Below are positions 1 through 64,000 of a DNA stretch of 64,000 nucleotides, in pieces. Each line of letters begins with the position of its first letter. Position 1 is the first letter of the stretch. Below the pieces are notes generated by a model. The model was given only the letters and a program-made list of their open reading frames with translations, was not told where the DNA came from and did not search any database. The stretch is from Pseudanabaena sp. M085S1SP2A07QC. Its GTDB lineage: Bacteria; Cyanobacteriota; Cyanobacteriia; Pseudanabaenales; Pseudanabaenaceae. The translations under genes were made by a program, and so were the position numbers. Location: assembly GCA_020404895.1 (NCBI GenBank), contig JADBWK010000057.1:1-64000 (forward strand), written 5' to 3'.

Positions 1-252
1 CTGGATAAAAAAGGCAACTCAAATACCCGTGAGCGCTGTGAATTGTGGAATCGATTTCTAGAAATATTTGGAGCCCGCAAAATCGACTTTTTGACCGCAG
101 ACCGCGAGTTTGTGGGGGAGGATTGGTTTGATTACTTTCTCTGTGACCCTTGTAACCATTTTCGGATACGCATTCGTAAAAACACCTTGCTTGACGATAG
201 GCAGAAATAAATGCGTGCTGACGTTTGTTTTCAAGACCTCCAAGTTTGGCGC
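1..252 (+). pseudogene. IS4-family transposase fragment
   Basis: Frame 1 is open from the window edge and reads through the stretch TADREFVGEDWF, which matches the region around the second catalytic Asp of IS4-family DDE transposases. A TAA lies at 208-210. The same frame continues with transposase-like sequence (MRADVCFQDLQVW) to a second stop near 252, where homology passes to a different transposase. The 5' end lies outside the window. I read it as a dead remnant, truncated at its 3' end by another element. The family name comes from motif recognition only. Confidence 0.7.
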
Positions 253-712
253 TAAACTCTCGGTTAGTTGTGTGGATGGTCATACATTTCTCGACCATCT
301 CAGTTGGGATAACTTCAATGAATCGGGGGATTTGCAGCATCAAGTAGAATTGTTTAAATCTCGCTTTGGACATTATCCTGAAGCGGTTTACGTTGACCAG
401 ATTTACCGCACGCGCCGCAATCGCGCCTATTGTCGAAATCTGGGTATTCGGATTACGGCTCCGCCTTTGGGCAGACCTGTACCCGATGATTTGGCGGCTA
501 TTCGCAAACAAACGCTCGAAGATGCCAAGGTTCGCAATCAAATTGAAGGTAAGTTTGGACAGGCGAAACGACGGTTCAGTTTAAATCGCGTCATGACCAA
601 GTTAGCCAATACTTCGGAAACGGCGATCGCCATCACCTTTTTGGTAATGAATCTAGAGGCGCTGCTCAAGCAGCTTGCTTTTTTGTTTTTTTTCTTGGGT
701 TGTTTTGGGTAG
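234..712 (+). pseudogene. 3' part of IS5/IS1182-type DDE transposase
   Basis: From about codon KFGAKLSV onward the frame encodes the C-terminal half of a DDE transposase: a VDGHTFLDHLSWDNFNESGD region, a VDQIYRTRRNR segment with a catalytic-type Asp, and RNQIEGKFGQAKRRFS, which supplies the final catalytic Glu. The N-terminal half is missing. The open frame can be extended to 110, but residues before about 234 are an out-of-frame reading of the IS4 fragment. Only a truncated, non-functional remnant is present. It ends with a hydrophobic Leu/Phe tail that may be read-through sequence. Confidence 0.75.
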
Positions 713-843
713 ACAATGCCTTTTTCTTCCATTTGACAAGGTGGGCTTTCACATTGGGGAACTCAGAATTTGTCATTAGTATTTTCAGAATGGATTTACC
801 ATATTGACCATTTTAGCGCGATCGTTTCTCCCCCTAATCTGTA

Positions 844-886
844 ATACCAAAACACAAAATGGCGTAGCAATTTTGTGTTTTGGTAT
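844..886. repeat. Short palindrome, 'CACAAAATGGC' family
   Basis: Near-perfect inverted repeat with arms ATACCAAAACACAAAAT and ATTTTGTGTTTTGGTAT. Related copies lie at 1773-1810 and 26817-26860, so it is a dispersed repeat and may also terminate transcription. Confidence 0.75.
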
Positions 887-977
887 AAAATACTACCCGT
901 CAAATCATACGGAACAAAAATAAACCTTGGCTAGTCATATTTAGATAGAACTCTATGGGCATCCCCCTGAGGCATTT

Positions 978-1709
978 ATGAGTGCTAAACATATTTCAAA
1001 ATTGGCAGCTATTTCTTCAGTAAGTATGGCAATTAGCATAGCTGCCACTTCTTTGCTAATTGCGAGTCCAAGTGTCGCATCTTCAATGCGATCGTATAAA
1101 TATCAAGCGCAGGTAGCTCAAACCAAATTTGCTAATCCTCAATCTGCGCAACCTCAAACTCCTCAAAACCAAGTTGCTCAATTGTTTCGCTCAACCTTGA
1201 GTTTACCTGCTGGTCAAACGATCGCTACCAAAATTAATCGTCAAGATACGCTTTACATTGCTAAAGGTGAAACTGTTGCAGCAAGTCTCTTAGTTGCTCA
1301 AGACATCGCCGCAAACAATGGCACAGTGTTGATTCCTGCGGGGGCAGTGATCGATGGGCAATTTGTACCTGCGGAAGGTGGTTCTAAGTTTGTCGCCCAA
1401 AAGTTTACTAGTCGGGGCGCAACGGTTCGGCTTCAAGCTGAATCAGCTTTGATTAATGACATGAAAGATCCGCGTGAAACTAATACAGGTGCAATTTTGA
1501 CCGATGCAGGTATCGGCGGAGCTGCGGGAGCAGTCCTTGGTGGGGTACTGCGTGGAAATGTGCAGATTATCGATATTCTTGGTGGTGCGGCGGCTTCTGT
1601 TCTAGTTGGCAATGTGACAGCTCCACAGGTGACCGTGATTGAACCTAGTACTGTAATTAATGTGGTGACTAAACAGACGATCACTTTTGCTGTGAGAGAT
1701 GACTACTAA
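978..1709 (+). CDS. Exported protein of unknown function
   Basis: A 243-residue protein with a typical N-terminal signal peptide: basic start MSAKHISK, a hydrophobic stretch at about 12-30, and an Ala-rich cleavage region near 35. A Gln/Pro-rich linker follows at about 40-68. The mature part contains a beta-rich segment (about 70-160, including LYIAKGETVAASLLVAQDI and VLIPAGAVIDGQF) and then a glycine-rich segment at about 172-210 (GIGGAAGAVLGGVLRG) resembling the glycine-zipper segments of membrane-associated proteins. I do not recognise a named family. A periplasmic or outer-membrane-associated location is inferred from the signal and glycine zipper. It stands alone, between transposase remnants and the CO2-uptake operon. 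Confidence 0.8.
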   Translation: MSAKHISKLAAISSVSMAISIAATSLLIASPSVASSMRSYKYQAQVAQTKFANPQSAQPQTPQNQVAQLFRSTLSLPAGQTIATKINRQDTLYIAKGETVAASLLVAQDIAANNGTVLIPAGAVIDGQFVPAEGGSKFVAQKFTSRGATVRLQAESALINDMKDPRETNTGAILTDAGIGGAAGAVLGGVLRGNVQIIDILGGAAASVLVGNVTAPQVTVIEPSTVINVVTKQTITFAVRDDY

Positions 1710-1749
1710 TACCAATTCACAAAAGTGTGACTACACTTCTGTGAATTAA

Positions 1750-1810
1750 AAACGAAACCCTTTAAGGGTTTTAAAAGCACAAAATGGCTACGCCATTTTG
1801 TGCTTTGGTA
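1750..1810. repeat. Two adjacent hairpins after the exported-protein gene
   Basis: A short stem (AAACCCTTTAAGGGTTT) is followed by a second copy of the CACAAAATGGC palindrome (1773-1810). Either could terminate the upstream gene. Confidence 0.6.
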
Positions 1811-1865
1811 TAAGGTCATTTCTCGTAAAGAATTTCCCAATGTCCAGACAGACATAAGTCGGGCT

Positions 1866-1952
1866 TTACCCCCTTTAATTCCCCCTTGCAAAGGGGGAAA
1901 ACTAGAAATCTTGTTCCCTCCCCTTTGCAAGGGGAGGGTTAGGGTGGGGTAA
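1866..1952. repeat. Palindromic 'CCCTTTGCAAAGGG' repeat
   Basis: Pyrimidine-rich and purine-rich arms flank a short AT-rich core (CTAGAAATCTTG). A partial relative with the same core in the other orientation lies at 15081-15140. The rest of the gene-free stretch 1710-2189 shows only these repeats and an AT-rich promoter-like region. Confidence 0.65.
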
Positions 1953-2143
1953 ATTTTAAATAAAAAATCACCTAAGAGTTACGGCTACAGTAAATAAACC
2001 TCAAGTGCGGGGTGGCTTGTGTAATTCCTATGATTCTCAGGATTAATATCGCCCTTTTTTTGGCGTTTTCAACTTTTCTTATAGTAACCATAGATAAAGA
2101 TTGATGTATTTCCCTATTTTCATTTAGAGATATCTTTGCAATA

Positions 2144-2165
2144 ATCATAGAAATTTAATTATGAT
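2144..2165. promoter_or_regulatory. Possible LysR-type operator before ndhF3
   Basis: A dyad ATCATA-N10-TATGAT lies 25 bases upstream of the ndhF3 start. This operon type is known to be controlled by the LysR-type repressor NdhR/CcmR, which binds two half-sites separated by ten bases. The bases here do not match the published half-sites closely, so the call rests on geometry and position. Confidence 0.3.
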
Positions 2166-2189
2166 CTTTTGTAAATATATAGACTTAAT

Positions 2190-4025
2190 ATGATAAATAA
2201 CTGGCTGGACACGATCTGGCTGATTCCCTGCTATTCCCTGATAGGAGCAATGCTATCGATCATCTGGTTTCCCAGCATCACCCGCAAAACAGGACCCAGA
2301 CCAGCAGGCTACATCAATATTTTCATGACTTTCTGCTCATTAGTTCATGCGATCGTCGCTTTGACTGTAGCTTGGGGACAGCCAGCACATTTATTATCTT
2401 TTCCTTGGCTCACGGTCGGAGGACTAGACTTTACAATCGACCTACAGATTTCAGAAATCACCATTGGCGCAATTATCTTGGTTACTGGTATTAACCTGCT
2501 TGCCGAGATTTATGCGGTCGGTTACATGGAAATGGATTGGGGCTGGGGTCGCTTTTATGCGCTACTAGCACTTTTTGAAGCAGGGATGTGCTCCTTAGTT
2601 CTATGTGATTCCTTATTTTTTAGCTATGTCATTCTCGAAATTTTGACCCTTGGAACCTACCTACTTGTCGGAATTTGGTACAACCAATCGCTCGTAGTAA
2701 CTGGGGCGCGAGATGCTTTTTTGACTAAGCGAGTTGGAGATTTATTTTTATTAGTTGGCGTAGTTGGTTTACTGCCCTTAGCTGGCTCTTGGAATTTTAC
2801 GGAGCTAGCGGAATGGGCTAAGAATACTGATGTTAATCCAACGACTATAACCTTGGTCACCTTAGCCCTGATGGTTGGTCCCATGGGTAAATGCGCCCAA
2901 TTCCCATTACATCTTTGGCTAGATGAGGCGATGGAAGGACCCTTACCAAGTACTGTGCTGCGGAACTCGGTTGTTGTCGCTACAGGTGCTTGGGTATTGA
3001 TCAAGTTGCAGCCACTATTTGCATTGTCACCCTTCACGCAGCAGGCTATCATTGCGGTTGGTGCGGCAACCGCATTAGGTGCAACCCTGATTGCGATCGG
3101 GCAAATAGATGTGAAGCGATCGCTGTCATATCTAACCAGTGCGTTTATGGGGCTAATCTTTATCTCCGTTGGTACTGGCGATACCCATAGTGCCTATATT
3201 TTGATTTTGTCCCATGCTCTAGCGATCGCTCTCTTACTAATGTCTGTAGGTAGCATTATTTCAAACAACATTAGCCAAGACCTTACACTTATGGGTGGGT
3301 TATGGAGCCGCCGTCCGATTTCGGGAATCTGCTTTTTAGTGGGTGCGATCGGATTGATTGGATTTCCGCCATTGGGTGGATTCTTGGCTATGGTTGATTT
3401 GCTCTCCTATCTCTGGCAAGAAAATCCTGCTTTAGCAGAGTTGCTGCTATTAATTAATGGCTTGATGGCATTTAGTCTTATGCGCGTATTTGGTCTGATT
3501 TGGGGAGGTAAACCCAAGCAGATGACGGAACGATCCGTAGAGCCCCTATGGCTGATTGTCATCCCAATGACCTTAATGGCAGGTGTAGTATTGCATGTTC
3601 CTCAAATGCTGATCGCTTGGGGCGTTATTCCGAACTGGACGCAGATGCTTAGTCCTGATGCCTTGCTTCTAATCGGCTCAAGTGTTGCAGGGCTTGCTAC
3701 AGGTGGATATCTTTATCTCAATCAGCAAGTACCTAAGCCTGTCACTTTACCTTGGTTAGGCTTACAGAATTTCTTTGCCAATGATTTCTACACCCCAAAA
3801 CTCTACAAGGTCACAATTGTGGGACTAGTAGATGGTGTATCAAAAGCGATGTACTGGTTCGATCGCATTTTTGTCGATGGTGTAGGTAACTTCTTTGGAT
3901 TAGCGACTCTATTTAGTGGTCAAAATCTCCGCTACAGCACCTTTGGTCAGTTACAGCTCTATACCTTAACGATCATGGTTGGTATTGGCATTTTACTTTT
4001 ACTGCTATTCAATCGCACGTTATAA
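2190..4025 (+). CDS. ndhF3: NDH-1 subunit NdhF3 (inducible CO2 uptake)
   Basis: A 611-residue polytopic membrane protein of the NADH-dehydrogenase subunit 5/MrpA antiporter family. Family segments seen include GYMEMDWGWGRFYALLALFE, LTLGTYLLVGIWY, TKRVGDLFLLVG and FPLHLWLDEAMEGPLPSTV. The last is the conserved helix 7/8 region, where typical NdhF has HTWLPDAMEGPTP. Assignment to the NdhF3 type rests on the following genes ndhD3, cupA and cupS, which together form the NDH-1MS complex. That thylakoid complex couples PSI cyclic electron flow to high-affinity hydration of CO2 to bicarbonate. Expression is expected to rise under low CO2. It is first in its operon, 123 bases before ndhD3, with a palindrome in the gap. 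Confidence 0.93.
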   Translation: MINNWLDTIWLIPCYSLIGAMLSIIWFPSITRKTGPRPAGYINIFMTFCSLVHAIVALTVAWGQPAHLLSFPWLTVGGLDFTIDLQISEITIGAIILVTGINLLAEIYAVGYMEMDWGWGRFYALLALFEAGMCSLVLCDSLFFSYVILEILTLGTYLLVGIWYNQSLVVTGARDAFLTKRVGDLFLLVGVVGLLPLAGSWNFTELAEWAKNTDVNPTTITLVTLALMVGPMGKCAQFPLHLWLDEAMEGPLPSTVLRNSVVVATGAWVLIKLQPLFALSPFTQQAIIAVGAATALGATLIAIGQIDVKRSLSYLTSAFMGLIFISVGTGDTHSAYILILSHALAIALLLMSVGSIISNNISQDLTLMGGLWSRRPISGICFLVGAIGLIGFPPLGGFLAMVDLLSYLWQENPALAELLLLINGLMAFSLMRVFGLIWGGKPKQMTERSVEPLWLIVIPMTLMAGVVLHVPQMLIAWGVIPNWTQMLSPDALLLIGSSVAGLATGGYLYLNQQVPKPVTLPWLGLQNFFANDFYTPKLYKVTIVGLVDGVSKAMYWFDRIFVDGVGNFFGLATLFSGQNLRYSTFGQLQLYTLTIMVGIGILLLLLFNRTL

Positions 4026-4027
4026 AG

Positions 4028-4112
4028 ACCCTCACCCCCCAGCCCCCTCCCCTATGGGAGAGGGGGAGTAAGAAAATTTTGTTCTCCTCTCCCATAGGGA
4101 GAGGGGCTGGGT
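4028..4112. repeat. Palindromic 'CCCTCACCCCCCAGCCCC' repeat
   Basis: Arms are C-rich then G-rich (ACCCTCACCCCCCAGCCCC and GGGAGAGGGGCTGGGT) around a short AT-rich middle. It lies in the ndhF3-ndhD3 spacer. The same repeat family occurs at 30651-30752 and inside uvrA at 37530-37570. Confidence 0.75.
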
Positions 4113-4148
4113 CTGATGACATAATCTCTAATTTTAGGAATAAAAACT

Positions 4149-5702
4149 ATGCTTAGTGCTTTAATTTGGCTACCAGTGATTGGAGCTTTAGCGATCGCCC
4201 TTCTCCCGCAAAGTCAAGTTAAAAAAGGATCGGCAATTGTTGCAACGGCGATCTTAATTCTTGATTTCATCCTCTTCCGTCAATTCGACATCAAGATTTC
4301 GTCTTTTCAATTCACAGAAAATTTACCTTGGCTAGAAAATCTTGGTTTAAACTACAGCCTCGGAGTTGATGGGCTATCTTTGCCCCTAGTAGTTCTAAAT
4401 GGATTGATCACTTGGTTAATTGTTTGTTTTTGTGATCGCCAGATCAAAGAACGCAATACACTGTTCCATGTATTAATGCTCTTAATTCATGCAGGTGTAA
4501 GTGGAGCAATTCTCTCGACCAATACGCTGCTATTTGTGTTGTTTTATGAAATAGAGTTAATTCCTCTCTATTTAGTCATCGCAGTTTGGGGTGGCGGACA
4601 ACGTAGTTACGCGGCGATGAAGTTCTTGATCTTCACCGCTATATCAGGAATTCTGATTCTAGTAGGATTCCTAGCTTTAGGATGGCTATCGGCAAATCCT
4701 ACGCCAGTTTTTGACTATGCCACATTACAAACTCTTTCGTTACCGATTGAGATTCAAGTCACTCTCCTAGTGGTATTGCTCCTAGGCTTTACGATTAAAG
4801 CTCCTTTCGTACCATTCCACACATGGCTACCCGATGCCTATGTAGAATCAACAACCCCAACGGTAATGATGCTCGGAGGGATTGTTGCTAAATTAGGAAC
4901 CTACGGTTTGTTTCGCTTTTGTGTCGGTTTATTCCCCGATGCTTGGGCTTTACTATCACCTTGGATTGCAGTTTGGGCAGGCTTAGGAATTCTCTATGGC
5001 GCAATGGTTGCGATCGCGCAAAAGGACATCAAACGCATGGTAGCCTATAGCTCCATCGGTCACATGAGCTATATTCTCCTCGCTGCTGCTGCCGCTACAC
5101 CTCTAAGCATGGTCGGCGGGATCATTCAAATGGTGAGTCATGGCTTAGTGCTTGCCCTACTGTTCTATTTAGTCGGCGTGATTGAAGAGAAAGTTGGCAC
5201 AAGGGATCTTGATGTTCTGAATGGCTTACTTAATCCTATCCGTGGATTGCCTTCTACCAGCGCGTTGCTAATCTTAGGCGGCATGGCAAGTGCAGGTATT
5301 CCTGGGTTGATTGGATTCATCTCAGAGTTTCTGATTTTCCAAGGTAGCTTTAGCAAATTCCCCATTCCCACAATTCTATCGATGATCGGTACAGGGCTTA
5401 CGGCTGTTTATTTCGTAATTCTGCTCAATCGTACTTGCTTTGGTAAATTGGATAATCACACCGCTTACTATCCTAAAGTGTCAGGTATTGAGCAATTGCC
5501 AGCGCTGATTTTGACTGCATTAATTGTGATTTTAGGAGTGCAACCATCTTGGTTAGTGCGTTGGAGCGAAGTAAGTGCGATTCAGATCATCGCTCGTGTT
5601 CCTGAAACTGCGATCGTAGCCAGTACAAGTCTCATAAATGAAGACAGCAATCACTCAACCTATGAGAAAATATCCTTAGCGTTTAGGAGAGATCCAAAAT
5701 GA
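4149..5702 (+). CDS. ndhD3: NDH-1 subunit NdhD3 (inducible CO2 uptake)
   Basis: A 517-residue membrane protein of the NDH subunit 4 (NuoM/NdhD) family. Family motifs seen: NYSLGVDGLSLPLVVLN, FVLFYEIELIPLYLVI (the conserved Glu of helix 5), APFVPFHTWLPDAYVESTTP and QKDIKRMVAYSSIGHMSY (helix 9/10 lysine region). With NdhF3, CupA and CupS it forms the CO2-hydrating NDH-1MS complex of the thylakoid. Its stop overlaps the start of the following Uma2 gene in an ATGA arrangement, which implies translational coupling. Confidence 0.94.
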   Translation: MLSALIWLPVIGALAIALLPQSQVKKGSAIVATAILILDFILFRQFDIKISSFQFTENLPWLENLGLNYSLGVDGLSLPLVVLNGLITWLIVCFCDRQIKERNTLFHVLMLLIHAGVSGAILSTNTLLFVLFYEIELIPLYLVIAVWGGGQRSYAAMKFLIFTAISGILILVGFLALGWLSANPTPVFDYATLQTLSLPIEIQVTLLVVLLLGFTIKAPFVPFHTWLPDAYVESTTPTVMMLGGIVAKLGTYGLFRFCVGLFPDAWALLSPWIAVWAGLGILYGAMVAIAQKDIKRMVAYSSIGHMSYILLAAAAATPLSMVGGIIQMVSHGLVLALLFYLVGVIEEKVGTRDLDVLNGLLNPIRGLPSTSALLILGGMASAGIPGLIGFISEFLIFQGSFSKFPIPTILSMIGTGLTAVYFVILLNRTCFGKLDNHTAYYPKVSGIEQLPALILTALIVILGVQPSWLVRWSEVSAIQIIARVPETAIVASTSLINEDSNHSTYEKISLAFRRDPK

Positions 5703-6295
5703 TTGCCGTACCTCAGAACTATGTCTCAGCCGATGAATATTTGCGATGGGAAGAACAGCAAGAAGAAAAGCATGAGTATATCGATGGGCAAGTTTATGCG
5801 ATGGCGGGAGCTAGTGAGAATCACGTTGATATCACCACTAACTTAACTGTGATACTTTCCAATCATTTGCGTGGTAAAGATTGCAAGCTGTTTCCGTCAG
5901 ATATGCGCTTAAATATTGCTTCAAAAAAGATTTACTATTACCCCGATCTTTTGGTGACTTGTGATGAACGAGATCGATTCAATAAAAAACAAAAAAATTA
6001 TCCCTGTTTAATTATTGAAGTGCTATCGGAATCAACAGAGTCAAAGGATCGCGGTGTTAAGTTTGCTAATTATCAAACCATCCAATCATTACAGGAATAT
6101 GTATTGATCAGCCAATGGGAACAGCGTGTGGAAGTATTTCGCCGTAGTGAGAAGTTCTGGGTACTGCAAACCTATACCGTAGGAGAATTGATCGAATTTC
6201 AAAGTATAAATCTCCAGATTCCCATTGATGCGATTTATGAAGATGTCGATTTATTAGCAGCAAGTTCAGAAGCAATTTTAGAATCAACCATTTAG
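5699..6295 (+). CDS. Uma2-family (DUF820) nuclease-like protein in cup operon
   Basis: A 198-residue Uma2-family protein. The N-terminal signature YVSADEYLRWEEQQEEKHEY is followed by YIDGQVYAMAGAS and SDMRLNI, then YYPDLLVTCDE, whose D fits the PD-(D/E)xK core, and CLIIEVLSEST. This restriction-endonuclease-like fold is abundant in cyanobacteria, mostly with unknown role. It is unusual to find it here: it overlaps ndhD3 by four bases and ends 21 bases before cupA, so it should be co-transcribed with the CO2-uptake genes. A role in carbon uptake is not implied by the family; it may be an insertion. Confidence 0.88.
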   Translation: MIAVPQNYVSADEYLRWEEQQEEKHEYIDGQVYAMAGASENHVDITTNLTVILSNHLRGKDCKLFPSDMRLNIASKKIYYYPDLLVTCDERDRFNKKQKNYPCLIIEVLSESTESKDRGVKFANYQTIQSLQEYVLISQWEQRVEVFRRSEKFWVLQTYTVGELIEFQSINLQIPIDAIYEDVDLLAASSEAILESTI

Positions 6296-6316
6296 ATACA
6301 TAAAAGGTAATCAACG

Positions 6317-7633
6317 ATGACAGCTACTTTGACAGAACCCACAACCAAACTACCGCCTTCCACCCATCCTTACGCAGAAGTTATTCATCGCCTCGAAGCA
6401 GGTGGCTCGATGCTGCCCGATACGCCTGAGAATCTCATGCAGATTATCGGACTTTACAAAGCATATGCTGTACCGATGGATTTCTATTGGCGGGATTTAC
6501 TATACATAGCTGAACAAGTATTTTTAGAGCCAATTCCTGCCTTTAAATATTTTCTTCCCCAAGAATATTTAGACTTGCATAACCACTATGCTGGCGATGA
6601 TGCCGATTTACGTCTCTGGCGTGGATATGCAACAGCGCATCAGGAATTGCTGGATTTCATGGATAAGGGAGAACTCAAAGCCAAAATCCCCAAGATTTTC
6701 CATCATCTCTATCATGATCGCATCAATATGGAGTTCGCGGAAGAATGTATGCGGGCGATGTTATGGCATCGTGGTATGGGCGGCGAGTTAGAGCCTTACA
6801 TGGATTCTGAGGAATATAAGCAGAATGCTGATCGCGCCATTCGGGCTTTCTTTAAAAATAATCCAGTGATGTTGGGACTGTACAAACTTTTTCCTGATAT
6901 GTTCATGGAGCAATGTCGTCAGTCAACCATGACTTCGGTGCTGGGACTATTTTGGGAAATCATGGCTCCCGTATTCTTTGAGATGTCGGATATTTACGAT
7001 GAAGGAGGCTTTAAGGGCGTTCCCGATGCGATGGATTTCTTGGTAAATGGCATCTTTGCGATCGCGGGTCGTCCCATTTATCACCGCGTTAAGATTGGCG
7101 ATGAATGGATGGATATTGTACCCAAATCCAAAGGATTTACTTGGCTATATGAGGCAGCTTTCCCCTATGTTGAGGCTGTGTTTTACCGTACTTCTCCATT
7201 CCGTGGCACAAAGTCCTACAATGCCCAAGCCCATGAAATTCCTGACGATCAGAATGATTTCCACTATGGAATTTTATATGCGGATAAGTTCCCTGTCGGT
7301 TCCGCAGGTATTCCGCCCACATTGCTGCATCAAGACATGTATCATTTCTTGCCGCAATATCTGGTGGACTATTACAAACAACATTGTCGCGGTGAAGATG
7401 ACATGTTAATTCAGTTAGCTGTCAGTTTTCAGCGATCGATGTACAACGTTACTTCGGCTGTAATTCAGGCGGGAAGAGCGGCGTTGCTTTATCCTTTAGA
7501 TGATCCTAATCCTAAACATCTCTTGGCAAATCGTCATTATTTTGAAGGACAACTGAATCGATTCTGTAATCCTAAATATGGCATGGATAAAGCCGCCAGA
7601 ATAGGGATGGTTCAGGATCAGAATTATCGGTAA
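6317..7633 (+). CDS. cupA: CO2 hydration protein CupA (ChpY)
   Basis: A 438-residue soluble protein matching the CupA/ChpY family in length and in the long His/Tyr/Trp-rich alpha-helical sequence (for example PAFKYFLPQEYLDLHNHYAGD and FHYGILYADKFPVGSAGIPP). CupA is the specialised subunit of the inducible NDH-1MS complex. It is thought to hydrate CO2 in a carbonic-anhydrase-like reaction, supplying bicarbonate to the cytoplasm. Its position after ndhF3-ndhD3 and before a fasciclin-domain gene (cupS) is the classic arrangement. A perfect hairpin follows at 7641-7674. Confidence 0.93.
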   Translation: MTATLTEPTTKLPPSTHPYAEVIHRLEAGGSMLPDTPENLMQIIGLYKAYAVPMDFYWRDLLYIAEQVFLEPIPAFKYFLPQEYLDLHNHYAGDDADLRLWRGYATAHQELLDFMDKGELKAKIPKIFHHLYHDRINMEFAEECMRAMLWHRGMGGELEPYMDSEEYKQNADRAIRAFFKNNPVMLGLYKLFPDMFMEQCRQSTMTSVLGLFWEIMAPVFFEMSDIYDEGGFKGVPDAMDFLVNGIFAIAGRPIYHRVKIGDEWMDIVPKSKGFTWLYEAAFPYVEAVFYRTSPFRGTKSYNAQAHEIPDDQNDFHYGILYADKFPVGSAGIPPTLLHQDMYHFLPQYLVDYYKQHCRGEDDMLIQLAVSFQRSMYNVTSAVIQAGRAALLYPLDDPNPKHLLANRHYFEGQLNRFCNPKYGMDKAARIGMVQDQNYR

Positions 7634-7640
7634 CTACGAA

Positions 7641-7674
7641 TTTGTAGGGGCAATTCATGAATTGCCCCTACAAA
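7641..7674. repeat. Perfect palindrome TTTGTAGGGGCAATTCATG
   Basis: A 34-base perfect inverted repeat with AATTCATGAATT at its centre, in the cupA-cupS gap. A close relative with compensated changes (GTGGGGACAATTCATGAATTGTCCCCAC) lies at 55202-55250, so this is a dispersed element. Confidence 0.7.
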
Positions 7675-7729
7675 TTCCCCCTTCAAATATGCATTTTGAA
7701 AATTTTATAACAAACAAAAAGAACCAACT

Positions 7730-8182
7730 ATGCCCACAATTGTTGATATTGCTGTTAGTAACGAAGCCTTCTCCACACTCGTCACCGCTGTATCGGCTGC
7801 GAGCTTAGTGGAAGCATTACAAAGTCCAGGTCCTTTCACCGTATTTGCTCCTACTAATGATGCTTTTGCCAAATTACCCGATGGAACTATTACTACATTA
7901 GTCCAGAATATTCCTCAACTGGCAAGGATTTTAACCTTCCATGTTGTTTCAGGAAAATATAAAAAAGAAGACTTAGTCGGCGTGAAATCGTTGATTTCTT
8001 TGGAAGGCACACAAATTGATCTTGATGTCTCCGAAGAAAGCTTCGAGGCAAATAATGCCACGGTGATAGCTGCTGATATCGAAGCTGATAATGGTGTGAT
8101 CCATGTAATTGATAACGTCATGCTGATGCGTCCTCATTGGTTTTATCCAATTATGGAATCTGGCAAAGTTGGTGTGGTGTAA
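7730..8182 (+). CDS. cupS: Fasciclin-domain protein CupS
   Basis: A 150-residue single fasciclin (FAS1) domain: [20 protein letters not shown], the H1 box [19 protein letters not shown], and the C-terminal H2-like [12 protein letters not shown]. There is no signal peptide, so it should be cytoplasmic. In cyanobacteria a small FAS1 protein encoded after cupA is CupS, a peripheral subunit of the inducible NDH-1MS complex. Context therefore gives the name. Strong terminator-like stem follows at 8187-8235, ending the operon. Confidence 0.88.
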
Positions 8183-8186
8183 TTAC

Positions 8187-8235
8187 AAAAAAAAGCATTA
8201 AAAGTCCTGCTGTGCAGGACTTTTAATGCTTTTTT
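8187..8235 (+). terminator. Terminator of the cup operon
   Basis: Long perfect stem (AAAGCATTAAAAGTCCTGC with its complement) around a 3-base loop, ending in a T run. Confidence 0.85.
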
Positions 8236-8272
8236 GTATAGATTTTTTTATTCTTAATTAAAAACTTATTTT

Positions 8273-11089
8273 ATGTTTACACAGCTATCTGAACGGCGAA
8301 TGCATTTGATTCGCTGGATATTAACGATCGCTTGGTTACTGATCATTGCGTCATTATTTTACGATCCATGGACTCCTCAATTTACAGTCCCCAATCATCC
8401 TTGGAGTCCATTGCGGTTAATCGATAGTTGCATCTCTGTACAAGGTAACTGCTTAGTAGAGCAGCCCTATGCCATCGGTACGACTATATTCTGGGGAGCG
8501 GTTGTCCCTGCGGCGATTTTCATTTTGCTGGTATTTGGGCATGAGGTATGGCGACGGATTTGTCCGCTCTCATTTTTATCACAAATCCCTCGCGCCTTGG
8601 GTTGGCAGCGTCAATTTAAACGCGAAAATGCCAAAACTGGCAAGGTTCGCTATGAGTTAGCCAAGGTAAAGCCCGATTCTTGGCTAGGCAAAAACTATCC
8701 CTATGTGCAGTTTGGCTGGTTATTTGCAGGACTATGCGGTCGGATTTTATTTTTTAATGCCGATCGCCTAATCCTCGCTCTATGGATATTGACGACGATT
8801 GCTGCTGCGATCGCTGTGGGCTATCTCTACGGTGGTAAGTCTTGGTGCAATTACTTCTGTCCGATGGCTCCTGTACAGCGCGTTTACAGTGAGCCAGGAG
8901 GACTATTTAGCAGCAGTGCTCACACTAGCGATCAGTTGATTACGCAATCGATGTGTCGAACTGTAATGCCCGATGGCAAAGAGCAAAGTGCCTGTGTGGC
9001 TTGTCAAAATCCTTGTTTGGATATTGACTCTGAGCGAGTATATTGGGATGGATTGAGCAAACCTGAAGAATCATTGCTGAGATATGGCTATATTGGTTTA
9101 GTTACTGGCTATTTTGTCTATTACTATCTCTATGCAGGTAATTGGGATTATTATTTCTCTGGTGCATGGGCAAGGCAGTCGGATCAATTGGCAACCTTGT
9201 TTAGTGCAGGATTCTATCTATTTGGACAAGCGATTAATATTCCCAAACTAATTGCCGTACCTTTAACGCTGGGCGTTTTTACCGCAGTTGGTTATTTATT
9301 AGGTCGCTGGGTGGAAAAAAGGATCAGGATTTACAGTGGTGATCGCCATCTCAATCTATCTAGAGAAATCATTCGTCATCGTATTTTTACTGTTTGTACA
9401 TTTACAATTTTCAACTTCTTCTTTATTTTTGGCGGGCGTCCGTTAGTCGCTTTGATGCCACTTTGGGGGCAATATATCTATGACTTGGGATTGGTTTTGC
9501 TCAGTACACTTTGGGTGTATAAAACTTGGCAGCGTAGCCCCGATCTCTACTCACGGGAGAATTTAGCCAGTCGCTTCCGTAAGCAATTAGAGAAGTTGCA
9601 ACTTAATGTTTCCCAGTTTTTAGAAGGGCGATCGCTCAGCGATTTGAATACCCATGAAGTTTATATCTTGGCAAAGGTTTTGCCTAGCTTCACTAGAGAA
9701 AAGCGCCACACTGCCTATAAAGGAGTGGTGCGCGAAGCCTTGGAAGAAGGATATGTTGATTCATCCAGCAGTTTAGAGGTCTTGCAACAATTACGTCAGG
9801 AACTCGGAATTACTGATGATGAACACCGTGAAGTATTAGAAGAACTCGGCATTGAAGATCCGCAATTGCTAAATCCCGATCATAAGCGTAGTTTAGAAAA
9901 TCAAATTCGCTTGACGGGCTATCGCAAATCGATGGAGCGATTGATGCTATTGCAAAAGCAACAGTTTGATAACTCTTCCGATACTTTACTTGAGCAGAAC
10001 TCAGCTCAAGTGCGAGCCTTACGCCGCCAATATGCAATTAATCCGCAGGAAGAGGCTTGGATTTTGGATGGCATTTCCCCCGAATCAGGAAAACTGCGTA
10101 GAGCCGAGTTTTTAGTCGCTCAGTTGCCATCTTTGATTTTCTCTTATCGATCGCTGCACCAACCGATCCTTCAAGAGCATCAGACTGTGCTGAGACTTTT
10201 GTGGGATAGCATTAATCACAAAAAAGAGTTAATTGTTCGCACCATTTTAGGAACTTTGGAGGCTTTCCCAAAGGATGCCGATGCGATCGCTGTTGCCCAG
10301 CAGTTAGGAGAATTAGCGCCATCAGTTTTGGTGGAAGCCTTAGAATCTGAGAGCTGGAGCAATCGCTTATCTCCAGAGATACTGCAATGTTTACATCCAT
10401 CGCAGGGACAAGCGACTGTCTGTCAGCTTGATTATTCGATTGAGGAGATTTTGCGATCACTGGAGCCTTTGCTAGATGATCAAAATCCTTTGATGCAAGC
10501 TGCTTGTTTGTATATCACCGCGCAACTGAATCTTGAGCAAAGTAAGGCGATCGCTCGTAATTACAGTCTGCAAACTTCGAGCTTAGTTCAGGAAACGGCT
10601 AAGATCGTGCTATCGCTGACTGAGAGTTCCCCGCCGCTCACAGCATTTCCGATGTTAGAGAAAGTAGCGCATCTCTTTAATAGCGATTTCTTCCATCGGA
10701 TGCATGGTGAAACGTTGGTAGGGCTTGCCGATCTCGCTGAGGTGAGAGCCTTTACGACGGATGAGGTGATTACGGAAGCAGGTGATACTTGTCGTGAGTT
10801 GCTGCTAGTAATTACTGGCTCAGCGAAGATTAATTTCTATTCGCAGGGAGAGGTAGTGCGTGTTGAGCATCTCAAGTCTGGACAAACTCTAGATGAGCTA
10901 GAGGTTTTAGCCCATAGTGATTCTCAAAATACAATCATTTCTGAAAGTGAGGTTACGCGAATTTTGGCGGTTCCTGTGGATGCCTTTGATGCTTTTCTCG
11001 ATCGCGATCGAGATTTTGCTCGTCGTGTTCTCGAACTAGAAAGCCGTCAATTGCAAAAATTTATGCGATCGTTCCAGACTGCAAAATAA
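8273..11089 (+). CDS. Membrane Fe-S protein with C-terminal cyclic-nucleotide-binding-like domain
   Basis: A 938-residue protein with at least three parts. Residues 1 to about 420 hold several membrane helices and cysteine motifs: C97 in RRICPLSF, C192 and C196 in WCNYFCP, then C228 and C241-x2-C244-x3-C248 (CVACQNPC). These resemble the membrane ferredoxin-like proteins NapH/NosR. The middle (about 430-790) is helical and soluble with HEAT-like character. The C-terminus (about 795-935: DEVITEAGDTCRELLLVITGSAKINF) resembles a CRP/cNMP-binding fold. I infer a membrane electron-transfer protein with a sensory domain, but no substrate can be named. It follows the cup operon after a terminator and may be an independent unit. 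Confidence 0.75.
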   Translation: MFTQLSERRMHLIRWILTIAWLLIIASLFYDPWTPQFTVPNHPWSPLRLIDSCISVQGNCLVEQPYAIGTTIFWGAVVPAAIFILLVFGHEVWRRICPLSFLSQIPRALGWQRQFKRENAKTGKVRYELAKVKPDSWLGKNYPYVQFGWLFAGLCGRILFFNADRLILALWILTTIAAAIAVGYLYGGKSWCNYFCPMAPVQRVYSEPGGLFSSSAHTSDQLITQSMCRTVMPDGKEQSACVACQNPCLDIDSERVYWDGLSKPEESLLRYGYIGLVTGYFVYYYLYAGNWDYYFSGAWARQSDQLATLFSAGFYLFGQAINIPKLIAVPLTLGVFTAVGYLLGRWVEKRIRIYSGDRHLNLSREIIRHRIFTVCTFTIFNFFFIFGGRPLVALMPLWGQYIYDLGLVLLSTLWVYKTWQRSPDLYSRENLASRFRKQLEKLQLNVSQFLEGRSLSDLNTHEVYILAKVLPSFTREKRHTAYKGVVREALEEGYVDSSSSLEVLQQLRQELGITDDEHREVLEELGIEDPQLLNPDHKRSLENQIRLTGYRKSMERLMLLQKQQFDNSSDTLLEQNSAQVRALRRQYAINPQEEAWILDGISPESGKLRRAEFLVAQLPSLIFSYRSLHQPILQEHQTVLRLLWDSINHKKELIVRTILGTLEAFPKDADAIAVAQQLGELAPSVLVEALESESWSNRLSPEILQCLHPSQGQATVCQLDYSIEEILRSLEPLLDDQNPLMQAACLYITAQLNLEQSKAIARNYSLQTSSLVQETAKIVLSLTESSPPLTAFPMLEKVAHLFNSDFFHRMHGETLVGLADLAEVRAFTTDEVITEAGDTCRELLLVITGSAKINFYSQGEVVRVEHLKSGQTLDELEVLAHSDSQNTIISESEVTRILAVPVDAFDAFLDRDRDFARRVLELESRQLQKFMRSFQTAK

Positions 11090-11100
11090 AGAAGCAATGT

Positions 11101-11129
11101 TTTATGGCGCGGCTTTACTGCGCCATAAA
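11101..11129 (+). terminator. Stem-loop after the Fe-S membrane protein gene
   Basis: Inverted repeat TTTATGGCGC / GCGCCATAAA starting 11 bases after the stop codon; it lacks a strong T run. Confidence 0.5.
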
Positions 11130-11156
11130 TAACAGAAAGCATAGTTAGAGCTGATG

Positions 11157-11180
11157 TATAGCAAAGCTTACATTGCTATA
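11157..11180. repeat. Orphan end of the 108-bp MITE family
   Basis: The stretch AGCAAAGCTTACATTGCTATA is identical to the right end of the 108-bp repeat at 11585-11692, but the rest of the element is absent. It lies at the edge of the ISAs1 remnant and may mark a deletion. Confidence 0.6.
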
Positions 11181-11189
11181 GTTGTCATC

Positions 11190-11480
11190 CTATCCAGCTT
11201 TAAGTCGTTTAGTCTTGACTCCGACCCTATGGATATTACCTTGATTTCCTTTGAGCGCTAATACATAATCTGCATCTTGTTCAATGATTGTTTTGGCTAT
11301 TTCGGTCTGACATCCCATTGCGTCTATGCTGACCAAACAACCTCGAATTGCCAACATTTCTAGCAATGGTGGGATAGCGGTTATTTCATTTGATTTCTCT
11401 CTAACTTTCTTCTGTCCCAGCACCAAATGCTGTGTTGCCGACCAAACACGCACCATATGAATTAGGCTACGGGAGTTGCC
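11190..11480 (-). pseudogene. ISAs1-family transposase fragment
   Basis: Encodes an internal piece of an ISAs1-family (H-repeat-type) DDE transposase: [27 protein letters not shown], then [16 protein letters not shown] with the catalytic Asp, and [11 protein letters not shown]. Both the N-terminal third and the C-terminal third are missing. The last residues ([11 protein letters not shown]) do not look like the family. A decayed insertion sequence. Confidence 0.8.
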
Positions 11481-11562
11481 ATTGTGATTTTAATTCTTGC
11501 AAAAGAAACTGTAAGCGATCGCTAATATTTACATCGCTAATATTTACAATGTTAGTGAGCAT
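11467..11562 (-). CDS. Possible 31-residue small ORF
   Basis: A short frame starting ATGCTCACTAAC with AGGAAA seven bases upstream encodes 31 residues including a duplicated VNISD and an amphipathic tail ([17 protein letters not shown]). It partly overlaps the ISAs1 remnant. I do not recognise it. It could be a truncated gene or chance. Confidence 0.2.
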
Positions 11563-11584
11563 AATTTCCTAATGGCTAGGCTTT

Positions 11585-11692
11585 TATAGCAACGTAAGAG
11601 ATAGATAGGACAATTCAAAACCCAAAAGATGGCAGAGCGAAGCTCTGCCATCTTTTGGGTTTTATGTCCTAAGCAAAGCTTACATTGCTATA
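11585..11692 (+). mobile_element. 108-bp MITE-like palindromic element, copy 1
   Basis: Ends TATAGCAACGTAAG and CTTACATTGCTATA are inverted repeats. The interior AAAACCCAAAAGATGGCAGA forms a long stem around GCGAAGC. The other copies are 30515-30622, 52882-52988 and 61041-61148 (inverted). It lies upstream of ridA. The TA ends suggest movement by a TA-targeting (IS630/Tc1-like) transposase. Confidence 0.85.
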
Positions 11693-11774
11693 ATTGAAAA
11701 TATCCTGCTGATTGTAGCGTGATCGCCAAAAAATTTTATACTCAGTACTAGACTAATCAAAAAATCTATCAAGC

Positions 11775-12167
11775 ATGACTCAGAAAGAAGTAATCCTCAC
11801 CGATAAAGCACCTGCTCCTGTTGGTCCCTATAACCAAGCGATCGCAGTTCCAGCCACCAGCAAGTTAGTTTTCATGGCAGGACAAATTGCGATCGATCCT
11901 GCGATCGGCAAAGTCGTCGCTACTACTATTGAGGAGCAAACCGAACAGGTTCTCAAAAATATTCAAGCTGTTCTCGCTGAAGCAGGTGCAGATTTTAGTA
12001 ATGTCGTCAAAACCACAGTCTTCCTAGTAGACATGGCAGACTTCGCTGCCATGAATGCAATCTATGGCAAATATTTCACTGCTCCTTATCCTGCCCGTTC
12101 CTCAATTCAAGTCGCCAAATTGCCCCTTGATGTTCGTGTAGAAATCGAGTGTATCGTCGCAATTTAG
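11775..12167 (+). CDS. ridA: RidA-family enamine/imine deaminase
   Basis: A 130-residue YjgF/YER057c/UK114 (RidA) protein. Signature parts: APAPVGPYNQAI near the N-terminus, FMAGQIAIDPAIGKV, and the C-terminal PARSSIQVAKLPLDVRVEIECIV with the conserved Arg and Glu. Family enzymes form trimers and hydrolyse reactive 2-aminoacrylate and other enamines released by PLP enzymes, in the cytoplasm. Length is normal. It lies 84 bases before the aldolase/dehydrogenase gene on the same strand. Confidence 0.93.
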   Translation: MTQKEVILTDKAPAPVGPYNQAIAVPATSKLVFMAGQIAIDPAIGKVVATTIEEQTEQVLKNIQAVLAEAGADFSNVVKTTVFLVDMADFAAMNAIYGKYFTAPYPARSSIQVAKLPLDVRVEIECIVAI

Positions 12168-12250
12168 AGGAAACAACACTATTCCCTTCAGCAAAAGCCT
12201 TGCCTAGCAAGGCTTTTTTGGATTTTAGAGAGTTATATAAAGAGGTCATA

Positions 12251-14224
12251 ATGAAAAGTTTGTGGAGCGATCGCGAGGCTGCGGAATATAAAGGTGATTT
12301 AGGATTAAGAGTATATACATCACAGCTACTAGGACGAGATTCATCTTTGGTGCTGCATGGTGGTGGTAATACTTCCGTCAAAATCCATGAGCAGAATCTT
12401 GTGGGAGAAGAAGAAGAGATTCTTTATGTCAAAGGTAGCGGTTGGGATTTAGAAACGATCGCTGAGGCAGGTTTTGCCCCTGTCCGCATGGCGCATTTGT
12501 TGAAATTAGCCAAGTTGCAAGTTCTCTCCGATTCACAAATGGTGAATGAACTGAAAACACAGATGACTAAGGCAAGTGCACCTGCGCCATCGGTAGAAAC
12601 AATTCTCCATGCCAGTTTGCCCTATAAATTTGTTGATCACACCCATGCTGACGCGGTAATTTCGGTGACGAATACGGCGAATGGATGGGAACGCATTCAA
12701 GAAATCTATGGCGATGATGTGGTGATTATTCCCTATGTGATGCCAGGATTTGACCTAGCAAGAGTCTGCGCTGAGAAGTTTGCCGCAGAGAAGAGCGATC
12801 GCACCATTGGTATGGTGTTAATGAATCATGGTATTTTCTCCTTTGGTGCTACGGCTCATGAATCCTATGAGCGAATGATTGCATTAGTTGATCGCGCTGA
12901 AGTTTATCTGCAAAAACATCATGCTTGGGAAATCTCGCCACCAGCTTCTCTAATTAGGGAAAGCGAGTCAAGATTAGAGATTGCCAAACTCCGCTCTGAA
13001 GTTTCTCAAGTTGCCAAGTTTCCCGTAGTTTTAAGTTCTCACACCGACGAAAAAAGTTTAGCCTTTGCGCAAAGGAAAGATGTAAACATCATTTCGCAAC
13101 ATGGCTGTGCGACTCCCGATCACGTCATTCGTACTAAGCGCTTGCCCCTAGTGGGGAGAGATACAAAGGCTTATGCTGAATCCTATCGCACCTATTTTGC
13201 GGAAGAATCTTCTAAGGCAACCCAGACTGTGACAATCCTTGATACTGCACCCCGTGTAATTATCGATCGCTTATTAGGACTAGTCACAGCCGGCAAATCC
13301 GCTAAAGATGCGGCAATCGTCGCGGATATCTATGAACACACGATGGAAGTCATCCAGCGATCGCAACTTTTAGGTGGCTATCAAGCATTACCTGCCAGCG
13401 ATATCTTTGCAGTGGAATATTGGGAATTAGAACAAGCCAAACTCAAAAAAAGTGGTTCTGCTCCTGCTTTTACTGGCGAAATCGCCCTAGTTACGGGTGC
13501 GGCTTCAGGTATCGGCAAAGCTTGCGTAGATTCGTTACTAAAACGCGGCGCAGCCGTCGTGGGCTTAGATATCAATCCTGAGATTGAGAAGCTTTATGAT
13601 CGCCCAGATTTTGTCGGTATTACTTGCGATGTCAGTGATGAATCTGCGATCGCTCATGCTCTTGATCAAGCCGTCAAATCCTTTGGTGGGCTTGATATTC
13701 TTATTCTCAATGCAGGCATCTTTCCGTCTGGCTGTCGCATTGAGAATCTTGATACTGCCACATGGCAAAAGGTAATGCATATCAATCTCGATGCAAATTT
13801 AATTTTGATGCGTGAATGTTATCCATTGCTGAAACTTGCACCCAATGGCGGTCGCGTCGTTGCGATCGGTTCTAAAAACGTTCCTGCCCCTGGTCCTGCG
13901 GCGGCGGCATATTCTGCCTCGAAGGCAGCGTTAACTCAACTGATGCGCGTGGCGGCTCTGGAATGGAGTAGCGATCGCATTCGTATCAATACTTTACATC
14001 CCAATGCAGTCTTTGATACGGGCATCTGGACAGAGGATGTATTGACATCTCGTGCTCAGAATTATGGATTAACGGTTGAGGAGTATAAAACTAATAATCT
14101 ACTTAAAGTAGAAGTTACCAGTCGCCATGTTGCCGAACTTGCGGCGGAGATGTGCGGGGCGCTGTTTGCCTGTACGACTGCGGCTCAAGTTCCCATTGAT
14201 GGCGGTAACGATCGCGTGATTTAA
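12251..14224 (+). CDS. Bifunctional class II aldolase / short-chain dehydrogenase
   Basis: A 657-residue fusion. The N-terminal part (about 1-400) is a class II aldolase/adducin domain with LVLHGGGNTSVK and the zinc-binding DHTHADA and MNHGIFSF motifs. The C-terminal part (about 415-657) is a Rossmann short-chain dehydrogenase with VTGAASGIGKA, LILNAGIF and the catalytic YSASKAA. Such proteins are annotated as bifunctional rhamnulose-1-phosphate aldolase/lactaldehyde dehydrogenase, though the true sugar substrate in cyanobacteria is uncertain. The open frame extends to 12149, but MKSLWSDREAAEYKGD at 12251 with an AGAGG element just upstream is the better start. The extension would overlap ridA and has no family similarity. 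Confidence 0.88.
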   Translation: MKSLWSDREAAEYKGDLGLRVYTSQLLGRDSSLVLHGGGNTSVKIHEQNLVGEEEEILYVKGSGWDLETIAEAGFAPVRMAHLLKLAKLQVLSDSQMVNELKTQMTKASAPAPSVETILHASLPYKFVDHTHADAVISVTNTANGWERIQEIYGDDVVIIPYVMPGFDLARVCAEKFAAEKSDRTIGMVLMNHGIFSFGATAHESYERMIALVDRAEVYLQKHHAWEISPPASLIRESESRLEIAKLRSEVSQVAKFPVVLSSHTDEKSLAFAQRKDVNIISQHGCATPDHVIRTKRLPLVGRDTKAYAESYRTYFAEESSKATQTVTILDTAPRVIIDRLLGLVTAGKSAKDAAIVADIYEHTMEVIQRSQLLGGYQALPASDIFAVEYWELEQAKLKKSGSAPAFTGEIALVTGAASGIGKACVDSLLKRGAAVVGLDINPEIEKLYDRPDFVGITCDVSDESAIAHALDQAVKSFGGLDILILNAGIFPSGCRIENLDTATWQKVMHINLDANLILMRECYPLLKLAPNGGRVVAIGSKNVPAPGPAAAAYSASKAALTQLMRVAALEWSSDRIRINTLHPNAVFDTGIWTEDVLTSRAQNYGLTVEEYKTNNLLKVEVTSRHVAELAAEMCGALFACTTAAQVPIDGGNDRVI

Positions 14225-14227
14225 CCA

Positions 14228-14254
14228 AGAAAGACTCGCATTGCGAGTCTTTCT
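14228..14254. terminator. Terminator after aldolase/dehydrogenase gene
   Basis: Perfect stem AGAAAGACTCGCA / TGCGAGTCTTTCT four bases after the stop codon. Confidence 0.75.
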
Positions 14255-14314
14255 ATCATTATGACTAAAGCCGCGAGCTCGTTCACAAAAAAACTATAGT
14301 AATTACCGACCAAA

Positions 14315-14373
14315 CGAACCACAAATTTGTTAAAAGTGTTGCTTAGCAACACTTTTAACAAATTTGTGGTTCG
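14315..14373. repeat. 59-base perfect palindrome
   Basis: Arms CGAACCACAAATTTGTTAAA and its complement around a short TTGCTTAGCAA centre. It lies between convergent genes and could act as a two-way terminator. Confidence 0.7.
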
Positions 14374-14399
14374 GGTTTGAGCGCAAAGCAATATATGAC

Positions 14400-14993
14400 T
14401 TAAAGAGAACTATATCTTTCTTCTGCAAAGGGTTCGCCGCGATGGTGGTAACCATTACGTTCCCAGAAACCGAGTTGCATTTTATCGAGAAACTCAAGCC
14501 CATTTAGCCATTTAGCACTTTTCCAAGCATAAAGGTGGGGAACTACTAGTCGCATGGGACCACCATTATCAATCGGCAGTGGCGCATCAAAAAGCGTATG
14601 GGCAAAGAAATTCTCTTCTCTAGCAAAATCTTCCATTGCAATATTTGTCGTATAGCCGCCATAGCAATGTTCCATTAAATGTACAGCTTGAGGATCGACT
14701 TCAATATATTTCAAGAAATCTGTAACCTTGATACCCTTCCATTTCACATCGAGCTTTGACCATGTGGTTACACAATGAAAGTCAATTGTAAACTCTGTTT
14801 GTGGCATTGACATAAAGTCATCCCATGAGAATATTTTCTCTGTCGCTAATCCCCATACGCGAAATTGCCAATCTTGACGCTGAATTTGGGGCGTATCTCC
14901 ATAGGTCATGATGGGGAAGCCATTGGTCAGCCTCTGCCCTTTAGGAATACGATCTTGATTTGGCGATCGGGATTGAAATAAACTTCCAAACAT
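14400..14993 (-). CDS. Sulfite-oxidase-type molybdopterin oxidoreductase
   Basis: A 197-residue oxidoreductase molybdopterin-binding domain of the sulfite oxidase/MsrP (YedY) superfamily. The key stretch FTIDFHCVTTWSKLDVKWKG contains the Cys that ligates molybdenum, and HCYGGYTTNIAMEDF and NGGPMRLVVPHLYAWKSAKW are typical of the fold. There is no Tat signal and no heme or dimerisation domain, so it is a compact, probably cytoplasmic version. The electron donor and substrate cannot be read from sequence. It is single-gene and convergent with the aldolase gene. Confidence 0.88.
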   Translation of the reverse strand: MFGSLFQSRSPNQDRIPKGQRLTNGFPIMTYGDTPQIQRQDWQFRVWGLATEKIFSWDDFMSMPQTEFTIDFHCVTTWSKLDVKWKGIKVTDFLKYIEVDPQAVHLMEHCYGGYTTNIAMEDFAREENFFAHTLFDAPLPIDNGGPMRLVVPHLYAWKSAKWLNGLEFLDKMQLGFWERNGYHHRGEPFAEERYSSL

Positions 14994-15080
14994 AGAAAAT
15001 TCTCACTGAAAATCAACTGTAAAAATCAACTGCGAATATTATCGCTGTTTTTAGAAAACAAGGTGGTTTCTCGTTGGAAA

Positions 15081-15140
15081 TTTACCCCCTCCTAAGCCTC
15101 CCTTTGCCAAGGGGAGGGAGCAAGATTTCTAGTTTTCTTC
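15081..15140. repeat. Partial 'CCTTTGCCAAGGGGAGGG' repeat
   Basis: Half of the repeat seen at 1866-1952 (CCCTTTGCCAAGGGGAGGG followed by CAAGATTTCTAGTTTTC). The rest of 14994-15247 shows nothing recognisable. Confidence 0.5.
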
Positions 15141-15247
15141 TTTCCAAGCTACATGGTAAAAATTAGTAACGAACAAATTGCTGGAATTTAAATGACGACA
15201 GCTACAAAAATGCTAATCTTAAATAAAGTTATGTTTGGTTTACGATA

Positions 15248-15850
15248 ATGTCCTTGATAGGATTACCAAATATTTTGAACGGTATTCAGTCGCGTACTAG
15301 TTGGCAGCAGCGCTGTCAATATTTACTGATTGTCGAAAAATGGGCGGAGATTGTTGGTGAATCAGTTGCAAAACAAACTTGCCCAATTGGGGTATATCAA
15401 AAATCTCTACAGGTCGCTGTATCGAATTCAGTTTGGTCACAGGCTCTGACCTTTGAGCGCGTCAGGATTTTAGCAAAAGTAAACGCACTGTTTGGCGTTG
15501 CTGGAACTATCGCGATCGCTGATATTCATTTCTCCACCGCAAAATGGGCAACCCAACAACAAACCCTAAAAGAACAAAAGGTTGTTGCCGAAAATCATCC
15601 TAGTTATTTACCTGCAGCGATCGCGAATGAATTACCTAATCGTAAACTGAAGCCGAATCTTAAAATCAAATTAGATATTCCTAAAGCCCCCGAAAATGCC
15701 AATGAGGCATTCCAACGTTGGCAAGATGTCATGAAGTTGAGAACCCATCAAATGCCCAACTGTCCTCGATGCGATCGCCCTGCTCTCACTGGTGAAATAT
15801 CTCGCTGGCAGATGTGCCGAGTTTGCGCGATCGAATATTTATTTAATTAA
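15248..15850 (+). CDS. DciA-like DUF721 protein with zinc-ribbon tail
   Basis: A 200-residue protein. The N-terminal part (about 8-100: WAEIVGESVAKQTCPIGVY, LQVAVSNSVWSQALTFERVRIL) is a DUF721/DciA domain. DciA is the ancestral loader of the replicative helicase DnaB in bacteria lacking DnaC. The C-terminal 30 residues contain two CxxC pairs (CPRCDRP and CRVC), forming a likely zinc ribbon, which E. coli-type proteins lack. The helicase-loader role is an inference from the family. The next gene starts two bases after the stop, suggesting coupled expression. Confidence 0.8.
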   Translation: MSLIGLPNILNGIQSRTSWQQRCQYLLIVEKWAEIVGESVAKQTCPIGVYQKSLQVAVSNSVWSQALTFERVRILAKVNALFGVAGTIAIADIHFSTAKWATQQQTLKEQKVVAENHPSYLPAAIANELPNRKLKPNLKIKLDIPKAPENANEAFQRWQDVMKLRTHQMPNCPRCDRPALTGEISRWQMCRVCAIEYLFN

Positions 15851-15852
15851 TC

Positions 15853-17100
15853 ATGTCAAATCCAGAATTCCTTCAGGCTTGTAATCCTAGCTTTTCTATC
15901 TGTTTGCCAAAAGAAGCAAATTACTACATAGATTTGACTGCCGCTAGGGGCGAGAATGTCGTGAAGCGAATGCGGAGAGCGATCGCTTTATCTTCTAACA
16001 AACATACCTATCAACTACTTTCAGGACAGATTGGTAGTGGTAAATCAACAGAACTCCTCAGATTAAAATTTGAGCTGGAGCAGCAAGGCTTTGTAGTAAT
16101 TTATTGTGCGGTTGACCAGTATTTGCAAATCCATGATCTTGGTTTAGCAGAGCTTTGGCTAGTGATTCTGAAGCTAATTTTGCAGCAACTAGAGAGCAAA
16201 GGAGATTCAATCTCTCTAACCTATTTGCCGAATGCGATCGCGGAAATTGAAAAATGGATGAGGATAATTCCATCTGTTAATATCTCAACTTCTGGGCAAC
16301 GCTTACAGAGAATTTTGAAAACCTTGCAAGATAACGATCAAAATCGCCGCCAGTTGCACCGCCATCTGGAATCACGTCTTACCAACCTGCTAATTGTGGC
16401 GATCGAAGAAGTAACGGGAGTCGCAGGCGATCGCGTTAAGCAAACAGGGAAAAAAGGATTAGTAATCTTGGTGGATAATCTTGATCGACTATCCATTGAG
16501 CAGTCTGATTTATTTTTTGGTAGAGGCGGTAAATATTTACGTCAATTTCAATGCCACACCATCTATACTTTGTCACTGCTAGCGAGTATTCATCTCAGTG
16601 AGCAATTTCAGTTAAAGGGTACTGTCCCGATCTTATTGCCAAACTTGCAGTTATGCGATCGCCATGATGTTGTTAATCCTGAAAGTTTATACCTACTGCG
16701 TCAAGTTGTTTTAGCAAGGATGTTGCCCAATATTGTCTCTGAGCTGAGGTTAGAGCAAGTTACCGATTGCTTTGATCATCTAGAAACCCTTGATCGACTA
16801 TGTTTGGCTAGTCATGGTCATCTACCATATTTACTATCCCTACTGCAAGGCTGTTTGCAATTGCAAGATCCGCCGATTCGTCTTGATACTCTCAACCAAG
16901 TCTTGGAGAACGATCGCATTACTCGCTTATCCACAATTAGCGATCGCGATCTGCAAGCTTTACAGAAATGTCTGACTAGTGATTATGCGATCACATCCGA
17001 AGCCATCAATTTGTGTCGTCGCCTTCTACTCTTTTCACATCATGATCATCAGGGCGACTGGTTTAGTAGCCCCTTTGCAACCAAAAATCCAGACAAGTAG
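15853..17100 (+). CDS. P-loop ATPase of unknown role coupled to dciA
   Basis: A 415-residue protein with Walker A LLSGQIGSGKSTELLRLKF (about residues 54-72) and Walker B GLVILVDNLDRL (about 205-216), the layout of KAP/STAND-like AAA+ ATPases. The C-terminal half (LASHGHLPYLLSLLQGCL) is helical and resembles the helical and winged-helix part of such ATPases. I cannot assign a named function. It starts two bases after the DciA-like gene, so a role near replication initiation is worth considering but is context-based only. A terminator follows at once. Confidence 0.75.
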   Translation: MSNPEFLQACNPSFSICLPKEANYYIDLTAARGENVVKRMRRAIALSSNKHTYQLLSGQIGSGKSTELLRLKFELEQQGFVVIYCAVDQYLQIHDLGLAELWLVILKLILQQLESKGDSISLTYLPNAIAEIEKWMRIIPSVNISTSGQRLQRILKTLQDNDQNRRQLHRHLESRLTNLLIVAIEEVTGVAGDRVKQTGKKGLVILVDNLDRLSIEQSDLFFGRGGKYLRQFQCHTIYTLSLLASIHLSEQFQLKGTVPILLPNLQLCDRHDVVNPESLYLLRQVVLARMLPNIVSELRLEQVTDCFDHLETLDRLCLASHGHLPYLLSLLQGCLQLQDPPIRLDTLNQVLENDRITRLSTISDRDLQALQKCLTSDYAITSEAINLCRRLLLFSHHDHQGDWFSSPFATKNPDK

Positions 17101-17105
17101 TAAAT

Positions 17106-17152
17106 AAAAAAAAGCTTAAAAGTATCGTAAAACGATGCTTTTAAGCTTTTTT
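17106..17152. terminator. Bidirectional terminator between ATPase gene and prk
   Basis: Perfect stem AAAAAGCTTAAAAGTATCGT with its complement, A run before and T run after, between convergent genes. Confidence 0.85.
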
Positions 17153-17161
17153 GGGGATTAT

Positions 17162-18163
17162 TTAGGCTGTAAACAATTGCTCAGCTTGTTTGGTGAGACG
17201 CTCAAATGTTTCACGCATCTTCAGACCCACAATAATTTGTAACAGACCAGTACCATTATTAGAACCTGGATAATCAGGGTGTTTACGTAATAGCTCAGTC
17301 AGTTCTCCGTAGTACTTAGTATCTAGGCTGCTGAGATGACTTTCGATATAGACCATTTCATCAAGGCGATCAAATTGTCCATCGATCTCCAAGATGCTGG
17401 CAGGTTGACCAAGCCAGCTATCTGGTCCCGAAAATAGCTTAATACCTGGATAGGAGCAGGTTAGTTTTGTACCGCAGGGAATCCAAGAAATTGTGGAACC
17501 TTCATCAAATAGATAAGCTGGCTTCAGACCCTCAACACTGCTGCGTTGAACTAAACGCACACGCAATACTTTACGCTCAGTGTCATTAGGAATAAGATTA
17601 GTCGGCAGAATCTGGATAACAACATCAGCATGGGCTTTTTGAGGATCGATATAAGCTTCAAAGTCTGGTCTACGAGATTCGATCGCTTGCATAACATCAG
17701 CAAGAGTATGACCCCTCTCAGCCATATCACGCTGAATCTTCCAAGCAATTTTGACTTCGTCACTGAGGTCAAGGTAAATACTGAAATCGAGAAGTGCACG
17801 CACTCGCTCGTCATAAATTGGATGCAAGCCCTCGATCACAATTACTTTATTAGGCTCAACCAATTCGGGCGGATCAAGTAAACCTGTTTCATGGTTGTAG
17901 ATTGGCTTCATGATCGATTTGCCTTCTTTTAGGGCTTTGACTTGCTCGTACATCAAGTCAAAATTATTAGCCCGAGGATCAAGCGCAGTAATTCCCGTTT
18001 CTTTACGTTGTTTGCGATCTAGGCAGTGATAGTCATCTAGACAAATCACGGTCATAAATTCTTCGCCGAACAAGTCATTTAATCTGCGTAAAAATGTGGA
18101 CTTGCCGCAACCAGAGTCTCCTGCAACTCCGATTACAACAACGCGGTTGGGCTTACTGCTCAT
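17162..18163 (-). CDS. prk: Phosphoribulokinase
   Basis: A 333-residue phosphoribulokinase that phosphorylates ribulose 5-phosphate to ribulose 1,5-bisphosphate in the Calvin cycle. The P-loop is GDSGCGKST at residues 15-23. Cys19 inside it and Cys41 in ICLDDYHC form the redox-regulated pair by which thioredoxin and the CP12-GAPDH complex control the enzyme. A C-terminal Cys pair is present in WIPCGTKLTCSYPG. Other signatures include RKETGITALDPRANNFDLM and VIVIEGLHPIYDERV. Length is normal for the cyanobacterial enzyme. It is monocistronic and divergent from cysH. Confidence 0.97.
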   Translation of the reverse strand: MSSKPNRVVVIGVAGDSGCGKSTFLRRLNDLFGEEFMTVICLDDYHCLDRKQRKETGITALDPRANNFDLMYEQVKALKEGKSIMKPIYNHETGLLDPPELVEPNKVIVIEGLHPIYDERVRALLDFSIYLDLSDEVKIAWKIQRDMAERGHTLADVMQAIESRRPDFEAYIDPQKAHADVVIQILPTNLIPNDTERKVLRVRLVQRSSVEGLKPAYLFDEGSTISWIPCGTKLTCSYPGIKLFSGPDSWLGQPASILEIDGQFDRLDEMVYIESHLSSLDTKYYGELTELLRKHPDYPGSNNGTGLLQIIVGLKMRETFERLTKQAEQLFTA

Positions 18164-18556
18164 AATTCTGAACCAATCCTTATAAAAATGTATTTATTAT
18201 TACTTCTTTCCCAACCTCCAATCTACCAAAACAGTGATCTCCATACAAGTTTAATTTTGATTTGATTTTAATAATTGCTGTTGTTTGTGAATTTAAAGCA
18301 AAAATAACAAGTAAATTATGATCCTTAGCTTCATTAACGGTGGAAGACTTAATTATTTACAGGATGGTTTAGGGAAACCTAACCCATCCATTAGGTGAAA
18401 ATTATCGATTAAGTGATCGCTACTAGGTAATTCTGAAACTTTAGTGATCGCAGTCTATAGAGACGTAAAAACCGTAATATCGCCATATTTCTGTGAGCCT
18501 GAGTGCAGGTCATAATAAAATTATATTTTTATGTCAGCGCATTTACGAACTAACTA
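18164..18556. promoter_or_regulatory. Divergent prk / cysH promoter region
   Basis: A 393-base AT-rich spacer between divergent starts. It must contain both promoters; I see no clear operator, small gene or RNA in it. Confidence 0.4.
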
Positions 18557-19294
18557 ATGACCTTACAAACAGACATTGACAGCGCCGCCGCTCAGCTTAA
18601 GGGCAAAACACCTCAAGAAGTACTCACATGGGCGCTCGGTAACTATGACAAGATCTCGCTAGCTTCAAGTTTTGGAGCCGAAGATGTCGCCTTGATCGAT
18701 ATGATCGCCAAAATCAAGCCCGATGCCGATGTGTTCACCCTTGATACAGGTCGATTGAATGCAGAAACCTATGAAGTAATTGCCAAAGTACAACAAAAAT
18801 ATCCACAACTACAACTGCGCATCATGTTCCCTCAAGCCGAAGCAGTGGAACAGATGGTCAGCGATAAGGGCATTAATCTGTTCTATGACAGCGTTGAAAA
18901 TCGCAAGCAATGCTGCTTCATTCGCAAAGTAGAGCCACTTGGTCGGGCTACTAAGGGTCTAAATGCTTGGATTACAGGGCTACGCCGCGATCAGACTGCA
19001 AATCGTTCCACAATGGAAACCGTTGAACTAGATGGCGATCGCAATATTGCCAAGATTAATCCTTTAATCGATTGGACAAATGAGCAGGTTTGGGAATACA
19101 TTCATGCCAATGGCGTTCCCTACAATGCGCTCCATGATCAAAACTTTCCTAGTATTGGCTGTGCACCATGTACGAGAGCTGTCGAAGCAGGAGAAGATCT
19201 GCGTGCTGGCCGTTGGTGGTGGGAAATGAGCAATCAAGAATGTGGATTGCACGTCACCAGTGACGGTCGATTGGTTCGCGCCAAAGGCGAATAA
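18557..19294 (+). CDS. cysH: Assimilatory APS/PAPS reductase, Fe-S type
   Basis: A 245-residue adenylyl-/phosphoadenylyl-sulfate reductase that makes sulfite with thioredoxin in sulfate assimilation. The PP-loop-like SLASSFGAEDV, the DTGRLNAETY stretch, and the catalytic C-terminal ECGLH (Cys229) are present. Cys119-Cys120 (KQCCFIRK) and Cys202-x2-Cys205 (GCAPCTR) make the CC/CxxC signature that binds a [4Fe-4S] cluster. That signature is typical of enzymes that prefer APS over PAPS. The substrate preference is inferred. Terminator follows directly. Confidence 0.93.
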   Translation: MTLQTDIDSAAAQLKGKTPQEVLTWALGNYDKISLASSFGAEDVALIDMIAKIKPDADVFTLDTGRLNAETYEVIAKVQQKYPQLQLRIMFPQAEAVEQMVSDKGINLFYDSVENRKQCCFIRKVEPLGRATKGLNAWITGLRRDQTANRSTMETVELDGDRNIAKINPLIDWTNEQVWEYIHANGVPYNALHDQNFPSIGCAPCTRAVEAGEDLRAGRWWWEMSNQECGLHVTSDGRLVRAKGE

Positions 19295-19299
19295 ATGAC

Positions 19300-19380
19300 A
19301 AAGGCTCGCTTTGCGAGCCTTTAAAAACCCAGAGATTGTAGATGCGTTACAAAGCAACGCTTCTACAATCTCTGGGTTTT
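19300..19380. terminator. Terminator plus second hairpin after cysH
   Basis: AAAGGCTCGC / GCGAGCCTTT stem (19300-19322), then a longer palindrome AAAACCCAGAGATTGTAGA... (19325-19380) whose AAAACCC/GGGTTTT ends recur in other repeats here. Confidence 0.75.
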
Positions 19381-19417
19381 GGAGATAGCGATATTGTTTG
19401 CAAGAATATATAAAGTG

Positions 19418-20299
19418 ATGAACATGGCTAATGTAATGCAATATCGCGATTGGTACTTTCGAGGATGGCGATCGCGTTATGGGTTTCGCCGATCGCAGAA
19501 TGTTGAGCACTCTAAGCCCCCGATTCTGTTAATTCATGGATTTGGCGCAGCAATCGATCACTGGCGCGGCAATATTCCAGCTTTAGCAGAAAATCATACG
19601 GTCTATGCGATCGATCTGTTAGGATTTGGTAATTCTGAAAAACCACCAACTCGCTATTCGATCCATCTGTGGGTAGAGCAAGTTTTTCAGTTTTGGCAGA
19701 AGTTTATTAAAGTGCCAATGGTGATTATTGGGAACTCGATTGGTTCTCTTGTTGCCGCGATCGCCGCTAGCTATCATCCCGAAATTGCTTCAAGCGTAGT
19801 CGTGATTAGCTTGCCTGATATCGCCGCTTTTAACGACATGGTTCCTAAAGCACTGCAACCAATTGAGCGCACGGTCAAAGCGATTGTGTCCGCAGTACTT
19901 GTTAAGCCTCTATTCCATTTAATCCGTCAGCCCTTCACAATCCGTTTAGTTCTCAAAGGAATTGTCTATTGCGATCGTCGTCGCGTTGATAAGGAACTAG
20001 TAGAAATCATTGCTGAACCCGCACGCGATCGCCAAGCGGCTGAAGCTTTTCTTAGGCTTAATCGCAGTATCAGTCAACCCAACTATTCACCAAGTTTGAC
20101 TCAAGCCCTTGAGCAATTGCAAGCGCCTCTATTGATCTTGTGGGGAAGTAGCGATCGCTTAATTCCTCCGTCGGAAGGTAAGCGATTAGTGAAGTATGCA
20201 CCCAATGCCACATTAATGTATTTGGAAGGAATGGGACATTGTGCTCACGACGATAACCCTGAGCGGGTCAATTATGAAATTCTAACTTGGCTAGCTTAA
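19418..20299 (+). CDS. Alpha/beta hydrolase
   Basis: A 293-residue alpha/beta-hydrolase fold protein. HGFGAAIDHWRGNIP is the oxyanion-hole region, GNSIGS holds the nucleophile Ser, LILWGSSDRLIP holds the acid Asp, and GHCAHDDNPE holds the catalytic His. It is 293 residues from the ATG at 19418. An in-frame TTG at 19379 would add 13 residues but lies in the preceding hairpin, so I reject it. Substrate unknown; relatives in cyanobacteria are annotated broadly as hydrolases acting on esters or haloalkanes. Confidence 0.88.
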   Translation: MNMANVMQYRDWYFRGWRSRYGFRRSQNVEHSKPPILLIHGFGAAIDHWRGNIPALAENHTVYAIDLLGFGNSEKPPTRYSIHLWVEQVFQFWQKFIKVPMVIIGNSIGSLVAAIAASYHPEIASSVVVISLPDIAAFNDMVPKALQPIERTVKAIVSAVLVKPLFHLIRQPFTIRLVLKGIVYCDRRRVDKELVEIIAEPARDRQAAEAFLRLNRSISQPNYSPSLTQALEQLQAPLLILWGSSDRLIPPSEGKRLVKYAPNATLMYLEGMGHCAHDDNPERVNYEILTWLA

Positions 20300-20423
20300 A
20301 AAACAAGACTATGGCAAGTCTCCTCCCAGAGGATACTCGGGACTGTGTGACTTGGCGAGATCTCTTGACAGTATTAGCTAAATGTATCCCTAAAAATCGT
20401 CTCAGAGTATAAAAGCTTATTTA

Positions 20424-21407
20424 TTATCCCCAACGCAATACCGCTGAACCCCAGCTTAAACCTGCGCCAAAACCAGCGATCGCAATTAAATGTTCGGGTT
20501 GAATTTTGCCTGCTTGTACCCACTCATTAAGTGCGATCGGGATTGAGGCGGCAGAAGTATTGCCGTACTTGCCCATATTACTAACCGCCTTAGCAGGATC
20601 GATACCAAAACGATTAACTACTGCGTCAATGATCCGTTGATTTGCTTGATGCAAAATTAGCCAATCTAGATCATGGACTTCTAAATGAGCATAGTGCAAA
20701 GATTTTTCGATCACTTCTGGAACGCGCCGCACTGCAAATCGATAGACTTCTTGACCATTCATACTGATCGATTCAAAGGTACTCCGACCAGAATAATTGA
20801 TATTAAGTAAATCATTGCCCTTGCCATCACTACGCATCTCAAAGCCTAAAAGATTGTCTTGAGGCTTACTTTCGCTACTGGCTTGCAAAACTATAGCTCC
20901 CGCACCATCGCCAAACAAAATACATGTGCGCCGATCTTGCCAATCGACCCAGCGCGAGAGCACATCAGCACCGATCAGCAAAACATTTTTGTAAACCCCT
21001 GTACGAATATATTGCGATGCAGTAACCACACCAAACACAAATCCAGAACATGCTGCAACCAGATCAAAAGCAACGGCTCTTTCTGCACCTATGATTTTTT
21101 GAACTCTTCCTGCTGTCCCAAACAAATCATCGCTAGTCGATGTGGACAAAATAATTAGATCAATATCTTCTGGTGTCAAGCCAGCGGTAGCGATCGCCTG
21201 TTGTCCTGCTCGAGCAGCCAGATTTGCTACTGAATCATTTTCGCCATCGGCAATGTGACGCTCTCTAATGCCTGTGCGAGATGCAATCCACTCGTCAGTA
21301 GTATCCACCATCTGCGCGAGATCATGATTAGTCAGTACGCGATCAGGAACGGCAGAACCGCTACCAATAAAACGCACTCCGACGAGAGAAGATTCAGTAT
21401 TAGTCAT
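20424..21407 (-). CDS. fabH: 3-oxoacyl-ACP synthase III (KAS III)
   Basis: A 327-residue ketoacyl synthase that starts fatty-acid synthesis by condensing acetyl-CoA with malonyl-ACP. The catalytic triad is visible: Cys in VAACSGFVFGV, His in LILHQANQRI, Asn in GKYGNTSAAS. GSGSAVPDRVLTN and EWIASRTGIRERHI are family N-terminal motifs. It lies 80 bases downstream of plsX on the same strand, the common plsX-fabH order. Confidence 0.96.
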   Translation of the reverse strand: MTNTESSLVGVRFIGSGSAVPDRVLTNHDLAQMVDTTDEWIASRTGIRERHIADGENDSVANLAARAGQQAIATAGLTPEDIDLIILSTSTSDDLFGTAGRVQKIIGAERAVAFDLVAACSGFVFGVVTASQYIRTGVYKNVLLIGADVLSRWVDWQDRRTCILFGDGAGAIVLQASSESKPQDNLLGFEMRSDGKGNDLLNINYSGRSTFESISMNGQEVYRFAVRRVPEVIEKSLHYAHLEVHDLDWLILHQANQRIIDAVVNRFGIDPAKAVSNMGKYGNTSAASIPIALNEWVQAGKIQPEHLIAIAGFGAGLSWGSAVLRWG

Positions 21408-21487
21408 TGGCTGTGTTTGATCAGAATAGCTGGATAAAGAGTGTTACAGCGCTTTGCGCTGAATTAAAACCTAATCGTAAAAATAAG

Positions 21488-22534
21488 CTAAGTTGGCGGA
21501 TCATCGGGTGTGTCATCGATCGCAGGTACAGGGAATTTAGGCTTGATTTGACCACGAATACGCTCAAGCACTTCATTATCGACAGCATCTTTAGCAACAC
21601 GGATGGCATTACGAATACTCACAGCGTTAGAGCTACCGTGGCTAATCACACAAATCCCAGCTACACCTAGTAATAAAGCCCCACCATACTCATCGGCATC
21701 AATGCGCTCTTTCACTTTTTTTAGATTTGGTTTCAAGATTAATGCGCCTAGCTTGCCTCGCCAACCCTTAGGTAACTCTTCCTTGAGGATTTGCATGACT
21801 GCATTACCAACACCTTCAGCGAATTTGAGCACAATATTGCCTGCAAAGCCATCACAGACGATCACATCAAACTGCCCTTTAAGAATGTCGCGCCCTTCGG
21901 CATTGCCCGCGAAGGTAATTTGGGGATTGTCTTGTAAAGCCTGATGAACGCGAATCGCTAGTTCGTTACCTTTACAAGCTTCTTCACCAATATTCAGCAA
22001 GCCAACTTTTGGCTCTTTAATACCGATCGCATATTGACTATAGAGCGAACCCATGATGGCAAACTGCTCTAAAAATTTGGGGCGACAGTCCACATTTGCG
22101 CCGACATCAAGCAAAAGTACTGGCTTATGTGCAACCTGCGTGGGGAACAATGCACCGATCGCAGGTCGATCTACCCCTGGTAATCGTCCTAAGCGTAGTA
22201 ATGCCGCCGCCATCGCTGCCCCAGAATGTCCGGCTGAAATCACTGCATCAGCTTGCTTGCGCTTAACTAAGTTCATCGCCACGGCGATCGAGGAATTAGG
22301 TTTGCGGCGCAACCCCTCAAGAGGCTCATCATCCATTTCGATGATCCCTTCCGATGGCACGATCTCAAGGCGATCGCTTTCTTGATAATTATGTTGCTTG
22401 AAGTAATTCGCGAGAATGTCGCGATCACCTACTAACGCTATATCCACACCCAATTGGGTTTGAGCTAATATTGCTCCTTCGATTATCTCGCGTGGGGCAA
22501 AATCTCCACCCATCGCATCTACTGCAATTCTCAC
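21488..22534 (-). CDS. plsX: Phosphate acyltransferase PlsX
   Basis: A 348-residue PlsX, which converts acyl-ACP and phosphate to acyl-phosphate for phospholipid synthesis. The start MRIAVDAMGGDFAP is the family hallmark, followed by HSGAAMAAAL and FAGNAEGRDI and VVCDGFAGNIVLK. Length is normal. The C-terminus ends in a short Pro/Asp tail. It is first in the plsX-fabH operon. Confidence 0.96.
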   Translation of the reverse strand: MRIAVDAMGGDFAPREIIEGAILAQTQLGVDIALVGDRDILANYFKQHNYQESDRLEIVPSEGIIEMDDEPLEGLRRKPNSSIAVAMNLVKRKQADAVISAGHSGAAMAAALLRLGRLPGVDRPAIGALFPTQVAHKPVLLLDVGANVDCRPKFLEQFAIMGSLYSQYAIGIKEPKVGLLNIGEEACKGNELAIRVHQALQDNPQITFAGNAEGRDILKGQFDVIVCDGFAGNIVLKFAEGVGNAVMQILKEELPKGWRGKLGALILKPNLKKVKERIDADEYGGALLLGVAGICVISHGSSNAVSIRNAIRVAKDAVDNEVLERIRGQIKPKFPVPAIDDTPDDPPT

Positions 22535-22694
22535 TATTTGCGATCCTGTCTGAGTTTTATAACTAAAACTGTAAAGAATTTTATTTAACCTTGCAAAAAT
22601 TTTAACAGTTCAAGTCACCTCAACTATCGGCAATCTCAAAAAAGCCATAAAGATGAGGATTGTTAAGGGAACCATTAAGTACTTGTGCAAATTA

Positions 22695-22743
22695 CAAAAC
22701 CCATAAAGTTGCGCCCCGCAGGGGTGCAACTTTATGGGTTTTG
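22695..22743. repeat. AAAACCC-framed palindrome, 'TAAAGTTGCG' type
   Basis: Arms CAAAACCCATAAAGTTGC and their complement around GCCCCGCAGGGG. A close relative is at 47264-47312, overlapping the nth stop. Confidence 0.7.
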
Positions 22744-22775
22744 GTTTGAAATTAATTATGCCCATCTACTTATTT

Positions 22776-23687
22776 TTATGGTGATGGAACAACGGCTCTA
22801 CTAGCTTCGCGATCAAGTGGCAAAATCAAAGGCGTGTTTTGACCACTGCCGAGAATTACAATTTTAGAATTTGGAGATAGAGATAATTTTTCCGTTGCCT
22901 CGATCGCACGTAATTGGAGCACCGCAGGTGTAAGCCCCTCAGCTAGAATTTTTTGAGCGTCCGCACTGCCCTTTGCCTCTATGCGTTTGCGATCAGCTTC
23001 TTGCTTTTCTTTTTCTAAGACAAATTTCATTTGGAGATTTTCCTGTTCGGCTTTGAGCCTTTGCTGGATCGCAGCCTGCAAAGTTTCAGGAACTTTCACG
23101 TTTCGCAACAGAGCTTCGTCGACGATAAAGCCAATGGGTGCGAGTTGCGATCGCAATTTTTCGGCAAGTTTTAAACTTACTTCTTCGCGTTTAGTAGCAT
23201 AAACCTCTTCGGCGGTATATCCAGAAATAATTTCCCTTGAAATTGATCGAAATCTAGAAACCACAATTTCTCTTTCTTCAGTACCAATATTTAGATAAAT
23301 ACTTGCAGCCTTTGCAGGATCGATGCGATATTGAATGCTGACATCAATTCCTAGTGCTAAGCCTTCCTTTGAGGTTGCGCCAATCTCTTCTTTGAGATCG
23401 CGTAATCGGACTGAAAATTGCACCACATCCGCAAAAGGATTAATGGCGTGAATACCTGCGGGTAAGCTGCGATCGCTGACTTTGCCCTGAAAATCTTCTA
23501 CACCAACATTCCCCGCAGGAATGACGATGATCAATCGGCTCAGGGCATTTATCGTTGCTAACAGCGCAATCAATCCCGAAACCGATTGGATGACTAATTG
23601 AGCAATGCGATTGTCAACTAGCTTTTTGTTACTAAAAAATACAGCTATTGAGACTAATGAGGCGATCGCTGAAACAATAAACGACAT
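22776..23687 (-). CDS. Prohibitin-like SPFH-domain protein
   Basis: A 303-residue prohibitin-type SPFH/Band 7 protein. There are two N-terminal hydrophobic segments (about 1-20 and 30-58), then the SPFH domain starting VIPAGNVGVEDFQGKV and including EREIVVSRFRSISREIISGYTAEEVYATKREE, and a coiled coil (about 205-245, QQRLKAEQENLQMKFVLEKEKQEADRK). Prohibitins form large membrane ring assemblies that influence membrane proteases. In cyanobacteria related proteins occur in the thylakoid or plasma membrane. It ends in VVPSP. Uma2 lies just upstream with a two-base gap. Confidence 0.88.
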   Translation of the reverse strand: MSFIVSAIASLVSIAVFFSNKKLVDNRIAQLVIQSVSGLIALLATINALSRLIIVIPAGNVGVEDFQGKVSDRSLPAGIHAINPFADVVQFSVRLRDLKEEIGATSKEGLALGIDVSIQYRIDPAKAASIYLNIGTEEREIVVSRFRSISREIISGYTAEEVYATKREEVSLKLAEKLRSQLAPIGFIVDEALLRNVKVPETLQAAIQQRLKAEQENLQMKFVLEKEKQEADRKRIEAKGSADAQKILAEGLTPAVLQLRAIEATEKLSLSPNSKIVILGSGQNTPLILPLDREASRAVVPSP

Positions 23688-23689
23688 TT

Positions 23690-24319
23690 TTATACCCCTA
23701 GATTACCAGAATTAAAAATTTGGGCTGCGGTTAATATTAGTTGTGGAAAAGCGATTGAAATCAAGCGATCGCTGCCGCGAAACTGTCGTACTTCGTATTC
23801 TCCATCCACGAGCTGATAAATTGACAAAGTTGGCTGTTTCGGAAAGCCGATATAGCGCCTTCCACCTAAGCCCAAGTAATCAATAATCCAATATTCAGGA
23901 ATATTTAAGGCTTCATAATCCCGTAATTTCGTCAAATAATCATCCTGCCAATTAGTACTGACAACCTCAATGATTAGACGAATAGATTTGCCATTAGTAA
24001 CTGTGGAACGTTTTTTCCATATAGGTTCTGACTCTATACTAGATTGATTTAACACAATCACATCAGGAATGTAGCCTGACTTATAAGAGTCTATTGGTTT
24101 CACAAATGCTTGGCGAGGAATAAAACAATTCATCGAGTGGCGATCAATTTCTACAGACAACTTTGAGGCAGTGAAGCCACCTACTTGTTCATGGGTTCCC
24201 GTTGGCTGCATTTCGACAATTGCTCCATCATAAAGTTCATAACGACCATAGCCATCTGGATACCAATCCAGAAACTCGTCAAAGGTAACTTCTCTAGCCG
24301 CAGATTGAAACATAAACAT
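23690..24319 (-). CDS. Uma2-family (DUF820) nuclease-like protein
   Basis: A 209-residue Uma2 protein: VTFDEFLDWYPDGYGRYELYDGAIVEMQPTG at the N-terminus, GYIPDVIVLNQ for the first acidic core residue, and RLIIEVVSTNW for the IxEV core. It ends two bases before the prohibitin-like start, so the two may be one transcript. Function unknown; fold is PD-(D/E)xK. Confidence 0.85.
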   Translation of the reverse strand: MFMFQSAAREVTFDEFLDWYPDGYGRYELYDGAIVEMQPTGTHEQVGGFTASKLSVEIDRHSMNCFIPRQAFVKPIDSYKSGYIPDVIVLNQSSIESEPIWKKRSTVTNGKSIRLIIEVVSTNWQDDYLTKLRDYEALNIPEYWIIDYLGLGGRRYIGFPKQPTLSIYQLVDGEYEVRQFRGSDRLISIAFPQLILTAAQIFNSGNLGV

Positions 24320-24343
24320 CTCCGCATTTGGTATTTATACTCT

Positions 24344-24377
24344 AAGGATAGGCGGCGCGAAGCGCCGCCTATCCTTT
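24344..24377. terminator. Hairpin between Uma2 and binding-protein genes
   Basis: Perfect stem AAGGATAGGCGGCGC / GCGCCGCCTATCCTT around GCGAAGC, 7 bases downstream of the stop of the following minus-strand gene. Confidence 0.8.
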
Positions 24378-24383
24378 GTTTAA

Positions 24384-25784
24384 TCAACGAAATGGCATCG
24401 AGTAGAGTAAACCGCCTTTCTTCCATGTGCGATTTAACCCGCGTGGAATATCTAGGGGGGCAAGATTACGATTGTAGATATCACTGTAATTTCCCACTTG
24501 CTTAAGAATCTGGGTTGTCCAATCTGGTGCTAGCCCAAGCTCAATACCTAGGGAATCCGATGTACCGAGAAATCTGGAAACTTCAGGATTTTTCGTTTCT
24601 TTAAAAATCTGGTAATTATCCATATTAATGCCCAATTCTTCGGCATAAAAAGTGGCATAAATTATCCAAGTCACGACATCCCGCCAGCGATCATCATTAC
24701 CAACTAGAGCTGGACTGAGGGGCTCCCTTGATAAGCTGAGATCGAGGATTTTGTGATCAGCTGGACGCGGTAGTTTACTTCTCCATGACGCAAGTTGCGA
24801 TTTCTCTGAAGAAATCCCATCACATTCGCCTTTTGTATAAGCACTCAAGACTCCATCAAGATCGGGCAGAATGATCGGCTCGATCGCAATGTTTGCTTCT
24901 TTGAATGTAGATTCCAAATTTGTAGCGTTGATTCCAGTTTCTACACAGATTTTTTTATTCTCTAACTCTTTGAGAGCGATCGCAAATTCTTCACTAGTGT
25001 TGGTGGCTTCACTATTTTTTGAGGATTCACTGTTTTTTGGTGTTTGTTTATCTGATTTACTGTCTTTTTCAGATTGACTCTCTGGGCTACTAGTGGGGCT
25101 ACTAATAGGGCTAGGAGAAGCTGATGGTGAAACTGTAGGACTTGCACTGGGAGAACTGGGACTAGATGCGCTGGGGCTAGGAGAACTACTTGTGGGCTTT
25201 GCCCCAATCCTTAGCATTACTCCCTGCCCATCAAAAAAAGTTGTGGGCGCAAAGGAAATATTGGAGGTGACATCACGGGTTAATGTGCGTGAGGTGTTGC
25301 GCATCAAGATATCAACATCCCCATTTTGGATGGCGGTAAAGCGATCTTTGGCTAGCAATGGCTTAAACTCAACTGCCGTAGCATCTCCTAAGACCGCAGC
25401 AGCGATCGCACGGCAATAGTCAACATCTAAGCCACTCCATACGCCTTTGTCATCAACATAGCTAAATCCTGATAGCTTGCCATTCACGCCACAAATTAGC
25501 TTGCCGCGAGCTTTTACCCGTTCTAAAACTCCCTCTGGATCTTTGCTTTTAGTCACTGTCTGCGCAGTTGGTGAGGCAGTAGCCGTAGGTGAGGCAGTGG
25601 GGCTTGGCGCTGATTTCTCCTGGCATCCTGATAGTAATGCGATCGTTAGGCTTGCTAAAAGACACCATTGTCGCAGTGGTGTCTTTTTAGAATAGTTTTG
25701 GGCTTTACGTTTCAGGAGTGCAGCAATGTTGGGTAAATGCTTGGGCATTAAGCTCATGGGATTACTAATTTCTATCGCGATCAA
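24384..25784 (-). CDS. Amino-acid ABC transporter binding lipoprotein with Ser/Pro linker
   Basis: A 466-residue solute-binding protein of family 3. The N-terminal lipobox LLSGC (about 50-54) marks a lipoprotein; start codon uncertain because several Met occur before it. Lobe 1 starts ARGKLICGVNGKLSGFSYVD and includes GLDVDYCRAIAAAVLGD, typical of general amino-acid binding proteins (AapJ/BztA type). A low-complexity segment of about 80 residues rich in Ser, Pro, Lys and Glu (about 198-280) interrupts the domain just where the chain crosses between lobes, before ALKELENKKICVETGINAT. Its partners (permease, ATPase) are not in the window. Confidence 0.85.
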   Translation of the reverse strand: MIAIEISNPMSLMPKHLPNIAALLKRKAQNYSKKTPLRQWCLLASLTIALLSGCQEKSAPSPTASPTATASPTAQTVTKSKDPEGVLERVKARGKLICGVNGKLSGFSYVDDKGVWSGLDVDYCRAIAAAVLGDATAVEFKPLLAKDRFTAIQNGDVDILMRNTSRTLTRDVTSNISFAPTTFFDGQGVMLRIGAKPTSSSPSPSASSPSSPSASPTVSPSASPSPISSPTSSPESQSEKDSKSDKQTPKNSESSKNSEATNTSEEFAIALKELENKKICVETGINATNLESTFKEANIAIEPIILPDLDGVLSAYTKGECDGISSEKSQLASWRSKLPRPADHKILDLSLSREPLSPALVGNDDRWRDVVTWIIYATFYAEELGINMDNYQIFKETKNPEVSRFLGTSDSLGIELGLAPDWTTQILKQVGNYSDIYNRNLAPLDIPRGLNRTWKKGGLLYSMPFR

Positions 25785-25883
25785 TCTATGATCTATATTT
25801 GCAGCTTACATCGATTCCATCAAATTTAGAACAAATCAAAACTAAAAAGACGAGAGGCAACGCTTTGCGCCGTCTCTCATCTT

Positions 25884-26060
25884 TTAAATCGAGAGGTAAC
25901 CCACAAGTTCCTCAAGCTGGCGATCGCCGCCTGAGCGATCTAGAAAATCATTAGCTATATCCACAAGATTTGCTATAGAAGTTTTAAATTTACCTAAGGT
26001 AAATTTAAAAACTAAAAACCATACTAGAGTTTGTTTTCTAGTTTTCCAATGAGCACTAGC
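25884..26060 (-). pseudogene. Open stretch resembling a gene tail
   Basis: A 58-codon open frame without a start codon that reads VFKFTLGKFKTSIANLVDIA then a Leu/Asp/Gly-rich tail ending GYLSI and a stop. Composition looks protein-like, including a HIP1 octamer, but I recognise no family. It could be a truncated gene or chance. The rest of 25785-26212 holds an imperfect hairpin (25849-25882) and no gene. Confidence 0.25.
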
Positions 26061-26212
26061 CTATTGGAAAAACCAATTTTCAAAATGAGAATTGCTGTGG
26101 TTTTTCTTTAGATTTAGGAACTATTGACTGATAGAGATTATATTTATCCTTACGACCTTCCATTTGTTTTAGCACCAAAATAAATTTGGCTCAAAATTCT
26201 CAAAATATTAAT

Positions 26213-26812
26213 ATGGAAAATCCTGCCATTAACGACCATCAGCTTCATCCTCTGATCTCTCAAAGATGGAGTCCTCGAGCCTTTGATAGCAAACTTGTTG
26301 AAAAAGATAAACTTGCGCAGTTATTTGAAGCGGCAAGATGGTCTTCTTCTTGCTTTAATGATCAACCTTGGACATTTATTGTGGTAACCAAAGATGACAC
26401 AGTAAACTATCAGAAACTACTTGATTGTTTGGTTCCTGCCAATGTTATATGGGCGCAGGTTGCACCAGTATTGGGTTTAGTGATTGCCCAAAAGAACTTT
26501 AAGCACAATGGCAAACCTAATGCTTGGGGAGAGTATGATGCAGGGCAAGCAGCAGCAACTCTAGTATTGCAGGCTACGGCTTTAAATCTGGTCGCTCACC
26601 AAATGGGTGGATTCGATCCTGCCAAGGCGATCGCTATTTTTAATATTCCTGAAACGGCGAAACCTGTGGCAGCGATCGCGATCGGTTATGCAGGAGAAAC
26701 TAGTAATTTGCCTACTGAGTTACAAGAGCGTGAAACTGCTCCTCGTAATCGCCATCCCCTTTCCAGCTTTGTTTTTACAGGTGAATGGGGTAGTTCTGCA
26801 CCGTTTGTATAG
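26213..26812 (+). CDS. Nitroreductase-family protein
   Basis: A 199-residue FMN-binding nitroreductase-family protein. SQRWSPRAFDSKLVEKDKLAQLFEAARWSSSCFNDQPW is a typical N-terminal flavin-binding region (RWSPRAF, SSxxNxQPW). GAxxA- type region: EYDAGQAAATLVLQATALNL and HQMGGFDPAKA, and near the end NRHPLSSFVF. Substrate unknown; the family reduces nitro compounds, quinones or acts on other electrophiles using NAD(P)H. I chose ATG 26213 over an in-frame TTG at 26186. Confidence 0.88.
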   Translation: MENPAINDHQLHPLISQRWSPRAFDSKLVEKDKLAQLFEAARWSSSCFNDQPWTFIVVTKDDTVNYQKLLDCLVPANVIWAQVAPVLGLVIAQKNFKHNGKPNAWGEYDAGQAAATLVLQATALNLVAHQMGGFDPAKAIAIFNIPETAKPVAAIAIGYAGETSNLPTELQERETAPRNRHPLSSFVFTGEWGSSAPFV

Positions 26813-26816
26813 TTTT

Positions 26817-26860
26817 ATATCAAAACACAAAATGGCATAGCCATTTTGTGTTTTGGTATA
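26817..26860. repeat. CACAAAATGGC palindrome, copy 3
   Basis: ATATCAAAACACAAAATGGC with its complement; same family as 844-886. Confidence 0.75.
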
Positions 26861-26911
26861 AAAAAAGAATTAGAGAGTGCACTTCGTGCACTCTCTAATT
26901 CTTTTTTTATA
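26861..26911. terminator. Bidirectional terminator between nitroreductase and psaK
   Basis: Perfect stem AAAAGAATTAGAGAGTGCAC / GTGCACTCTCTAATTCTTTT around a TTCG loop, with A and T runs; it overlaps the psaK stop by a few bases. Confidence 0.85.
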
Positions 26912-27179
26912 CTAAGCCTGCTTGAGCTAAGCCCAAAATTAGACCTGCTCCAAGAAGATGACCAAAACTAGTAACAGCTAGCAATTCTGCCAAGCCAAAA
27001 CCTGCAAATAAACCAGGTAATTCTACAGGCAAGCTAGGACCAACACCCTTGACTTGAATGCCATAGCGAGCAACGACTAACGCAAATGCATTAGCAGTTA
27101 TCATTATCAAAGCAACACTTGGCGACCAAATAGGAGTAGCGGGAACTGAGGCAAGTAAGTTAAAAGCTAGATTTGTCAT
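26907..27179 (-). CDS. psaK: Photosystem I reaction centre subunit PsaK
   Basis: A 90-residue PsaK/PsaG-family protein with two membrane helices (about 18-40 and 60-84). WSPSVALIMITANAFALVVARYGI is the family's first helix and LLAVTSFGHLLGAGLILGLAQAG the second. It binds peripheral chlorophylls at the edge of PSI. Whether this is the constitutive or the light-induced isoform cannot be read. Monocistronic. Confidence 0.94.
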   Translation of the reverse strand: MTNLAFNLLASVPATPIWSPSVALIMITANAFALVVARYGIQVKGVGPSLPVELPGLFAGFGLAELLAVTSFGHLLGAGLILGLAQAGLV

Positions 27180-27321
27180 AAATTTGTATTCCTAAGTCTA
27201 ATTACCTATAAAAAATTTTAATTTCCATAATCCTAAGAGGTATCCAGACATCAAAAAATTCTTCTTAAGCTAAATTCATTAAACTTAGTAATCGTTTACA
27301 GTCAACAAAGAACAAATTCAC

Positions 27322-27425
27322 TAGGAATGAAAATTAATTAACTTGTGCAATTAAAATCAAAATTTGTTGGGGGGGGGCGAAGCCCCCCCCCAACAAATTT
27401 TGATTTTAATTAATTTTCATTCCTA
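27322..27425 (+). mobile_element. MITE-like palindromic element B, copy 1
   Basis: About 104 bp between TAGGAATGAAAATTAATTAA and TTAATTAATTTTCATTCCTA. An ACTTGTGCAATT block is present on one side only, then AAATTTGTTGGGG arms around GGGCGAAGCCC. A second copy in the other orientation lies at 51634-51735. Confidence 0.8.
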
Positions 27426-27449
27426 AGTGAATTTATTCTTTGAGGAATT

Positions 27450-29078
27450 TTAGATTTCTTCTAAGACTTTGAAGCGCACATGATTTAGAGCTAGCTCGCC
27501 AATGGAATAGGGCTGAGGCTGAATCGTCTCAAAAAAGATGCCTTTGCCAATTTCCACATGATACCAAGGTAACCCCATAAACCATCGAGTAGGATAGGGA
27601 CGATAGCCAGTATCATCTGGATTAGATTCCATTGGTAACCATCCAATACTAGGAATATAGAACTCAATCCAAACGTGATTGTAATATTGATGTAGAGGAA
27701 TGTTCATCATCAATTCTCCATCATGGGGACATTTATAGCGTCCGACCGTGCGACAAGCAATTCCATTTAAGCGAGTTAATGCTAATAATAAACCGACATA
27801 TTCACCACAAGAGCCTGTGCCTCTCACTAAAACTTCTTCTGGTGCAGCGATGTAAGGTGTGACACGGTATGAGAGCTTGTCATAAACATAATCTCGAATC
27901 AACAGCATCTTCCGCAAAATATTTGTTTCGTTACCCACAGCTTCCTTCGCGGCGGATTGAATGATCGGATGATCCATGCTTAATCCATCATCATCAACGA
28001 GATAAAGTTTCTGCATTTCGGGAGATAGTTCAGGAACAAATTCTACTTCACTATCTTTAAGTTCATATTTGATTCCACGAAGTTCTAACGTTGCTTTCCA
28101 GCCAAACATTCTCGATTCTTCTGGCTTTAAGTTTCCTAGCTTGAAAGCAGCTACTCTCTGACCATCGACAATTTCCTCTTCAAAGGGAATGCCAATTGGC
28201 TCGATCGCTAATAACTTCTGGCGATAGGTATCAGTGGGATAGGCAACTCGCCATGTGAGGTTATAGACTGAAGTTGGTTCTTCAGAGGAGAGTTCTTCGA
28301 GATAGATCATCTCCACTTTGTAACCAGTGGTAAGTGTGTAGTTTAACTTTTCATCTTGGCATTGATTAAACTTGAGACGATGAATAAAAGTCTTTTCGCG
28401 GGCGGAGACTGAAAATGGTTCATCCAAATCATTAGGATTGTCGCGAATATAGTTTTCGTCACCTGAATAAACAACATATAAATCATTGCCCAAAAATCCT
28501 AGTCCCATAGGATTGGGGAATGGAGTCAAACCCCGATGTACTACTTCACCTGTTTTGGCATTAAGTCGATAAACTGTCTCCTCGGTGCGATCGCTAACCC
28601 ACAATTCTTCACCGACTAACGTCAACGCCTCAAATCCTGCCCCAGGAGCATCCATAATTCGGAGCAAGGTGCGTGTGGCGCGTCCGAATACAAAAATTTT
28701 GCCGACTTCACTAGAACTCACATATACACCACCATCAGAGACTGCGATGCCATCGATTTTGTTGGGTAGCTCCATAAATGGTTGCAGATCAAAATCAACC
28801 ATATTGCAGTAATAAATGCCATTGTCCTTAGTAATCCACAGAGTCTCCCCTGCGATCGCTAGGCCTGTCGCGTCTCGAAACTGCAATGCGGTGTAATTAT
28901 TCAGCACCGTTGCACCTTCAGAGAGGGGATCAATTTTGAGTAGATGCCCTTGATAGGAATCTACACAAAGTGCGTAGGGTTTGCCATTATCTACATCAGT
29001 ACTTACATCGGTTTGCCACACTAAACCATGAAGGTTATAAGCGCCAATGGGATAAATCGTGCTTGGTAAGCTAGGCAT
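27450..29078 (-). CDS. Transglutaminase-like protein with N-terminal propeller-like region
   Basis: A 542-residue protein. Residues about 1-230 contain repeated short beta-type units (ATGLAIAGETLWITKDNGIYY, KIDGIAVSDGGVYVSSSEVG, FEALTLVGEELWVSD, PMGLGFLGNDLYVVYSGD) that look like NHL/beta-propeller blades. Residues about 370-505 are a transglutaminase-like core with Cys in VRGTGSCGEYVGLLLAL, His in YYNHVWIEF and Asp in ESNPDD. No signal peptide is seen, so it is probably cytoplasmic. Enzymes of this core act as proteases or crosslinkers; the substrate here is unknown. Confidence 0.82.
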   Translation of the reverse strand: MPSLPSTIYPIGAYNLHGLVWQTDVSTDVDNGKPYALCVDSYQGHLLKIDPLSEGATVLNNYTALQFRDATGLAIAGETLWITKDNGIYYCNMVDFDLQPFMELPNKIDGIAVSDGGVYVSSSEVGKIFVFGRATRTLLRIMDAPGAGFEALTLVGEELWVSDRTEETVYRLNAKTGEVVHRGLTPFPNPMGLGFLGNDLYVVYSGDENYIRDNPNDLDEPFSVSAREKTFIHRLKFNQCQDEKLNYTLTTGYKVEMIYLEELSSEEPTSVYNLTWRVAYPTDTYRQKLLAIEPIGIPFEEEIVDGQRVAAFKLGNLKPEESRMFGWKATLELRGIKYELKDSEVEFVPELSPEMQKLYLVDDDGLSMDHPIIQSAAKEAVGNETNILRKMLLIRDYVYDKLSYRVTPYIAAPEEVLVRGTGSCGEYVGLLLALTRLNGIACRTVGRYKCPHDGELMMNIPLHQYYNHVWIEFYIPSIGWLPMESNPDDTGYRPYPTRWFMGLPWYHVEIGKGIFFETIQPQPYSIGELALNHVRFKVLEEI

Positions 29079-29111
29079 AGGGTATTTAGGCGGGTGTATG
29101 GGCGGATAAAT

Positions 29112-29273
29112 TTAGAAAAGCTTTAGTCTTTCTACAAATTCTGATCTGACTTCAAAAGCAACATTAGTTCCGTAGCGAAGACAACAGTTGTGATATCTGG
29201 ATAAGTATATTGCGTTCTCTGATACTACGGGGCAAAGCACTGTAGATTGGACTACTTCATTAGTTGTGAACGG
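29112..29273 (-). pseudogene. Second open stretch resembling a gene tail
   Basis: About 53 codons without a start codon, reading SENAIYLSRYHNCC then RYGTNVAFEVRSEFVERLKLF and a stop. No family recognised; a truncated gene is possible. The remainder of 29079-29603 has only a GGGCGAAGCCCC hairpin fragment near 29327 and the AT-rich desaturase promoter region. Confidence 0.25.
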
Positions 29274-29603
29274 CTAAGCCGAGTAAACCAACGAAATGTT
29301 CGATCACAGCCACAAGAAGAGTCGCAGGGCGAAGCCCCACAATAGGTTTATATTCTTATTTGTGGCGGGGTTGAAAACAAATTTCTGTAATTATTCACTG
29401 CGAAAGGATTATGTTACTTTGGTTTGCTGGGGCGGTTACTAAATACTTTCATATCTCGAGCGTTCTAGCCTTTTATAATTAATCTGGATGCAAATAATTT
29501 TTCATGGTTGGCTGTGTCAACTATATAAAAACTATCTGGGTTTTAATTTGCGGTAAAGCGCTGTAAACATATTTTCTTTACATTACATTTTTTTGGACAG
29601 TAA

Positions 29604-30512
29604 ATGAGGCAATACTCTCTACCCACAATTGTTTCTTATCTGGTCGGTCCGACGCTGATTATCGTCAGTCATGTCGGCTCGCTACTTGTTTTAACAACTG
29701 GTTTATCATGGGGGGCGATCGCATGGATCATTACATTATATTTAATTCGGATGCTTGCCACGACTGGCATTTATCATCGATTACTTACTCACAAAAGTTA
29801 TCAAACCCCTGCGCCACTATTATGGATTGGTAGTATTGTCGCAGCATCGGCGGGACAGATGGGGCCAAGTTGGTGGAAAGCGCACCACCTGATCCATCAC
29901 CAATATGTTGAAAGCGATCGCGATCCACATTCTCCCTATACGCCATTTTTGGGAATCAAAGGATTTTATTGGGCTCAAGGAGGCTGGCTATTATCTTCCC
30001 GTTTCTTTCCAGATAAATTACCCCTTGATGTTGAAAGCGATCTGGTTTTAAAAGTGGTTGACCGTTTACATTTCATCCCCCTAGTAGCACTTGGGGCAAT
30101 TTCATACTATTTTGGGGGCTTGGAATATCTCGGTGCATTTTTTCTCAGTACGACATTGCTATTTCACGGTGTCCAGACTGTAAACTCGCTCAGTCATATT
30201 GTGGGGGATCAACCATTTATTACTGACGACCATAGCCGCAACAGTGGATTAGTGGCGTTTCTTACTCTAGGAGAAGGTTGGCACAATCTGCATCATGCTT
30301 TTCAGTCATCTTGTCGGCACGGTATCACCATTCGCGATGGTGAGGTTGTCTATCTGCCAGATCCCACTTTTGGCTTTATCAAAATGCTTGAGTTTCTAAA
30401 GTTAGCGTCAAAGCTGAGATTACCTAACGAAAAGGATTTGCTGGCAAAAGCCAAAAAGCAAGATTTTCAGAACTTAGAATTAGCGCTCGCTTCAAAAAAA
30501 ACAAATTTTTAA
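29604..30512 (+). CDS. desC: Acyl-lipid delta-9-type fatty-acid desaturase
   Basis: A 302-residue membrane desaturase. Three histidine boxes are present: HRLLTH (about 59-64), HHLIHH (about 94-99) and HNLHH (about 232-236), which bind the di-iron centre. Four or more hydrophobic segments are arranged as in the DesC/stearoyl desaturase family. It likely introduces a double bond into membrane fatty acids using ferredoxin. Assignment to delta-9 position is from family resemblance. No acyl-carrier or cytochrome b5 fusion is seen. Confidence 0.88.
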   Translation: MRQYSLPTIVSYLVGPTLIIVSHVGSLLVLTTGLSWGAIAWIITLYLIRMLATTGIYHRLLTHKSYQTPAPLLWIGSIVAASAGQMGPSWWKAHHLIHHQYVESDRDPHSPYTPFLGIKGFYWAQGGWLLSSRFFPDKLPLDVESDLVLKVVDRLHFIPLVALGAISYYFGGLEYLGAFFLSTTLLFHGVQTVNSLSHIVGDQPFITDDHSRNSGLVAFLTLGEGWHNLHHAFQSSCRHGITIRDGEVVYLPDPTFGFIKMLEFLKLASKLRLPNEKDLLAKAKKQDFQNLELALASKKTNF

Positions 30513-30514
30513 TC

Positions 30515-30622
30515 TATAGCAACGTAAGAGATAGATAGGACAATTCAAAACCCAAAAGATGGCAGAGCTTCGCTCTGCCATCTTTTGGGTTTTATGTCCT
30601 AAGCAAAGCTTACATTGCTATA
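30515..30622 (+). mobile_element. 108-bp MITE-like element, copy 2
   Basis: Same ends and arms as copy 1, starting three bases after the desC stop. The central loop is GCTTCGC, the reverse of copy 1, although the flanking arms keep the same orientation. Confidence 0.85.
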
Positions 30623-30626
30623 TTAA

Positions 30627-30777
30627 CTGATGTTACGTGGAAGGAAGATAGCCCTCACCCCCCAGCCCCCTCTCCCAGAGAGGAGAGGGGGAGCAAAATC
30701 CAGAAAACTCTTGTCCCCCTCTCCCAAAGGGAGAGGGGCTAGGGGTGAGGGTATTAGAAACTTCCACGTAACATCAG
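30627..30777. mobile_element. 151-bp palindromic element with 17-bp terminal repeats
   Basis: Perfect terminal inverted repeats CTGATGTTACGTGGAAG / CTTCCACGTAACATCAG enclose two arms of the CCCTCACCCCCCAGCCCC repeat family. It lies four bases after the preceding MITE. Confidence 0.75.
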
Positions 30778-30797
30778 CTATTAAGATGGAATTGCAC

Positions 30798-30848
30798 TGT
30801 ATGCAAAAAAGGAAGCATCGCTTAGCGATGCTTCCTTTTTTGCATACA
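30798..30848. terminator. Strong palindrome with T run
   Basis: Stem TGTATGCAAAAAAGGAAGC with its complement around ATCGCTTAGCGAT; no gene end lies directly before it on either strand. It is followed by about 200 bases of apparently unoccupied sequence before the methyltransferase. Confidence 0.7.
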
Positions 30849-31053
30849 AAATTTATGTAACTCAACGTAACCCCACATTAACTTAGGTAAATTCTTCGCT
30901 ATTAAAAACCTAAAAGTTGGCTATACTACATCCCAAGTTCTTAACTTAGAGTATCTTTGGCAAACTGCTACATCAAAATTAAAGTAGTTCTCAAGTTGAG
31001 CTTTTTCATGATTTCTTGTCTGAGCAATCTTCTAGATATTAAGAGGAACCAAC

Positions 31054-32187
31054 ATGACTTCTACGAATTTATTCCCAAATATTCAGTCTCAGAACCCTCT
31101 TGTGGGAGATGACACATTCAAAAGTCTGATCGCATATAAAGCCACAAGATTAATGGCTGGAGCTTTTAACGCGACACAAATGGCTTTAGCTGAAGCCTAT
31201 ATTAACGGATTAGAAATACCAGACTCCGTTTTCCGATCGCTATTGCACACATCCATGCCAATTTTGTTTAAACACTTTCCTAGTCTACTGGCTCCCTACG
31301 AATGGGTGTTACAGGAATCAGATCAGCTTGCCGAGTCTTCACGAGAACTGATGAAAGTTCAGTATGACATGCCTCAAGCCATGCTGAATCCGATGCTTGG
31401 CAATTGGCAAGTCATTTATCCCAAGTACAGTACTGGATTTTGGGAGAATGGGGCGATCGATCTTGAAGAAGCTCAAAAACACATGATCGATCAAGTGATT
31501 GAACGCCTAGAGATTGTGGATGGCGATCATATTTTGGATTTTGGTTGTGGTTGGGGCTGTGTACCTAATTACATTATGTCGAAGTTCTCTAATGTCCGTT
31601 TTACAGGGCTGAACTTGAGTCATCAACAATGTGAGTACATGCGTCATAAAATGCACGACCCAGAGAGCTTTCTGAGTTCAGGTCGATTCACTTTGCATGA
31701 AGGCGATTTAAACGAAGCACAGTTCACCGAAAAATTTGATAAGATTCTCTCTATTGGAGTCTTTTGTCATGTTGGCAATCTCACCAATGCTTTTCAAAAA
31801 TTGGCATCTTTTCTCAAAAGTGATGGCAAGGTATTCATTCACATCATTACCGTGCGTACTCCAAATCATATGTCTTCTGGTTTCACTCACAAGTACATTT
31901 TCCCTCACGGGCGCTACTGGAATTATGATGCAGTTCCTAATCATAATCGCGATCTAAAAACCATCAATCGCTGGTACATGAATGGCATCAATTATCACAA
32001 AACATTGACAGCTTGGTTGGAGCGGTTCGACGCTTCTCAAGATATTGCTAAGTCTCTAGATTATGGCATGGACTACGCTAAGTTCCGTCGCATCTGGCGG
32101 TTCTATTTACTGTTGCTAGGTACGATTTTTGCGACTTGCGATGGTGAATACAATGGTAATGGGCAGTATCTAATGACTCATGCCTGA
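31054..32187 (+). CDS. SAM methyltransferase of the cyclopropane-fatty-acid-synthase family
   Basis: A 377-residue protein. The SAM-binding motif is ILDFGCGWGCVPNYIM (about 164-179), followed by FTGLNLSHQQCEYM and FDKILSIGVFCHVG, all matching CFA-synthase/mycolic-acid methyltransferase-like enzymes. The N-terminal 140 residues are a separate helical region. Family members methylate or cyclopropanate acyl chains, or methylate other lipophilic substrates; the exact product here is unknown. AAGAGG nine bases before the ATG is a good ribosome site. A lipid role fits the desaturase gene upstream, though repeats separate them. Confidence 0.8.
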   Translation: MTSTNLFPNIQSQNPLVGDDTFKSLIAYKATRLMAGAFNATQMALAEAYINGLEIPDSVFRSLLHTSMPILFKHFPSLLAPYEWVLQESDQLAESSRELMKVQYDMPQAMLNPMLGNWQVIYPKYSTGFWENGAIDLEEAQKHMIDQVIERLEIVDGDHILDFGCGWGCVPNYIMSKFSNVRFTGLNLSHQQCEYMRHKMHDPESFLSSGRFTLHEGDLNEAQFTEKFDKILSIGVFCHVGNLTNAFQKLASFLKSDGKVFIHIITVRTPNHMSSGFTHKYIFPHGRYWNYDAVPNHNRDLKTINRWYMNGINYHKTLTAWLERFDASQDIAKSLDYGMDYAKFRRIWRFYLLLLGTIFATCDGEYNGNGQYLMTHA

Positions 32188-32193
32188 TCGCCT

Positions 32194-32242
32194 TAAAAGC
32201 TTGAAAAATGTGGCACTTTGCGCCATATTTTTCAGGCTTTTA
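32194..32242. terminator. Terminator between convergent methyltransferase and ABC exporter genes
   Basis: Imperfect long stem TAAAAGCTTGAAAAATGTGGC / GCCATATTTTTCAGGCTTTTA. Confidence 0.7.
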
Positions 32243-32255
32243 GTTGATATCTTCT

Positions 32256-34022
32256 TCAGATTTTTTGTCCTGTTTGCAGATTCCATAAACCTGCATAGAT
32301 TCCATTGTTCGCAACTAGCTCATCATGAGTTCCTAACTCCACTACTTTGCCCTGATCCATCACATAGATGCGATCGGCATTGCGAATGGTGGATAGACGA
32401 TGGGCGATCGCAATCGTTGTGCGGTTTTTGGTAATGTAATCTAGAGATTTTTGGATTGCTGCTTCTGTTTCATTATCAACTGCCGAGGTTGCTTCATCGA
32501 GAATTAAAATCGGTGGATTGCGTAATACGGCACGAGCGATCGCAATGCGTTGTCTCTGACCACCTGATAGCTTTTGACCACGCTCACCGACAATTGTATC
32601 GTAACCCTTGGGCAGAGCTTGGATAAAGTCATGGGCTTCGGCAATCTTGGCTGCTTCTACAATCTGATCCACGGTGGCATCAAAGGAACCATAGGCAATA
32701 TTCTCTAAAACTGAGCCATGAAATAGAAATACATCTTGGCTTACCCAACCCATGCAAGAACGTAGCGATCGCAGTTCTAAGTCACGAATATCAATGCGAT
32801 CGAGCAAGATATTTCCAGATTGAATTTCATATAAACGTAGGAGCAACTTCACCAAAGTACTTTTGCCCGAACCCGTTGCCCCAACGATGGCAGTAGTTTT
32901 ATGAGCGGCGATTTCTAAGGATAGATTTTCTACAATTGGGAAGTTTGCGGCATAGCCAAAGGTGACATTTTTTAATTGAATATCACCACTTACTACAGAG
33001 TCTAGTACCTGTGATCCTGAATGTATGGCGATTGGTGTATCCAGTAAATCAAGAATGCGGTTAGTCGAAGCCATCGCCCTTTGATATTGATCGAGGGTTT
33101 CACCTAAGCGCGTGAGCGGCCATAAAAGTCGCTGAATTAGATAAATCATCACGGAGTAATTGCCTACCGACAGCCTGTTTGCCTGAACCTCCAAGCCACC
33201 ATAATAAAGAATCGCAATAAATCCCATAAAGATCAGGATTCTGATCAAAGGAACAAACGCGGCACTATAGGCGATCGCCTTGCGATTACTTTGACGATAT
33301 TGATTACTTTCTTTCTCAATACGTTTGCGTTCATAGCCCTCGGTGACAAAAGCCTTAATAGTCGTGATTCCGCCAATATTATTCGATAGTTGCCCGTTCA
33401 GCAGTCCCACTTTTTCGCGAACTTCGGCATAGCGTGGCGCAAGGAATTTCTGAAACCAGATTGAACCCCATAAAATAAACGGCATCGGCGACAGGGCTAA
33501 CCAAGCCACATTCGGTGTAATCACAAAAAATGCACCGCCAATCAACAGAATAGTCGCTGAAACTTGAATTACTTCATTTGCACCACCGTCAAGAAATCTC
33601 TCTAATTGATTGACATCATCACTCAATATCGACATCAATCCACCCGAACTGCGATCTTCAAAAAATGCTAGTTCTAACTCCTGCAAATGTTGATAGGCAT
33701 CAAGTCTCAGATCATGCTGCACAGTCTGAGCAAGATTTCGCCACTGAAGCGCATAGGCATATTCAAAAATTGATTCCAATCCCCAAATCACACCACTAAT
33801 AGCTGAAAGAACTAGCAACTGAGCCGCTAATCCTTGCACACCAAAAGGATTCGCCCAAAAGTTCTCTTTTTGGAGCACCAGATCAATCGCCGCCCCAATC
33901 AAAACTGGTGGCGCTAAATCAAAAAATTTATTTAAAATTGAACAAGTTGTCGCAGTCCAAATCTGTTGCCGATACTTACGGGCATAGGACATCAGACGGA
34001 AAAACGGATGAACATTAGACAT
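32256..34022 (-). CDS. Type I ABC exporter (half transporter)
   Basis: A 588-residue half transporter with an N-terminal six-helix transmembrane domain (about 15-320) fused to an ATPase domain. Walker A is GATGSGKST (about 371-379), signature LSGGQRQRIAIARA (about 474-487), Walker B ILILDEATSAVD, and H-loop AHRLSTI. It fits the MsbA/LmrA-like lipid or drug exporter family; a homodimer is likely. Substrate unknown. The start codon is directly next to the stop of the upstream RelE-type toxin gene, with no bases between them. Confidence 0.9.
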   Translation of the reverse strand: MSNVHPFFRLMSYARKYRQQIWTATTCSILNKFFDLAPPVLIGAAIDLVLQKENFWANPFGVQGLAAQLLVLSAISGVIWGLESIFEYAYALQWRNLAQTVQHDLRLDAYQHLQELELAFFEDRSSGGLMSILSDDVNQLERFLDGGANEVIQVSATILLIGGAFFVITPNVAWLALSPMPFILWGSIWFQKFLAPRYAEVREKVGLLNGQLSNNIGGITTIKAFVTEGYERKRIEKESNQYRQSNRKAIAYSAAFVPLIRILIFMGFIAILYYGGLEVQANRLSVGNYSVMIYLIQRLLWPLTRLGETLDQYQRAMASTNRILDLLDTPIAIHSGSQVLDSVVSGDIQLKNVTFGYAANFPIVENLSLEIAAHKTTAIVGATGSGKSTLVKLLLRLYEIQSGNILLDRIDIRDLELRSLRSCMGWVSQDVFLFHGSVLENIAYGSFDATVDQIVEAAKIAEAHDFIQALPKGYDTIVGERGQKLSGGQRQRIAIARAVLRNPPILILDEATSAVDNETEAAIQKSLDYITKNRTTIAIAHRLSTIRNADRIYVMDQGKVVELGTHDELVANNGIYAGLWNLQTGQKI

Positions 34023-34328
34023 TTATTTTCTCTCTTTGGCTCTTTCATAGGCTAGATCATGTTCCGCAAAACTGATGATTTGCACTCGTTTTGGTGATGG
34101 CGATTCATAGGCTCGATAAACAAGACGATAGCTTACACCGTTGCAGCTTATCTCTAGCGCTCTGTGATTTTTGAGGTCACCGCGCAAATCGTGACTAGGA
34201 ACTCCTCTCGTTTGATATGGATCAAGCTTCAAGACTCTTTGATACTGGATGAAGTCTTCTCTTAATTCTTCAGGCAATAGAGGTATATCTTCGTCTTGAA
34301 TATCCTGATGTAGGGTAATTCTATACAT
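34023..34328 (-). CDS. RelE/ParE-superfamily toxin
   Basis: A 101-residue protein with the compact alpha/beta sequence of RelE-superfamily mRNA interferases: DLRGDLKNHRALEIS, GVSYRLVYRAYE and VQIISFAEHDLAYERA. It overlaps the antitoxin gene by 8 bases, a common type II arrangement with antitoxin first. Catalytic residues cannot be assigned with certainty. The ABC exporter gene begins at the next base after the stop. Confidence 0.75.
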   Translation of the reverse strand: MYRITLHQDIQDEDIPLLPEELREDFIQYQRVLKLDPYQTRGVPSHDLRGDLKNHRALEISCNGVSYRLVYRAYESPSPKRVQIISFAEHDLAYERAKERK

Positions 34329-34575
34329 TTGCTTTTTGATAGCCTTTCTTTTCCAGCCAAGCGTTTAAAGCTTTCTCATCAACTTGTTCATCCTCCCCTA
34401 TAGATGTAATCCATTTGGTGGGATCGTCTTGGTCTGGTAGCCGTGAGATGGCTTTTGCTTCTGCTGAATGAGGATAATTCCTGCTTTTAGCAAATAGCAA
34501 AAAGTCTAAAACCTCTTTAATAAGTGGTTCTGGACTATGTTGAATTTCTTGTAAGAGTTGTTCTTTTGCAGTCAT
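34321..34575 (-). CDS. DUF2281-type antitoxin
   Basis: An 84-residue acidic protein: the N-terminal EQLLQEIQHSPEPLIKEVLDFLLFAK is the DUF2281 helical motif common to cyanobacterial antitoxins; the C-terminus (EKALNAWLEKKGYQKA) would wrap the toxin. It precedes the RelE-type toxin with an 8-base overlap. Confidence 0.75.
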   Translation of the reverse strand: MTAKEQLLQEIQHSPEPLIKEVLDFLLFAKSRNYPHSAEAKAISRLPDQDDPTKWITSIGEDEQVDEKALNAWLEKKGYQKANV

Positions 34576-34617
34576 TAGCTTACTCCGTTATTGGGTTGGG
34601 TATCTGTGTCAAAGCAT

Positions 34618-35040
34618 CTAAAGTTTACCATCAGGAAAAATCACATCAAATGAGTCGCGATCGCTAATTTGATAGAATAGAAAATCTGAATCTAAGGTCA
34701 AAATCTGCTTTATCCCTGTTTTTTCGGCGGCGATGACTAAAGTTGCATCGGCAAGATCCATTGGACGATCGCGATATTGCGCCATCAAAGCAAATAACCT
34801 TGCATAGTCTTCTGTTTGAATTTGAAATACTTGCAGTGTTTGATTTAAGAGTAAGTTGGCGATTTGCTGTTGCATTGTCCATCCGCCACGATGCAAAGCT
34901 AGATGCATAGTTTCCGTTAAGCACGACCATGTAGTTAATAATGGTTGCTTTGATTTGCGGACTGCTTCTTTACAGGCTTCGTGTTTTGGTTGGGATCGAT
35001 CACATAGGCACAATAAAACTCCTGTATCACACAAAATCAT
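34618..35040 (-). CDS. VapC-like PIN-domain toxin
   Basis: A 140-residue PIN domain ribonuclease. The Asp residues expected to bind Mg2+ are in MILCDTGVLLCL (D5), PMDLADATLVIAAE and LTLDSDF. It overlaps the upstream antitoxin gene by four bases (ATGA). The expected role is cleavage of RNA when not held by the antitoxin. Confidence 0.83.
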   Translation of the reverse strand: MILCDTGVLLCLCDRSQPKHEACKEAVRKSKQPLLTTWSCLTETMHLALHRGGWTMQQQIANLLLNQTLQVFQIQTEDYARLFALMAQYRDRPMDLADATLVIAAEKTGIKQILTLDSDFLFYQISDRDSFDVIFPDGKL

Positions 35041-35324
35041 AGCTCTAGACCTTGTTTTCGATATTTATCAATAAGTAGGGTTGTGTAGTCGTTTTGTGGT
35101 TGTTTCGTTACGGTATATGTTGGCATAGTTTCACATTCTTCAAACCATTGTTCCCATTGTGCTGACCAGTCAATTTCTGGTTGAATGGGATTTTGGATGG
35201 TGTTGATGAGTGTGTCATGTTGGACATATAGTCCTAGTGCCTCGATAATCGCAACATTAAGGGATTTACCTTTGTTTTGGATGAGATTGCTAAGTTCATC
35301 AGGTATTTCAATGGTAATTTGCAT
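35037..35324 (-). CDS. Antitoxin for the adjacent PIN toxin
   Basis: A 95-residue protein starting MQITIEIPDELSNLIQN, a ribbon-helix-helix-like N-terminus, with an acidic C-terminal part (WSAQWEQWFEECETM). The open frame continues 11 codons upstream, but the ATG at 35324 begins the conserved region. Partner of the PIN toxin by overlap. Confidence 0.75.
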   Translation of the reverse strand: MQITIEIPDELSNLIQNKGKSLNVAIIEALGLYVQHDTLINTIQNPIQPEIDWSAQWEQWFEECETMPTYTVTKQPQNDYTTLLIDKYRKQGLEL

Positions 35325-35406
35325 AGTTAACCTCTTAGTTCTTAAACTATATTGCAATCTTCTGATTCTAAAACAATTTGATAGTTGAAGAGATGCACAT
35401 TACCTC

Positions 35407-38292
35407 CTAAACAGATGCTTTAGCCCTTGGATATTCAGCTAACACTTGCTTGAGATATTTGCCAGTATAGGATTTTTTGACCTTGGCGACCTGCTCAGGT
35501 GTACCCTCAGCGACAATCTCACCACCGCGATCGCCTCCCTCTGGTCCCAGATCAATCACCCAGTCGGCACAACGAATCACATCGAGATTATGCTCGATCG
35601 CAATAATGCTATTACCCTTATCAACAAGGCGCTGCATCACGTCTAGGAGTTTATGTACATCGTAAAAGCTTAAACCTGTAGTCGGTTCATCGATGAGATA
35701 GAGAGTTTTACCTGTAGCTCGTCGCGCTAGTTCTGTGGCTAACTTCACCCGTTGGGCTTCACCACCTGAGAGGGTGGGCGCAGACTGACCGAGACGCACA
35801 TAGCCTAAACCCACATCTACCAGCATTCCTAATTTGGCATGAGCAGAAGGAATATTCTCAAAGAAATGCATTGCTTCTTCGATGGTCATATCTAGCACAT
35901 CGGCGATCGTCTTCTCTTTGTACTTCACTTGCAGCGTTTCACGGTTATATCTTGCGCCTTTGCAAACATCGCACTGCACATAGACATCGGGCAGGAAATT
36001 CATGGAAATAACATTCACACCCTGTCCAGAGCAAGCTTCGCAACGCCCGCCCTTAACGTTAAAAGAGAACTGCCCTGCTTTATAACCTCTTGTTTTCGCC
36101 GCTGTCGTCAAAGCAAAGGTTTCGCGAATGACATCAAATAAGCCTGTATAAGTTGCAGGATTGGAACGCGGTGTACGTCCGATAGGAGATTGATCGATGA
36201 CGATGAATTTGTCCAGAGATTGGAGTCCCTTAATTTCATCAATGCCCTTAGGCGCTGGCACTTTGCGTGAGAAATGATGATCTAGAGAATTATGGAGCAG
36301 GTCATTAATGAGCGTGGATTTGCCTGAACCTGATATACCTGTGACACAAACTAGCTTGCCAAGTGGAAGTGTGACATTGACATGCTTCAGATTATTGAGA
36401 TAGGCATTACAAATCTCTAAATATTTGCCATTACCTACGCGACGCTCTGCGGGCGTGTGAATCAGCTTTTGTTTAGATAGATAAGCACCTGTGAGGGAGT
36501 CAGGATGCTGCTCAATATCTTTGACAGTTCCCTGCGCGACGATCGTACCGCCATGTACTCCTGCCCCTGGCCCAATGTCTACGAGATAGTCCGCAGCGCG
36601 AATTGTTTCTTCGTCATGTTCGACCACGATCAGTGTATTACCGAGATCGCGCAGTTTGGTTAATGTGGCTAGTAGCCGCGAGTTATCACGTTGATGCAGT
36701 CCTATGCTCGGCTCGTCAAGAACATAGAGAACGCCCGTCAAACCAGAACCAATTTGGGTAGCAAGGCGAATACGCTGCGCTTCGCCGCCAGAGAGAGACA
36801 TGGTAGAGCGATCGAGGGTCAGATAATCTAAACCCACATCTAAAAGGAATTGCAGTCTGGCTTCGATTTCTTGTAACACCCGATCGCCTATTTGGCGAGT
36901 TCGCTCATCAAGGTCGAGATTTTTGAGGCGATCGCGACAAGTCCCAATCGGCACTGACACAAAATCGTTAATGTTATACCCACCAATCCGAACTGCCAGA
37001 GATTCTGGTTTTAGCCTTGTTCCTTCGCAAGTCGAGCAAGACTCTTCGATCAGATAGTTCTCTAACTTCTGCTTTTGTGATTCTCCTGCTTCTTTATATT
37101 GCTGTTCGAGAATGGCGATCGCACCCTCATAGCGTTTGTAATATCCCTCACTGCGATCGCGATAGAGCGAGTCTGGCTTAATTAAAATCTTCTCTGTAGT
37201 GCCATGCAGAATAATATCAATCTGTGACTGGGTAAGTTTTTCCCAAGGTGCAGTAATCTCAAAGCCTGCATATTCGCCAACACTGGATAACAGTGAAATA
37301 TAATAGGTATGGGTTTTATCTGCCCAAGGGGCGATCGCAGCATAAACTGGTAAAGACGCATCGGGAACTAGCAACTCAGGACTAAAGGTTTTAATACTTC
37401 CCAAACCATGACAAGTGGGACAAGCGCCATAGGGAGAGTTAAAGGAGAACATGCGCGGTGATAGTTCTTCCATTACCGCGCCATGTTCAGGACAGGCAAA
37501 GTTTTCTGAGAAAGTTAGAATATTATTCTTGCTCCCCTCGCCCTCTGGGAGAGGGGCTGGGGGTGAGGGCTGCAAAATCTCCACCATCGCAATCCCTTCT
37601 GCACGTTTCAAACAAGTTGCAAGGGAATCAGTCAAACGTTCTTGAATATCATTTTTGCGAACTAGACGATCAACCACAATTTCAATATCATGCAGTTTGT
37701 TTTTATCTAATTCGATATTGTCACTAAGTTCTCGAACCTCTCCATCTACCCGCACCCGCGCAAAACCTTCACTGGCTAGGGTGGATAATAATTTCTTGTG
37801 AGTTCCCTTTTTGCCACGAATTACGGGTGCTAACAATTGAAACTTAGTGCGATCGCTAAGATCCATAATCGAATCCACCATGCGATCAATCGTCTGGGGT
37901 GCAATATTGCGATCGCAAATCGGGCAATGTGGAGAACCTGCGCGACCGAATAATAGCCGCAAATAATCATAAATCTCGGTGACCGTACCAACTGTTGAGC
38001 GTGGATTATGGGAAGTTGATTTTTGGTCAATGGAAATCGCAGGACTCAAGCCCTCGATGTATTCCACATCTGGCTTATCAACCTGTCCCAAAAACTGACG
38101 AGCATAGGCGCTCAAGGACTCGACATAACGGCGCTGACCTTCAGCAAAAATGGTGTCAAAGGCTAGGGATGACTTACCAGAGCCAGACACTCCTGTAAAC
38201 ACGATCAGGCGATCGCGGGGAATCGTCAGGTCAACATTCTTGAGATTGTGCTGTCTAGCACCTCTAACGTGGATATGGGTATGGTCTGGCAT
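35407..38292 (-). CDS. uvrA: Excinuclease ABC subunit UvrA
   Basis: A 961-residue UvrA, the damage-sensing ATPase of nucleotide-excision repair. There are two ABC modules (P-loops GVSGSGKSSL and GISGSGKSTL; signatures LSGGEAQRIRL and LSGGEAQRVKL). The zinc-binding regions are CPICD (first), FACPEHGAVMEEL...CPTC, and CEACSGQGV...CDVCKG. Odd feature: residues about 242-255 (QPSPPAPLPEGEGS) are encoded by a dispersed palindromic repeat at 37530-37570, inserted in frame between MVEIL and the NILTFSENFACP region. The rest is normal, so the protein is probably functional. Confidence 0.95.
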   Translation of the reverse strand: MPDHTHIHVRGARQHNLKNVDLTIPRDRLIVFTGVSGSGKSSLAFDTIFAEGQRRYVESLSAYARQFLGQVDKPDVEYIEGLSPAISIDQKSTSHNPRSTVGTVTEIYDYLRLLFGRAGSPHCPICDRNIAPQTIDRMVDSIMDLSDRTKFQLLAPVIRGKKGTHKKLLSTLASEGFARVRVDGEVRELSDNIELDKNKLHDIEIVVDRLVRKNDIQERLTDSLATCLKRAEGIAMVEILQPSPPAPLPEGEGSKNNILTFSENFACPEHGAVMEELSPRMFSFNSPYGACPTCHGLGSIKTFSPELLVPDASLPVYAAIAPWADKTHTYYISLLSSVGEYAGFEITAPWEKLTQSQIDIILHGTTEKILIKPDSLYRDRSEGYYKRYEGAIAILEQQYKEAGESQKQKLENYLIEESCSTCEGTRLKPESLAVRIGGYNINDFVSVPIGTCRDRLKNLDLDERTRQIGDRVLQEIEARLQFLLDVGLDYLTLDRSTMSLSGGEAQRIRLATQIGSGLTGVLYVLDEPSIGLHQRDNSRLLATLTKLRDLGNTLIVVEHDEETIRAADYLVDIGPGAGVHGGTIVAQGTVKDIEQHPDSLTGAYLSKQKLIHTPAERRVGNGKYLEICNAYLNNLKHVNVTLPLGKLVCVTGISGSGKSTLINDLLHNSLDHHFSRKVPAPKGIDEIKGLQSLDKFIVIDQSPIGRTPRSNPATYTGLFDVIRETFALTTAAKTRGYKAGQFSFNVKGGRCEACSGQGVNVISMNFLPDVYVQCDVCKGARYNRETLQVKYKEKTIADVLDMTIEEAMHFFENIPSAHAKLGMLVDVGLGYVRLGQSAPTLSGGEAQRVKLATELARRATGKTLYLIDEPTTGLSFYDVHKLLDVMQRLVDKGNSIIAIEHNLDVIRCADWVIDLGPEGGDRGGEIVAEGTPEQVAKVKKSYTGKYLKQVLAEYPRAKASV
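37530..37570. repeat. CCCTCACCCCCAGCCCC repeat inside uvrA
   Basis: GCTCCCCTCGCCCTC / GAGAGGGGCTGGGGGTGAGGGC is the same family as 4028-4112 and 30651-30752. It is translated as part of UvrA. Confidence 0.75.
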
Positions 38293-38374
38293 TCGATCGC
38301 GATTTATGCTTTATTCTGGCGTAAAGATTTGTTACTAGTGTATGCGATCGCTGGGAGATTTGTGGTGTTTGTAG

Positions 38375-38731
38375 TTATTCTGGCTTCTTGGGAAACACAC
38401 ATTTTACGGTAATTTTTAGATTGGAGCTTGCACCGCCTGATGCGATGAAGGGTACTCCTGCTTTGGCATCGAGGCTCACGCCAAACTCTAGGGTGACTTC
38501 GCTAACTTCGGCACTTCCTAAATTGCGAAAGGCGTTGAGGGTGTTGACGGTGTAGCCACGCACGAGGCTTTGCATGGCATGAAAACTTTGAATTGCTTTT
38601 TCTTTGGCGGCATTTTGCGCTTTATCACCGACAAGTAAATCACGGTCGTGAGAGACGAAATTTGCAGTTCCTTCGACTTGAAAATAAATGATGCTGCCGT
38701 CTTCGAGTTCGGTGGGGATGAGTTGGGGCAT
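38375..38731 (-). CDS. Trypco1 (trypsin-co-occurring domain)-like protein
   Basis: A 118-residue protein resembling the CU044_2847/Trypco1 family: LEDGSIIYFQVEG at the N-terminus, VSEVTLEFGVSLDAKAGVPFIASG and NLKITVKCVF at the C-terminus. Such proteins are often encoded beside trypsin-like proteases and STAND NTPases and are thought to be part of conflict systems. Here no protease is adjacent; the nearest trypsin-like gene is 20 kb away. The family call is from memory of motif shape. Confidence 0.65.
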   Translation of the reverse strand: MPQLIPTELEDGSIIYFQVEGTANFVSHDRDLLVGDKAQNAAKEKAIQSFHAMQSLVRGYTVNTLNAFRNLGSAEVSEVTLEFGVSLDAKAGVPFIASGGASSNLKITVKCVFPKKPE

Positions 38732-38780
38732 GGTTTCTCTCTCAGGTGAAGGGATTTATGATATGCGACTGAGGTTGATT

Positions 38781-38885
38781 TTATTCGCTCAGTGCATCTA
38801 ATTTATCCAGAAGTTTTAAGCCTTCTTTGGGATTTTTTAGTCTAAGGTGTTTGTCATCTGGTAGGCGAATGGTTAAGATTGTCAT
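38781..38885 (-). CDS. Short ribbon-helix-helix antitoxin remnant
   Basis: A 34-residue frame starting MTILTIRLPDDKHLRLK, an RHH antitoxin N-terminus, then NPKEGLKLLDKLDALSE and a stop. Whole antitoxins of this kind are about 70-80 residues, so it looks internally deleted. It shares the region with an intact RHH/PIN pair just upstream. Confidence 0.45.
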   Translation of the reverse strand: MTILTIRLPDDKHLRLKNPKEGLKLLDKLDALSE

Positions 38886-38898
38886 GAGTCACTCCTAA

Positions 38899-39234
38899 TT
38901 ACCTTTTTACTTTTTCCTTGCTTTGGAGTCGTTGCTGAAATTGGGCAATGATTTCAGGGGTTAGTTCTTCTTCTGGTTGAACGGTTTCTCGTTCTGATAA
39001 TGCTATTTCTATTTCAGTGGGAGATGACTTTCCTAGCTTTTGCAAAAGATTAGTGAAGTCTGATTGTTGTTGGTTAGTTTCTTGTTGGGGAAGTGGTTGA
39101 ACGATGTAATTTGTCGATGATTGACGGGTTAGGGCATAGACGATGTATTGATTTAAAGAGACTCCTTCGCTCTCTGCTAAATGGATTAGTTGGTGGTGTA
39201 ATGTATCTGGTAAGCGTAGGGTTAATCGGCTCAT
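38899..39234 (-). CDS. RHH (HicB-type) antitoxin of PIN module
   Basis: A 111-residue protein whose N-terminus SRLTLRLPDTLHHQLIHLAESEGVSLNQYIVYALTR is a classic ribbon-helix-helix DNA-binding domain as in HicB/Arc-type antitoxins. The C-terminus is Gln/Glu-rich. It starts two bases after the stop of the PIN gene, with the toxin first, an inverted order compared with most vapBC. Confidence 0.78.
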   Translation of the reverse strand: MSRLTLRLPDTLHHQLIHLAESEGVSLNQYIVYALTRQSSTNYIVQPLPQQETNQQQSDFTNLLQKLGKSSPTEIEIALSERETVQPEEELTPEIIAQFQQRLQSKEKVKR

Positions 39235-39236
39235 GG

Positions 39237-39671
39237 CTAAGTTCCTATTGATGCTAGTTTGGTAATTAGTTGTGCTGGAGTCATTACTTTCAAGCCTAGA
39301 GACTCCTTAGCGTTTTGAAAGTCACGCAGATTGGAAGTGATGACTGTTGCGCTTGCGTTCATGGCACAATCAATCACAAGATCGTCTCCTGCGTCTGGGG
39401 AGGCTGGTCGCCAAGAGTAGTAAATGATTGTAAATCGACATTGGTTAAGCAATGTACCAAGTACGGGCTGAAGCTTTTGCCAACGAGGTTTAGAGATTTT
39501 GCGAGAGAGGACATCTTCGTATTCATAGGCGAGGGCATTGGAAACACAGACTTCAAGTAATCCTGCTAACCATGCATCAATAATGAGTCCAGAAGCGCCG
39601 CCTTGTTTTGTTAAGCCTTCAAACAGGACGTTGGTATCAATGACAATGGGAAACGAAGATATGACTGTCAT
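39237..39671 (-). CDS. PIN-domain toxin (COG2402-like)
   Basis: A 144-residue PIN domain: PIVIDTNVLFEGLTK with the first Asp, SPDAGDDLVIDCAMNASATVITSNLRDF with the later acidic cluster. Likely the toxin for the RHH protein downstream. Confidence 0.8.
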   Translation of the reverse strand: MTVISSFPIVIDTNVLFEGLTKQGGASGLIIDAWLAGLLEVCVSNALAYEYEDVLSRKISKPRWQKLQPVLGTLLNQCRFTIIYYSWRPASPDAGDDLVIDCAMNASATVITSNLRDFQNAKESLGLKVMTPAQLITKLASIGT

Positions 39672-39755
39672 GACACTACTATAGCACCATATACGATGTC
39701 ACAATCCAAATTGCCATGAATCACTCCTGATAATTTGCTCTGGTTAGAGAAGAGT

Positions 39756-39840
39756 TTACAATTTTTCCTCAAATATGGCTTCTAGATTCCGATCGCCTTT
39801 AATCACGCGCATAATTTCTATGTTTTTAGGTTCTGTGAAG
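39756..39840 (-). pseudogene. ParE toxin C-terminal remnant
   Basis: After the ParD stop, a different frame reads EPKNIEIMRVIKGDRNLEAIFEE then KL and a stop, resembling the last strand and helix of ParE toxins. The first three quarters of the toxin gene are gone. A deletion fused this tail to the 3' end of parD. Confidence 0.5.
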
Positions 39841-40074
39841 TCTTGCTCTTAGCTGATTAATAGCTGTTTCACCATCAAGCCCTTCACCGCGATCGAGTTC
39901 GGCGGCGGCTATGTCGATTTTGTTGCGGAGTTCTTCGACCCAGCGATCGTAATGGTTGCGTTTTTCTAAAAGTTGCAAGGCTTCGGCGATTACTTCAGTG
40001 GCGTTGGTATAGCGTCCTGTGGCAAGCTGGTTTTGAATAAATTGCTCTTGTTCAGGTTGGAGGGTGATAGGCAT
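39826..40074 (-). CDS. parD: ParD-family antitoxin, orphan
   Basis: An 82-residue ParD/CC2985-type antitoxin: LQPEQEQFIQNQLATGRYTNATEVIAEALQLLEKR is the RHH domain and the rest an acidic helix. Its toxin partner is only a remnant. The last residues (ARLHRT) may come from the deletion join. Confidence 0.8.
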   Translation of the reverse strand: MPITLQPEQEQFIQNQLATGRYTNATEVIAEALQLLEKRNHYDRWVEELRNKIDIAAAELDRGEGLDGETAINQLRARLHRT

Positions 40075-40490
40075 AGGTTAATTGATACGATTGTTATATC
40101 GATTATATCTTTATCTCTAGTGTTGGGCTTAGTAAACATGCGTAGGGGCATAGCATTCCCGCAATAATTTCTAAATTCTCAGGTTCCCTTGGTTTGGGAA
40201 TGCTAGGCTCCAACACCTGACAACGCTGGGACAAGTGAAAGCGAAGAGGGTTTTGCATTTGCAAATGGAGGTTTATGTGGGGTGTTGGAGAATGGTGGCG
40301 CAAATGCAAAACCCCTACAAATTTTTTCCTTTTACCTTTTTACTTTTTCCTTGGAGCTATGCCACACATCTGTCTATCCTCATCACTGGCGTTGGGGTTA
40401 TTAACGAGATAGTTGTGGAGCCACGCGCAACCCTTCGCCATCAGGTCATCAAGATTTAAATTCCACAAGATTACGATTTTTGTTATGAGA
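40075..40490. repeat. Repeat-rich gene-free stretch
   Basis: Contains a 'GTAGGGGCATAGCATTCCC' repeat with a partly inverted partner (GGGAATGCTAGGCTCC) near 40141-40215, GTTTTGCATTTGCAAA with GCAAATGCAAAACCC arms near 40251-40310. Related GGGGCGTAGCATTA copies occur at 59074 and 59281. No gene was supported. Confidence 0.45.
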
Positions 40491-42899
40491 TTATTTACTC
40501 CTCAATTCGCGAACACGCTCTACAGTCCAAATAATATCTATTTTGCTGTACGGATATGCTGCAATCTGTATTACAAATGGCTTCTTAATAGATAAATCAG
40601 TATCATTGAAAGGTTCAATACTTCTTATCTGAATCCCTGCACGGAGCATTATGTATGCAACTGCCTTAACATCTTCTAGATTTACATTCTTCCCATAGCG
40701 AATGCCATTGATTGGCATATCAGTACTAGATTTGATTAGTGATAGTTTAAAGCCAAGATCCTTTAGTGCTTTCTCAAAGATACTTCTATCGTAGTCATTG
40801 GCTTTATAGTAGTATTCGACGATAACTGCATTAGATAAAGGATACTCCAAATTATTAGGGACATTAGGGATGTTATTAGGTGTTCTCCTTGTATACTGAG
40901 CTTTAAGCAAGTTATTAGCTTGTCTATTCTGCTCAAGAGTCTGAGATACTGGTGATAGTAATTCTTTAATCTTATTATCAGCCCATCCGCTTGCCTTTAA
41001 TTGTTCTGTAAGACGCTCTATTAGTATTTTATTGTCGTTAGTTATAGTTAAGATCTTATTATTTGCAGCTTGAATCTTTTGTTCATTTTCTTGAATAGTC
41101 TTTGTTAGATTTTCCTTGGCAGACTTTAACTCTTCCTCTATAGTTTTTAACTTTAGTTTTTCATCTTCAACACCCCTACGAGCTTTTTGTTGCTCTAGTC
41201 TTGCCTGTTCTACCTGAATTTCAGCTTGCGCTCTTTTTGCCAGTGCTGCTTCTATTTTTTCTTTGGATGTCAAATCTACATTTTTTAGCTCTGCCTCTGC
41301 AACTTCTAGATCTTGTTTTGCGGCTTCAAATTTCTGATCTGCTGATTTTTTTTCTATGTCTGACTTTTTCTGGATATCATCAGCTTTTTTTAGTGCCAAA
41401 CTGACAGCTAGATCTGCCTTTTGAGATCTATCCTGTGCTTTTTCCTCTATTTTCTTAGCGGATACCCAAGCCATTAGTGCAGCCAGAAGCGTTATAACCA
41501 AGATACCCGACCCCAAAAGTACTCGCCGATCAGCTTTTTGTTTCGCATCTCCCAAGATTCGAGCTTTTTCTTCCGCAATTTCTCTGGCTTGTAATTCGGA
41601 TGTAAACAAGAGATTACTCTCTGCCCTCTCAATCTCCCGACTTTCTCGCAAAAAACGATCATCATCATCACTAAGCCGTTTCCCTATCGCCCAACTTTCT
41701 GCTTGCTCAAGAGCCTGTCCACGCAACAAGAAACTCTGATTCTGTCCCTCCTCTGCATCCTGCCATTCCCGAAACGCCGATCCATAAAACTCTGGACGCA
41801 AATTCGCTAACTGACCCTCCACCCAAGCATTATTAAACACCGCCCCATAGATCGGATTATAGGAAATCAACCTCCCATCCCGTCGCACCACCAACCCCGT
41901 TAACCGCAAACGCGATCGCTCCTCACTGCGATCGTCATCCAACTCCCCATCCGCCAACACCTGCTGATAGCAACCCAACATCCGCCCCCGCAACTTCTCC
42001 TCCACACTCAGCACGCGATCCCTAATCGTCGTCAAATGTGGCGGCGCATCCTGCGACTCCCAATTCGTGACAATCCGCTCCTGCACCAAATTCTCAACCC
42101 AGCCCGCAATATTCTCAGGTGTTGTAATTCCTGCTAACTCCTTCTCCATCATTCCCAACAACCGTTGAATCAAAAACGGCTGCCCTCCCGTCCACTCCAC
42201 CGCCTCGGCTAGATAATCCTGCGGATTCGCCACCTTACTCGCCAACCCCTGCATCAATTGCCCTGCCTCCGTCAGCGTAAACCCCGCCATCTCCACCGCA
42301 TAGCCAATATTAAACGCCGAAGTATTATGACTCTGAATCAAATCCGTCGGTGTCGCCACCCCCAAAAACGAAAAAGTAAGGCGATTATACTCAGGCTTAG
42401 TCGGACGATCCTCAAAAAGCGATCGCACCAATCCAAAGAAATCATCCATCCCAAACTTGAGACTCAAGAGGCGATCTATCTCTTCCACAAAAATCACAAT
42501 CGGCGCATCAATCTCCTGCAACACCACTGTTTCAATAAACTCCGCAAAGCGCTGCACAGGCGACAGCAATTCCCGTTCCCTAATCCAACTCCGCAAATCA
42601 AACTTACTTTTTAAATCCAGATCCCCCACCAAACTCCGAATCGCGCTGGCATACCACTGCTCACAAGTCACCTCCACCCCAATCTTCTGCGGATCGATCG
42701 TCGCACACACAATCCCCTCCGCTTGCAACTTATGCGTCACCCGCACCCGCAAACTCGATTTCCCCATCTGCCGACAGTTAAACACATAGCAATATTTACG
42801 CTCCTTCAGTAACTCGTAATAATCGCGATCGCATTGACGATCGACATAACTAGGCGCATCCGCAGGGAGACTACCACCAACTTGATAATTAAAAGTCAT
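40491..42899 (-). CDS. AAA-like STAND ATPase with membrane segment and coiled coil
   Basis: An 802-residue protein. Residues 1 to about 400 are the cyanobacterial AAA-like (AAA_35) domain: FNCRQMGKSSLRVRV is Walker A (about 40-54) and APIVIFVEEIDRLL Walker B (about 132-145). About 455-480 (RVLLGSGILVITLLAALMAW) is a single membrane helix. About 485-650 is a long coiled coil (Lys/Glu/Gln-rich, with KKSDIEKKSADQKFEAAK). The last 120 residues are a globular domain (AVIVEYYYKANDYDRS, PINGIRYGKN, AYIMLRAGIQIRSIEPF). Most related proteins carry WD40 repeats after the ATPase instead. It ends the five-gene minus-strand cassette and overlaps the upstream Uma2 gene by one base. Confidence 0.8.
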   Translation of the reverse strand: MTFNYQVGGSLPADAPSYVDRQCDRDYYELLKERKYCYVFNCRQMGKSSLRVRVTHKLQAEGIVCATIDPQKIGVEVTCEQWYASAIRSLVGDLDLKSKFDLRSWIRERELLSPVQRFAEFIETVVLQEIDAPIVIFVEEIDRLLSLKFGMDDFFGLVRSLFEDRPTKPEYNRLTFSFLGVATPTDLIQSHNTSAFNIGYAVEMAGFTLTEAGQLMQGLASKVANPQDYLAEAVEWTGGQPFLIQRLLGMMEKELAGITTPENIAGWVENLVQERIVTNWESQDAPPHLTTIRDRVLSVEEKLRGRMLGCYQQVLADGELDDDRSEERSRLRLTGLVVRRDGRLISYNPIYGAVFNNAWVEGQLANLRPEFYGSAFREWQDAEEGQNQSFLLRGQALEQAESWAIGKRLSDDDDRFLRESREIERAESNLLFTSELQAREIAEEKARILGDAKQKADRRVLLGSGILVITLLAALMAWVSAKKIEEKAQDRSQKADLAVSLALKKADDIQKKSDIEKKSADQKFEAAKQDLEVAEAELKNVDLTSKEKIEAALAKRAQAEIQVEQARLEQQKARRGVEDEKLKLKTIEEELKSAKENLTKTIQENEQKIQAANNKILTITNDNKILIERLTEQLKASGWADNKIKELLSPVSQTLEQNRQANNLLKAQYTRRTPNNIPNVPNNLEYPLSNAVIVEYYYKANDYDRSIFEKALKDLGFKLSLIKSSTDMPINGIRYGKNVNLEDVKAVAYIMLRAGIQIRSIEPFNDTDLSIKKPFVIQIAAYPYSKIDIIWTVERVRELRSK

Positions 42900-43600
42900 T
42901 ATTCTAAGTCTCCATAGCGATCGCGATAGCGTTGCAATAGTACTTCAAGTTCTTGCTTTGCCTGTTCAGCTTGCAGTTTTGCTTGTTCAGCATCTAATTT
43001 AGCTTGCCGCTCTTGATTTACTTGTTCAGCAAGCTCAGAGGGAAAAGGTAACTTTTCGCCATTGTCCAAACGATGCAAGGCAATTTTTTTGTCCTCAATC
43101 GATAGCTGCAACCCTAAAACTAAACTCTGTCCAGCGATAATCGGCTCATATTCTTCACCCTTGAGGCGATAACCTTGCAATTGCTGCTCTAACCATTCAT
43201 TTTTCGGGTCAAATAGCCAATATTCCAGCACACCCATCTGAGCATAGAGATCGCGCTTAAAGCCAATATCCGTAATCTGCGTACTTTTGGAGGTAATTTC
43301 AAAAATTACCGCAGGTACTTGTCCCTCTTCCCAAATTTTATAATTGTCCCGACCGCCAGCCGCCACTTCAAAAATTACCATCACATCGGGAGCCACCCGC
43401 ATTCTCGGCAACCCTTGGGCATAGTAAAGATACTGATTGCCCAAAACCGTCGCTTGTCGGCCCGTTAGATATTGCCGCAGCATTTCTAAGAGTATGGCGA
43501 TCGCATAAAAATGGTCGTAGGTTTCTGCCACAGGTTCACCATCGCTAGAGGGATATTCGATTGGGTTGACTGGTTTAATCGCAGGTGCTGAAATTACCAT
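42899..43600 (-). CDS. Uma2-family nuclease with coiled-coil tail
   Basis: A 233-residue Uma2 protein. The core shows YPSSDGEPVAETYDHF, RVAPDVMVIFEVAAGG and PAVIFEITSKSTQ (PD-(D/E)xK type), and the tail (about 195-227: ELAEQVNQERQAKLDAEQAKLQAEQAKQEL) is a coiled coil. The ATPase next door also has a coiled coil, which would let them associate, but this is only an inference. One-base overlap with the ATPase gene. Confidence 0.83.
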   Translation of the reverse strand: MVISAPAIKPVNPIEYPSSDGEPVAETYDHFYAIAILLEMLRQYLTGRQATVLGNQYLYYAQGLPRMRVAPDVMVIFEVAAGGRDNYKIWEEGQVPAVIFEITSKSTQITDIGFKRDLYAQMGVLEYWLFDPKNEWLEQQLQGYRLKGEEYEPIIAGQSLVLGLQLSIEDKKIALHRLDNGEKLPFPSELAEQVNQERQAKLDAEQAKLQAEQAKQELEVLLQRYRDRYGDLE

Positions 43601-43605
43601 AGTTT

Positions 43606-44169
43606 TTATCCCAAGATATCGGTTACTGCAAATACTACATCGGGAAAAGCAATAGAGGCAATGCGATCGCCCCTTTGCAAAATCAACTCCTCGCTCCCTC
43701 TGTAAACTTCAAGGCAATCCTCATTAAGATTTACTAGCCATGTTTCGATAATTCCAGACTCAGCATAGAGTGGCACTTTAATGCGGCGATCAATTCCAAT
43801 AGTTGTATCGGAAACTTCAATTAGCCAATGGATATCCGATGCGGTGGGATGTCCAGAAATATAAAAATCATCTTGCCATTTGAGAATCGCGACATCAGGC
43901 TGCGGCTCTGAGTCATCGGATAGGCGAATAGGATCTTGAATACTCAGTAAAACTTTTTTGCCAAAGCGCGAACTGAGTAAATAGGTTAAACGCTTCACAC
44001 AAGCAGCATGACGGCGATTAATTGGGGACATGGTTACTAGCTCTCCATAAATTAATTCAAGGCGATCGCTCTCTGAGAAGATCCCTGCCTCATACATTTG
44101 GTGATATTGCTGCACATTAAAATGGTGTCTTTTTAGTTCGATGGTTTCGATAGTGGCACTGTTCATCAT
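43606..44169 (-). CDS. Uma2-family nuclease-like protein
   Basis: A 187-residue Uma2 protein lacking the coiled-coil tail: FNVQQYHQMYEAGIFSESDRLELIYGELVTMSP, PQPDVAILKWQDD and HWLIEVSDTTI. Five bases separate it from the next Uma2 gene. Confidence 0.83.
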   Translation of the reverse strand: MMNSATIETIELKRHHFNVQQYHQMYEAGIFSESDRLELIYGELVTMSPINRRHAACVKRLTYLLSSRFGKKVLLSIQDPIRLSDDSEPQPDVAILKWQDDFYISGHPTASDIHWLIEVSDTTIGIDRRIKVPLYAESGIIETWLVNLNEDCLEVYRGSEELILQRGDRIASIAFPDVVFAVTDILG

Positions 44170-44202
44170 GTTCTCCTGATTAAGATTGAGGTTTGGGAGT
44201 TT

Positions 44203-44823
44203 TCATATGGCTAATTGAGCAAGATGTTTCAAAATACTAACAACTGTATATAAGTCATTGCCACGCTTGATTGAGAATAGATCTGATTCGGCATATTTTA
44301 GGCTGTCTTGAAGCTGAAGTTTTAGAAAGATAAACTCGCTGCCATTTGTGACAAGTCCAAAAACAGGGCGATCAGGGTGGGGATTTGCCATCATGTAAGT
44401 TAAGGCTTGGGGAATGCCAACTTCTACAGAATAAGCCGCTCTCTTTGCCTCAATCACGACTACCCAAAAAGGCGGTTTAAATACCAAAACATCAATTCGT
44501 CCTTGAACAAGAATATCTTGATCTTGGGAGAGAATATTCACCACCTGCTCGGCTTTGAGATAGAAAGGATTGCGATAGAAACCTGCTAGTTTCAGAATCG
44601 GCGATAGCACCACCATTTTTACAAGCGGTTCCAATAGAGAATGTTTCGACAGGTGTAGATAATCTGCTTTGAGATCGTCAAGGCTTAAATGTTCGTTTTC
44701 AGTAAGTTTAGGTAAGTCATCGCACCATTCATCAAAAAAGTCTGCATCCCGTGACTGGGCAATCGCAAAAAGTTCCTCTAGCTTTGCCAAATCAATTTCT
44801 GATGCTTGTAAAGTTTTAGGCAT
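44203..44823 (-). CDS. PD-(D/E)xK restriction-type endonuclease domain protein
   Basis: A 206-residue protein resembling the N-terminal nuclease part of type I restriction subunit R and related single-domain proteins. The core is GRIDVLVFKPPFWVVVIEAKRA: Asp111 and Glu125-x-Lys127 form the D...ExK site; Gln139 in IPQALTYM completes the motif. No helicase or specificity part is present. It sits three bases after the CHAT-STAND gene, as the second cassette gene. Confidence 0.8.
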   Translation of the reverse strand: MPKTLQASEIDLAKLEELFAIAQSRDADFFDEWCDDLPKLTENEHLSLDDLKADYLHLSKHSLLEPLVKMVVLSPILKLAGFYRNPFYLKAEQVVNILSQDQDILVQGRIDVLVFKPPFWVVVIEAKRAAYSVEVGIPQALTYMMANPHPDRPVFGLVTNGSEFIFLKLQLQDSLKYAESDLFSIKRGNDLYTVVSILKHLAQLAI

Positions 44824-44826
44824 TGG

Positions 44827-46434
44827 TTACACTCCTAAACGGTTTTGGAAATAGCGCCGATATAGCTCATTGCGGATCTTTACACCAGTCTCTGTGCGTA
44901 ATATTAAACCCATTCCATCTAGCTTTGCTGTAGTGGCAAGATCAAAACGTATGGGTTGTGGTGAATTAGCCAGCGATCGCAAAACTTCCGTAAGATGAGC
45001 ATCTTTTTCGACCTTGGCTAAACGAGTGGTGAGATGTTTGCCAAAAAGTCCCACTTCCGTCGCCGCAGTTTGGATGATTTGCTCAAGAGAATTTGCACCA
45101 CTAGCTAAATTATAAAAAGCTAGTCGTACTAGATAGGGATGTCCACCGATTAATTCTGATATTGGTTCGATTTGTGTAGGTGAGAATCCATGCATTGCGG
45201 CAAGTTCCTGCACTTGAGCAATGGTAAATTCATCCAAATCAATGGGCGTACCCACATTAAAAGGTGATTGATTAATATCCTTAGTCGTAAAAGATTCCAT
45301 CGAATAGGCAAGCACGAGCCGCAACTTGCCCCATCTTTTGTCATGCTTGCCCTGCTCATGCCAACCGCGCAATAAACCGCAAAAATCCACCTCGATCGCT
45401 TCGTGTAGAAATATGCGATCCAGATTTTCAATCGCAATCACTAACGGGCGATCATCGTCGTCATTTAACAAATATCTTTCAAAAAATTCCTCACAGTTGC
45501 TGTTTGCGCCAAACATTTCATCCCAATCATCGGTCGGTTTTGCCTTTACTCCCAAATCACGCCCAATCACCGCACAAAACCACTGCAAGAAGCGATCCAT
45601 ATTTTCAAAGAACTTGCGATCACACTTTTGTAAATCAAGCCATGTAGTGCGACTATCCAACCGCCGCGCTTCTTCCAAGACACGCACCAATAGCGAAGAC
45701 TTACCCATGCGGTCAGGAGATTTTAAACGCAGCAAGGCATGGGGCATGGCGATCGCGTTAAAGCATTGTTCTTGTTGAGGCGATCGCGGAATATAAAATT
45801 CTGAACCAATTCGTACCGCGCCTTCAGGTTCTTCGATCGCTATATTTACCTTCGGTAAAACCTGACTTTCATAACGGCGTTCTAACAGCACAGGCGTTAG
45901 GGTTTCAGGAATATTTTTGAGCGCAATCAGATTTTTACCCAATTCAAAGGCATCTTTAACAGATTTACCCTCAAACAATGCACCATAGAATCCCTTAGCA
46001 AACTCGATCGCCGCCATATCACCGATCACCTGATTCATACCCAACACATACGGCACATAACGGGCGATCGCCTCTGCTTGCACCTGTGAGAAACAAGCAT
46101 TCAGCACCACGCAGTCAATGCCATTTTGCAAAATCCGAAATAAATCCGCCAAAGCCTCTGTCGGCGCAAGTTGCCAATTTCCTGCATCATCTTCTAACAC
46201 CAACCCATTCGCCGCAGCCCCATGTCCTGAGAAATGCACCACACGCGGCACTTCTTGCAGCAAAATTGGTTGTAGGTCATCAATGCGAACTGCGCCTTTG
46301 GTCACAATGGCAAAGCGATCGCGCAAACTCGATTTTTGACAACATTCTTCAATTTCCCGAAATTCCGCCTCAACCCGCAAGCGATCAGTATTCGCAGGAT
46401 TTGCCGATAGCAATAATACTTTTTTCTTATCCAT
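44827..46434 (-). CDS. CHAT protease fused to AAA-like STAND ATPase
   Basis: A 535-residue fusion. Residues about 1-190 are a CHAT (caspase HetF-associated with TPR) peptidase: His71 in VVHFSGHG and Cys114 in VVLNACFSQ form the dyad. Residues about 205-535 are an AAA-like STAND ATPase: Walker A-like DRMGKSSLLVRV (about 241-252), Walker B RPLVIAIENLDRIF, and a C-terminal winged-helix-like region. In known systems STAND ATPases sense an invader and switch on the fused effector, here a protease. First gene of the minus-strand cassette; no target is known. Confidence 0.85.
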   Translation of the reverse strand: MDKKKVLLLSANPANTDRLRVEAEFREIEECCQKSSLRDRFAIVTKGAVRIDDLQPILLQEVPRVVHFSGHGAAANGLVLEDDAGNWQLAPTEALADLFRILQNGIDCVVLNACFSQVQAEAIARYVPYVLGMNQVIGDMAAIEFAKGFYGALFEGKSVKDAFELGKNLIALKNIPETLTPVLLERRYESQVLPKVNIAIEEPEGAVRIGSEFYIPRSPQQEQCFNAIAMPHALLRLKSPDRMGKSSLLVRVLEEARRLDSRTTWLDLQKCDRKFFENMDRFLQWFCAVIGRDLGVKAKPTDDWDEMFGANSNCEEFFERYLLNDDDDRPLVIAIENLDRIFLHEAIEVDFCGLLRGWHEQGKHDKRWGKLRLVLAYSMESFTTKDINQSPFNVGTPIDLDEFTIAQVQELAAMHGFSPTQIEPISELIGGHPYLVRLAFYNLASGANSLEQIIQTAATEVGLFGKHLTTRLAKVEKDAHLTEVLRSLANSPQPIRFDLATTAKLDGMGLILRTETGVKIRNELYRRYFQNRLGV

Positions 46435-46531
46435 TTGCGAGCTTGGGGGGAGGCTATTTTAAGTTGGCATCAATGTGTTTTGGTACGGCAAAACCGTACT
46501 ACTCAATTTTAAATGAGTGCTGCCCGAATTA

Positions 46532-46583
46532 TTTAGCATTGTTTAAAAAAGCTCCTTCAGGAGATTTTTTAAACAATGCTAAA
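46532..46583. repeat. Palindrome between the cassette and nth
   Basis: TTTAGCATTGTTTAAAAAA / TTTTTTAAACAATGCTAAA stem around a CTCCTTCAGGAG inner stem; it lies in the divergent promoter gap. Confidence 0.65.
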
Positions 46584-46612
46584 CTGCAAATCATCGGTGT
46601 ATCGCGCTACTC

Positions 46613-47275
46613 ATGGGAATTATTACCAAACGTTCATCTAAAAAAGTTCGGGCTAACGAAATCCTCATTCGTCTCAAACGGCTTTATCCCGACGCAACTT
46701 GCTCGCTTGATTACGAGACACCTGTGCAGTTATTGGTAGCAGTTATCCTCTCGGCACAATGTACCGATGAGCGCGTGAATATGGTCACCCCAAAATTATT
46801 TGCGCGATTTCCCGATGCGATCGCCTTAGCTAATGCCGATCTTGATGAACTTATGGAATTAGTCCACTCCACAGGCTTTTATCGCAACAAAGCTAAAAAT
46901 ATTAGAAGTGCCTGCGAAATGATCGTGCGGGACTTTGATGGGCAAGTACCAAATACGATGGAAAAACTGCTCAAGCTGGCAGGAGTGGCTCGGAAAACCG
47001 CCAATGTGGTCTTAGCCCATGCCTATGGGATCAATGCAGGCGTAACCGTTGACACCCATGTAAAGCGGCTTACTAAAAGACTAGGACTAACCAAATTTGA
47101 TGAACCCATTAAAGTCGAGCGGGATCTGATGGGAATGCTGCCCCAACGGGACTGGGAAAACTGGTCAATTAGGATTATTTATCACGGACGTGCTGTATGT
47201 AACGCCCGTAAACCTGCTTGCGATCGCTGTGAATTAGCTGATTTATGTCGATCAGCAAATTATCAAAACCCGTAA
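46613..47275 (+). CDS. nth: Endonuclease III
   Basis: A 220-residue DNA glycosylase/AP lyase of base-excision repair. The helix-hairpin-helix LLKLAGVARKTANVVLAHAYG supplies the catalytic Lys, VTVDTHVKRL the catalytic Asp, and CNARKPACDRCELADLC is the [4Fe-4S] motif C-x6-C-x2-C-x5-C. Length is normal. Its stop codon lies within a hairpin repeat (47264-47312). Confidence 0.95.
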   Translation: MGIITKRSSKKVRANEILIRLKRLYPDATCSLDYETPVQLLVAVILSAQCTDERVNMVTPKLFARFPDAIALANADLDELMELVHSTGFYRNKAKNIRSACEMIVRDFDGQVPNTMEKLLKLAGVARKTANVVLAHAYGINAGVTVDTHVKRLTKRLGLTKFDEPIKVERDLMGMLPQRDWENWSIRIIYHGRAVCNARKPACDRCELADLCRSANYQNP

Positions 47276-47312
47276 AGTTGCGCCCCTGAGAAGCGCAACT
47301 TTACGGGTTTTG
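47264..47312. repeat. AAAACCC-framed palindrome overlapping nth stop
   Basis: CAAAACCCGTAAAGTTGCG with its complement around CCCCTGAGAAG; related to 22695-22743. The nth stop codon is in its left arm, so it may also serve as the terminator. Confidence 0.7.
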
Positions 47313-47484
47313 ATTTGTAATTATTTATGTCTAGCTACTCAAAATAAAAACTTGCCAAAGCCAGGTTTTTACTAGTGGTTGTGAAGTTTTCTAAAGATAC
47401 GCCCCCTTTATGCAGAGACATCAGCGCTTATTCCTTAAAATGAAGACAAAATTCTCCCTGCAATCTTTAACTTAATAAAGACTT

Positions 47485-47958
47485 ATGACAGATTTTGTAA
47501 AACCCTTCAAGAACGATCCCCAACTAGGGAATTTGTCTACACCCGTTAGCGATTCTGCGATCGTTAAGGCTTTTATCGGCAACCTTCCTGCTTACCGCGC
47601 AGGCTTGTCTCCTAGCCGTCGTGGTCTAGAAATCGGCATGGCACATGGTTACTTCATTTACGGGCCATTTGCATTATTGGGACCTCTGAGAAATACAGAA
47701 TTATCTAGCCTTGCTGGGCTCTTGGCAACGATCGCTTCTGTTGTGCTATTGACCGTTGGCTTGTCCTTATACGGTCAAACTGTAACTAAGTTGCAGTCTA
47801 GCTCAGCCTTGGAAGCACCTGCTGAATTGGGTACTTCTGCTGGTTGGAGCGAATTTTCTAGTAGCTTCTTGCTTGGTGGTGCTGGTGGTGCTGCATTTGC
47901 ATACTTCCTCAACTACCTAGAGCCAATGCAAAAATTCCTTGGTTTGCTTTGGTCTTAA
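47485..47958 (+). CDS. psaL: Photosystem I reaction centre subunit XI (PsaL)
   Basis: A 157-residue PsaL. VKPFKNDPQLGNLSTPVSDS is the N-terminal signature, SPSRRGLEIGMAHGYFIYGPF the first conserved helix, and two further membrane helices follow. It holds the PSI trimer or tetramer together. psaI follows after 98 bases, the usual cyanobacterial psaL-psaI pairing. Confidence 0.96.
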   Translation: MTDFVKPFKNDPQLGNLSTPVSDSAIVKAFIGNLPAYRAGLSPSRRGLEIGMAHGYFIYGPFALLGPLRNTELSSLAGLLATIASVVLLTVGLSLYGQTVTKLQSSSALEAPAELGTSAGWSEFSSSFLLGGAGGAAFAYFLNYLEPMQKFLGLLWS

Positions 47959-48056
47959 GTTTTTTTGGTGTTGTTAACTTCAGCCCCAAATCATATTAAT
48001 TTAAGCTAAATCAGATCCTCAAAAATTTATATCTTAATTCAAGGAAACCCACGACC

Positions 48057-48167
48057 ATGACTGGATACTACGCACATTACTACGTCTCTTTCATCTTCGT
48101 ACCACTTATTGGTGTAATCCTCCCGATCGCCACCATGGGACTACTTCTCAACTACATTGAGAACTAA
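48057..48167 (+). CDS. psaI: Photosystem I reaction centre subunit VIII (PsaI)
   Basis: A 36-residue, single-helix protein: MTGYYAHYYVSFIFVPLIGV then the helix end GLLLNYIEN. The sequence and its place right after psaL identify PsaI, which contacts PsaL in PSI. AAGGA lies upstream. Too short for most gene callers. Confidence 0.9.
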   Translation: MTGYYAHYYVSFIFVPLIGVILPIATMGLLLNYIEN

Positions 48168-48252
48168 TTTACAAAGTTGGAAACTAGACTTTTGGTAGTC
48201 TTATTTTCAATATCTTTAACTTGCTCTTCGTATTTTATTTTTATCACATTCT

Positions 48253-48305
48253 CAAAAGCAGGAAAGGCGATCGCTACAATGTAACGATCGCCTTTCCTGC
48301 TTTTG
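48253..48305 (+). terminator. Terminator after psaI
   Basis: Stem AAAAGCAGGAAAGGCGATCG / CGATCGCCTTTCCTGCTTTT; it contains a HIP1 octamer. Confidence 0.8.
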
Positions 48306-48346
48306 ACAGACGCTAAGATAAAGCCATTATCTTTCGATTTATTTTT

Positions 48347-48856
48347 ATGTCATTTTTTAAATTTTTAAATTTTTCATTTTTGCGCCTAGCGATCGCGATA
48401 ACTGTCATACTTGTATCTTTACTGACATGTCCCATTAATGTTCAAGCAGAAATTCTTTCATTTAGCCATGCCCAGCTAAAAAACAGAGATTTTTCAGGAA
48501 GAGATCTGGCTGGCTCAGGTTTTGCCAATGCCAATATGGAAGGAGCAAACTTTGAGAATGCTGATGTACGTGGAGCCGTATTTAGTGCCTCAGTTTTGCG
48601 AAATGCCAATCTCAAAGGAGCAAACTTTTCGGGGGGGCTGTTAGATCAAGCTGATTTTGCTAAAGCTGATCTTACCGACGCTTTGCTGGTTGAAACAATC
48701 CTATTGCGCAGTACTTTTGATTTTGTGAATATTGATGGGGCAGATTTTACTGACGCGATCATCGATGGGGGACAGCGCAAATGGCTATGCACTAAAGCTA
48801 AAGGCACAAACTCAAAAACTGGTGTAGCTACCAGTGCATCCTTAGAATGCCAATAA
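48347..48856 (+). CDS. Secreted pentapeptide-repeat protein
   Basis: A 169-residue protein. A signal peptide (about 1-35: FLRLAIAITVILVSLL, then NVQA) targets the lumen or periplasm. About 48-135 are tandem A(D/N)LxX pentapeptide repeats (for example ANLKGANFSGGLLDQADFAKADLTDA), forming a right-handed quadrilateral beta-helix. Two Cys close the C-terminus. Function unknown; many thylakoid-lumen proteins of cyanobacteria are of this type. Confidence 0.88.
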   Translation: MSFFKFLNFSFLRLAIAITVILVSLLTCPINVQAEILSFSHAQLKNRDFSGRDLAGSGFANANMEGANFENADVRGAVFSASVLRNANLKGANFSGGLLDQADFAKADLTDALLVETILLRSTFDFVNIDGADFTDAIIDGGQRKWLCTKAKGTNSKTGVATSASLECQ

Positions 48857-48885
48857 AAAAAGCCGCCCAATTGGGTGGCTTTTTT
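48855..48885. terminator. Terminator after pentapeptide gene
   Basis: AAAAAAGCCGCCCAATTGGGTGGC stem (one G-T pair) with T run, between convergent genes. Confidence 0.8.
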
Positions 48886-48905
48886 GTGAGGATTTTAACT
48901 TAAGT

Positions 48906-50009
48906 TTAAGAAAGCTTGCTAACTACAATAGCGATCGCCACCAAAAAACCACCTGTTAGATAAAAGAACCTAACCACATGTAGCTCATGCCAGCCGCTTA
49001 GCTCTAAGTGATGGTGAAAAGGAGCCATTTTAAAAAGGCGCTTACCCATGCCAGTTTCATCTTTGGTTGCTTTGTAATAAGAAACCTGAGCAATTACTGA
49101 AATTGATTCCCAGATAAAAATCGCACCGACAATTAAAAATGCCCATAACAAGTTACCAAGGATCGCAGTCGAAGCAAGTGCACCACCTAAAGCCAGCGAT
49201 CCCGTGTCACCCATAAATACACGAGCCGGATAGCGATTGTGCCAAAGAAATCCTAAGTAGCTACCGCTGAGGCACATGCAAAAAATGGCGAGTTCTTTGT
49301 TCTGAGGAAACAGTAGTAGCCCCATACCAAATAGGGCGATCGCACCTGTACCACCAGCAAGACCATCCAACCCGTCAGTAAGATTTGTAGCATTACTGCT
49401 GCCAAGAAATACAAACAAGGCAAGAGGGAAAAACAGTAGACCGAGAGGAATCACAAATTTTAAAGGTAAATTAATCGTGGCGATCGCTTGCCAGTTTTGA
49501 GTTAGCCCTAGCCATGCACAGAAACAAGAGGCGAAAAATGCTTGCAGGAAAATCTTGGAGCGCGGAGACAAGCCTTTATTGGAGTGACGACGCAAAATTT
49601 TCCAATCATCTAGCCATCCGATAAAACCAAAAGATACAGTTAGCAAACTACAAGCTATTACTTTGTCATTAAAGCCAGACCATACCAGTGCTAATAAAAT
49701 TCCGACAGGTATAATAAATATCCCCCCCATAGTCGGAGTTCCTTGTTTCTTCAGATGAGCTTGTGGCCCATCTTCACGAATGATTTGCCCAGCCTTAAGC
49801 TGACGCAAAGCTGGAACTGCAAAAGTGCCTAAAAATGCAACTCCAGCCCCCCCAAACGTGAATGGCATTAGCAAACTTGAACTTATATTAGGATTCAAGA
49901 AAAGATCGACACCAACAATTAAACTAATTAAACCGATTGCTAAACCAATTGCTAGGCTACTTCCTGTCGGAAATTTTGCTTTCCTAACTCTCACACCAGT
50001 ATCAACCAT
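48906..50009 (-). CDS. mraY: Phospho-N-acetylmuramoyl-pentapeptide transferase MraY
   Basis: A 367-residue polytopic enzyme that makes lipid I for peptidoglycan. Family motifs: GTPTMGGIFIIPVGI, FIGWLDDWKI with the catalytic DD, SNATNLTDGLDGLAGG, HNRYPARVFMGDTGSLALGG and MAPFHHHLE. Monocistronic here, away from other cell-wall genes. Confidence 0.95.
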   Translation of the reverse strand: MVDTGVRVRKAKFPTGSSLAIGLAIGLISLIVGVDLFLNPNISSSLLMPFTFGGAGVAFLGTFAVPALRQLKAGQIIREDGPQAHLKKQGTPTMGGIFIIPVGILLALVWSGFNDKVIACSLLTVSFGFIGWLDDWKILRRHSNKGLSPRSKIFLQAFFASCFCAWLGLTQNWQAIATINLPLKFVIPLGLLFFPLALFVFLGSSNATNLTDGLDGLAGGTGAIALFGMGLLLFPQNKELAIFCMCLSGSYLGFLWHNRYPARVFMGDTGSLALGGALASTAILGNLLWAFLIVGAIFIWESISVIAQVSYYKATKDETGMGKRLFKMAPFHHHLELSGWHELHVVRFFYLTGGFLVAIAIVVSKLS

Positions 50010-50252
50010 TGCCGCTCCTCACACCCACAGTAACCATCACACTTTTTTTAGATCGAACTTCAGATCAGAAGCTTTTTTACGGCTTTATAACAGATGATTA
50101 AACACCATCTGAATATACGCTCTTAGATACCAAATAATGACCGCATTTGTCTACAGTGCAACCATTGAATTTTGATAATTCTTGAATCCTTGCACACAAT
50201 CTTTGTAGATAGCCCTTTAATTGCCCTTTAACTTAAGTTTATTAAATTGCCG

Positions 50253-51614
50253 ATGACGAGTAAGAATTCTCGACAAATTGCTTTAGAAGCCCTACGTTTG
50301 ATTCAAAGACGCAATGCTTATGCTGATGTAGCGCTTGACTGTACGCTTTCACGAGCGCGACAAGAAAACATTACCCTCCTAGAAAGCGATCGCCGTCTAA
50401 TTACGGAATTAGTTTATGGATGTACGCGCCGACAAAAAACTCTACAAGTGGTTTTGCAAAACTTTTCACAAAAACCAACCACAAAGTTACCACCAGATCT
50501 ATTAATAATTCTACAGATAGGTGTGTACCAGCTATGTTTTCTCGATCGCATTAAGCCATCAGCGATCGTCCATACCACAGTGGAATTAGTCAAAGAAAAC
50601 AACTTAAAAGGTTTGTCTGGCTTTGCGAACGGGATCATGAGATCCATACTCAGAGCTAAGGATAAGGAAGATATTCTCGCCAAAATTACTGATCCAGCTA
50701 GCTTTTATAGTTTTCCTGAATGGTTGATCGAACTATGGCAAAAAGAATTTGGGCAAGAGGCGATCGCGAGCATTTGCAATTGGTTTAATCAAACACCTCA
50801 TCTCGATTTACGAGTAAATCTTTTACATGCAACGCGGGATCAAGTTCTAGCCGCTTTTGCAGAAGCCGAGATCAAAGCTGAGCCAATTCCCCATTTACCC
50901 AATGGTATCCGCGTGGCGCAGGGAGCAGGGGATGTGAGCCAATTACCGAAGTTTAAAGAGGGTTGGTGGTCAGTGCAAGATGCAAGCGCTCAGTTGGTTA
51001 CTTATTTATTAGATCCTCAACCGAATGAGATCATTATTGATGCCTGCGCTGCCCCAGGAGGTAAAACTACGCATATCAGCGATCGCCTGAAAAACACGGG
51101 TAAAGTTTATGCCCTTGATCGTCTGGCAAGTCGTCTTAAAAAGATTGATCAAAATACGGCTCGTCTGGGGATCACTAATGTGCAAACCCTTGAGATCGAT
51201 GCTCGTGAGTTTGTAGGCATTTCAGAGGGTGCTGCAAATTCCAAGTGCGATCGCGTCTTATTAGATGTGCCTTGTTCTGGCTTAGGAACATTACACCGTC
51301 ATGCCGACGCTCGTTGGCGACAAACTCCCGAAGAACCCTATAAACTGGCGAAAACCCAAGCCGAAATTCTGGAACGAGCTACGCAATGGGTTAAACCTGA
51401 AGGTGTAATCGTTTACAGCACTTGCACATTGCATCCTGCTGAAAATGAAGAAGTAATTACGCAGTTTTTAACAAATCATCCCGATTGGCAAATTGTGCCA
51501 CCAAGTGCTGATAATCCTGCTGCTCATTTTGTTTGCGATTGTGGTTGGATTAAAGTTCTGCCCCATGAGCATGACATGGATGGCTTTTTTATGGTGAAGT
51601 TACAGAAAAAATGA
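50253..51614 (+). CDS. rsmB: 16S rRNA C967 methyltransferase RsmB
   Basis: A 453-residue RsmB. The N-terminal NusB-like RNA-binding domain (about 1-140: ALEALRLIQRRNAYADVALD) is followed by the SAM domain: IDACAAPGGKTTHI is motif I, VLLDVPCSGLGTLHRHADARW holds one catalytic-type Cys, and VYSTCTLHPAENE holds the second. I use ATG 50253; an in-frame TTG two codons earlier is possible. Confidence 0.94.
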   Translation: MTSKNSRQIALEALRLIQRRNAYADVALDCTLSRARQENITLLESDRRLITELVYGCTRRQKTLQVVLQNFSQKPTTKLPPDLLIILQIGVYQLCFLDRIKPSAIVHTTVELVKENNLKGLSGFANGIMRSILRAKDKEDILAKITDPASFYSFPEWLIELWQKEFGQEAIASICNWFNQTPHLDLRVNLLHATRDQVLAAFAEAEIKAEPIPHLPNGIRVAQGAGDVSQLPKFKEGWWSVQDASAQLVTYLLDPQPNEIIIDACAAPGGKTTHISDRLKNTGKVYALDRLASRLKKIDQNTARLGITNVQTLEIDAREFVGISEGAANSKCDRVLLDVPCSGLGTLHRHADARWRQTPEEPYKLAKTQAEILERATQWVKPEGVIVYSTCTLHPAENEEVITQFLTNHPDWQIVPPSADNPAAHFVCDCGWIKVLPHEHDMDGFFMVKLQKK

Positions 51615-51633
51615 TGACAATCGTCAGATCACT

Positions 51634-51735
51634 TAGGAATGAAAATTAATTAAAACCAAAATTTGTTGGGGCGGGCAAAGCCCGCCCCAACAAATTTTGG
51701 TTTTAATTGCACAAGTTAATTAATTTTCATTCCTT
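51634..51735 (-). mobile_element. MITE-like element B, copy 2
   Basis: Same ends as 27322-27425 but in the opposite orientation (the AATTGCACAAGT block is on the right). Loop GGGCAAAGCCC differs by one base from copy 1. Confidence 0.8.
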
Positions 51736-51834
51736 ATTGGGTTTAGCTACAGATTTGCTTCCATAGTGATTTGCTTTAAAATCTCACTAAATTAATGATT
51801 ACTGGTCTTATCCCTAAACCTCAAAGAAATAGGC

Positions 51835-51931
51835 AAAGGCACTGGTCAGCTAAAACAGGATCGACGTACTTGCGTCTTTTTCGTCGGCATGAAATGTGCC
51901 TTTCAGCTTCCATCCCTAATTAACTGACCAG
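51835..51931. ncRNA. Candidate structured RNA or MITE
   Basis: Nested complementary blocks: AAAGGCAC (51835) with GTGCCTTT (51896), and CTGGTCAG (51842) with CTGACCAG (51924), arranged ABA'B' as in a pseudoknot, with a GACG/CGTC hairpin between. The outer blocks CTGGTCAGCTAA and TTAACTGACCAG could equally be transposon ends. No known RNA family was recognised. The rest of 51615-52093 contains MITE B and an AT-rich promoter-like stretch. Confidence 0.3.
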
Positions 51932-52093
51932 CGCACTATTTAGCACCTAGCCCAACGCCGACAACGCAGCTAAAAATAAACTATTCGGACGATCTCTCTA
52001 AGCTTTTGCAACCTTCCCCTAGAACGAAAGCAAACAGAATTTCAAGCTACCTCCCAAAATGTTTCACTTTGGCAAAGTCACTATAATTGAGTT

Positions 52094-52693
52094 ATGAAAC
52101 TTTCTAATTTACTCATCATTCTTGGCGCGATCGCAATCCCTATTACTATTTTTGCAGTAACTAAAGCTATGTCTGCTCCCCTACCCGTCGGATTCCCATC
52201 GCCAACATCTCACGGAAAAATCGAAGTTAAGCAATATCCTGCCTACCGTTCTGGTACATACACTTACGAAGGAAATCTCAGTCAAGCTACTAGCAACTCC
52301 TTTAACCCATTGTTTCTGCACATCAGCAGCAACAATATTTCCATGACAGCTCCTGTAGAGGCAAGGTATCCTATCTCGACAATCGATCAACCGATACAAA
52401 GTGGAAAAGCAAAGGTTTCTTTTTTGTACAATAATAGTTCCATCAGCCCCTCACAAATATCCCAAGATATTCAAGTAGAGGATCATGCACCGATGTTAGT
52501 TGTCAGTTTGGGTGTACAGGGTGCATATGGCTATGACAGATATCAAGAGGATGTTGCAAAGTTAAAAGAATGGTTAGATAGCCATCCTGAGTATGAAATA
52601 GCAGGAGAGCCAAGAGAATTTCTCTACGATTCACCTTTTACACCTGCACCATTAAAACGACGTGAAGTTCAGATTCCTATTCGCAAGCGATAA
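52094..52693 (+). CDS. SOUL-family haem-binding-like protein
   Basis: A 199-residue SOUL protein. An N-terminal hydrophobic segment (about 3-22) may be a signal peptide or anchor. Family landmarks: VKQYPAYRSGTYTYEG, NNISMTAPVEARYP with the MTAPV motif, and a C-terminal EPREFLYDSPFTP. The family binds tetrapyrroles in some organisms; the usual haem histidine is not obvious here. Confidence 0.87.
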   Translation: MKLSNLLIILGAIAIPITIFAVTKAMSAPLPVGFPSPTSHGKIEVKQYPAYRSGTYTYEGNLSQATSNSFNPLFLHISSNNISMTAPVEARYPISTIDQPIQSGKAKVSFLYNNSSISPSQISQDIQVEDHAPMLVVSLGVQGAYGYDRYQEDVAKLKEWLDSHPEYEIAGEPREFLYDSPFTPAPLKRREVQIPIRKR

Positions 52694-52881
52694 AAACAAA
52701 GTTTAAGCCGTTGTTTCTGGGCATGGCGGAAATCAAATATCTTGGGCATAGACAGGAAGATGTTTGATTTCCGCTATGCTTCGTTGTGCTTTTGATGCGG
52801 TGCGATCGCCAGTATTAAAATCCTCAAAAACCCTAAGCGATCACATTGCATCGACACAGTTCGGACGCGAAGCAGCAATAT

Positions 52882-52988
52882 ATAGCAACGTAAGAGATAG
52901 ATAGGACAATTCAAAACCCAAAAGATGGCAGAGCGAAGCTCTGCCATCTTTTGGGTTTTATGTCCTAAGCAAAGCTTACATTGCTATA
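52882..52988 (+). mobile_element. 108-bp MITE-like element, copy 3
   Basis: Same ends and orientation as copy 1; central loop GCGAAGC. Confidence 0.85.
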
Positions 52989-53049
52989 CAAACTCGTTCC
53001 CATACCTTTACCTTAAACTATCCCCATTTTCCCCTAGAACAATTCAAAC

Positions 53050-53243
53050 ATGGAACTAAAATCTGCCAAACCTAAATCTAGACTCAGATACCTACGCATA
53101 TTATTTTTCATCCCTGCGATCGCATCTTTGGGTGTGATCGCATATTCATCTGGCAAATATTTCCTTGGTTCGTGGCGATGGCGATCGCAGGTCCGCTCGC
53201 TGGTTATTTGATTATGCAGATTATTTCACTGTTTGTTAAATGA
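53050..53243 (+). pseudogene. Possible frameshifted small membrane protein
   Basis: Begins MELKSAKPKSRLRYLRILFF with a membrane-like segment, then frame shifts near 53157, after which another frame reads FPWFVAMAIAGPLAGYLIM and IISLFVK to a stop at 53241. Together these would be a two-helix protein of about 65 residues. A sequencing error or a real decay cannot be told apart. Confidence 0.35.
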
Positions 53244-53395
53244 AATAGGCGATCGCAGTTAGTTACACAAAATATTGGAACAAATCAGTAAAAGCAACCA
53301 AATCAAAACGTCAACCTGCAAATAATTCTATACATTTAATTAAGAGCATATTTGTCTCGTTAATTGGGATTAGCGTATTACGAATGTATCTTTGA

Positions 53396-53506
53396 GTTGT
53401 AGCGAGATTGCCAGCGGAGGCAGCCAAAGCTCAAGCCGATACAGCCAAAGTTCAAGCCGAAAATATCCGATTGATGATTGAAATGGTTAACAGAAAACAG
53501 GCTTAA
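53396..53506 (+). pseudogene. Coiled-coil gene tail
   Basis: Open frame without start: RLPAEAAKAQADTAKVQAEN then IRLMIEMVNRKQA and a stop. It resembles the coiled-coil tails of Uma2 proteins; the stop overlaps the stop of the TPR gene. The rest of 52694-53395 has the MITE copy, the frameshifted gene and otherwise nothing clear. Confidence 0.25.
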
Positions 53507-54801
53507 TTTCTAGGTCTTTGATCGCTTTCAAGATCAAAAATAACTTTCTGCCAATACCAAACTTCGGGCATATTCGGATGATCTTGTTTAGCAATATCGA
53601 TCAGTCGCTGGGCGATCGCCATATTGCCACCGACTAAACCGAGTAAACGCTGCTGTAATTCCAAACTCGGCATTTGCATCAAATCCACAGTTGCCGCAGC
53701 ATTGGCAAGTTGACGCTTACCCTCTTTAGTTTGTTTTTCGAGTTCTGATTGCCAGAGATTAACCCGATCTAGGGCATAGCGATACCGATCCATATTCGAC
53801 TGGTTAAACCAAATATTCGCGGCAAGTTGATAATCATCGATCGCACCTTTTAGATCGCCAAATTCATATCTTGCTTCAGCCCGATCGCAATATAGTTGAG
53901 GACTTTTATTATTGAGAGATAGCGAGCGAGAAAAGTCTTCGATTGCTGTGCGATAGTCTTTAAGTTTTAGATGAGCTTTTGCGCGATCGCTGTAGATTTC
54001 TGCCATACTGGGATATTCGCGGAGTAATTCATTAAAATCGGCGATCGCTCCTTGAGCGTCACCGATTTCAAGACGGATGCGACCACGACTAATGCGCACT
54101 TCAATATTTTGTGGCTCAAGAAAAGTTGCTTGGTTGAGGTCTTTGATTGCTGCTTCAGGATCGCCGAGCTTACCTAGGGTCAAGCCTCGCAGACAAAAAG
54201 CTTTAACATTTTTAGGCTCAATTTGCAGCATCCAATTGAGATCGATTAAGGCATTGATATATTCGCTCTTATCGATTTTTTGCTGCACATTGGCAAAAAT
54301 ATCTGCCGTAGATGGTGGCAGCATTGCCTCCAGAGGTTTATAGCTCTCGATGCAACGGCGGCAATTGTCTTCATCCTTTAGTTCTAAAAAAAGGCTTGCT
54401 GCTTTTTTATAGGTAGCGATCGCCTTTTCGATTTGATTTTGTTGTTTATAGGTCAAGCCTAATAATTGATGGGTGATCGCGGATTTGGGATTAATTACTA
54501 GCGCTTGGGCAATGTCAGATTGAGCCGCCACGATATCGTTAATTGCAATGCGAGTGATGCTTCGAGCAATATACACATCGATTGCGTCAGGTTTGAGGCT
54601 AAGAGCTTGGTCATAGTCAGCGATCGCTCCTTGGCGATCACTCAAATCAAATAGGACTAAACCCCGCTGATAATAGGCTTCAGCTAGTTGAGCATTAGCT
54701 GCGATCGCACAGCTAAAGGCTTGTACAGCACCATAGCGATCGCCAGCCTTTGCCTTTGCTAAACCCTGCTGATAGAAATCTTCTTGAAAATCTTGTATCA
54801 T
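53503..54801 (-). CDS. TPR-repeat protein
   Basis: A 432-residue tetratricopeptide protein with about nine TPR units (for example AYYQRGLVLFDLSDRQGAIADYDQALSLKPD, then similar units at about 70-105, 170-205, 205-270 and 275-310). Likely a protein-interaction scaffold; partner unknown. No signal peptide. Confidence 0.88.
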   Translation of the reverse strand: MIQDFQEDFYQQGLAKAKAGDRYGAVQAFSCAIAANAQLAEAYYQRGLVLFDLSDRQGAIADYDQALSLKPDAIDVYIARSITRIAINDIVAAQSDIAQALVINPKSAITHQLLGLTYKQQNQIEKAIATYKKAASLFLELKDEDNCRRCIESYKPLEAMLPPSTADIFANVQQKIDKSEYINALIDLNWMLQIEPKNVKAFCLRGLTLGKLGDPEAAIKDLNQATFLEPQNIEVRISRGRIRLEIGDAQGAIADFNELLREYPSMAEIYSDRAKAHLKLKDYRTAIEDFSRSLSLNNKSPQLYCDRAEARYEFGDLKGAIDDYQLAANIWFNQSNMDRYRYALDRVNLWQSELEKQTKEGKRQLANAAATVDLMQMPSLELQQRLLGLVGGNMAIAQRLIDIAKQDHPNMPEVWYWQKVIFDLESDQRPRN

Positions 54802-54883
54802 GGCTCTACTTGCTATCCCAGCTATAGCGATTATGATAAATGAAACTCATACTTTTGCAATGCATTACTAAGGAGTTATCGCG

Positions 54884-55171
54884 ATGTCCAAAAAGTCGAA
54901 AGATATCAAGCATCAGCTCGAAAAAACGCTGCATACTGTTGCTGATGTAGCTCAACAGCAGTACGAAAAAAATTTAAAAAAAGCCCATAAAAACGTTGAC
55001 AAGCAGGTTGGCTCAGTACGCGATCGCCTTGAAGAATTTGATAGCTGGGCTGTTGAGTCGGTTAACGAGGCTTTAGAAAATGTTGAGAAAAAACTAGAGA
55101 AAAAAGTCTCCAAAACCTTAAATCGCGTCCAAAAAGCCGCGCGATCGGCATGGGAAAAATTAACTGATTAA
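54884..55171 (+). CDS. Small Lys/Glu-rich coiled-coil protein
   Basis: A 95-residue highly charged helical protein (MSKKSKDIKHQLEKTLHTVADVAQQQYEKNLKKAHK..., KKLEKKVSKTLNRV). No domain recognised. AAGGAG nine bases upstream supports the start. Divergent from the TPR gene; followed at once by a terminator. Confidence 0.75.
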   Translation: MSKKSKDIKHQLEKTLHTVADVAQQQYEKNLKKAHKNVDKQVGSVRDRLEEFDSWAVESVNEALENVEKKLEKKVSKTLNRVQKAARSAWEKLTD

Positions 55172-55204
55172 CAAAAAAGAAGCGCGAAGCGCTTCTTTTT
55201 TGTT
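55170..55204. terminator. Terminator after coiled-coil gene
   Basis: Perfect stem AACAAAAAAGAAGCGC / GCGCTTCTTTTTTGTT with GCGAAGC loop; overlaps the stop codon. Confidence 0.8.
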
Positions 55205-55250
55205 AATCGTTTGTGGGGACAATTCATGAATTGTCCCCACAAACGATTAA
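55202..55250. repeat. Palindrome GTGGGGACAATTCATG
   Basis: Near-perfect 49-base palindrome, relative of 7641-7674; its right arm overlaps the hisG stop codon. Confidence 0.7.
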
Positions 55251-55909
55251 CCAGTAGATTGCATCTGGCTCATCAACTTACCAAAGTGATCGCTATGGAG
55301 GCGATAACTAAGCGGGTGTCCGATGAATCGGGCTGTGCTTTGATATAAAACTTCAATTTCAATTAACCCATTATCTTTAAGAGTTTTGCCTGTAGAAACT
55401 AAGTCCACGATCGCTTCCGCCATGCCTGTAATTGGACCAAGCTCAACTGAACCATAGAGAGGAATAATCTCAACAGGTAAATCAATGCTGTCAAAGTAGG
55501 CTTGGGCGCAACCGACATATTTGGAGGCGACACGGCTATGAGTTGGCAGGTCGAGAGGCGATCGATAGCGGCTCTCTCCTGAAACAGCGATCGACATCCG
55601 ACAGTCACCAAAGCCCAAATCAAGCAACTTTGCTACTTTAGGAGTTTTTTCGCGCAATACATCTTCACCGACAATGCCAGCTTGCGCCTGTCCATATTCC
55701 ACATATACAGGCACATCTTGCGCTCTTACTAGCAGTGCTTTAGCGGCTCCTGTGGGATCGGTGATTTGGAGTTGGCGGTTTGATGCATCGAGAAATGCAC
55801 TAAAGTCAAGCCCAACTCCTTGAAGCAAGCGGATCGAGTCTTTTAAAAGTGAGCCTTTGGGCAGTGCGAAGGTGAACATGGAATGGTTAGAGCGTTTGTC
55901 ATAGTCCAT
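55247..55909 (-). CDS. hisG: ATP phosphoribosyltransferase (short form)
   Basis: A 220-residue HisG, the first enzyme of histidine synthesis. [19 protein letters not shown] is the N-terminus, [14 protein letters not shown] and [15 protein letters not shown] are family motifs, and [25 protein letters not shown] contains the PRPP site. The C-terminal regulatory domain is absent, so a HisZ partner encoded elsewhere is expected. The reading frame extends to 56137, but that part reads through palindromes. Starts at 55909 or 55879 (MFTFALPKG) are both possible; I give 55909. Confidence 0.92.
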
Positions 55910-55937
55910 TCTATAGCTATAGCTGTCGCCATTCTTG

Positions 55938-56013
55938 TTAGGACATAAAACCCAAATAGTGTGAGGCGGCGCGAAGCGCCGCCTCACACTATTTGGGTTT
56001 TGATTTGTCCTGA
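55938..56013. repeat. MITE-related palindrome with swapped interior
   Basis: TTAGGACATAAAACCC at the left and GGGTTTTGATTTGTCCTG at the right match the arms of the 108-bp MITE, but the interior stem AAATAGTGTGAGGCGGCGC is different. It lies in the hisG leader. Confidence 0.7.
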
Positions 56014-56041
56014 TACAGGTGACTATATCTATATAAATAAT

Positions 56042-56086
56042 CCCCAAATAGAGTTGCGACGCAAAGCGTCGCAACTCTATTTGGGG
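56042..56086. repeat. Palindrome CCCCAAATAGAGTTGCGACG
   Basis: Perfect inverted repeat around GCAAAGC in the gap between hisG and the next Uma2 gene. Confidence 0.7.
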
Positions 56087-56121
56087 GGGGTGAGATCGCA
56101 AAAAATATCGATATTTGATGC

Positions 56122-56679
56122 TTAGAAATTGAGCCAATCAAAAATCTGTGTAACCGTCAAAGTTAAATCAACGCCACTGAGAACAGGTGCAGACTGCTCT
56201 CCTGTATACATTTGAATGCGGCGATCGCTAGATATGACAAAAATATTCTGTTCTTCAGGATCAAGCATCCATCCTAACTCTGTCCCATTTTCGATGCAGT
56301 GCAATATATTTGCTAAAACCTTGTTAGGGCTTTGTCTGGGTGAAAGAATTTCAATTGTCCAATCAGGATAAGTCAAAAATTTATTTGCTATTTGTCCATC
56401 AGAATCACAGGGGATTCGCTCCCAACGAAATACGCAAATATCAGGAACAATTGAAGCGCCGCCGAAGGTACAACGTAATTCTGTAAATGCGTAGGCTATT
56501 TTTAGCTCTTCAACTACTTGGTTAATGTGTGCGCTAAATTTAGTCTGTAAGCGACTATGTTTACCCTGTGGCATTGTTTTTTGACTGATTTTGTTGTTGA
56601 TAAATTCTGAGGCAGGTTTGGTTTCAGGTAGTCCCAGAAATGCCTCTAGGCTATGGGGTTTTGCTTCTGTAATGACCAT
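56122..56679 (-). CDS. Uma2-family nuclease-like protein
   Basis: A 185-residue Uma2 protein: [38 protein letters not shown] and [15 protein letters not shown] Uma2-like nuclease of unknown role; divergent from the NACHT gene. Confidence 0.82.
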
Positions 56680-56837
56680 GTATTTTTCTCTTTACCTTTT
56701 TACTTTTGCCTTTTTACTTTATAACCCATTCCCGATCGCAGAAAAAGCTGACCAATAATTTAGAGGAAAGCGAATTTTAATGTATAAGCAACTATAAAAT
56801 CCTCTAAGATCTGGCTACTGCAATTACTCTAAATCTT

Positions 56838-59036
56838 ATGACTGGATTAGAACCATTTGTCGCGCCCTTAGTTGGCATCATGCTCGAAGTACTCAAAGAC
56901 AGTGGCAAAAAGGAAGGCGAAGGTTTTATTGCCAGATTGATAAATCGAGATGTGGGGAAGGATTTGCAGGATGTCGTCTTTAAGGCGGCGGGGAAGTATA
57001 TCGAGAGTTACACTAAACGACATGGCAAACTCAAAGTATTGGGGATGAAAGATCCTGTTGAGTTAGATGAGATATTTACAACAGTTCAGTTATTGGGAGA
57101 GGATGAGGTTCAGCAGTTTGCAACTATTGATGATTTGGAGAAACTTTACCGAGAAGCTGGTCAGAGATTATTGCGATATCGCTCTAAGGAAAGGCAAGAT
57201 GGGATCGCTGTTGCTAGTCAAAAGCAATTTCTGATGGTTTTGGGCGCGGCAGGGGCAGGTAAATCTACATTTCTTCGCAAAATCGGTTTGGAATCTTTTA
57301 AAGGAAAAAATGGCAACTTTAAGCATCAAGCTATTCCAGTTTTGCTAGAGCTAAAGAAATTCACTGAAAGCAAAATCGATCTCAAGGCTCTAATCGAGGC
57401 GGAGTTTACTACCTGTGGATTTCCTAAGCCCAAACAATTTACGGAAAGTGCTTTAGATCAGGGTAAATTACTAATTTTGCTAGATGGGCTGGATGAAGTT
57501 CCTTCGGCAAATGTCAACTCTGTTATTGATGCGATTCAAGACTTTGTAGATCGCTACGACAAAAATCGCTACATTGCCTCCTGTCGTACTGCCGCCTATC
57601 GCTACAATTTCAAGCGCTTTAGTGATGTGATTTTGTCGGAGTTTGATGATGAACAGATTCAGCAGTTTATCAATAACTGGTTTCGCTCTGAAGAAGACAA
57701 ACAGGCGGGAACGGCGGCGCTTTGTTGGGAATTACTAAAACGTGATGAAAATAAAGCAGCAAAGGAACTTGCTCATAGTCCGATTTTGCTAACTTTTCTC
57801 TGTCTGACCTATGACAAGTCACAGACATTTGCTAATAATCGCAGTGGGCTATATAAGAAGGCTTTGCGGATCTTATTGGAGGAGTGGGCGGCGGAAAAGC
57901 GAATTATGCGACAGGCGATCTATGAGGGTTTGAGCGTAGAGCTAGAGGAAGTTTTACTTTCAGAAATTGCCTGTGAGGGGTTTGAGGCAGATCGCTTGTT
58001 TATTCCTCAGTCTCAATTGGTTGAGCGAATTAAGAAATTTCTATCAAGTAACCTGAATGCGCCTAAACAACTGAGTGGTGAACAGGTTTTAGAGGCTATT
58101 GCTATCCAGCAGGGTATCTTGGTGGAAAGGGTAGAGGATATATATTCGTTCTCACACCTGACTTTGCAGGAATATCTGACAGCAAGATATATCTATGCTC
58201 ATGGTCAAATTTCGCAGATGGTAGAGAAATATCTGACTGATGAGCGATGGAGAGAAGTATTTCTATTGACTTCTGGTTTGATGGTGGATAGAGGTTCTGA
58301 TGAACTGCTTCTAGAGATGCACAAAGCAGCTAAAAAGTATGCACGTCATCCAAAGGTAAAGGCGTTGCTGCAATGGGCAGAACAAGTTACAGCAGGTTCA
58401 TCAGGCGATTTTAAACCTGCGGCTAAACGTGCGGTTGCAATTGGTATAAATAGAGCTAAAGTTTACTTTGTCGCAGGTAATCCTCATACCAGTATATCTA
58501 GTTTTATAGGTTTCGTTATAGCCAGTTTTATCACCTCAATAAGTATAGATAGCTTCATTGATGATGAGAATCACAGAGGCATTTATATCGATATTAGAAT
58601 TAGCATTATCGACTACATCCATATCGACATCATCAACGATATTATCAACAATATCGATGTCAACATTGTCAGTAGGCTCAACTTAGACAGCATCATCAAT
58701 ACTAGATTAGAAAAATCAGGCATTTTTACAGAGCTAAAATTGTCCAAACTTACAAATCAATTGCAAGATTTTCAATCTGCTCTATTTCAATCTACTCTAT
58801 ATGGATCAGACAACGCTCAAATCAAAAAAGTATCGGAACTATTTATATGTGCTTATATCGAAGTCTTTCACTTGACTAAAGAGCTTATTGATTACAGCAG
58901 CGAAGAATCCCAAGCCCTAAGCAATTACCTCTATAGCATTGACTTACTGCTCAAATGCAAGAAAGAAGCAGCTAGACTCTCCCCTGCAACGTGGGATGCG
59001 ATTGAGGCAGAACTCTTGTTACCGCCAGATGATTAA
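56838..59036 (+). CDS. NACHT-domain NTPase (bacterial NLR-like)
   Basis: A 732-residue protein. The N-terminal helical region (about 1-125) is followed by NACHT: Walker A VLGAAGAGKSTFL (about 134-146), Walker B LLILLDGLDEVPS (about 211-223), SCRTAAYRY sensor region, and a winged-helix part around FSHLTLQEYLTARYI. The last third includes a hydrophobic segment (SSFIGFVIASFITSISIDSF) and an unusual Ile/Asp/Asn-rich stretch near residues 572-618. Bacterial NACHT proteins include antiphage sensors; the N-terminal part here is not a known effector. Its protease-coding neighbour is 325 bases away on the other strand. Confidence 0.88.
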   Translation: MTGLEPFVAPLVGIMLEVLKDSGKKEGEGFIARLINRDVGKDLQDVVFKAAGKYIESYTKRHGKLKVLGMKDPVELDEIFTTVQLLGEDEVQQFATIDDLEKLYREAGQRLLRYRSKERQDGIAVASQKQFLMVLGAAGAGKSTFLRKIGLESFKGKNGNFKHQAIPVLLELKKFTESKIDLKALIEAEFTTCGFPKPKQFTESALDQGKLLILLDGLDEVPSANVNSVIDAIQDFVDRYDKNRYIASCRTAAYRYNFKRFSDVILSEFDDEQIQQFINNWFRSEEDKQAGTAALCWELLKRDENKAAKELAHSPILLTFLCLTYDKSQTFANNRSGLYKKALRILLEEWAAEKRIMRQAIYEGLSVELEEVLLSEIACEGFEADRLFIPQSQLVERIKKFLSSNLNAPKQLSGEQVLEAIAIQQGILVERVEDIYSFSHLTLQEYLTARYIYAHGQISQMVEKYLTDERWREVFLLTSGLMVDRGSDELLLEMHKAAKKYARHPKVKALLQWAEQVTAGSSGDFKPAAKRAVAIGINRAKVYFVAGNPHTSISSFIGFVIASFITSISIDSFIDDENHRGIYIDIRISIIDYIHIDIINDIINNIDVNIVSRLNLDSIINTRLEKSGIFTELKLSKLTNQLQDFQSALFQSTLYGSDNAQIKKVSELFICAYIEVFHLTKELIDYSSEESQALSNYLYSIDLLLKCKKEAARLSPATWDAIEAELLLPPDD

Positions 59037-59360
59037 GAAAAACATCAATTACACAAACCCATCTATTTAAAACGTAGGGGCGTAGCATTACCGCTAGCGT
59101 TCCCAGCATATCACCGCGATCGCAAAACGGTAATGCTACGCCCAAACCTCACAACGCAGAGACAAGCGATCGGCAAGAGCGAAGAGTCTTGAGATCTCCG
59201 ACTTTTTCTGATCAAGCTGAAGGGATTTGCAAATTCACAAAAAAAGTCGGGGATCTGTCTGTGTGATGCAAAATCAGCTTAGGGGCGTAGCATTATCGCT
59301 ACCATTTACGCATATACCGCGATCGCCAAACGGTAGTGCGATCGCGCAAACCCCAAAAAG
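59037..59360. repeat. Repeat-rich gene-free stretch
   Basis: Contains GTAGGGGCGTAGCATTACC with its partial complement GGTAATGCTACGCCC (59074-59140), a stem AGATCTCCGACTTTTT / AAAAAGTCGGGGATCT (59191-59258) and a second GGGGCGTAGCATTA copy (59282). No gene supported. Confidence 0.5.
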
Positions 59361-60299
59361 CTAATTACCTGACTCCTTCCTTAACTCCGCCTCAACTCTT
59401 CCAATCTGTACCGCATAGTTCTCAATTCCTTTACCCGAACGAGACTTCAGCCCAGCAGCATGGAGTCCCACAATCTGATAAGCACCATCGATCTTGCCAA
59501 TTAGCGCCGCGCCTGAAGCACCAGAGTTTGTATCGCAATCATGTACAAACATCCCATCCAATTCTCCAACCACACTACAGCCGACATGTACGCTTGCCGT
59601 CTCTCCCTTGCCAGCTTGCAAATCTCCATATATCTTTGGATCGGGATAATCGACCGAATAGCCCACCACAGCTAGCTTATTTTGATAATCTTTCAGCTTT
59701 GTTAGGGAAAGAGATTTCCACTTTAGAAATCCATACTTATCACCCAAAGGCTTGTTTAGCAATAAGATCGCCCAATCGTCAGCCGAGTTGTCTCTTGAGT
59801 TCTTTGTTCCCGCAAATACCTCCTTCACCACTGCATAATCTGTCTTTTTCCTCAATCGACCATCGATTAAGTTGGGTAAAAAGACCATTTTTTTCGCTAA
59901 CTTCCCTTTATCATAAACGCAGTGAGAGTTTGTGAGCACATGCGACGCACTAATCAAAGTTCCTGTGCAAGAATACTTTTGATTCTTTTCAGTCCATCCC
60001 ACCACTTTGCCCACCGTAGACCAAGGATAATTGCGGCTCATCATCGGCTGGCGCTGGTCTTTCCCAATCACGCTCCGAGTAGAACTAGGCTGCTCTGATT
60101 GGGGCAAGATTCTAGGAACAAATCCATTAGAATTTGTGCTAAGGGGCTTAGCCTCTTTAATCTGTGCAGGAGCATCTTGGGTCAGCAGTTCCTCAAGCAA
60201 TTTCGCCTCTAATGGATCATGGAGCATGAGCCCACATAGTGAGGCGATCGCTATCCCACACACAAACCCGATTAAAGCTTTCCAGATTTTGACTTGCAT
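59361..60299 (-). CDS. Trypsin-like serine protease with membrane anchor
   Basis: A 312-residue S1-type protease. About 8-28 is a hydrophobic anchor or signal (KALIGFVCGIAIASLCGLML). The catalytic triad is readable: His in LTNSHCVYD, Asp in SADDWAILLL, Ser in DTNSGASGAAL. CTGTLISASHVLTNSHCV has the typical disulfide Cys. It should act outside the cytoplasm. Neighbours are NACHT and CHAT genes, an accessory context, but the signal argues against direct cytoplasmic signalling. Confidence 0.85.
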   Translation of the reverse strand: MQVKIWKALIGFVCGIAIASLCGLMLHDPLEAKLLEELLTQDAPAQIKEAKPLSTNSNGFVPRILPQSEQPSSTRSVIGKDQRQPMMSRNYPWSTVGKVVGWTEKNQKYSCTGTLISASHVLTNSHCVYDKGKLAKKMVFLPNLIDGRLRKKTDYAVVKEVFAGTKNSRDNSADDWAILLLNKPLGDKYGFLKWKSLSLTKLKDYQNKLAVVGYSVDYPDPKIYGDLQAGKGETASVHVGCSVVGELDGMFVHDCDTNSGASGAALIGKIDGAYQIVGLHAAGLKSRSGKGIENYAVQIGRVEAELRKESGN

Positions 60300-60389
60300 A
60301 GACTTATTTCCTGAGCATCTAAGGTTAGCTTTTACTAGGTTAGATCAAAAGTAAATGATTCCTATATTGGTTACGGAATTTGCAACAAT

Positions 60390-60438
60390 AATGGTTTATG
60401 AGAGTGTGCCCCTTTGGGGCACACTCTCATAAACCATT
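60390..60438. terminator. Hairpin after the CHAT gene
   Basis: Perfect stem AATGGTTTATGAGAGTGTGC / GCACACTCTCATAAACCATT, just downstream of the CHAT stop codon on the minus strand. Confidence 0.75.
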
Positions 60439-60441
60439 TAA

Positions 60442-62251
60442 TTACAGCCCATTACCGATCGCAAAAAATGCTGACCAATAATTGGGATGGCCATATGTTT
60501 TAGAACGGATTTGCGAAATTTGGGCTTTGTGTAACGCTTCTGAAATGGTGACATCTCCTTTTTTTAACGCGCTATAAAAAGCAGTCATGAGTGCTTGTGT
60601 ACCTGCATCATCGACCTTCCAGAGGGAGGCGATCGCATTTTTTGCACCTGCTTTTTGGACTTGGTAACCAAAGCCCAAAATTTCCACACCATCCCCAAGC
60701 TTGCCGACTCCCGTTTGACAAGCACTCAACACAATCAAATCGAGATTTGGAATTTGCCAATTGGTGATTTCATTGAGGCGAATTTTGTCGCCATTACCAA
60801 AAATGATGAAAGAATTTTCTGGTGCGCCAGTATTAAACTCAGCATGGGTTGCGAGGTGGAGAATATTGTGATTTTTGAATTTTGATTCGATGGCTTGGCG
60901 GCTAAAACTTTCTTCAGTTAAAGTAACTGAATTTTTAAAGGAATCAGCGATTGATTGCACTTCTGTAATCGTAGCGGGTAAAGCAATTTGTCCAAATTTT
61001 CGCTCGCCCACTTTACCGCCAAATGCTCCTGCAAGGATACTATAGCAATGTAAGCTTTGCTTAGGACATAAAACCCAAAAGATGGCAGAGCGAAGCTCTG
61101 CCATCTTTTGGGTTTTGAATTGTCCTATCTATCTCTTACGTTGCTATAGGCTGAGATTTAGAGCGCGGCGAAAAATCGGAGAGAATATAGGCAATTAGAT
61201 TACTGATGCGATATTTCTCAATTAGCCACTGTTTGCCATCATACAGCGCCGCCAAGGGAATATAGCGCAGTCTTCCATCAGGTGCATAGAGGATCGTTTC
61301 AGCTTTTGCTTGGGTGAGTTCTGTCTCAATGGGTTTAATTAGTAAATTGTAGAGTTCTTGAGCAGGTTCCTTGACATCCTCGGAGCCAGCATCAAGGAGT
61401 CCGCTCCTGAAATCAGCAATTAACCTTTCTAGCTTCTCTTGAGAGATTTTCACAGTGCGACTGATGGGAATAGCATTCGCAGAGAATAGCACTAACTCTA
61501 AGCGATCGCTAAGAATTAGAGGATAAAAAAGAACAGTTCCTTGAGGGATTTGTTTGAGATAATCGGGAACTTTATTAAGCTCTGATTTCGGAAGTTGTTG
61601 AATCTGATTGGCAAGTTGACGATTGAGTTCGGGTATTTTATCTTTGCTAATGCTTGAGAGCTGAGCACTAATCGTTTTTTCTGGCTCTAGCATTCTAATC
61701 CCTTGTGCAGTTCGATCATTCCCCTTGATGTTTTTAAGATAGTCTTCCAGCTCTTGCACTTTGAGCAAGTCCAGAACTTGAATAGCTTCGATCACACGTC
61801 CTTGATTGAGTAGTAGCCCAGCAAGTATCCGATAGGTAAATTCAACTCGACCTAAATAAGATTGCCGTTCTTCTTGGCTGAGTCCACGAATATCTTTGCG
61901 AATGGATTCACGCACATTGACAGATTGTTTATAAGATAAAATTGCGAGATCGGGAAAATTTAGTCCATAAAATGACAATCCCAAATTATTGAGGATAATT
62001 CCTTCACCATCACGATCACCGATTTGTTTGGCGATTACTAAAGCTTGCTGGTAAGACTCGATTGCATTTTGATACAGTCCTAGATTGTTATATGCAAGCC
62101 CCAAACCGATCAATGAATACCCTTCTCCGTTAAGATCGCCGATTTGCTTGGAGATAGCTAAAGACTGTTGGTGGTACTGGTTGCTAAAGAGGTGATGAAT
62201 AGCTATAATACTTATACAGTAATGATTCATGGTGATTGGGCAGCAAAACAT
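60442..62251 (-). pseudogene. TPR-CHAT protein gene interrupted by a MITE
   Basis: Two frames are parts of one gene. Coding nearer the promoter (61136-62251) holds TPR units and the start of CHAT; the rest (60442-61104) supplies the CHAT core with His in LHLATHAEFN and Cys in IVLSACQTGVG. A 108-bp MITE lies between them at 61041-61148. Deleting it with one TA gives a continuous frame (SQP-SILAGAFGG). The insert brings a stop codon, so the full protein cannot be made. The N-terminus also looks truncated near 62180, where the TPR region meets unrelated sequence. Confidence 0.85.
61041..61148 (-). mobile_element. 108-bp MITE-like element, copy 4, inside TPR-CHAT gene
   Basis: Inverted relative to the other copies. 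Flanked by TA on each side (GGATAC-TA...TA-GGCTGAG), as expected of a TA target duplication. In element orientation the centre is GCTTCGC. Confidence 0.9.
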
Positions 62252-62352
62252 GTGAAAAGCTTACCCAGAAATACTTTGAGTGACTCATCCCTCTTTAAAA
62301 GTCCAGTGCCAAAAATAAAGAATCACATTTTTATTTACATTTTATCAAAAAT

Positions 62353-63075
62353 TCAAATATACATCTTCGCCTTTTCTAAATCGCTCGGAATATTAATCTC
62401 AATCATTTTCTCTTCCGTTAGAGAAACAGTGATTGAATATCCATTTTCAATCACACGAAGTTGCTCTAGTCCTTCACAGATTTCTAAGCTTGAGGGATCA
62501 AGCTTAGAGTATATTTCCAAAAATTCTCTTTGAAAAGCATACAATCCAAGGTGATGATAAACAGGAACAGAAACCACATGTCTATAATACGGAATTGGCG
62601 AACGCGAGAAATATATTGCGTTGCCTTTATTGTTGCAGATCACTTTCACGACATTTGGATCATGGTACTCACAATCAATATCAAGAGGGCAGGCTAATGT
62701 TGCCATGTTTGGAAGCTCTCCTCTCGTATAAGGACTAACAAGTAGCTCTAGCATTTTTGTAGTTACAAATGGCTGGTCGCATTGAATATTAGCAACAACA
62801 TCAACGTCTAATGAACACTGCCTTGCTATTTCTGCAACTCTATCTGAACCTGTCATATTTTGTGCGCTTGTAAATACTGCTATGCCTCCAAAATCTTTGA
62901 CACAGGACGCAACTTCATCACTATCTGTGGCAACAATAATATCTTCAAATATAGAGCTATTTTTAACGGACTGGTAAACCCAATAAACTATGGGATGATC
63001 TCCCAGAATCTGAAGCACTTTCCCCGGGAAACGCTTAGAGTTATATCTTGCTGGAATTACTGCAACAAACTTCAT
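62353..63075 (-). CDS. kdsB: CMP-Kdo synthetase (3-deoxy-manno-octulosonate cytidylyltransferase)
   Basis: A 240-residue nucleotidyltransferase. PARYNSKRFPGKVLQ is the CTP-binding start, VANIQCDQPFV the metal region, and IYFSRSPIPYYRH and YHHLGLYAFQREFLEIY are typical of KdsB. It would activate Kdo or a related sugar for cell-surface glycan. Kdo is not generally found in cyanobacterial lipopolysaccharide, so the product may be a capsule or related sugar. The gene is AT-rich with no HIP1 octamer, unlike its neighbours, and it is flanked by truncated genes, which suggests transfer. Confidence 0.9.
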   Translation of the reverse strand: MKFVAVIPARYNSKRFPGKVLQILGDHPIVYWVYQSVKNSSIFEDIIVATDSDEVASCVKDFGGIAVFTSAQNMTGSDRVAEIARQCSLDVDVVANIQCDQPFVTTKMLELLVSPYTRGELPNMATLACPLDIDCEYHDPNVVKVICNNKGNAIYFSRSPIPYYRHVVSVPVYHHLGLYAFQREFLEIYSKLDPSSLEICEGLEQLRVIENGYSITVSLTEEKMIEINIPSDLEKAKMYI

Positions 63076-63121
63076 ATGCTCAGTTGTAATATGGCTTGTC
63101 TCAGTGTAACTCTTAACCAGT

Positions 63122-64000
63122 GACTATTTACCCGTATACATCGACCTCCAAAGCCAATCCGCCAGCCAAAGCGAAGCCGACTTTTGCTTCACCATCGTTC
63201 GCGCCATCCACCGCGATGCCCGTAGCCAACAGGTACTCCTACCCACCCCACCCAAACGCGAAGAATTTCGCCTCAGCCCCTACACCCAACTCGAAGACTG
63301 GCTCGACACCACCCTAACCCAACTAGGCGACAGACGCATCCTCCTAAATATCGATGAATTTGAAGCGATCGGAACAGCAATGGAACAGGGACGCATTAGC
63401 ACCAATCTCTTTGACGAACTCCGCAGCCTCATCCAACATTGGGATCGCCTCAGTTTCCTCTTCTCTGGAGTCCAAACCCTAGACGAACTCGGAACCAACT
63501 GGAGCAGCTACTTCATTAGCGCCATGCCCATCGAGATGACCTACCTCAACCCCAACGAAGCCAGAGAACTACTCCTAAATCCCGATCCCGAATTCACCCT
63601 CGAATACGACACAGGCATCGTTGACCAAATTCTCAGCCTCACCCGTTGCCATCCCTACCTCCTCCAACTCCTCGGCTGGGTACTCGTGCAACTAGCCAAC
63701 ACCACCCACACCCAACTCGTCACCCCCACTCTCCTCCAATCCGCCATCCCCGAAGCCTACATCAACGGCATCGGCTACTTCACCAACGTTTGGGAACAAT
63801 TCACAGGCACATCCCCCACTGAAATCACCGCAGGTCAACAACAACTCCTAGCCCTAGCCCAAGGACAACAACCCCACCCCACCAATGAGTCAGCCCAAAA
63901 ATCCCTACAAAGAATGCTCCGCTATCACATTATCGAAAAAATCAACAACCAATACAAATTTGAAGTCCCCTTAATCGAACGTTGGGTCAGAGAGAAGTCA
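63122..64000 (+). pseudogene. AAA-like STAND ATPase fragment lacking its 5' end
   Basis: Frame open from about 63110 to the window edge reads DYLPVYIDLQSQSASQSEAD, Walker B RRILLNIDEFEAI, an FLFSGVQTLDELG sensor region, YLNPNEARELLLN and a C-terminal FEVPLIERWV, all typical of cyanobacterial AAA-like STAND ATPases. The Walker A region and any start codon are missing: a stop lies just upstream and the kdsB start is about 45 bases away. Codons are strongly C-ending. The 3' end is outside the window. Confidence 0.75.

Follow-up and report, generated by a model that had tools for sequence, protein, structure and literature searches.

The locus

The window, which is the whole 64,000-nucleotide stretch analysed here, comes from a cyanobacterial genome of 4.8 Mb. 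The gene of interest is an ORF running from an ATG to a stop codon with 938 open codons, and its coordinates and frame are exact (Table 1). An earlier note on this DNA placed it next to a CO2-uptake operon, and Pfam bears this out, with cupA assigned to ChpXY and cupS to Fasciclin; ndhF3 and ndhD3 were named from order and sequence only. A Uma2-type nuclease gene, likewise recognised by Pfam, lies between ndhD3 and cupA (5699-6295) and overlaps the ndhD3 stop codon. A Uma2 match was also obtained in L038 (related loci carry L numbers), and in L135 a similar gene stands before cupA; no Uma2 gene was found in L006.

The gene and the adjacent NDH-1MS operon share a strand, with a strong hairpin between them about 37 bp before the start codon. 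The stem of this hairpin is kept with compensating changes in L006 and is present with different letters in L134, L135 and L136; L133 differs. The hairpin may end most transcripts or attenuate the downstream gene, so that simple co-transcription of the gene, as the last member of the cupS operon, does not follow from its position. Just past the gene is a DDE transposase fragment on the reverse strand (11190-11456, Pfam DDE_Tnp_1).

Table 1. Features of the gene and its upstream region, in window coordinates.
Feature	Position	Strand	Basis
CO2-uptake operon upstream: ndhF3, ndhD3, Uma2 gene, cupA, cupS	2190..8182	+	ORFs; Pfam
Hairpin between cupS and the gene, terminator- or attenuator-like	8189..8235		Stem kept in relatives
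Gene: 938-aa membrane protein with Fe-S motifs and CNB-type C-terminus	8273..11089	+	ORF, related loci, Pfam
Membrane domain, residues 1-420, eight modelled helices, both ends cytoplasmic	8273..9532	+	AlphaFold2 model, loop charges
C53 and C60, Cys pair in far-side loop	8429..8452	+	70/75 each; acidic loop 30-67 modelled outside
C97 (Cys-Pro), start of positive cytoplasmic loop	8561..8563	+	75/75 relatives; charges
C192xxxC196P, C228, C241xxC244xxxC248, probable [4Fe-4S] ligands, one cytoplasmic loop	8846..9016	+	75/75; Fer4_5
Helical middle, residues 423-821, HEAT-like at most	9539..10735	+	Helices in model; no HEAT family match
CNB-type domain, residues 825-912	10745..11008	+	PF00027 bits; fold match
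C840 in GDTCRELL, class-I-specific Cys	10790..10792	+	67/67 class I, 1/14 other CNB tails
Altered phosphate-binding cassette around GQTLDELEVLAHSDSQNTII	10880..10942	+	Gly to Asp; Arg absent in 67/67 class I

Occurrence and classification of related loci

The ORF encodes a real, conserved protein, with at least 66 related loci in named genomes. The closest named relatives among the matches listed are found in Phormidium tenue FACHB-1050 (98% identity) and Pseudanabaena sp. UWO311 (96%). A family member was detected in 36 of 292 sampled genomes of the phylum (E 1e-20), and the C-terminal third of the protein in 22 of 386 (E 1e-30); among 58 genomes drawn as relatives, 36 gave a match at E 1e-100. 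Relatives of the protein are widespread yet patchy.

After near-identical copies (98% or more) were merged, 133 loci remained, comprising 67 of class I, which is defined by a DELEVL motif, and 66 others. For L069-L087, wider stretches covering these places were used instead, and L030 and L164 were counted among the others owing to broken frames. In a tree built by a quick method from 129 rows covering the N-terminal 445 residues, all 67 class I members fall in a single 77-row group with an SH-aLRT value of 96. The ten additional rows of this group include two that run into contig ends (L021, L023) and three with broken frames (L030, L033, L164), and the remainder are short rows (L036, L056, L058, L127, L129).

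The membrane domain and its cysteines

The AlphaFold2 model of the full protein has a mean pLDDT of 80.0 and a pTM of 0.59 (68 sequences), and that of residues 1-450 a pLDDT of 85.0 and a pTM of 0.85 (73 sequences). Eight membrane helices were read from the latter. Loop charges place both ends and the strongly positive loop 97-136 in the cytoplasm and the acidic loop 30-67 outside; loop 187-263 is cytoplasmic by helix count, its own mean charge being slightly negative. Seven cysteines (C97, C192, C196, C228, C241, C244 and C248) are invariant in all 75 aligned relatives and sit in modelled cytoplasmic loops, although much of the cysteine-rich loop (C192-C248) is modelled at low confidence. C53 and C60 are each kept in 70 of the 75, on the far side in the modelled topology, and C155 is kept in 57.

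The last six of the invariant cysteines are probable [4Fe-4S] ligands, and the pattern suggests at least one cluster and perhaps two. Seven cysteines are fewer than two full sets of four, which bears on whether C97 completes a second cluster. Pfam Fer4_5 (PF12801) was matched at residues 175-206 with 22 bits, exactly at the cut-off of 22 and therefore borderline. The earlier note had named loss of the Cys motifs in homologues as a refutation; the seven cysteines are kept in every aligned relative.

The likeness to NapH drawn in the same note stands only in a weak form. Members of the NapH/MauN family have two CxxxCP motifs and two C-terminal ferredoxin motifs, and this set was not found in the present protein, which has one CxxxCP (C192-C196), one Cys-Pro (C97) and one C-x2-C-x3-C. 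The NapH/MauN model TIGR02163 returned 11.8 bits against a cut-off of 213.05, so by this test the protein resembles NapH weakly and is not a family member. A Foldseek search of the membrane part against the PDB returned nothing below E 1.2, and a second look gave no match with a Z of 5 or more; these searches do not demonstrate a new fold. The top fold matches of the full model are sperm Na+/H+ exchangers; their TM to the entire protein is about 0.1, and the CNB domain probably accounts for them.

The helical middle and the C-terminal domain

The middle of the protein is mostly helical in the model. No HEAT family was reported in a Pfam scan of the protein, and the one HEAT_2 match seen, in the relative L090, is below the cut-off. 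The anatomy proposed in the earlier note (an Fe-S membrane part, a HEAT-like middle and a CRP-type end) is largely right, apart from the HEAT repeats, which were not recognised as such.

The CRP-type end is well founded. Pfam cNMP_binding (PF00027) scores 40.1 bits against a cut-off of 27.5, which places the domain in the CNB fold, and the model matches solved CNB domains, two of them with TM values of 0.75 and 0.80 of the target. The CNB match is followed by 26 further residues, and Pfam reported no helix-turn-helix family of the CRP/FNR type there.

Proteins that bind cyclic nucleotides (cNMP) have a phosphate-binding cassette with a Gly-Glu and an Arg. CNB tails were aligned for the 67 class I members and 14 others, with the FHA proteins of Rhizobiaceae left out. 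The phosphate-binding Arg is kept in none of the 67 class I members, 42 of which have Ser at this position. The cassette Gly is Asp in all 67 and the following position, Ala or Gly elsewhere, is an acid in 64, although the Asp and Glu of class I are true by definition because the DELEVL motif defines the class; the loss of Arg, the presence of C840 and the N-terminal tree are independent of that definition. Outside class I, the Arg survives in six of the 14 tails (L089, L091, L093, L102, L159 and L160). To judge from these residues, the class I tail has probably lost the usual mode of cNMP binding. The earlier note had suggested that electron flow might be coupled to a small-molecule signal and had named the lack of a cNMP pocket as a refutation; the redox half of this design agrees with the seven invariant cysteines, and coupling to a cyclic nucleotide is not supported, the pocket being missing at the sequence level in class I.

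Inorganic carbon uptake genes near class I loci

The tie to carbon uptake is stronger than the earlier note could see. In class I, 31 of the 67 loci have a gene for inorganic carbon (Ci) uptake within their fetched flanks, compared with two of the 66 other family loci (Fisher p = 2e-9, counting related sequences and ignoring kinship), and the two links outside class I (L030, L164) belong to broken members of the same branch. Which genes to score as Ci genes was decided once the neighbours were known, and the other family loci serve as the control. Loci with short flanks were kept in these counts; when only loci with 5 kb or more of upstream sequence are considered, the link is seen in 25 of 52 for class I and two of 45 for the others. 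The fetched flanks of the remaining 36 class I loci contain no Ci uptake gene.

The linked class I loci are associated with cmpABCD (19), NDH-1MS/cupA (seven), sbtA (three), bicA (one) and bicA together with cupA (one). The Ci gene is at most 700 bp away in 25 of the 31. Nineteen class I genes lie downstream of the named Ci system on the same strand, and eight are divergent from cmpA. In L003, L018 and L032, the gap between cmpD and the gene is 33-44 bp and contains no hairpin. In L145, the gene follows a bicA match by 189 bp, with cupA 2.8 kb off on the other side; sbtA is next to the gene in L158, as is cmpABCD in L137. When these labels are placed on the tree, NDH-1MS requires one change, BCT1 eight and SbtA three.

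The assignment of the ABC operon is supported by its binding protein. In PDB searches at two loci, CmpA reached 622 and 614 bits with the bicarbonate-binding structure, compared with 473 and 439 bits for NrtA, and CmpA beats NrtA by tblastn in all 16 class I cmp loci that have a binding protein in range; three of the 19 cmp links (L003, L010 and L121) were assigned by CmpD/CmpC similarity alone, with the binding protein out of range. NrtABCD nitrate uptake was considered for this operon and rejected, as CmpA outscores NrtA. SbtA was identified by Pfam in three of three cases, and SulP and STAS domains were found in both BicA proteins, of which that in L014 was named by eye and that in L145 matches it at 62%.

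Five class I loci in different parts of the tree have a prokaryotic diacylglycerol kinase-type gene 3' of the gene on the same strand. The set comprises L003, L009, L010, L011 and L018 (+1 gene), and Pfam was applied in L009 only.

Tails and reductases in the rest of the family

Elsewhere in the family, the same membrane core is joined to different tails. EF-hand tails were found in all three proteins tested (L040, L042 and L054), which represent a version seen in Crocosphaera, Microcystis and Trichodesmium, and suggest calcium control of the core. FHA and CNB domains occur together in L089-L091, FHA is present in two Rhizobiaceae plasmid proteins, and a [2Fe-2S] ferredoxin domain (Fer2) is fused to the core in L096; L056, L058 and L109 have no tail. 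A separate observation is an Mrp-like gene, named by eye on the basis of similarity, near four Microcystis-type loci (L042, L046, L049 and L068).

A reductase with FAD, NAD(P) and [2Fe-2S] domains is encoded downstream, on the strand of the membrane protein, in 20 of the 66 non-class-I loci, compared with none of the 67 class I loci. Its domains were tested by Pfam in six loci. All five cyanobacterial reductases tested contain FHA, FAD-binding, NAD-binding and [2Fe-2S] domains; at the Rhizobium L107 locus, an FHA domain was reported for the membrane protein and none for the reductase. In L060, L063, L090, L097 and L161 (+1 gene), the membrane Fe-S-motif protein forms a gene pair with an FHA-FAD-NAD(P)-[2Fe-2S] reductase that comes after it; this pair, with a Ser/Thr kinase upstream in some loci, is a possible phosphorylation-gated electron path. 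The FHA-tailed relatives L107 and L108, from Rhizobium and Agrobacterium plasmids, share a gene order whose other members are a cytochrome c peroxidase, a response regulator accompanied by an ATP-binding protein, and the reductase.

Upstream of L063 there is a Ser/Thr kinase with WD40 repeats, as there is, by annotation, for both plasmid copies in Leptolyngbya boryana NIES-2135. Several reductase-linked membrane proteins have Thr-rich tails with TVxxP-like motifs, a loose pattern. These arrangements suggest that the FHA reductase could be docked by a phosphorylated tail, and they support electron transfer as the job of the core. The EF-hand, FHA or ferredoxin tails and the neighboring reductases likewise point to an electron-transfer protein.

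Proposed role and alternatives

The best reading, to which we lean tentatively and at somewhat less than an even chance, is that the protein is a membrane-bound [4Fe-4S] redox switch of the low-Ci response. It is drawn from features of the sequence, namely the invariant cysteines of core and tail, the conserved far-side pair, the lost cNMP arginine and the placement beside four Ci systems, together with a modelled topology. The cysteines would hold clusters that are charged by electrons at the cytoplasmic face. In photosynthetic cells, the donor would most simply be reduced ferredoxin, a suggestion prompted by the lack of a reductase neighbour in class I, and the clusters would thereby report light and electron pressure. 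The helical middle would relay the cluster state to the tail. Acting as a protein contact rather than as a cNMP sensor, the tail would raise or tune Ci uptake under an ample supply of electrons and a shortage of carbon.

Several observations favour such a switch: the conservation and modelled cytoplasmic side of the seven cysteines, the ferredoxin-type electron input in relatives (Fer2 in L096 and the reductase in 20 of 66 loci), the excess of Ci links in class I, and tails that behave as interchangeable signal modules (CNB, EF-hand and FHA). Against it, the gene is patchy (22 of 386 genomes), so that most genomes seem to manage without it, more than half of the class I loci (36 of 67) have no Ci gene in their flanks, and in the window the hairpin parts the gene from cupS. 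The linkage statistics count related sequences, and a single change on the tree accounts for the NDH-1MS label. In addition, phosphorylation is given as the cause of light reactivation in a 2026 review on the carbon-concentrating mechanism (PMC13249358).

The strongest rival, although we consider it unlikely, is that the protein is an electron valve of the low-carbon state, which would divert surplus electrons from ferredoxin into the quinone pool or another acceptor without acting on the transporters. The Fe-S motifs and the electron-input partners of relatives would be expected here too, and adjacency to four unrelated Ci systems fits a shared regulon, arising only from a shared need when carbon is short, as well as it fits a shared partner. 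Such a valve leaves unexplained both the 500-residue cytoplasmic tail kept across class I and the signal-module tails found elsewhere.

A broader version of the redox switch, bolder and quite improbable at present, is that the proteins form an undescribed family of modular [4Fe-4S] redox platforms, in which interchangeable signal domains (CNB-like, EF-hand, FHA, and phospho-threonine tails with an FHA reductase) gate the input or output of electrons, with the window branch as the missing light- and electron-dependent activator shared by BCT1, SbtA, BicA and NDH-1MS. If this were true, the absence of the activator would help to explain the silence of BCT1 in E. coli.

There is a small chance that the protein is a transmembrane thiol reductase, passing electrons from the cytoplasmic clusters through C53 and C60 to periplasmic or lumenal proteins. 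The conservation of these two residues in an outer loop of the model would suit this role, as would the cytochrome c peroxidase and TlpA-type protein near Rhizobiaceae relatives, but C53 and C60 could equally be structural, and no thioredoxin-like partner stood out by eye among the 30 largest neighbour clusters.

Two further alternatives are very improbable. A redox-driven Na+ or H+ pump energising Na+-coupled bicarbonate uptake would accord with the SbtA and BicA neighbours, with a Na+/H+ exchanger as the next gene downstream in two loci of Nostoc and with the Mrp-like genes near the four Microcystis EF-hand-type loci; Pfam reported no redox-pump family for the protein, however, and the commonest partner, BCT1, is ATP-driven. 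The idea of the earlier note, a redox protein gated by cAMP or cGMP, is of similarly low probability. It has in its favour the CNB fold seen by Pfam and in the model, the Arg kept in six of 14 tails outside class I, and the description of cAMP as a high-CO2 signal in cyanobacteria (in sections of PMC13249358), but in class I the Arg is missing from all 67 members, the Gly has become Asp and the next position is acidic in 64. Least probable of all is that a plasmid-mobile gene settled at Ci loci by accident: copies do occur on cyanobacterial plasmids and occurrence is patchy, but 31 of 67 is far above a rough estimate of 2.4% per locus, four different Ci systems are involved, and the only two links among the 66 other loci are in broken copies of the same branch.

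Relation to known systems

According to sections of PMC13249358, the light-on, dark-off switching of cyanobacterial bicarbonate and CO2 uptake is only partly settled, and BCT1 in its native form shows no activity in E. coli. This inactivity hinders the transfer of carbon uptake to other hosts. The redox switch proposed here is a candidate for a missing redox control of carbon uptake, and a membrane redox protein encoded beside four Ci uptake systems offers a definite gene for experiments. In the wider family, control of electron delivery to a membrane protein by a kinase and an FHA-linked reductase is a testable idea.

The Synechocystis protein slr0593 ('cAMP binding membrane protein') is a possible counterpart, although no identity is claimed. 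One paper on it is PMC3516471. Titles and abstracts in open-licence PubMed Central yielded no paper on the family or its Ci link. In a term search, 'cyclic nucleotide' was not found in the searched portions of the review PMC13249358 or of a 2026 redox-signalling review (PMC13421787), nor was 'uncharacterized' in the former.

The small regulators SbtB and CupAR are thought to tune Ci uptake, as is proposed here for the present protein, and are set apart from it by their descriptions. SbtB is a small PII-like protein (in sections of PMC13249358), and CupAR is a 127-aa, two-helix protein encoded in the ndhF3-cupA operon (in sections of PMC11456788). An identity with CupAR (sll1736) was rejected on grounds of that length and helix number. 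A hybrid-cluster NAD(P)-dependent oxidoreductase is an annotated neighbour of the same core in Rhizobium etli and Agrobacterium relatives, and is beside none of the 67 class I loci.

The NapH/MauN-type membrane ferredoxins share with the present protein a polytopic membrane part with Cys-Pro and CxxxCP motifs; unlike them, it carries one CxxxCP and one C-x2-C-x3-C set and extends into a long regulatory tail. The fold of the C-terminal domain is common to the CRP-type CNB domains, whereas the class I domain differs from these in lacking the phosphate-binding Arg, in the change of Gly to Asp, in the presence of C840 and in having no DNA-binding domain after it. What is new is the combination of a membrane ferredoxin-like protein with regulatory tails, in a new functional context.
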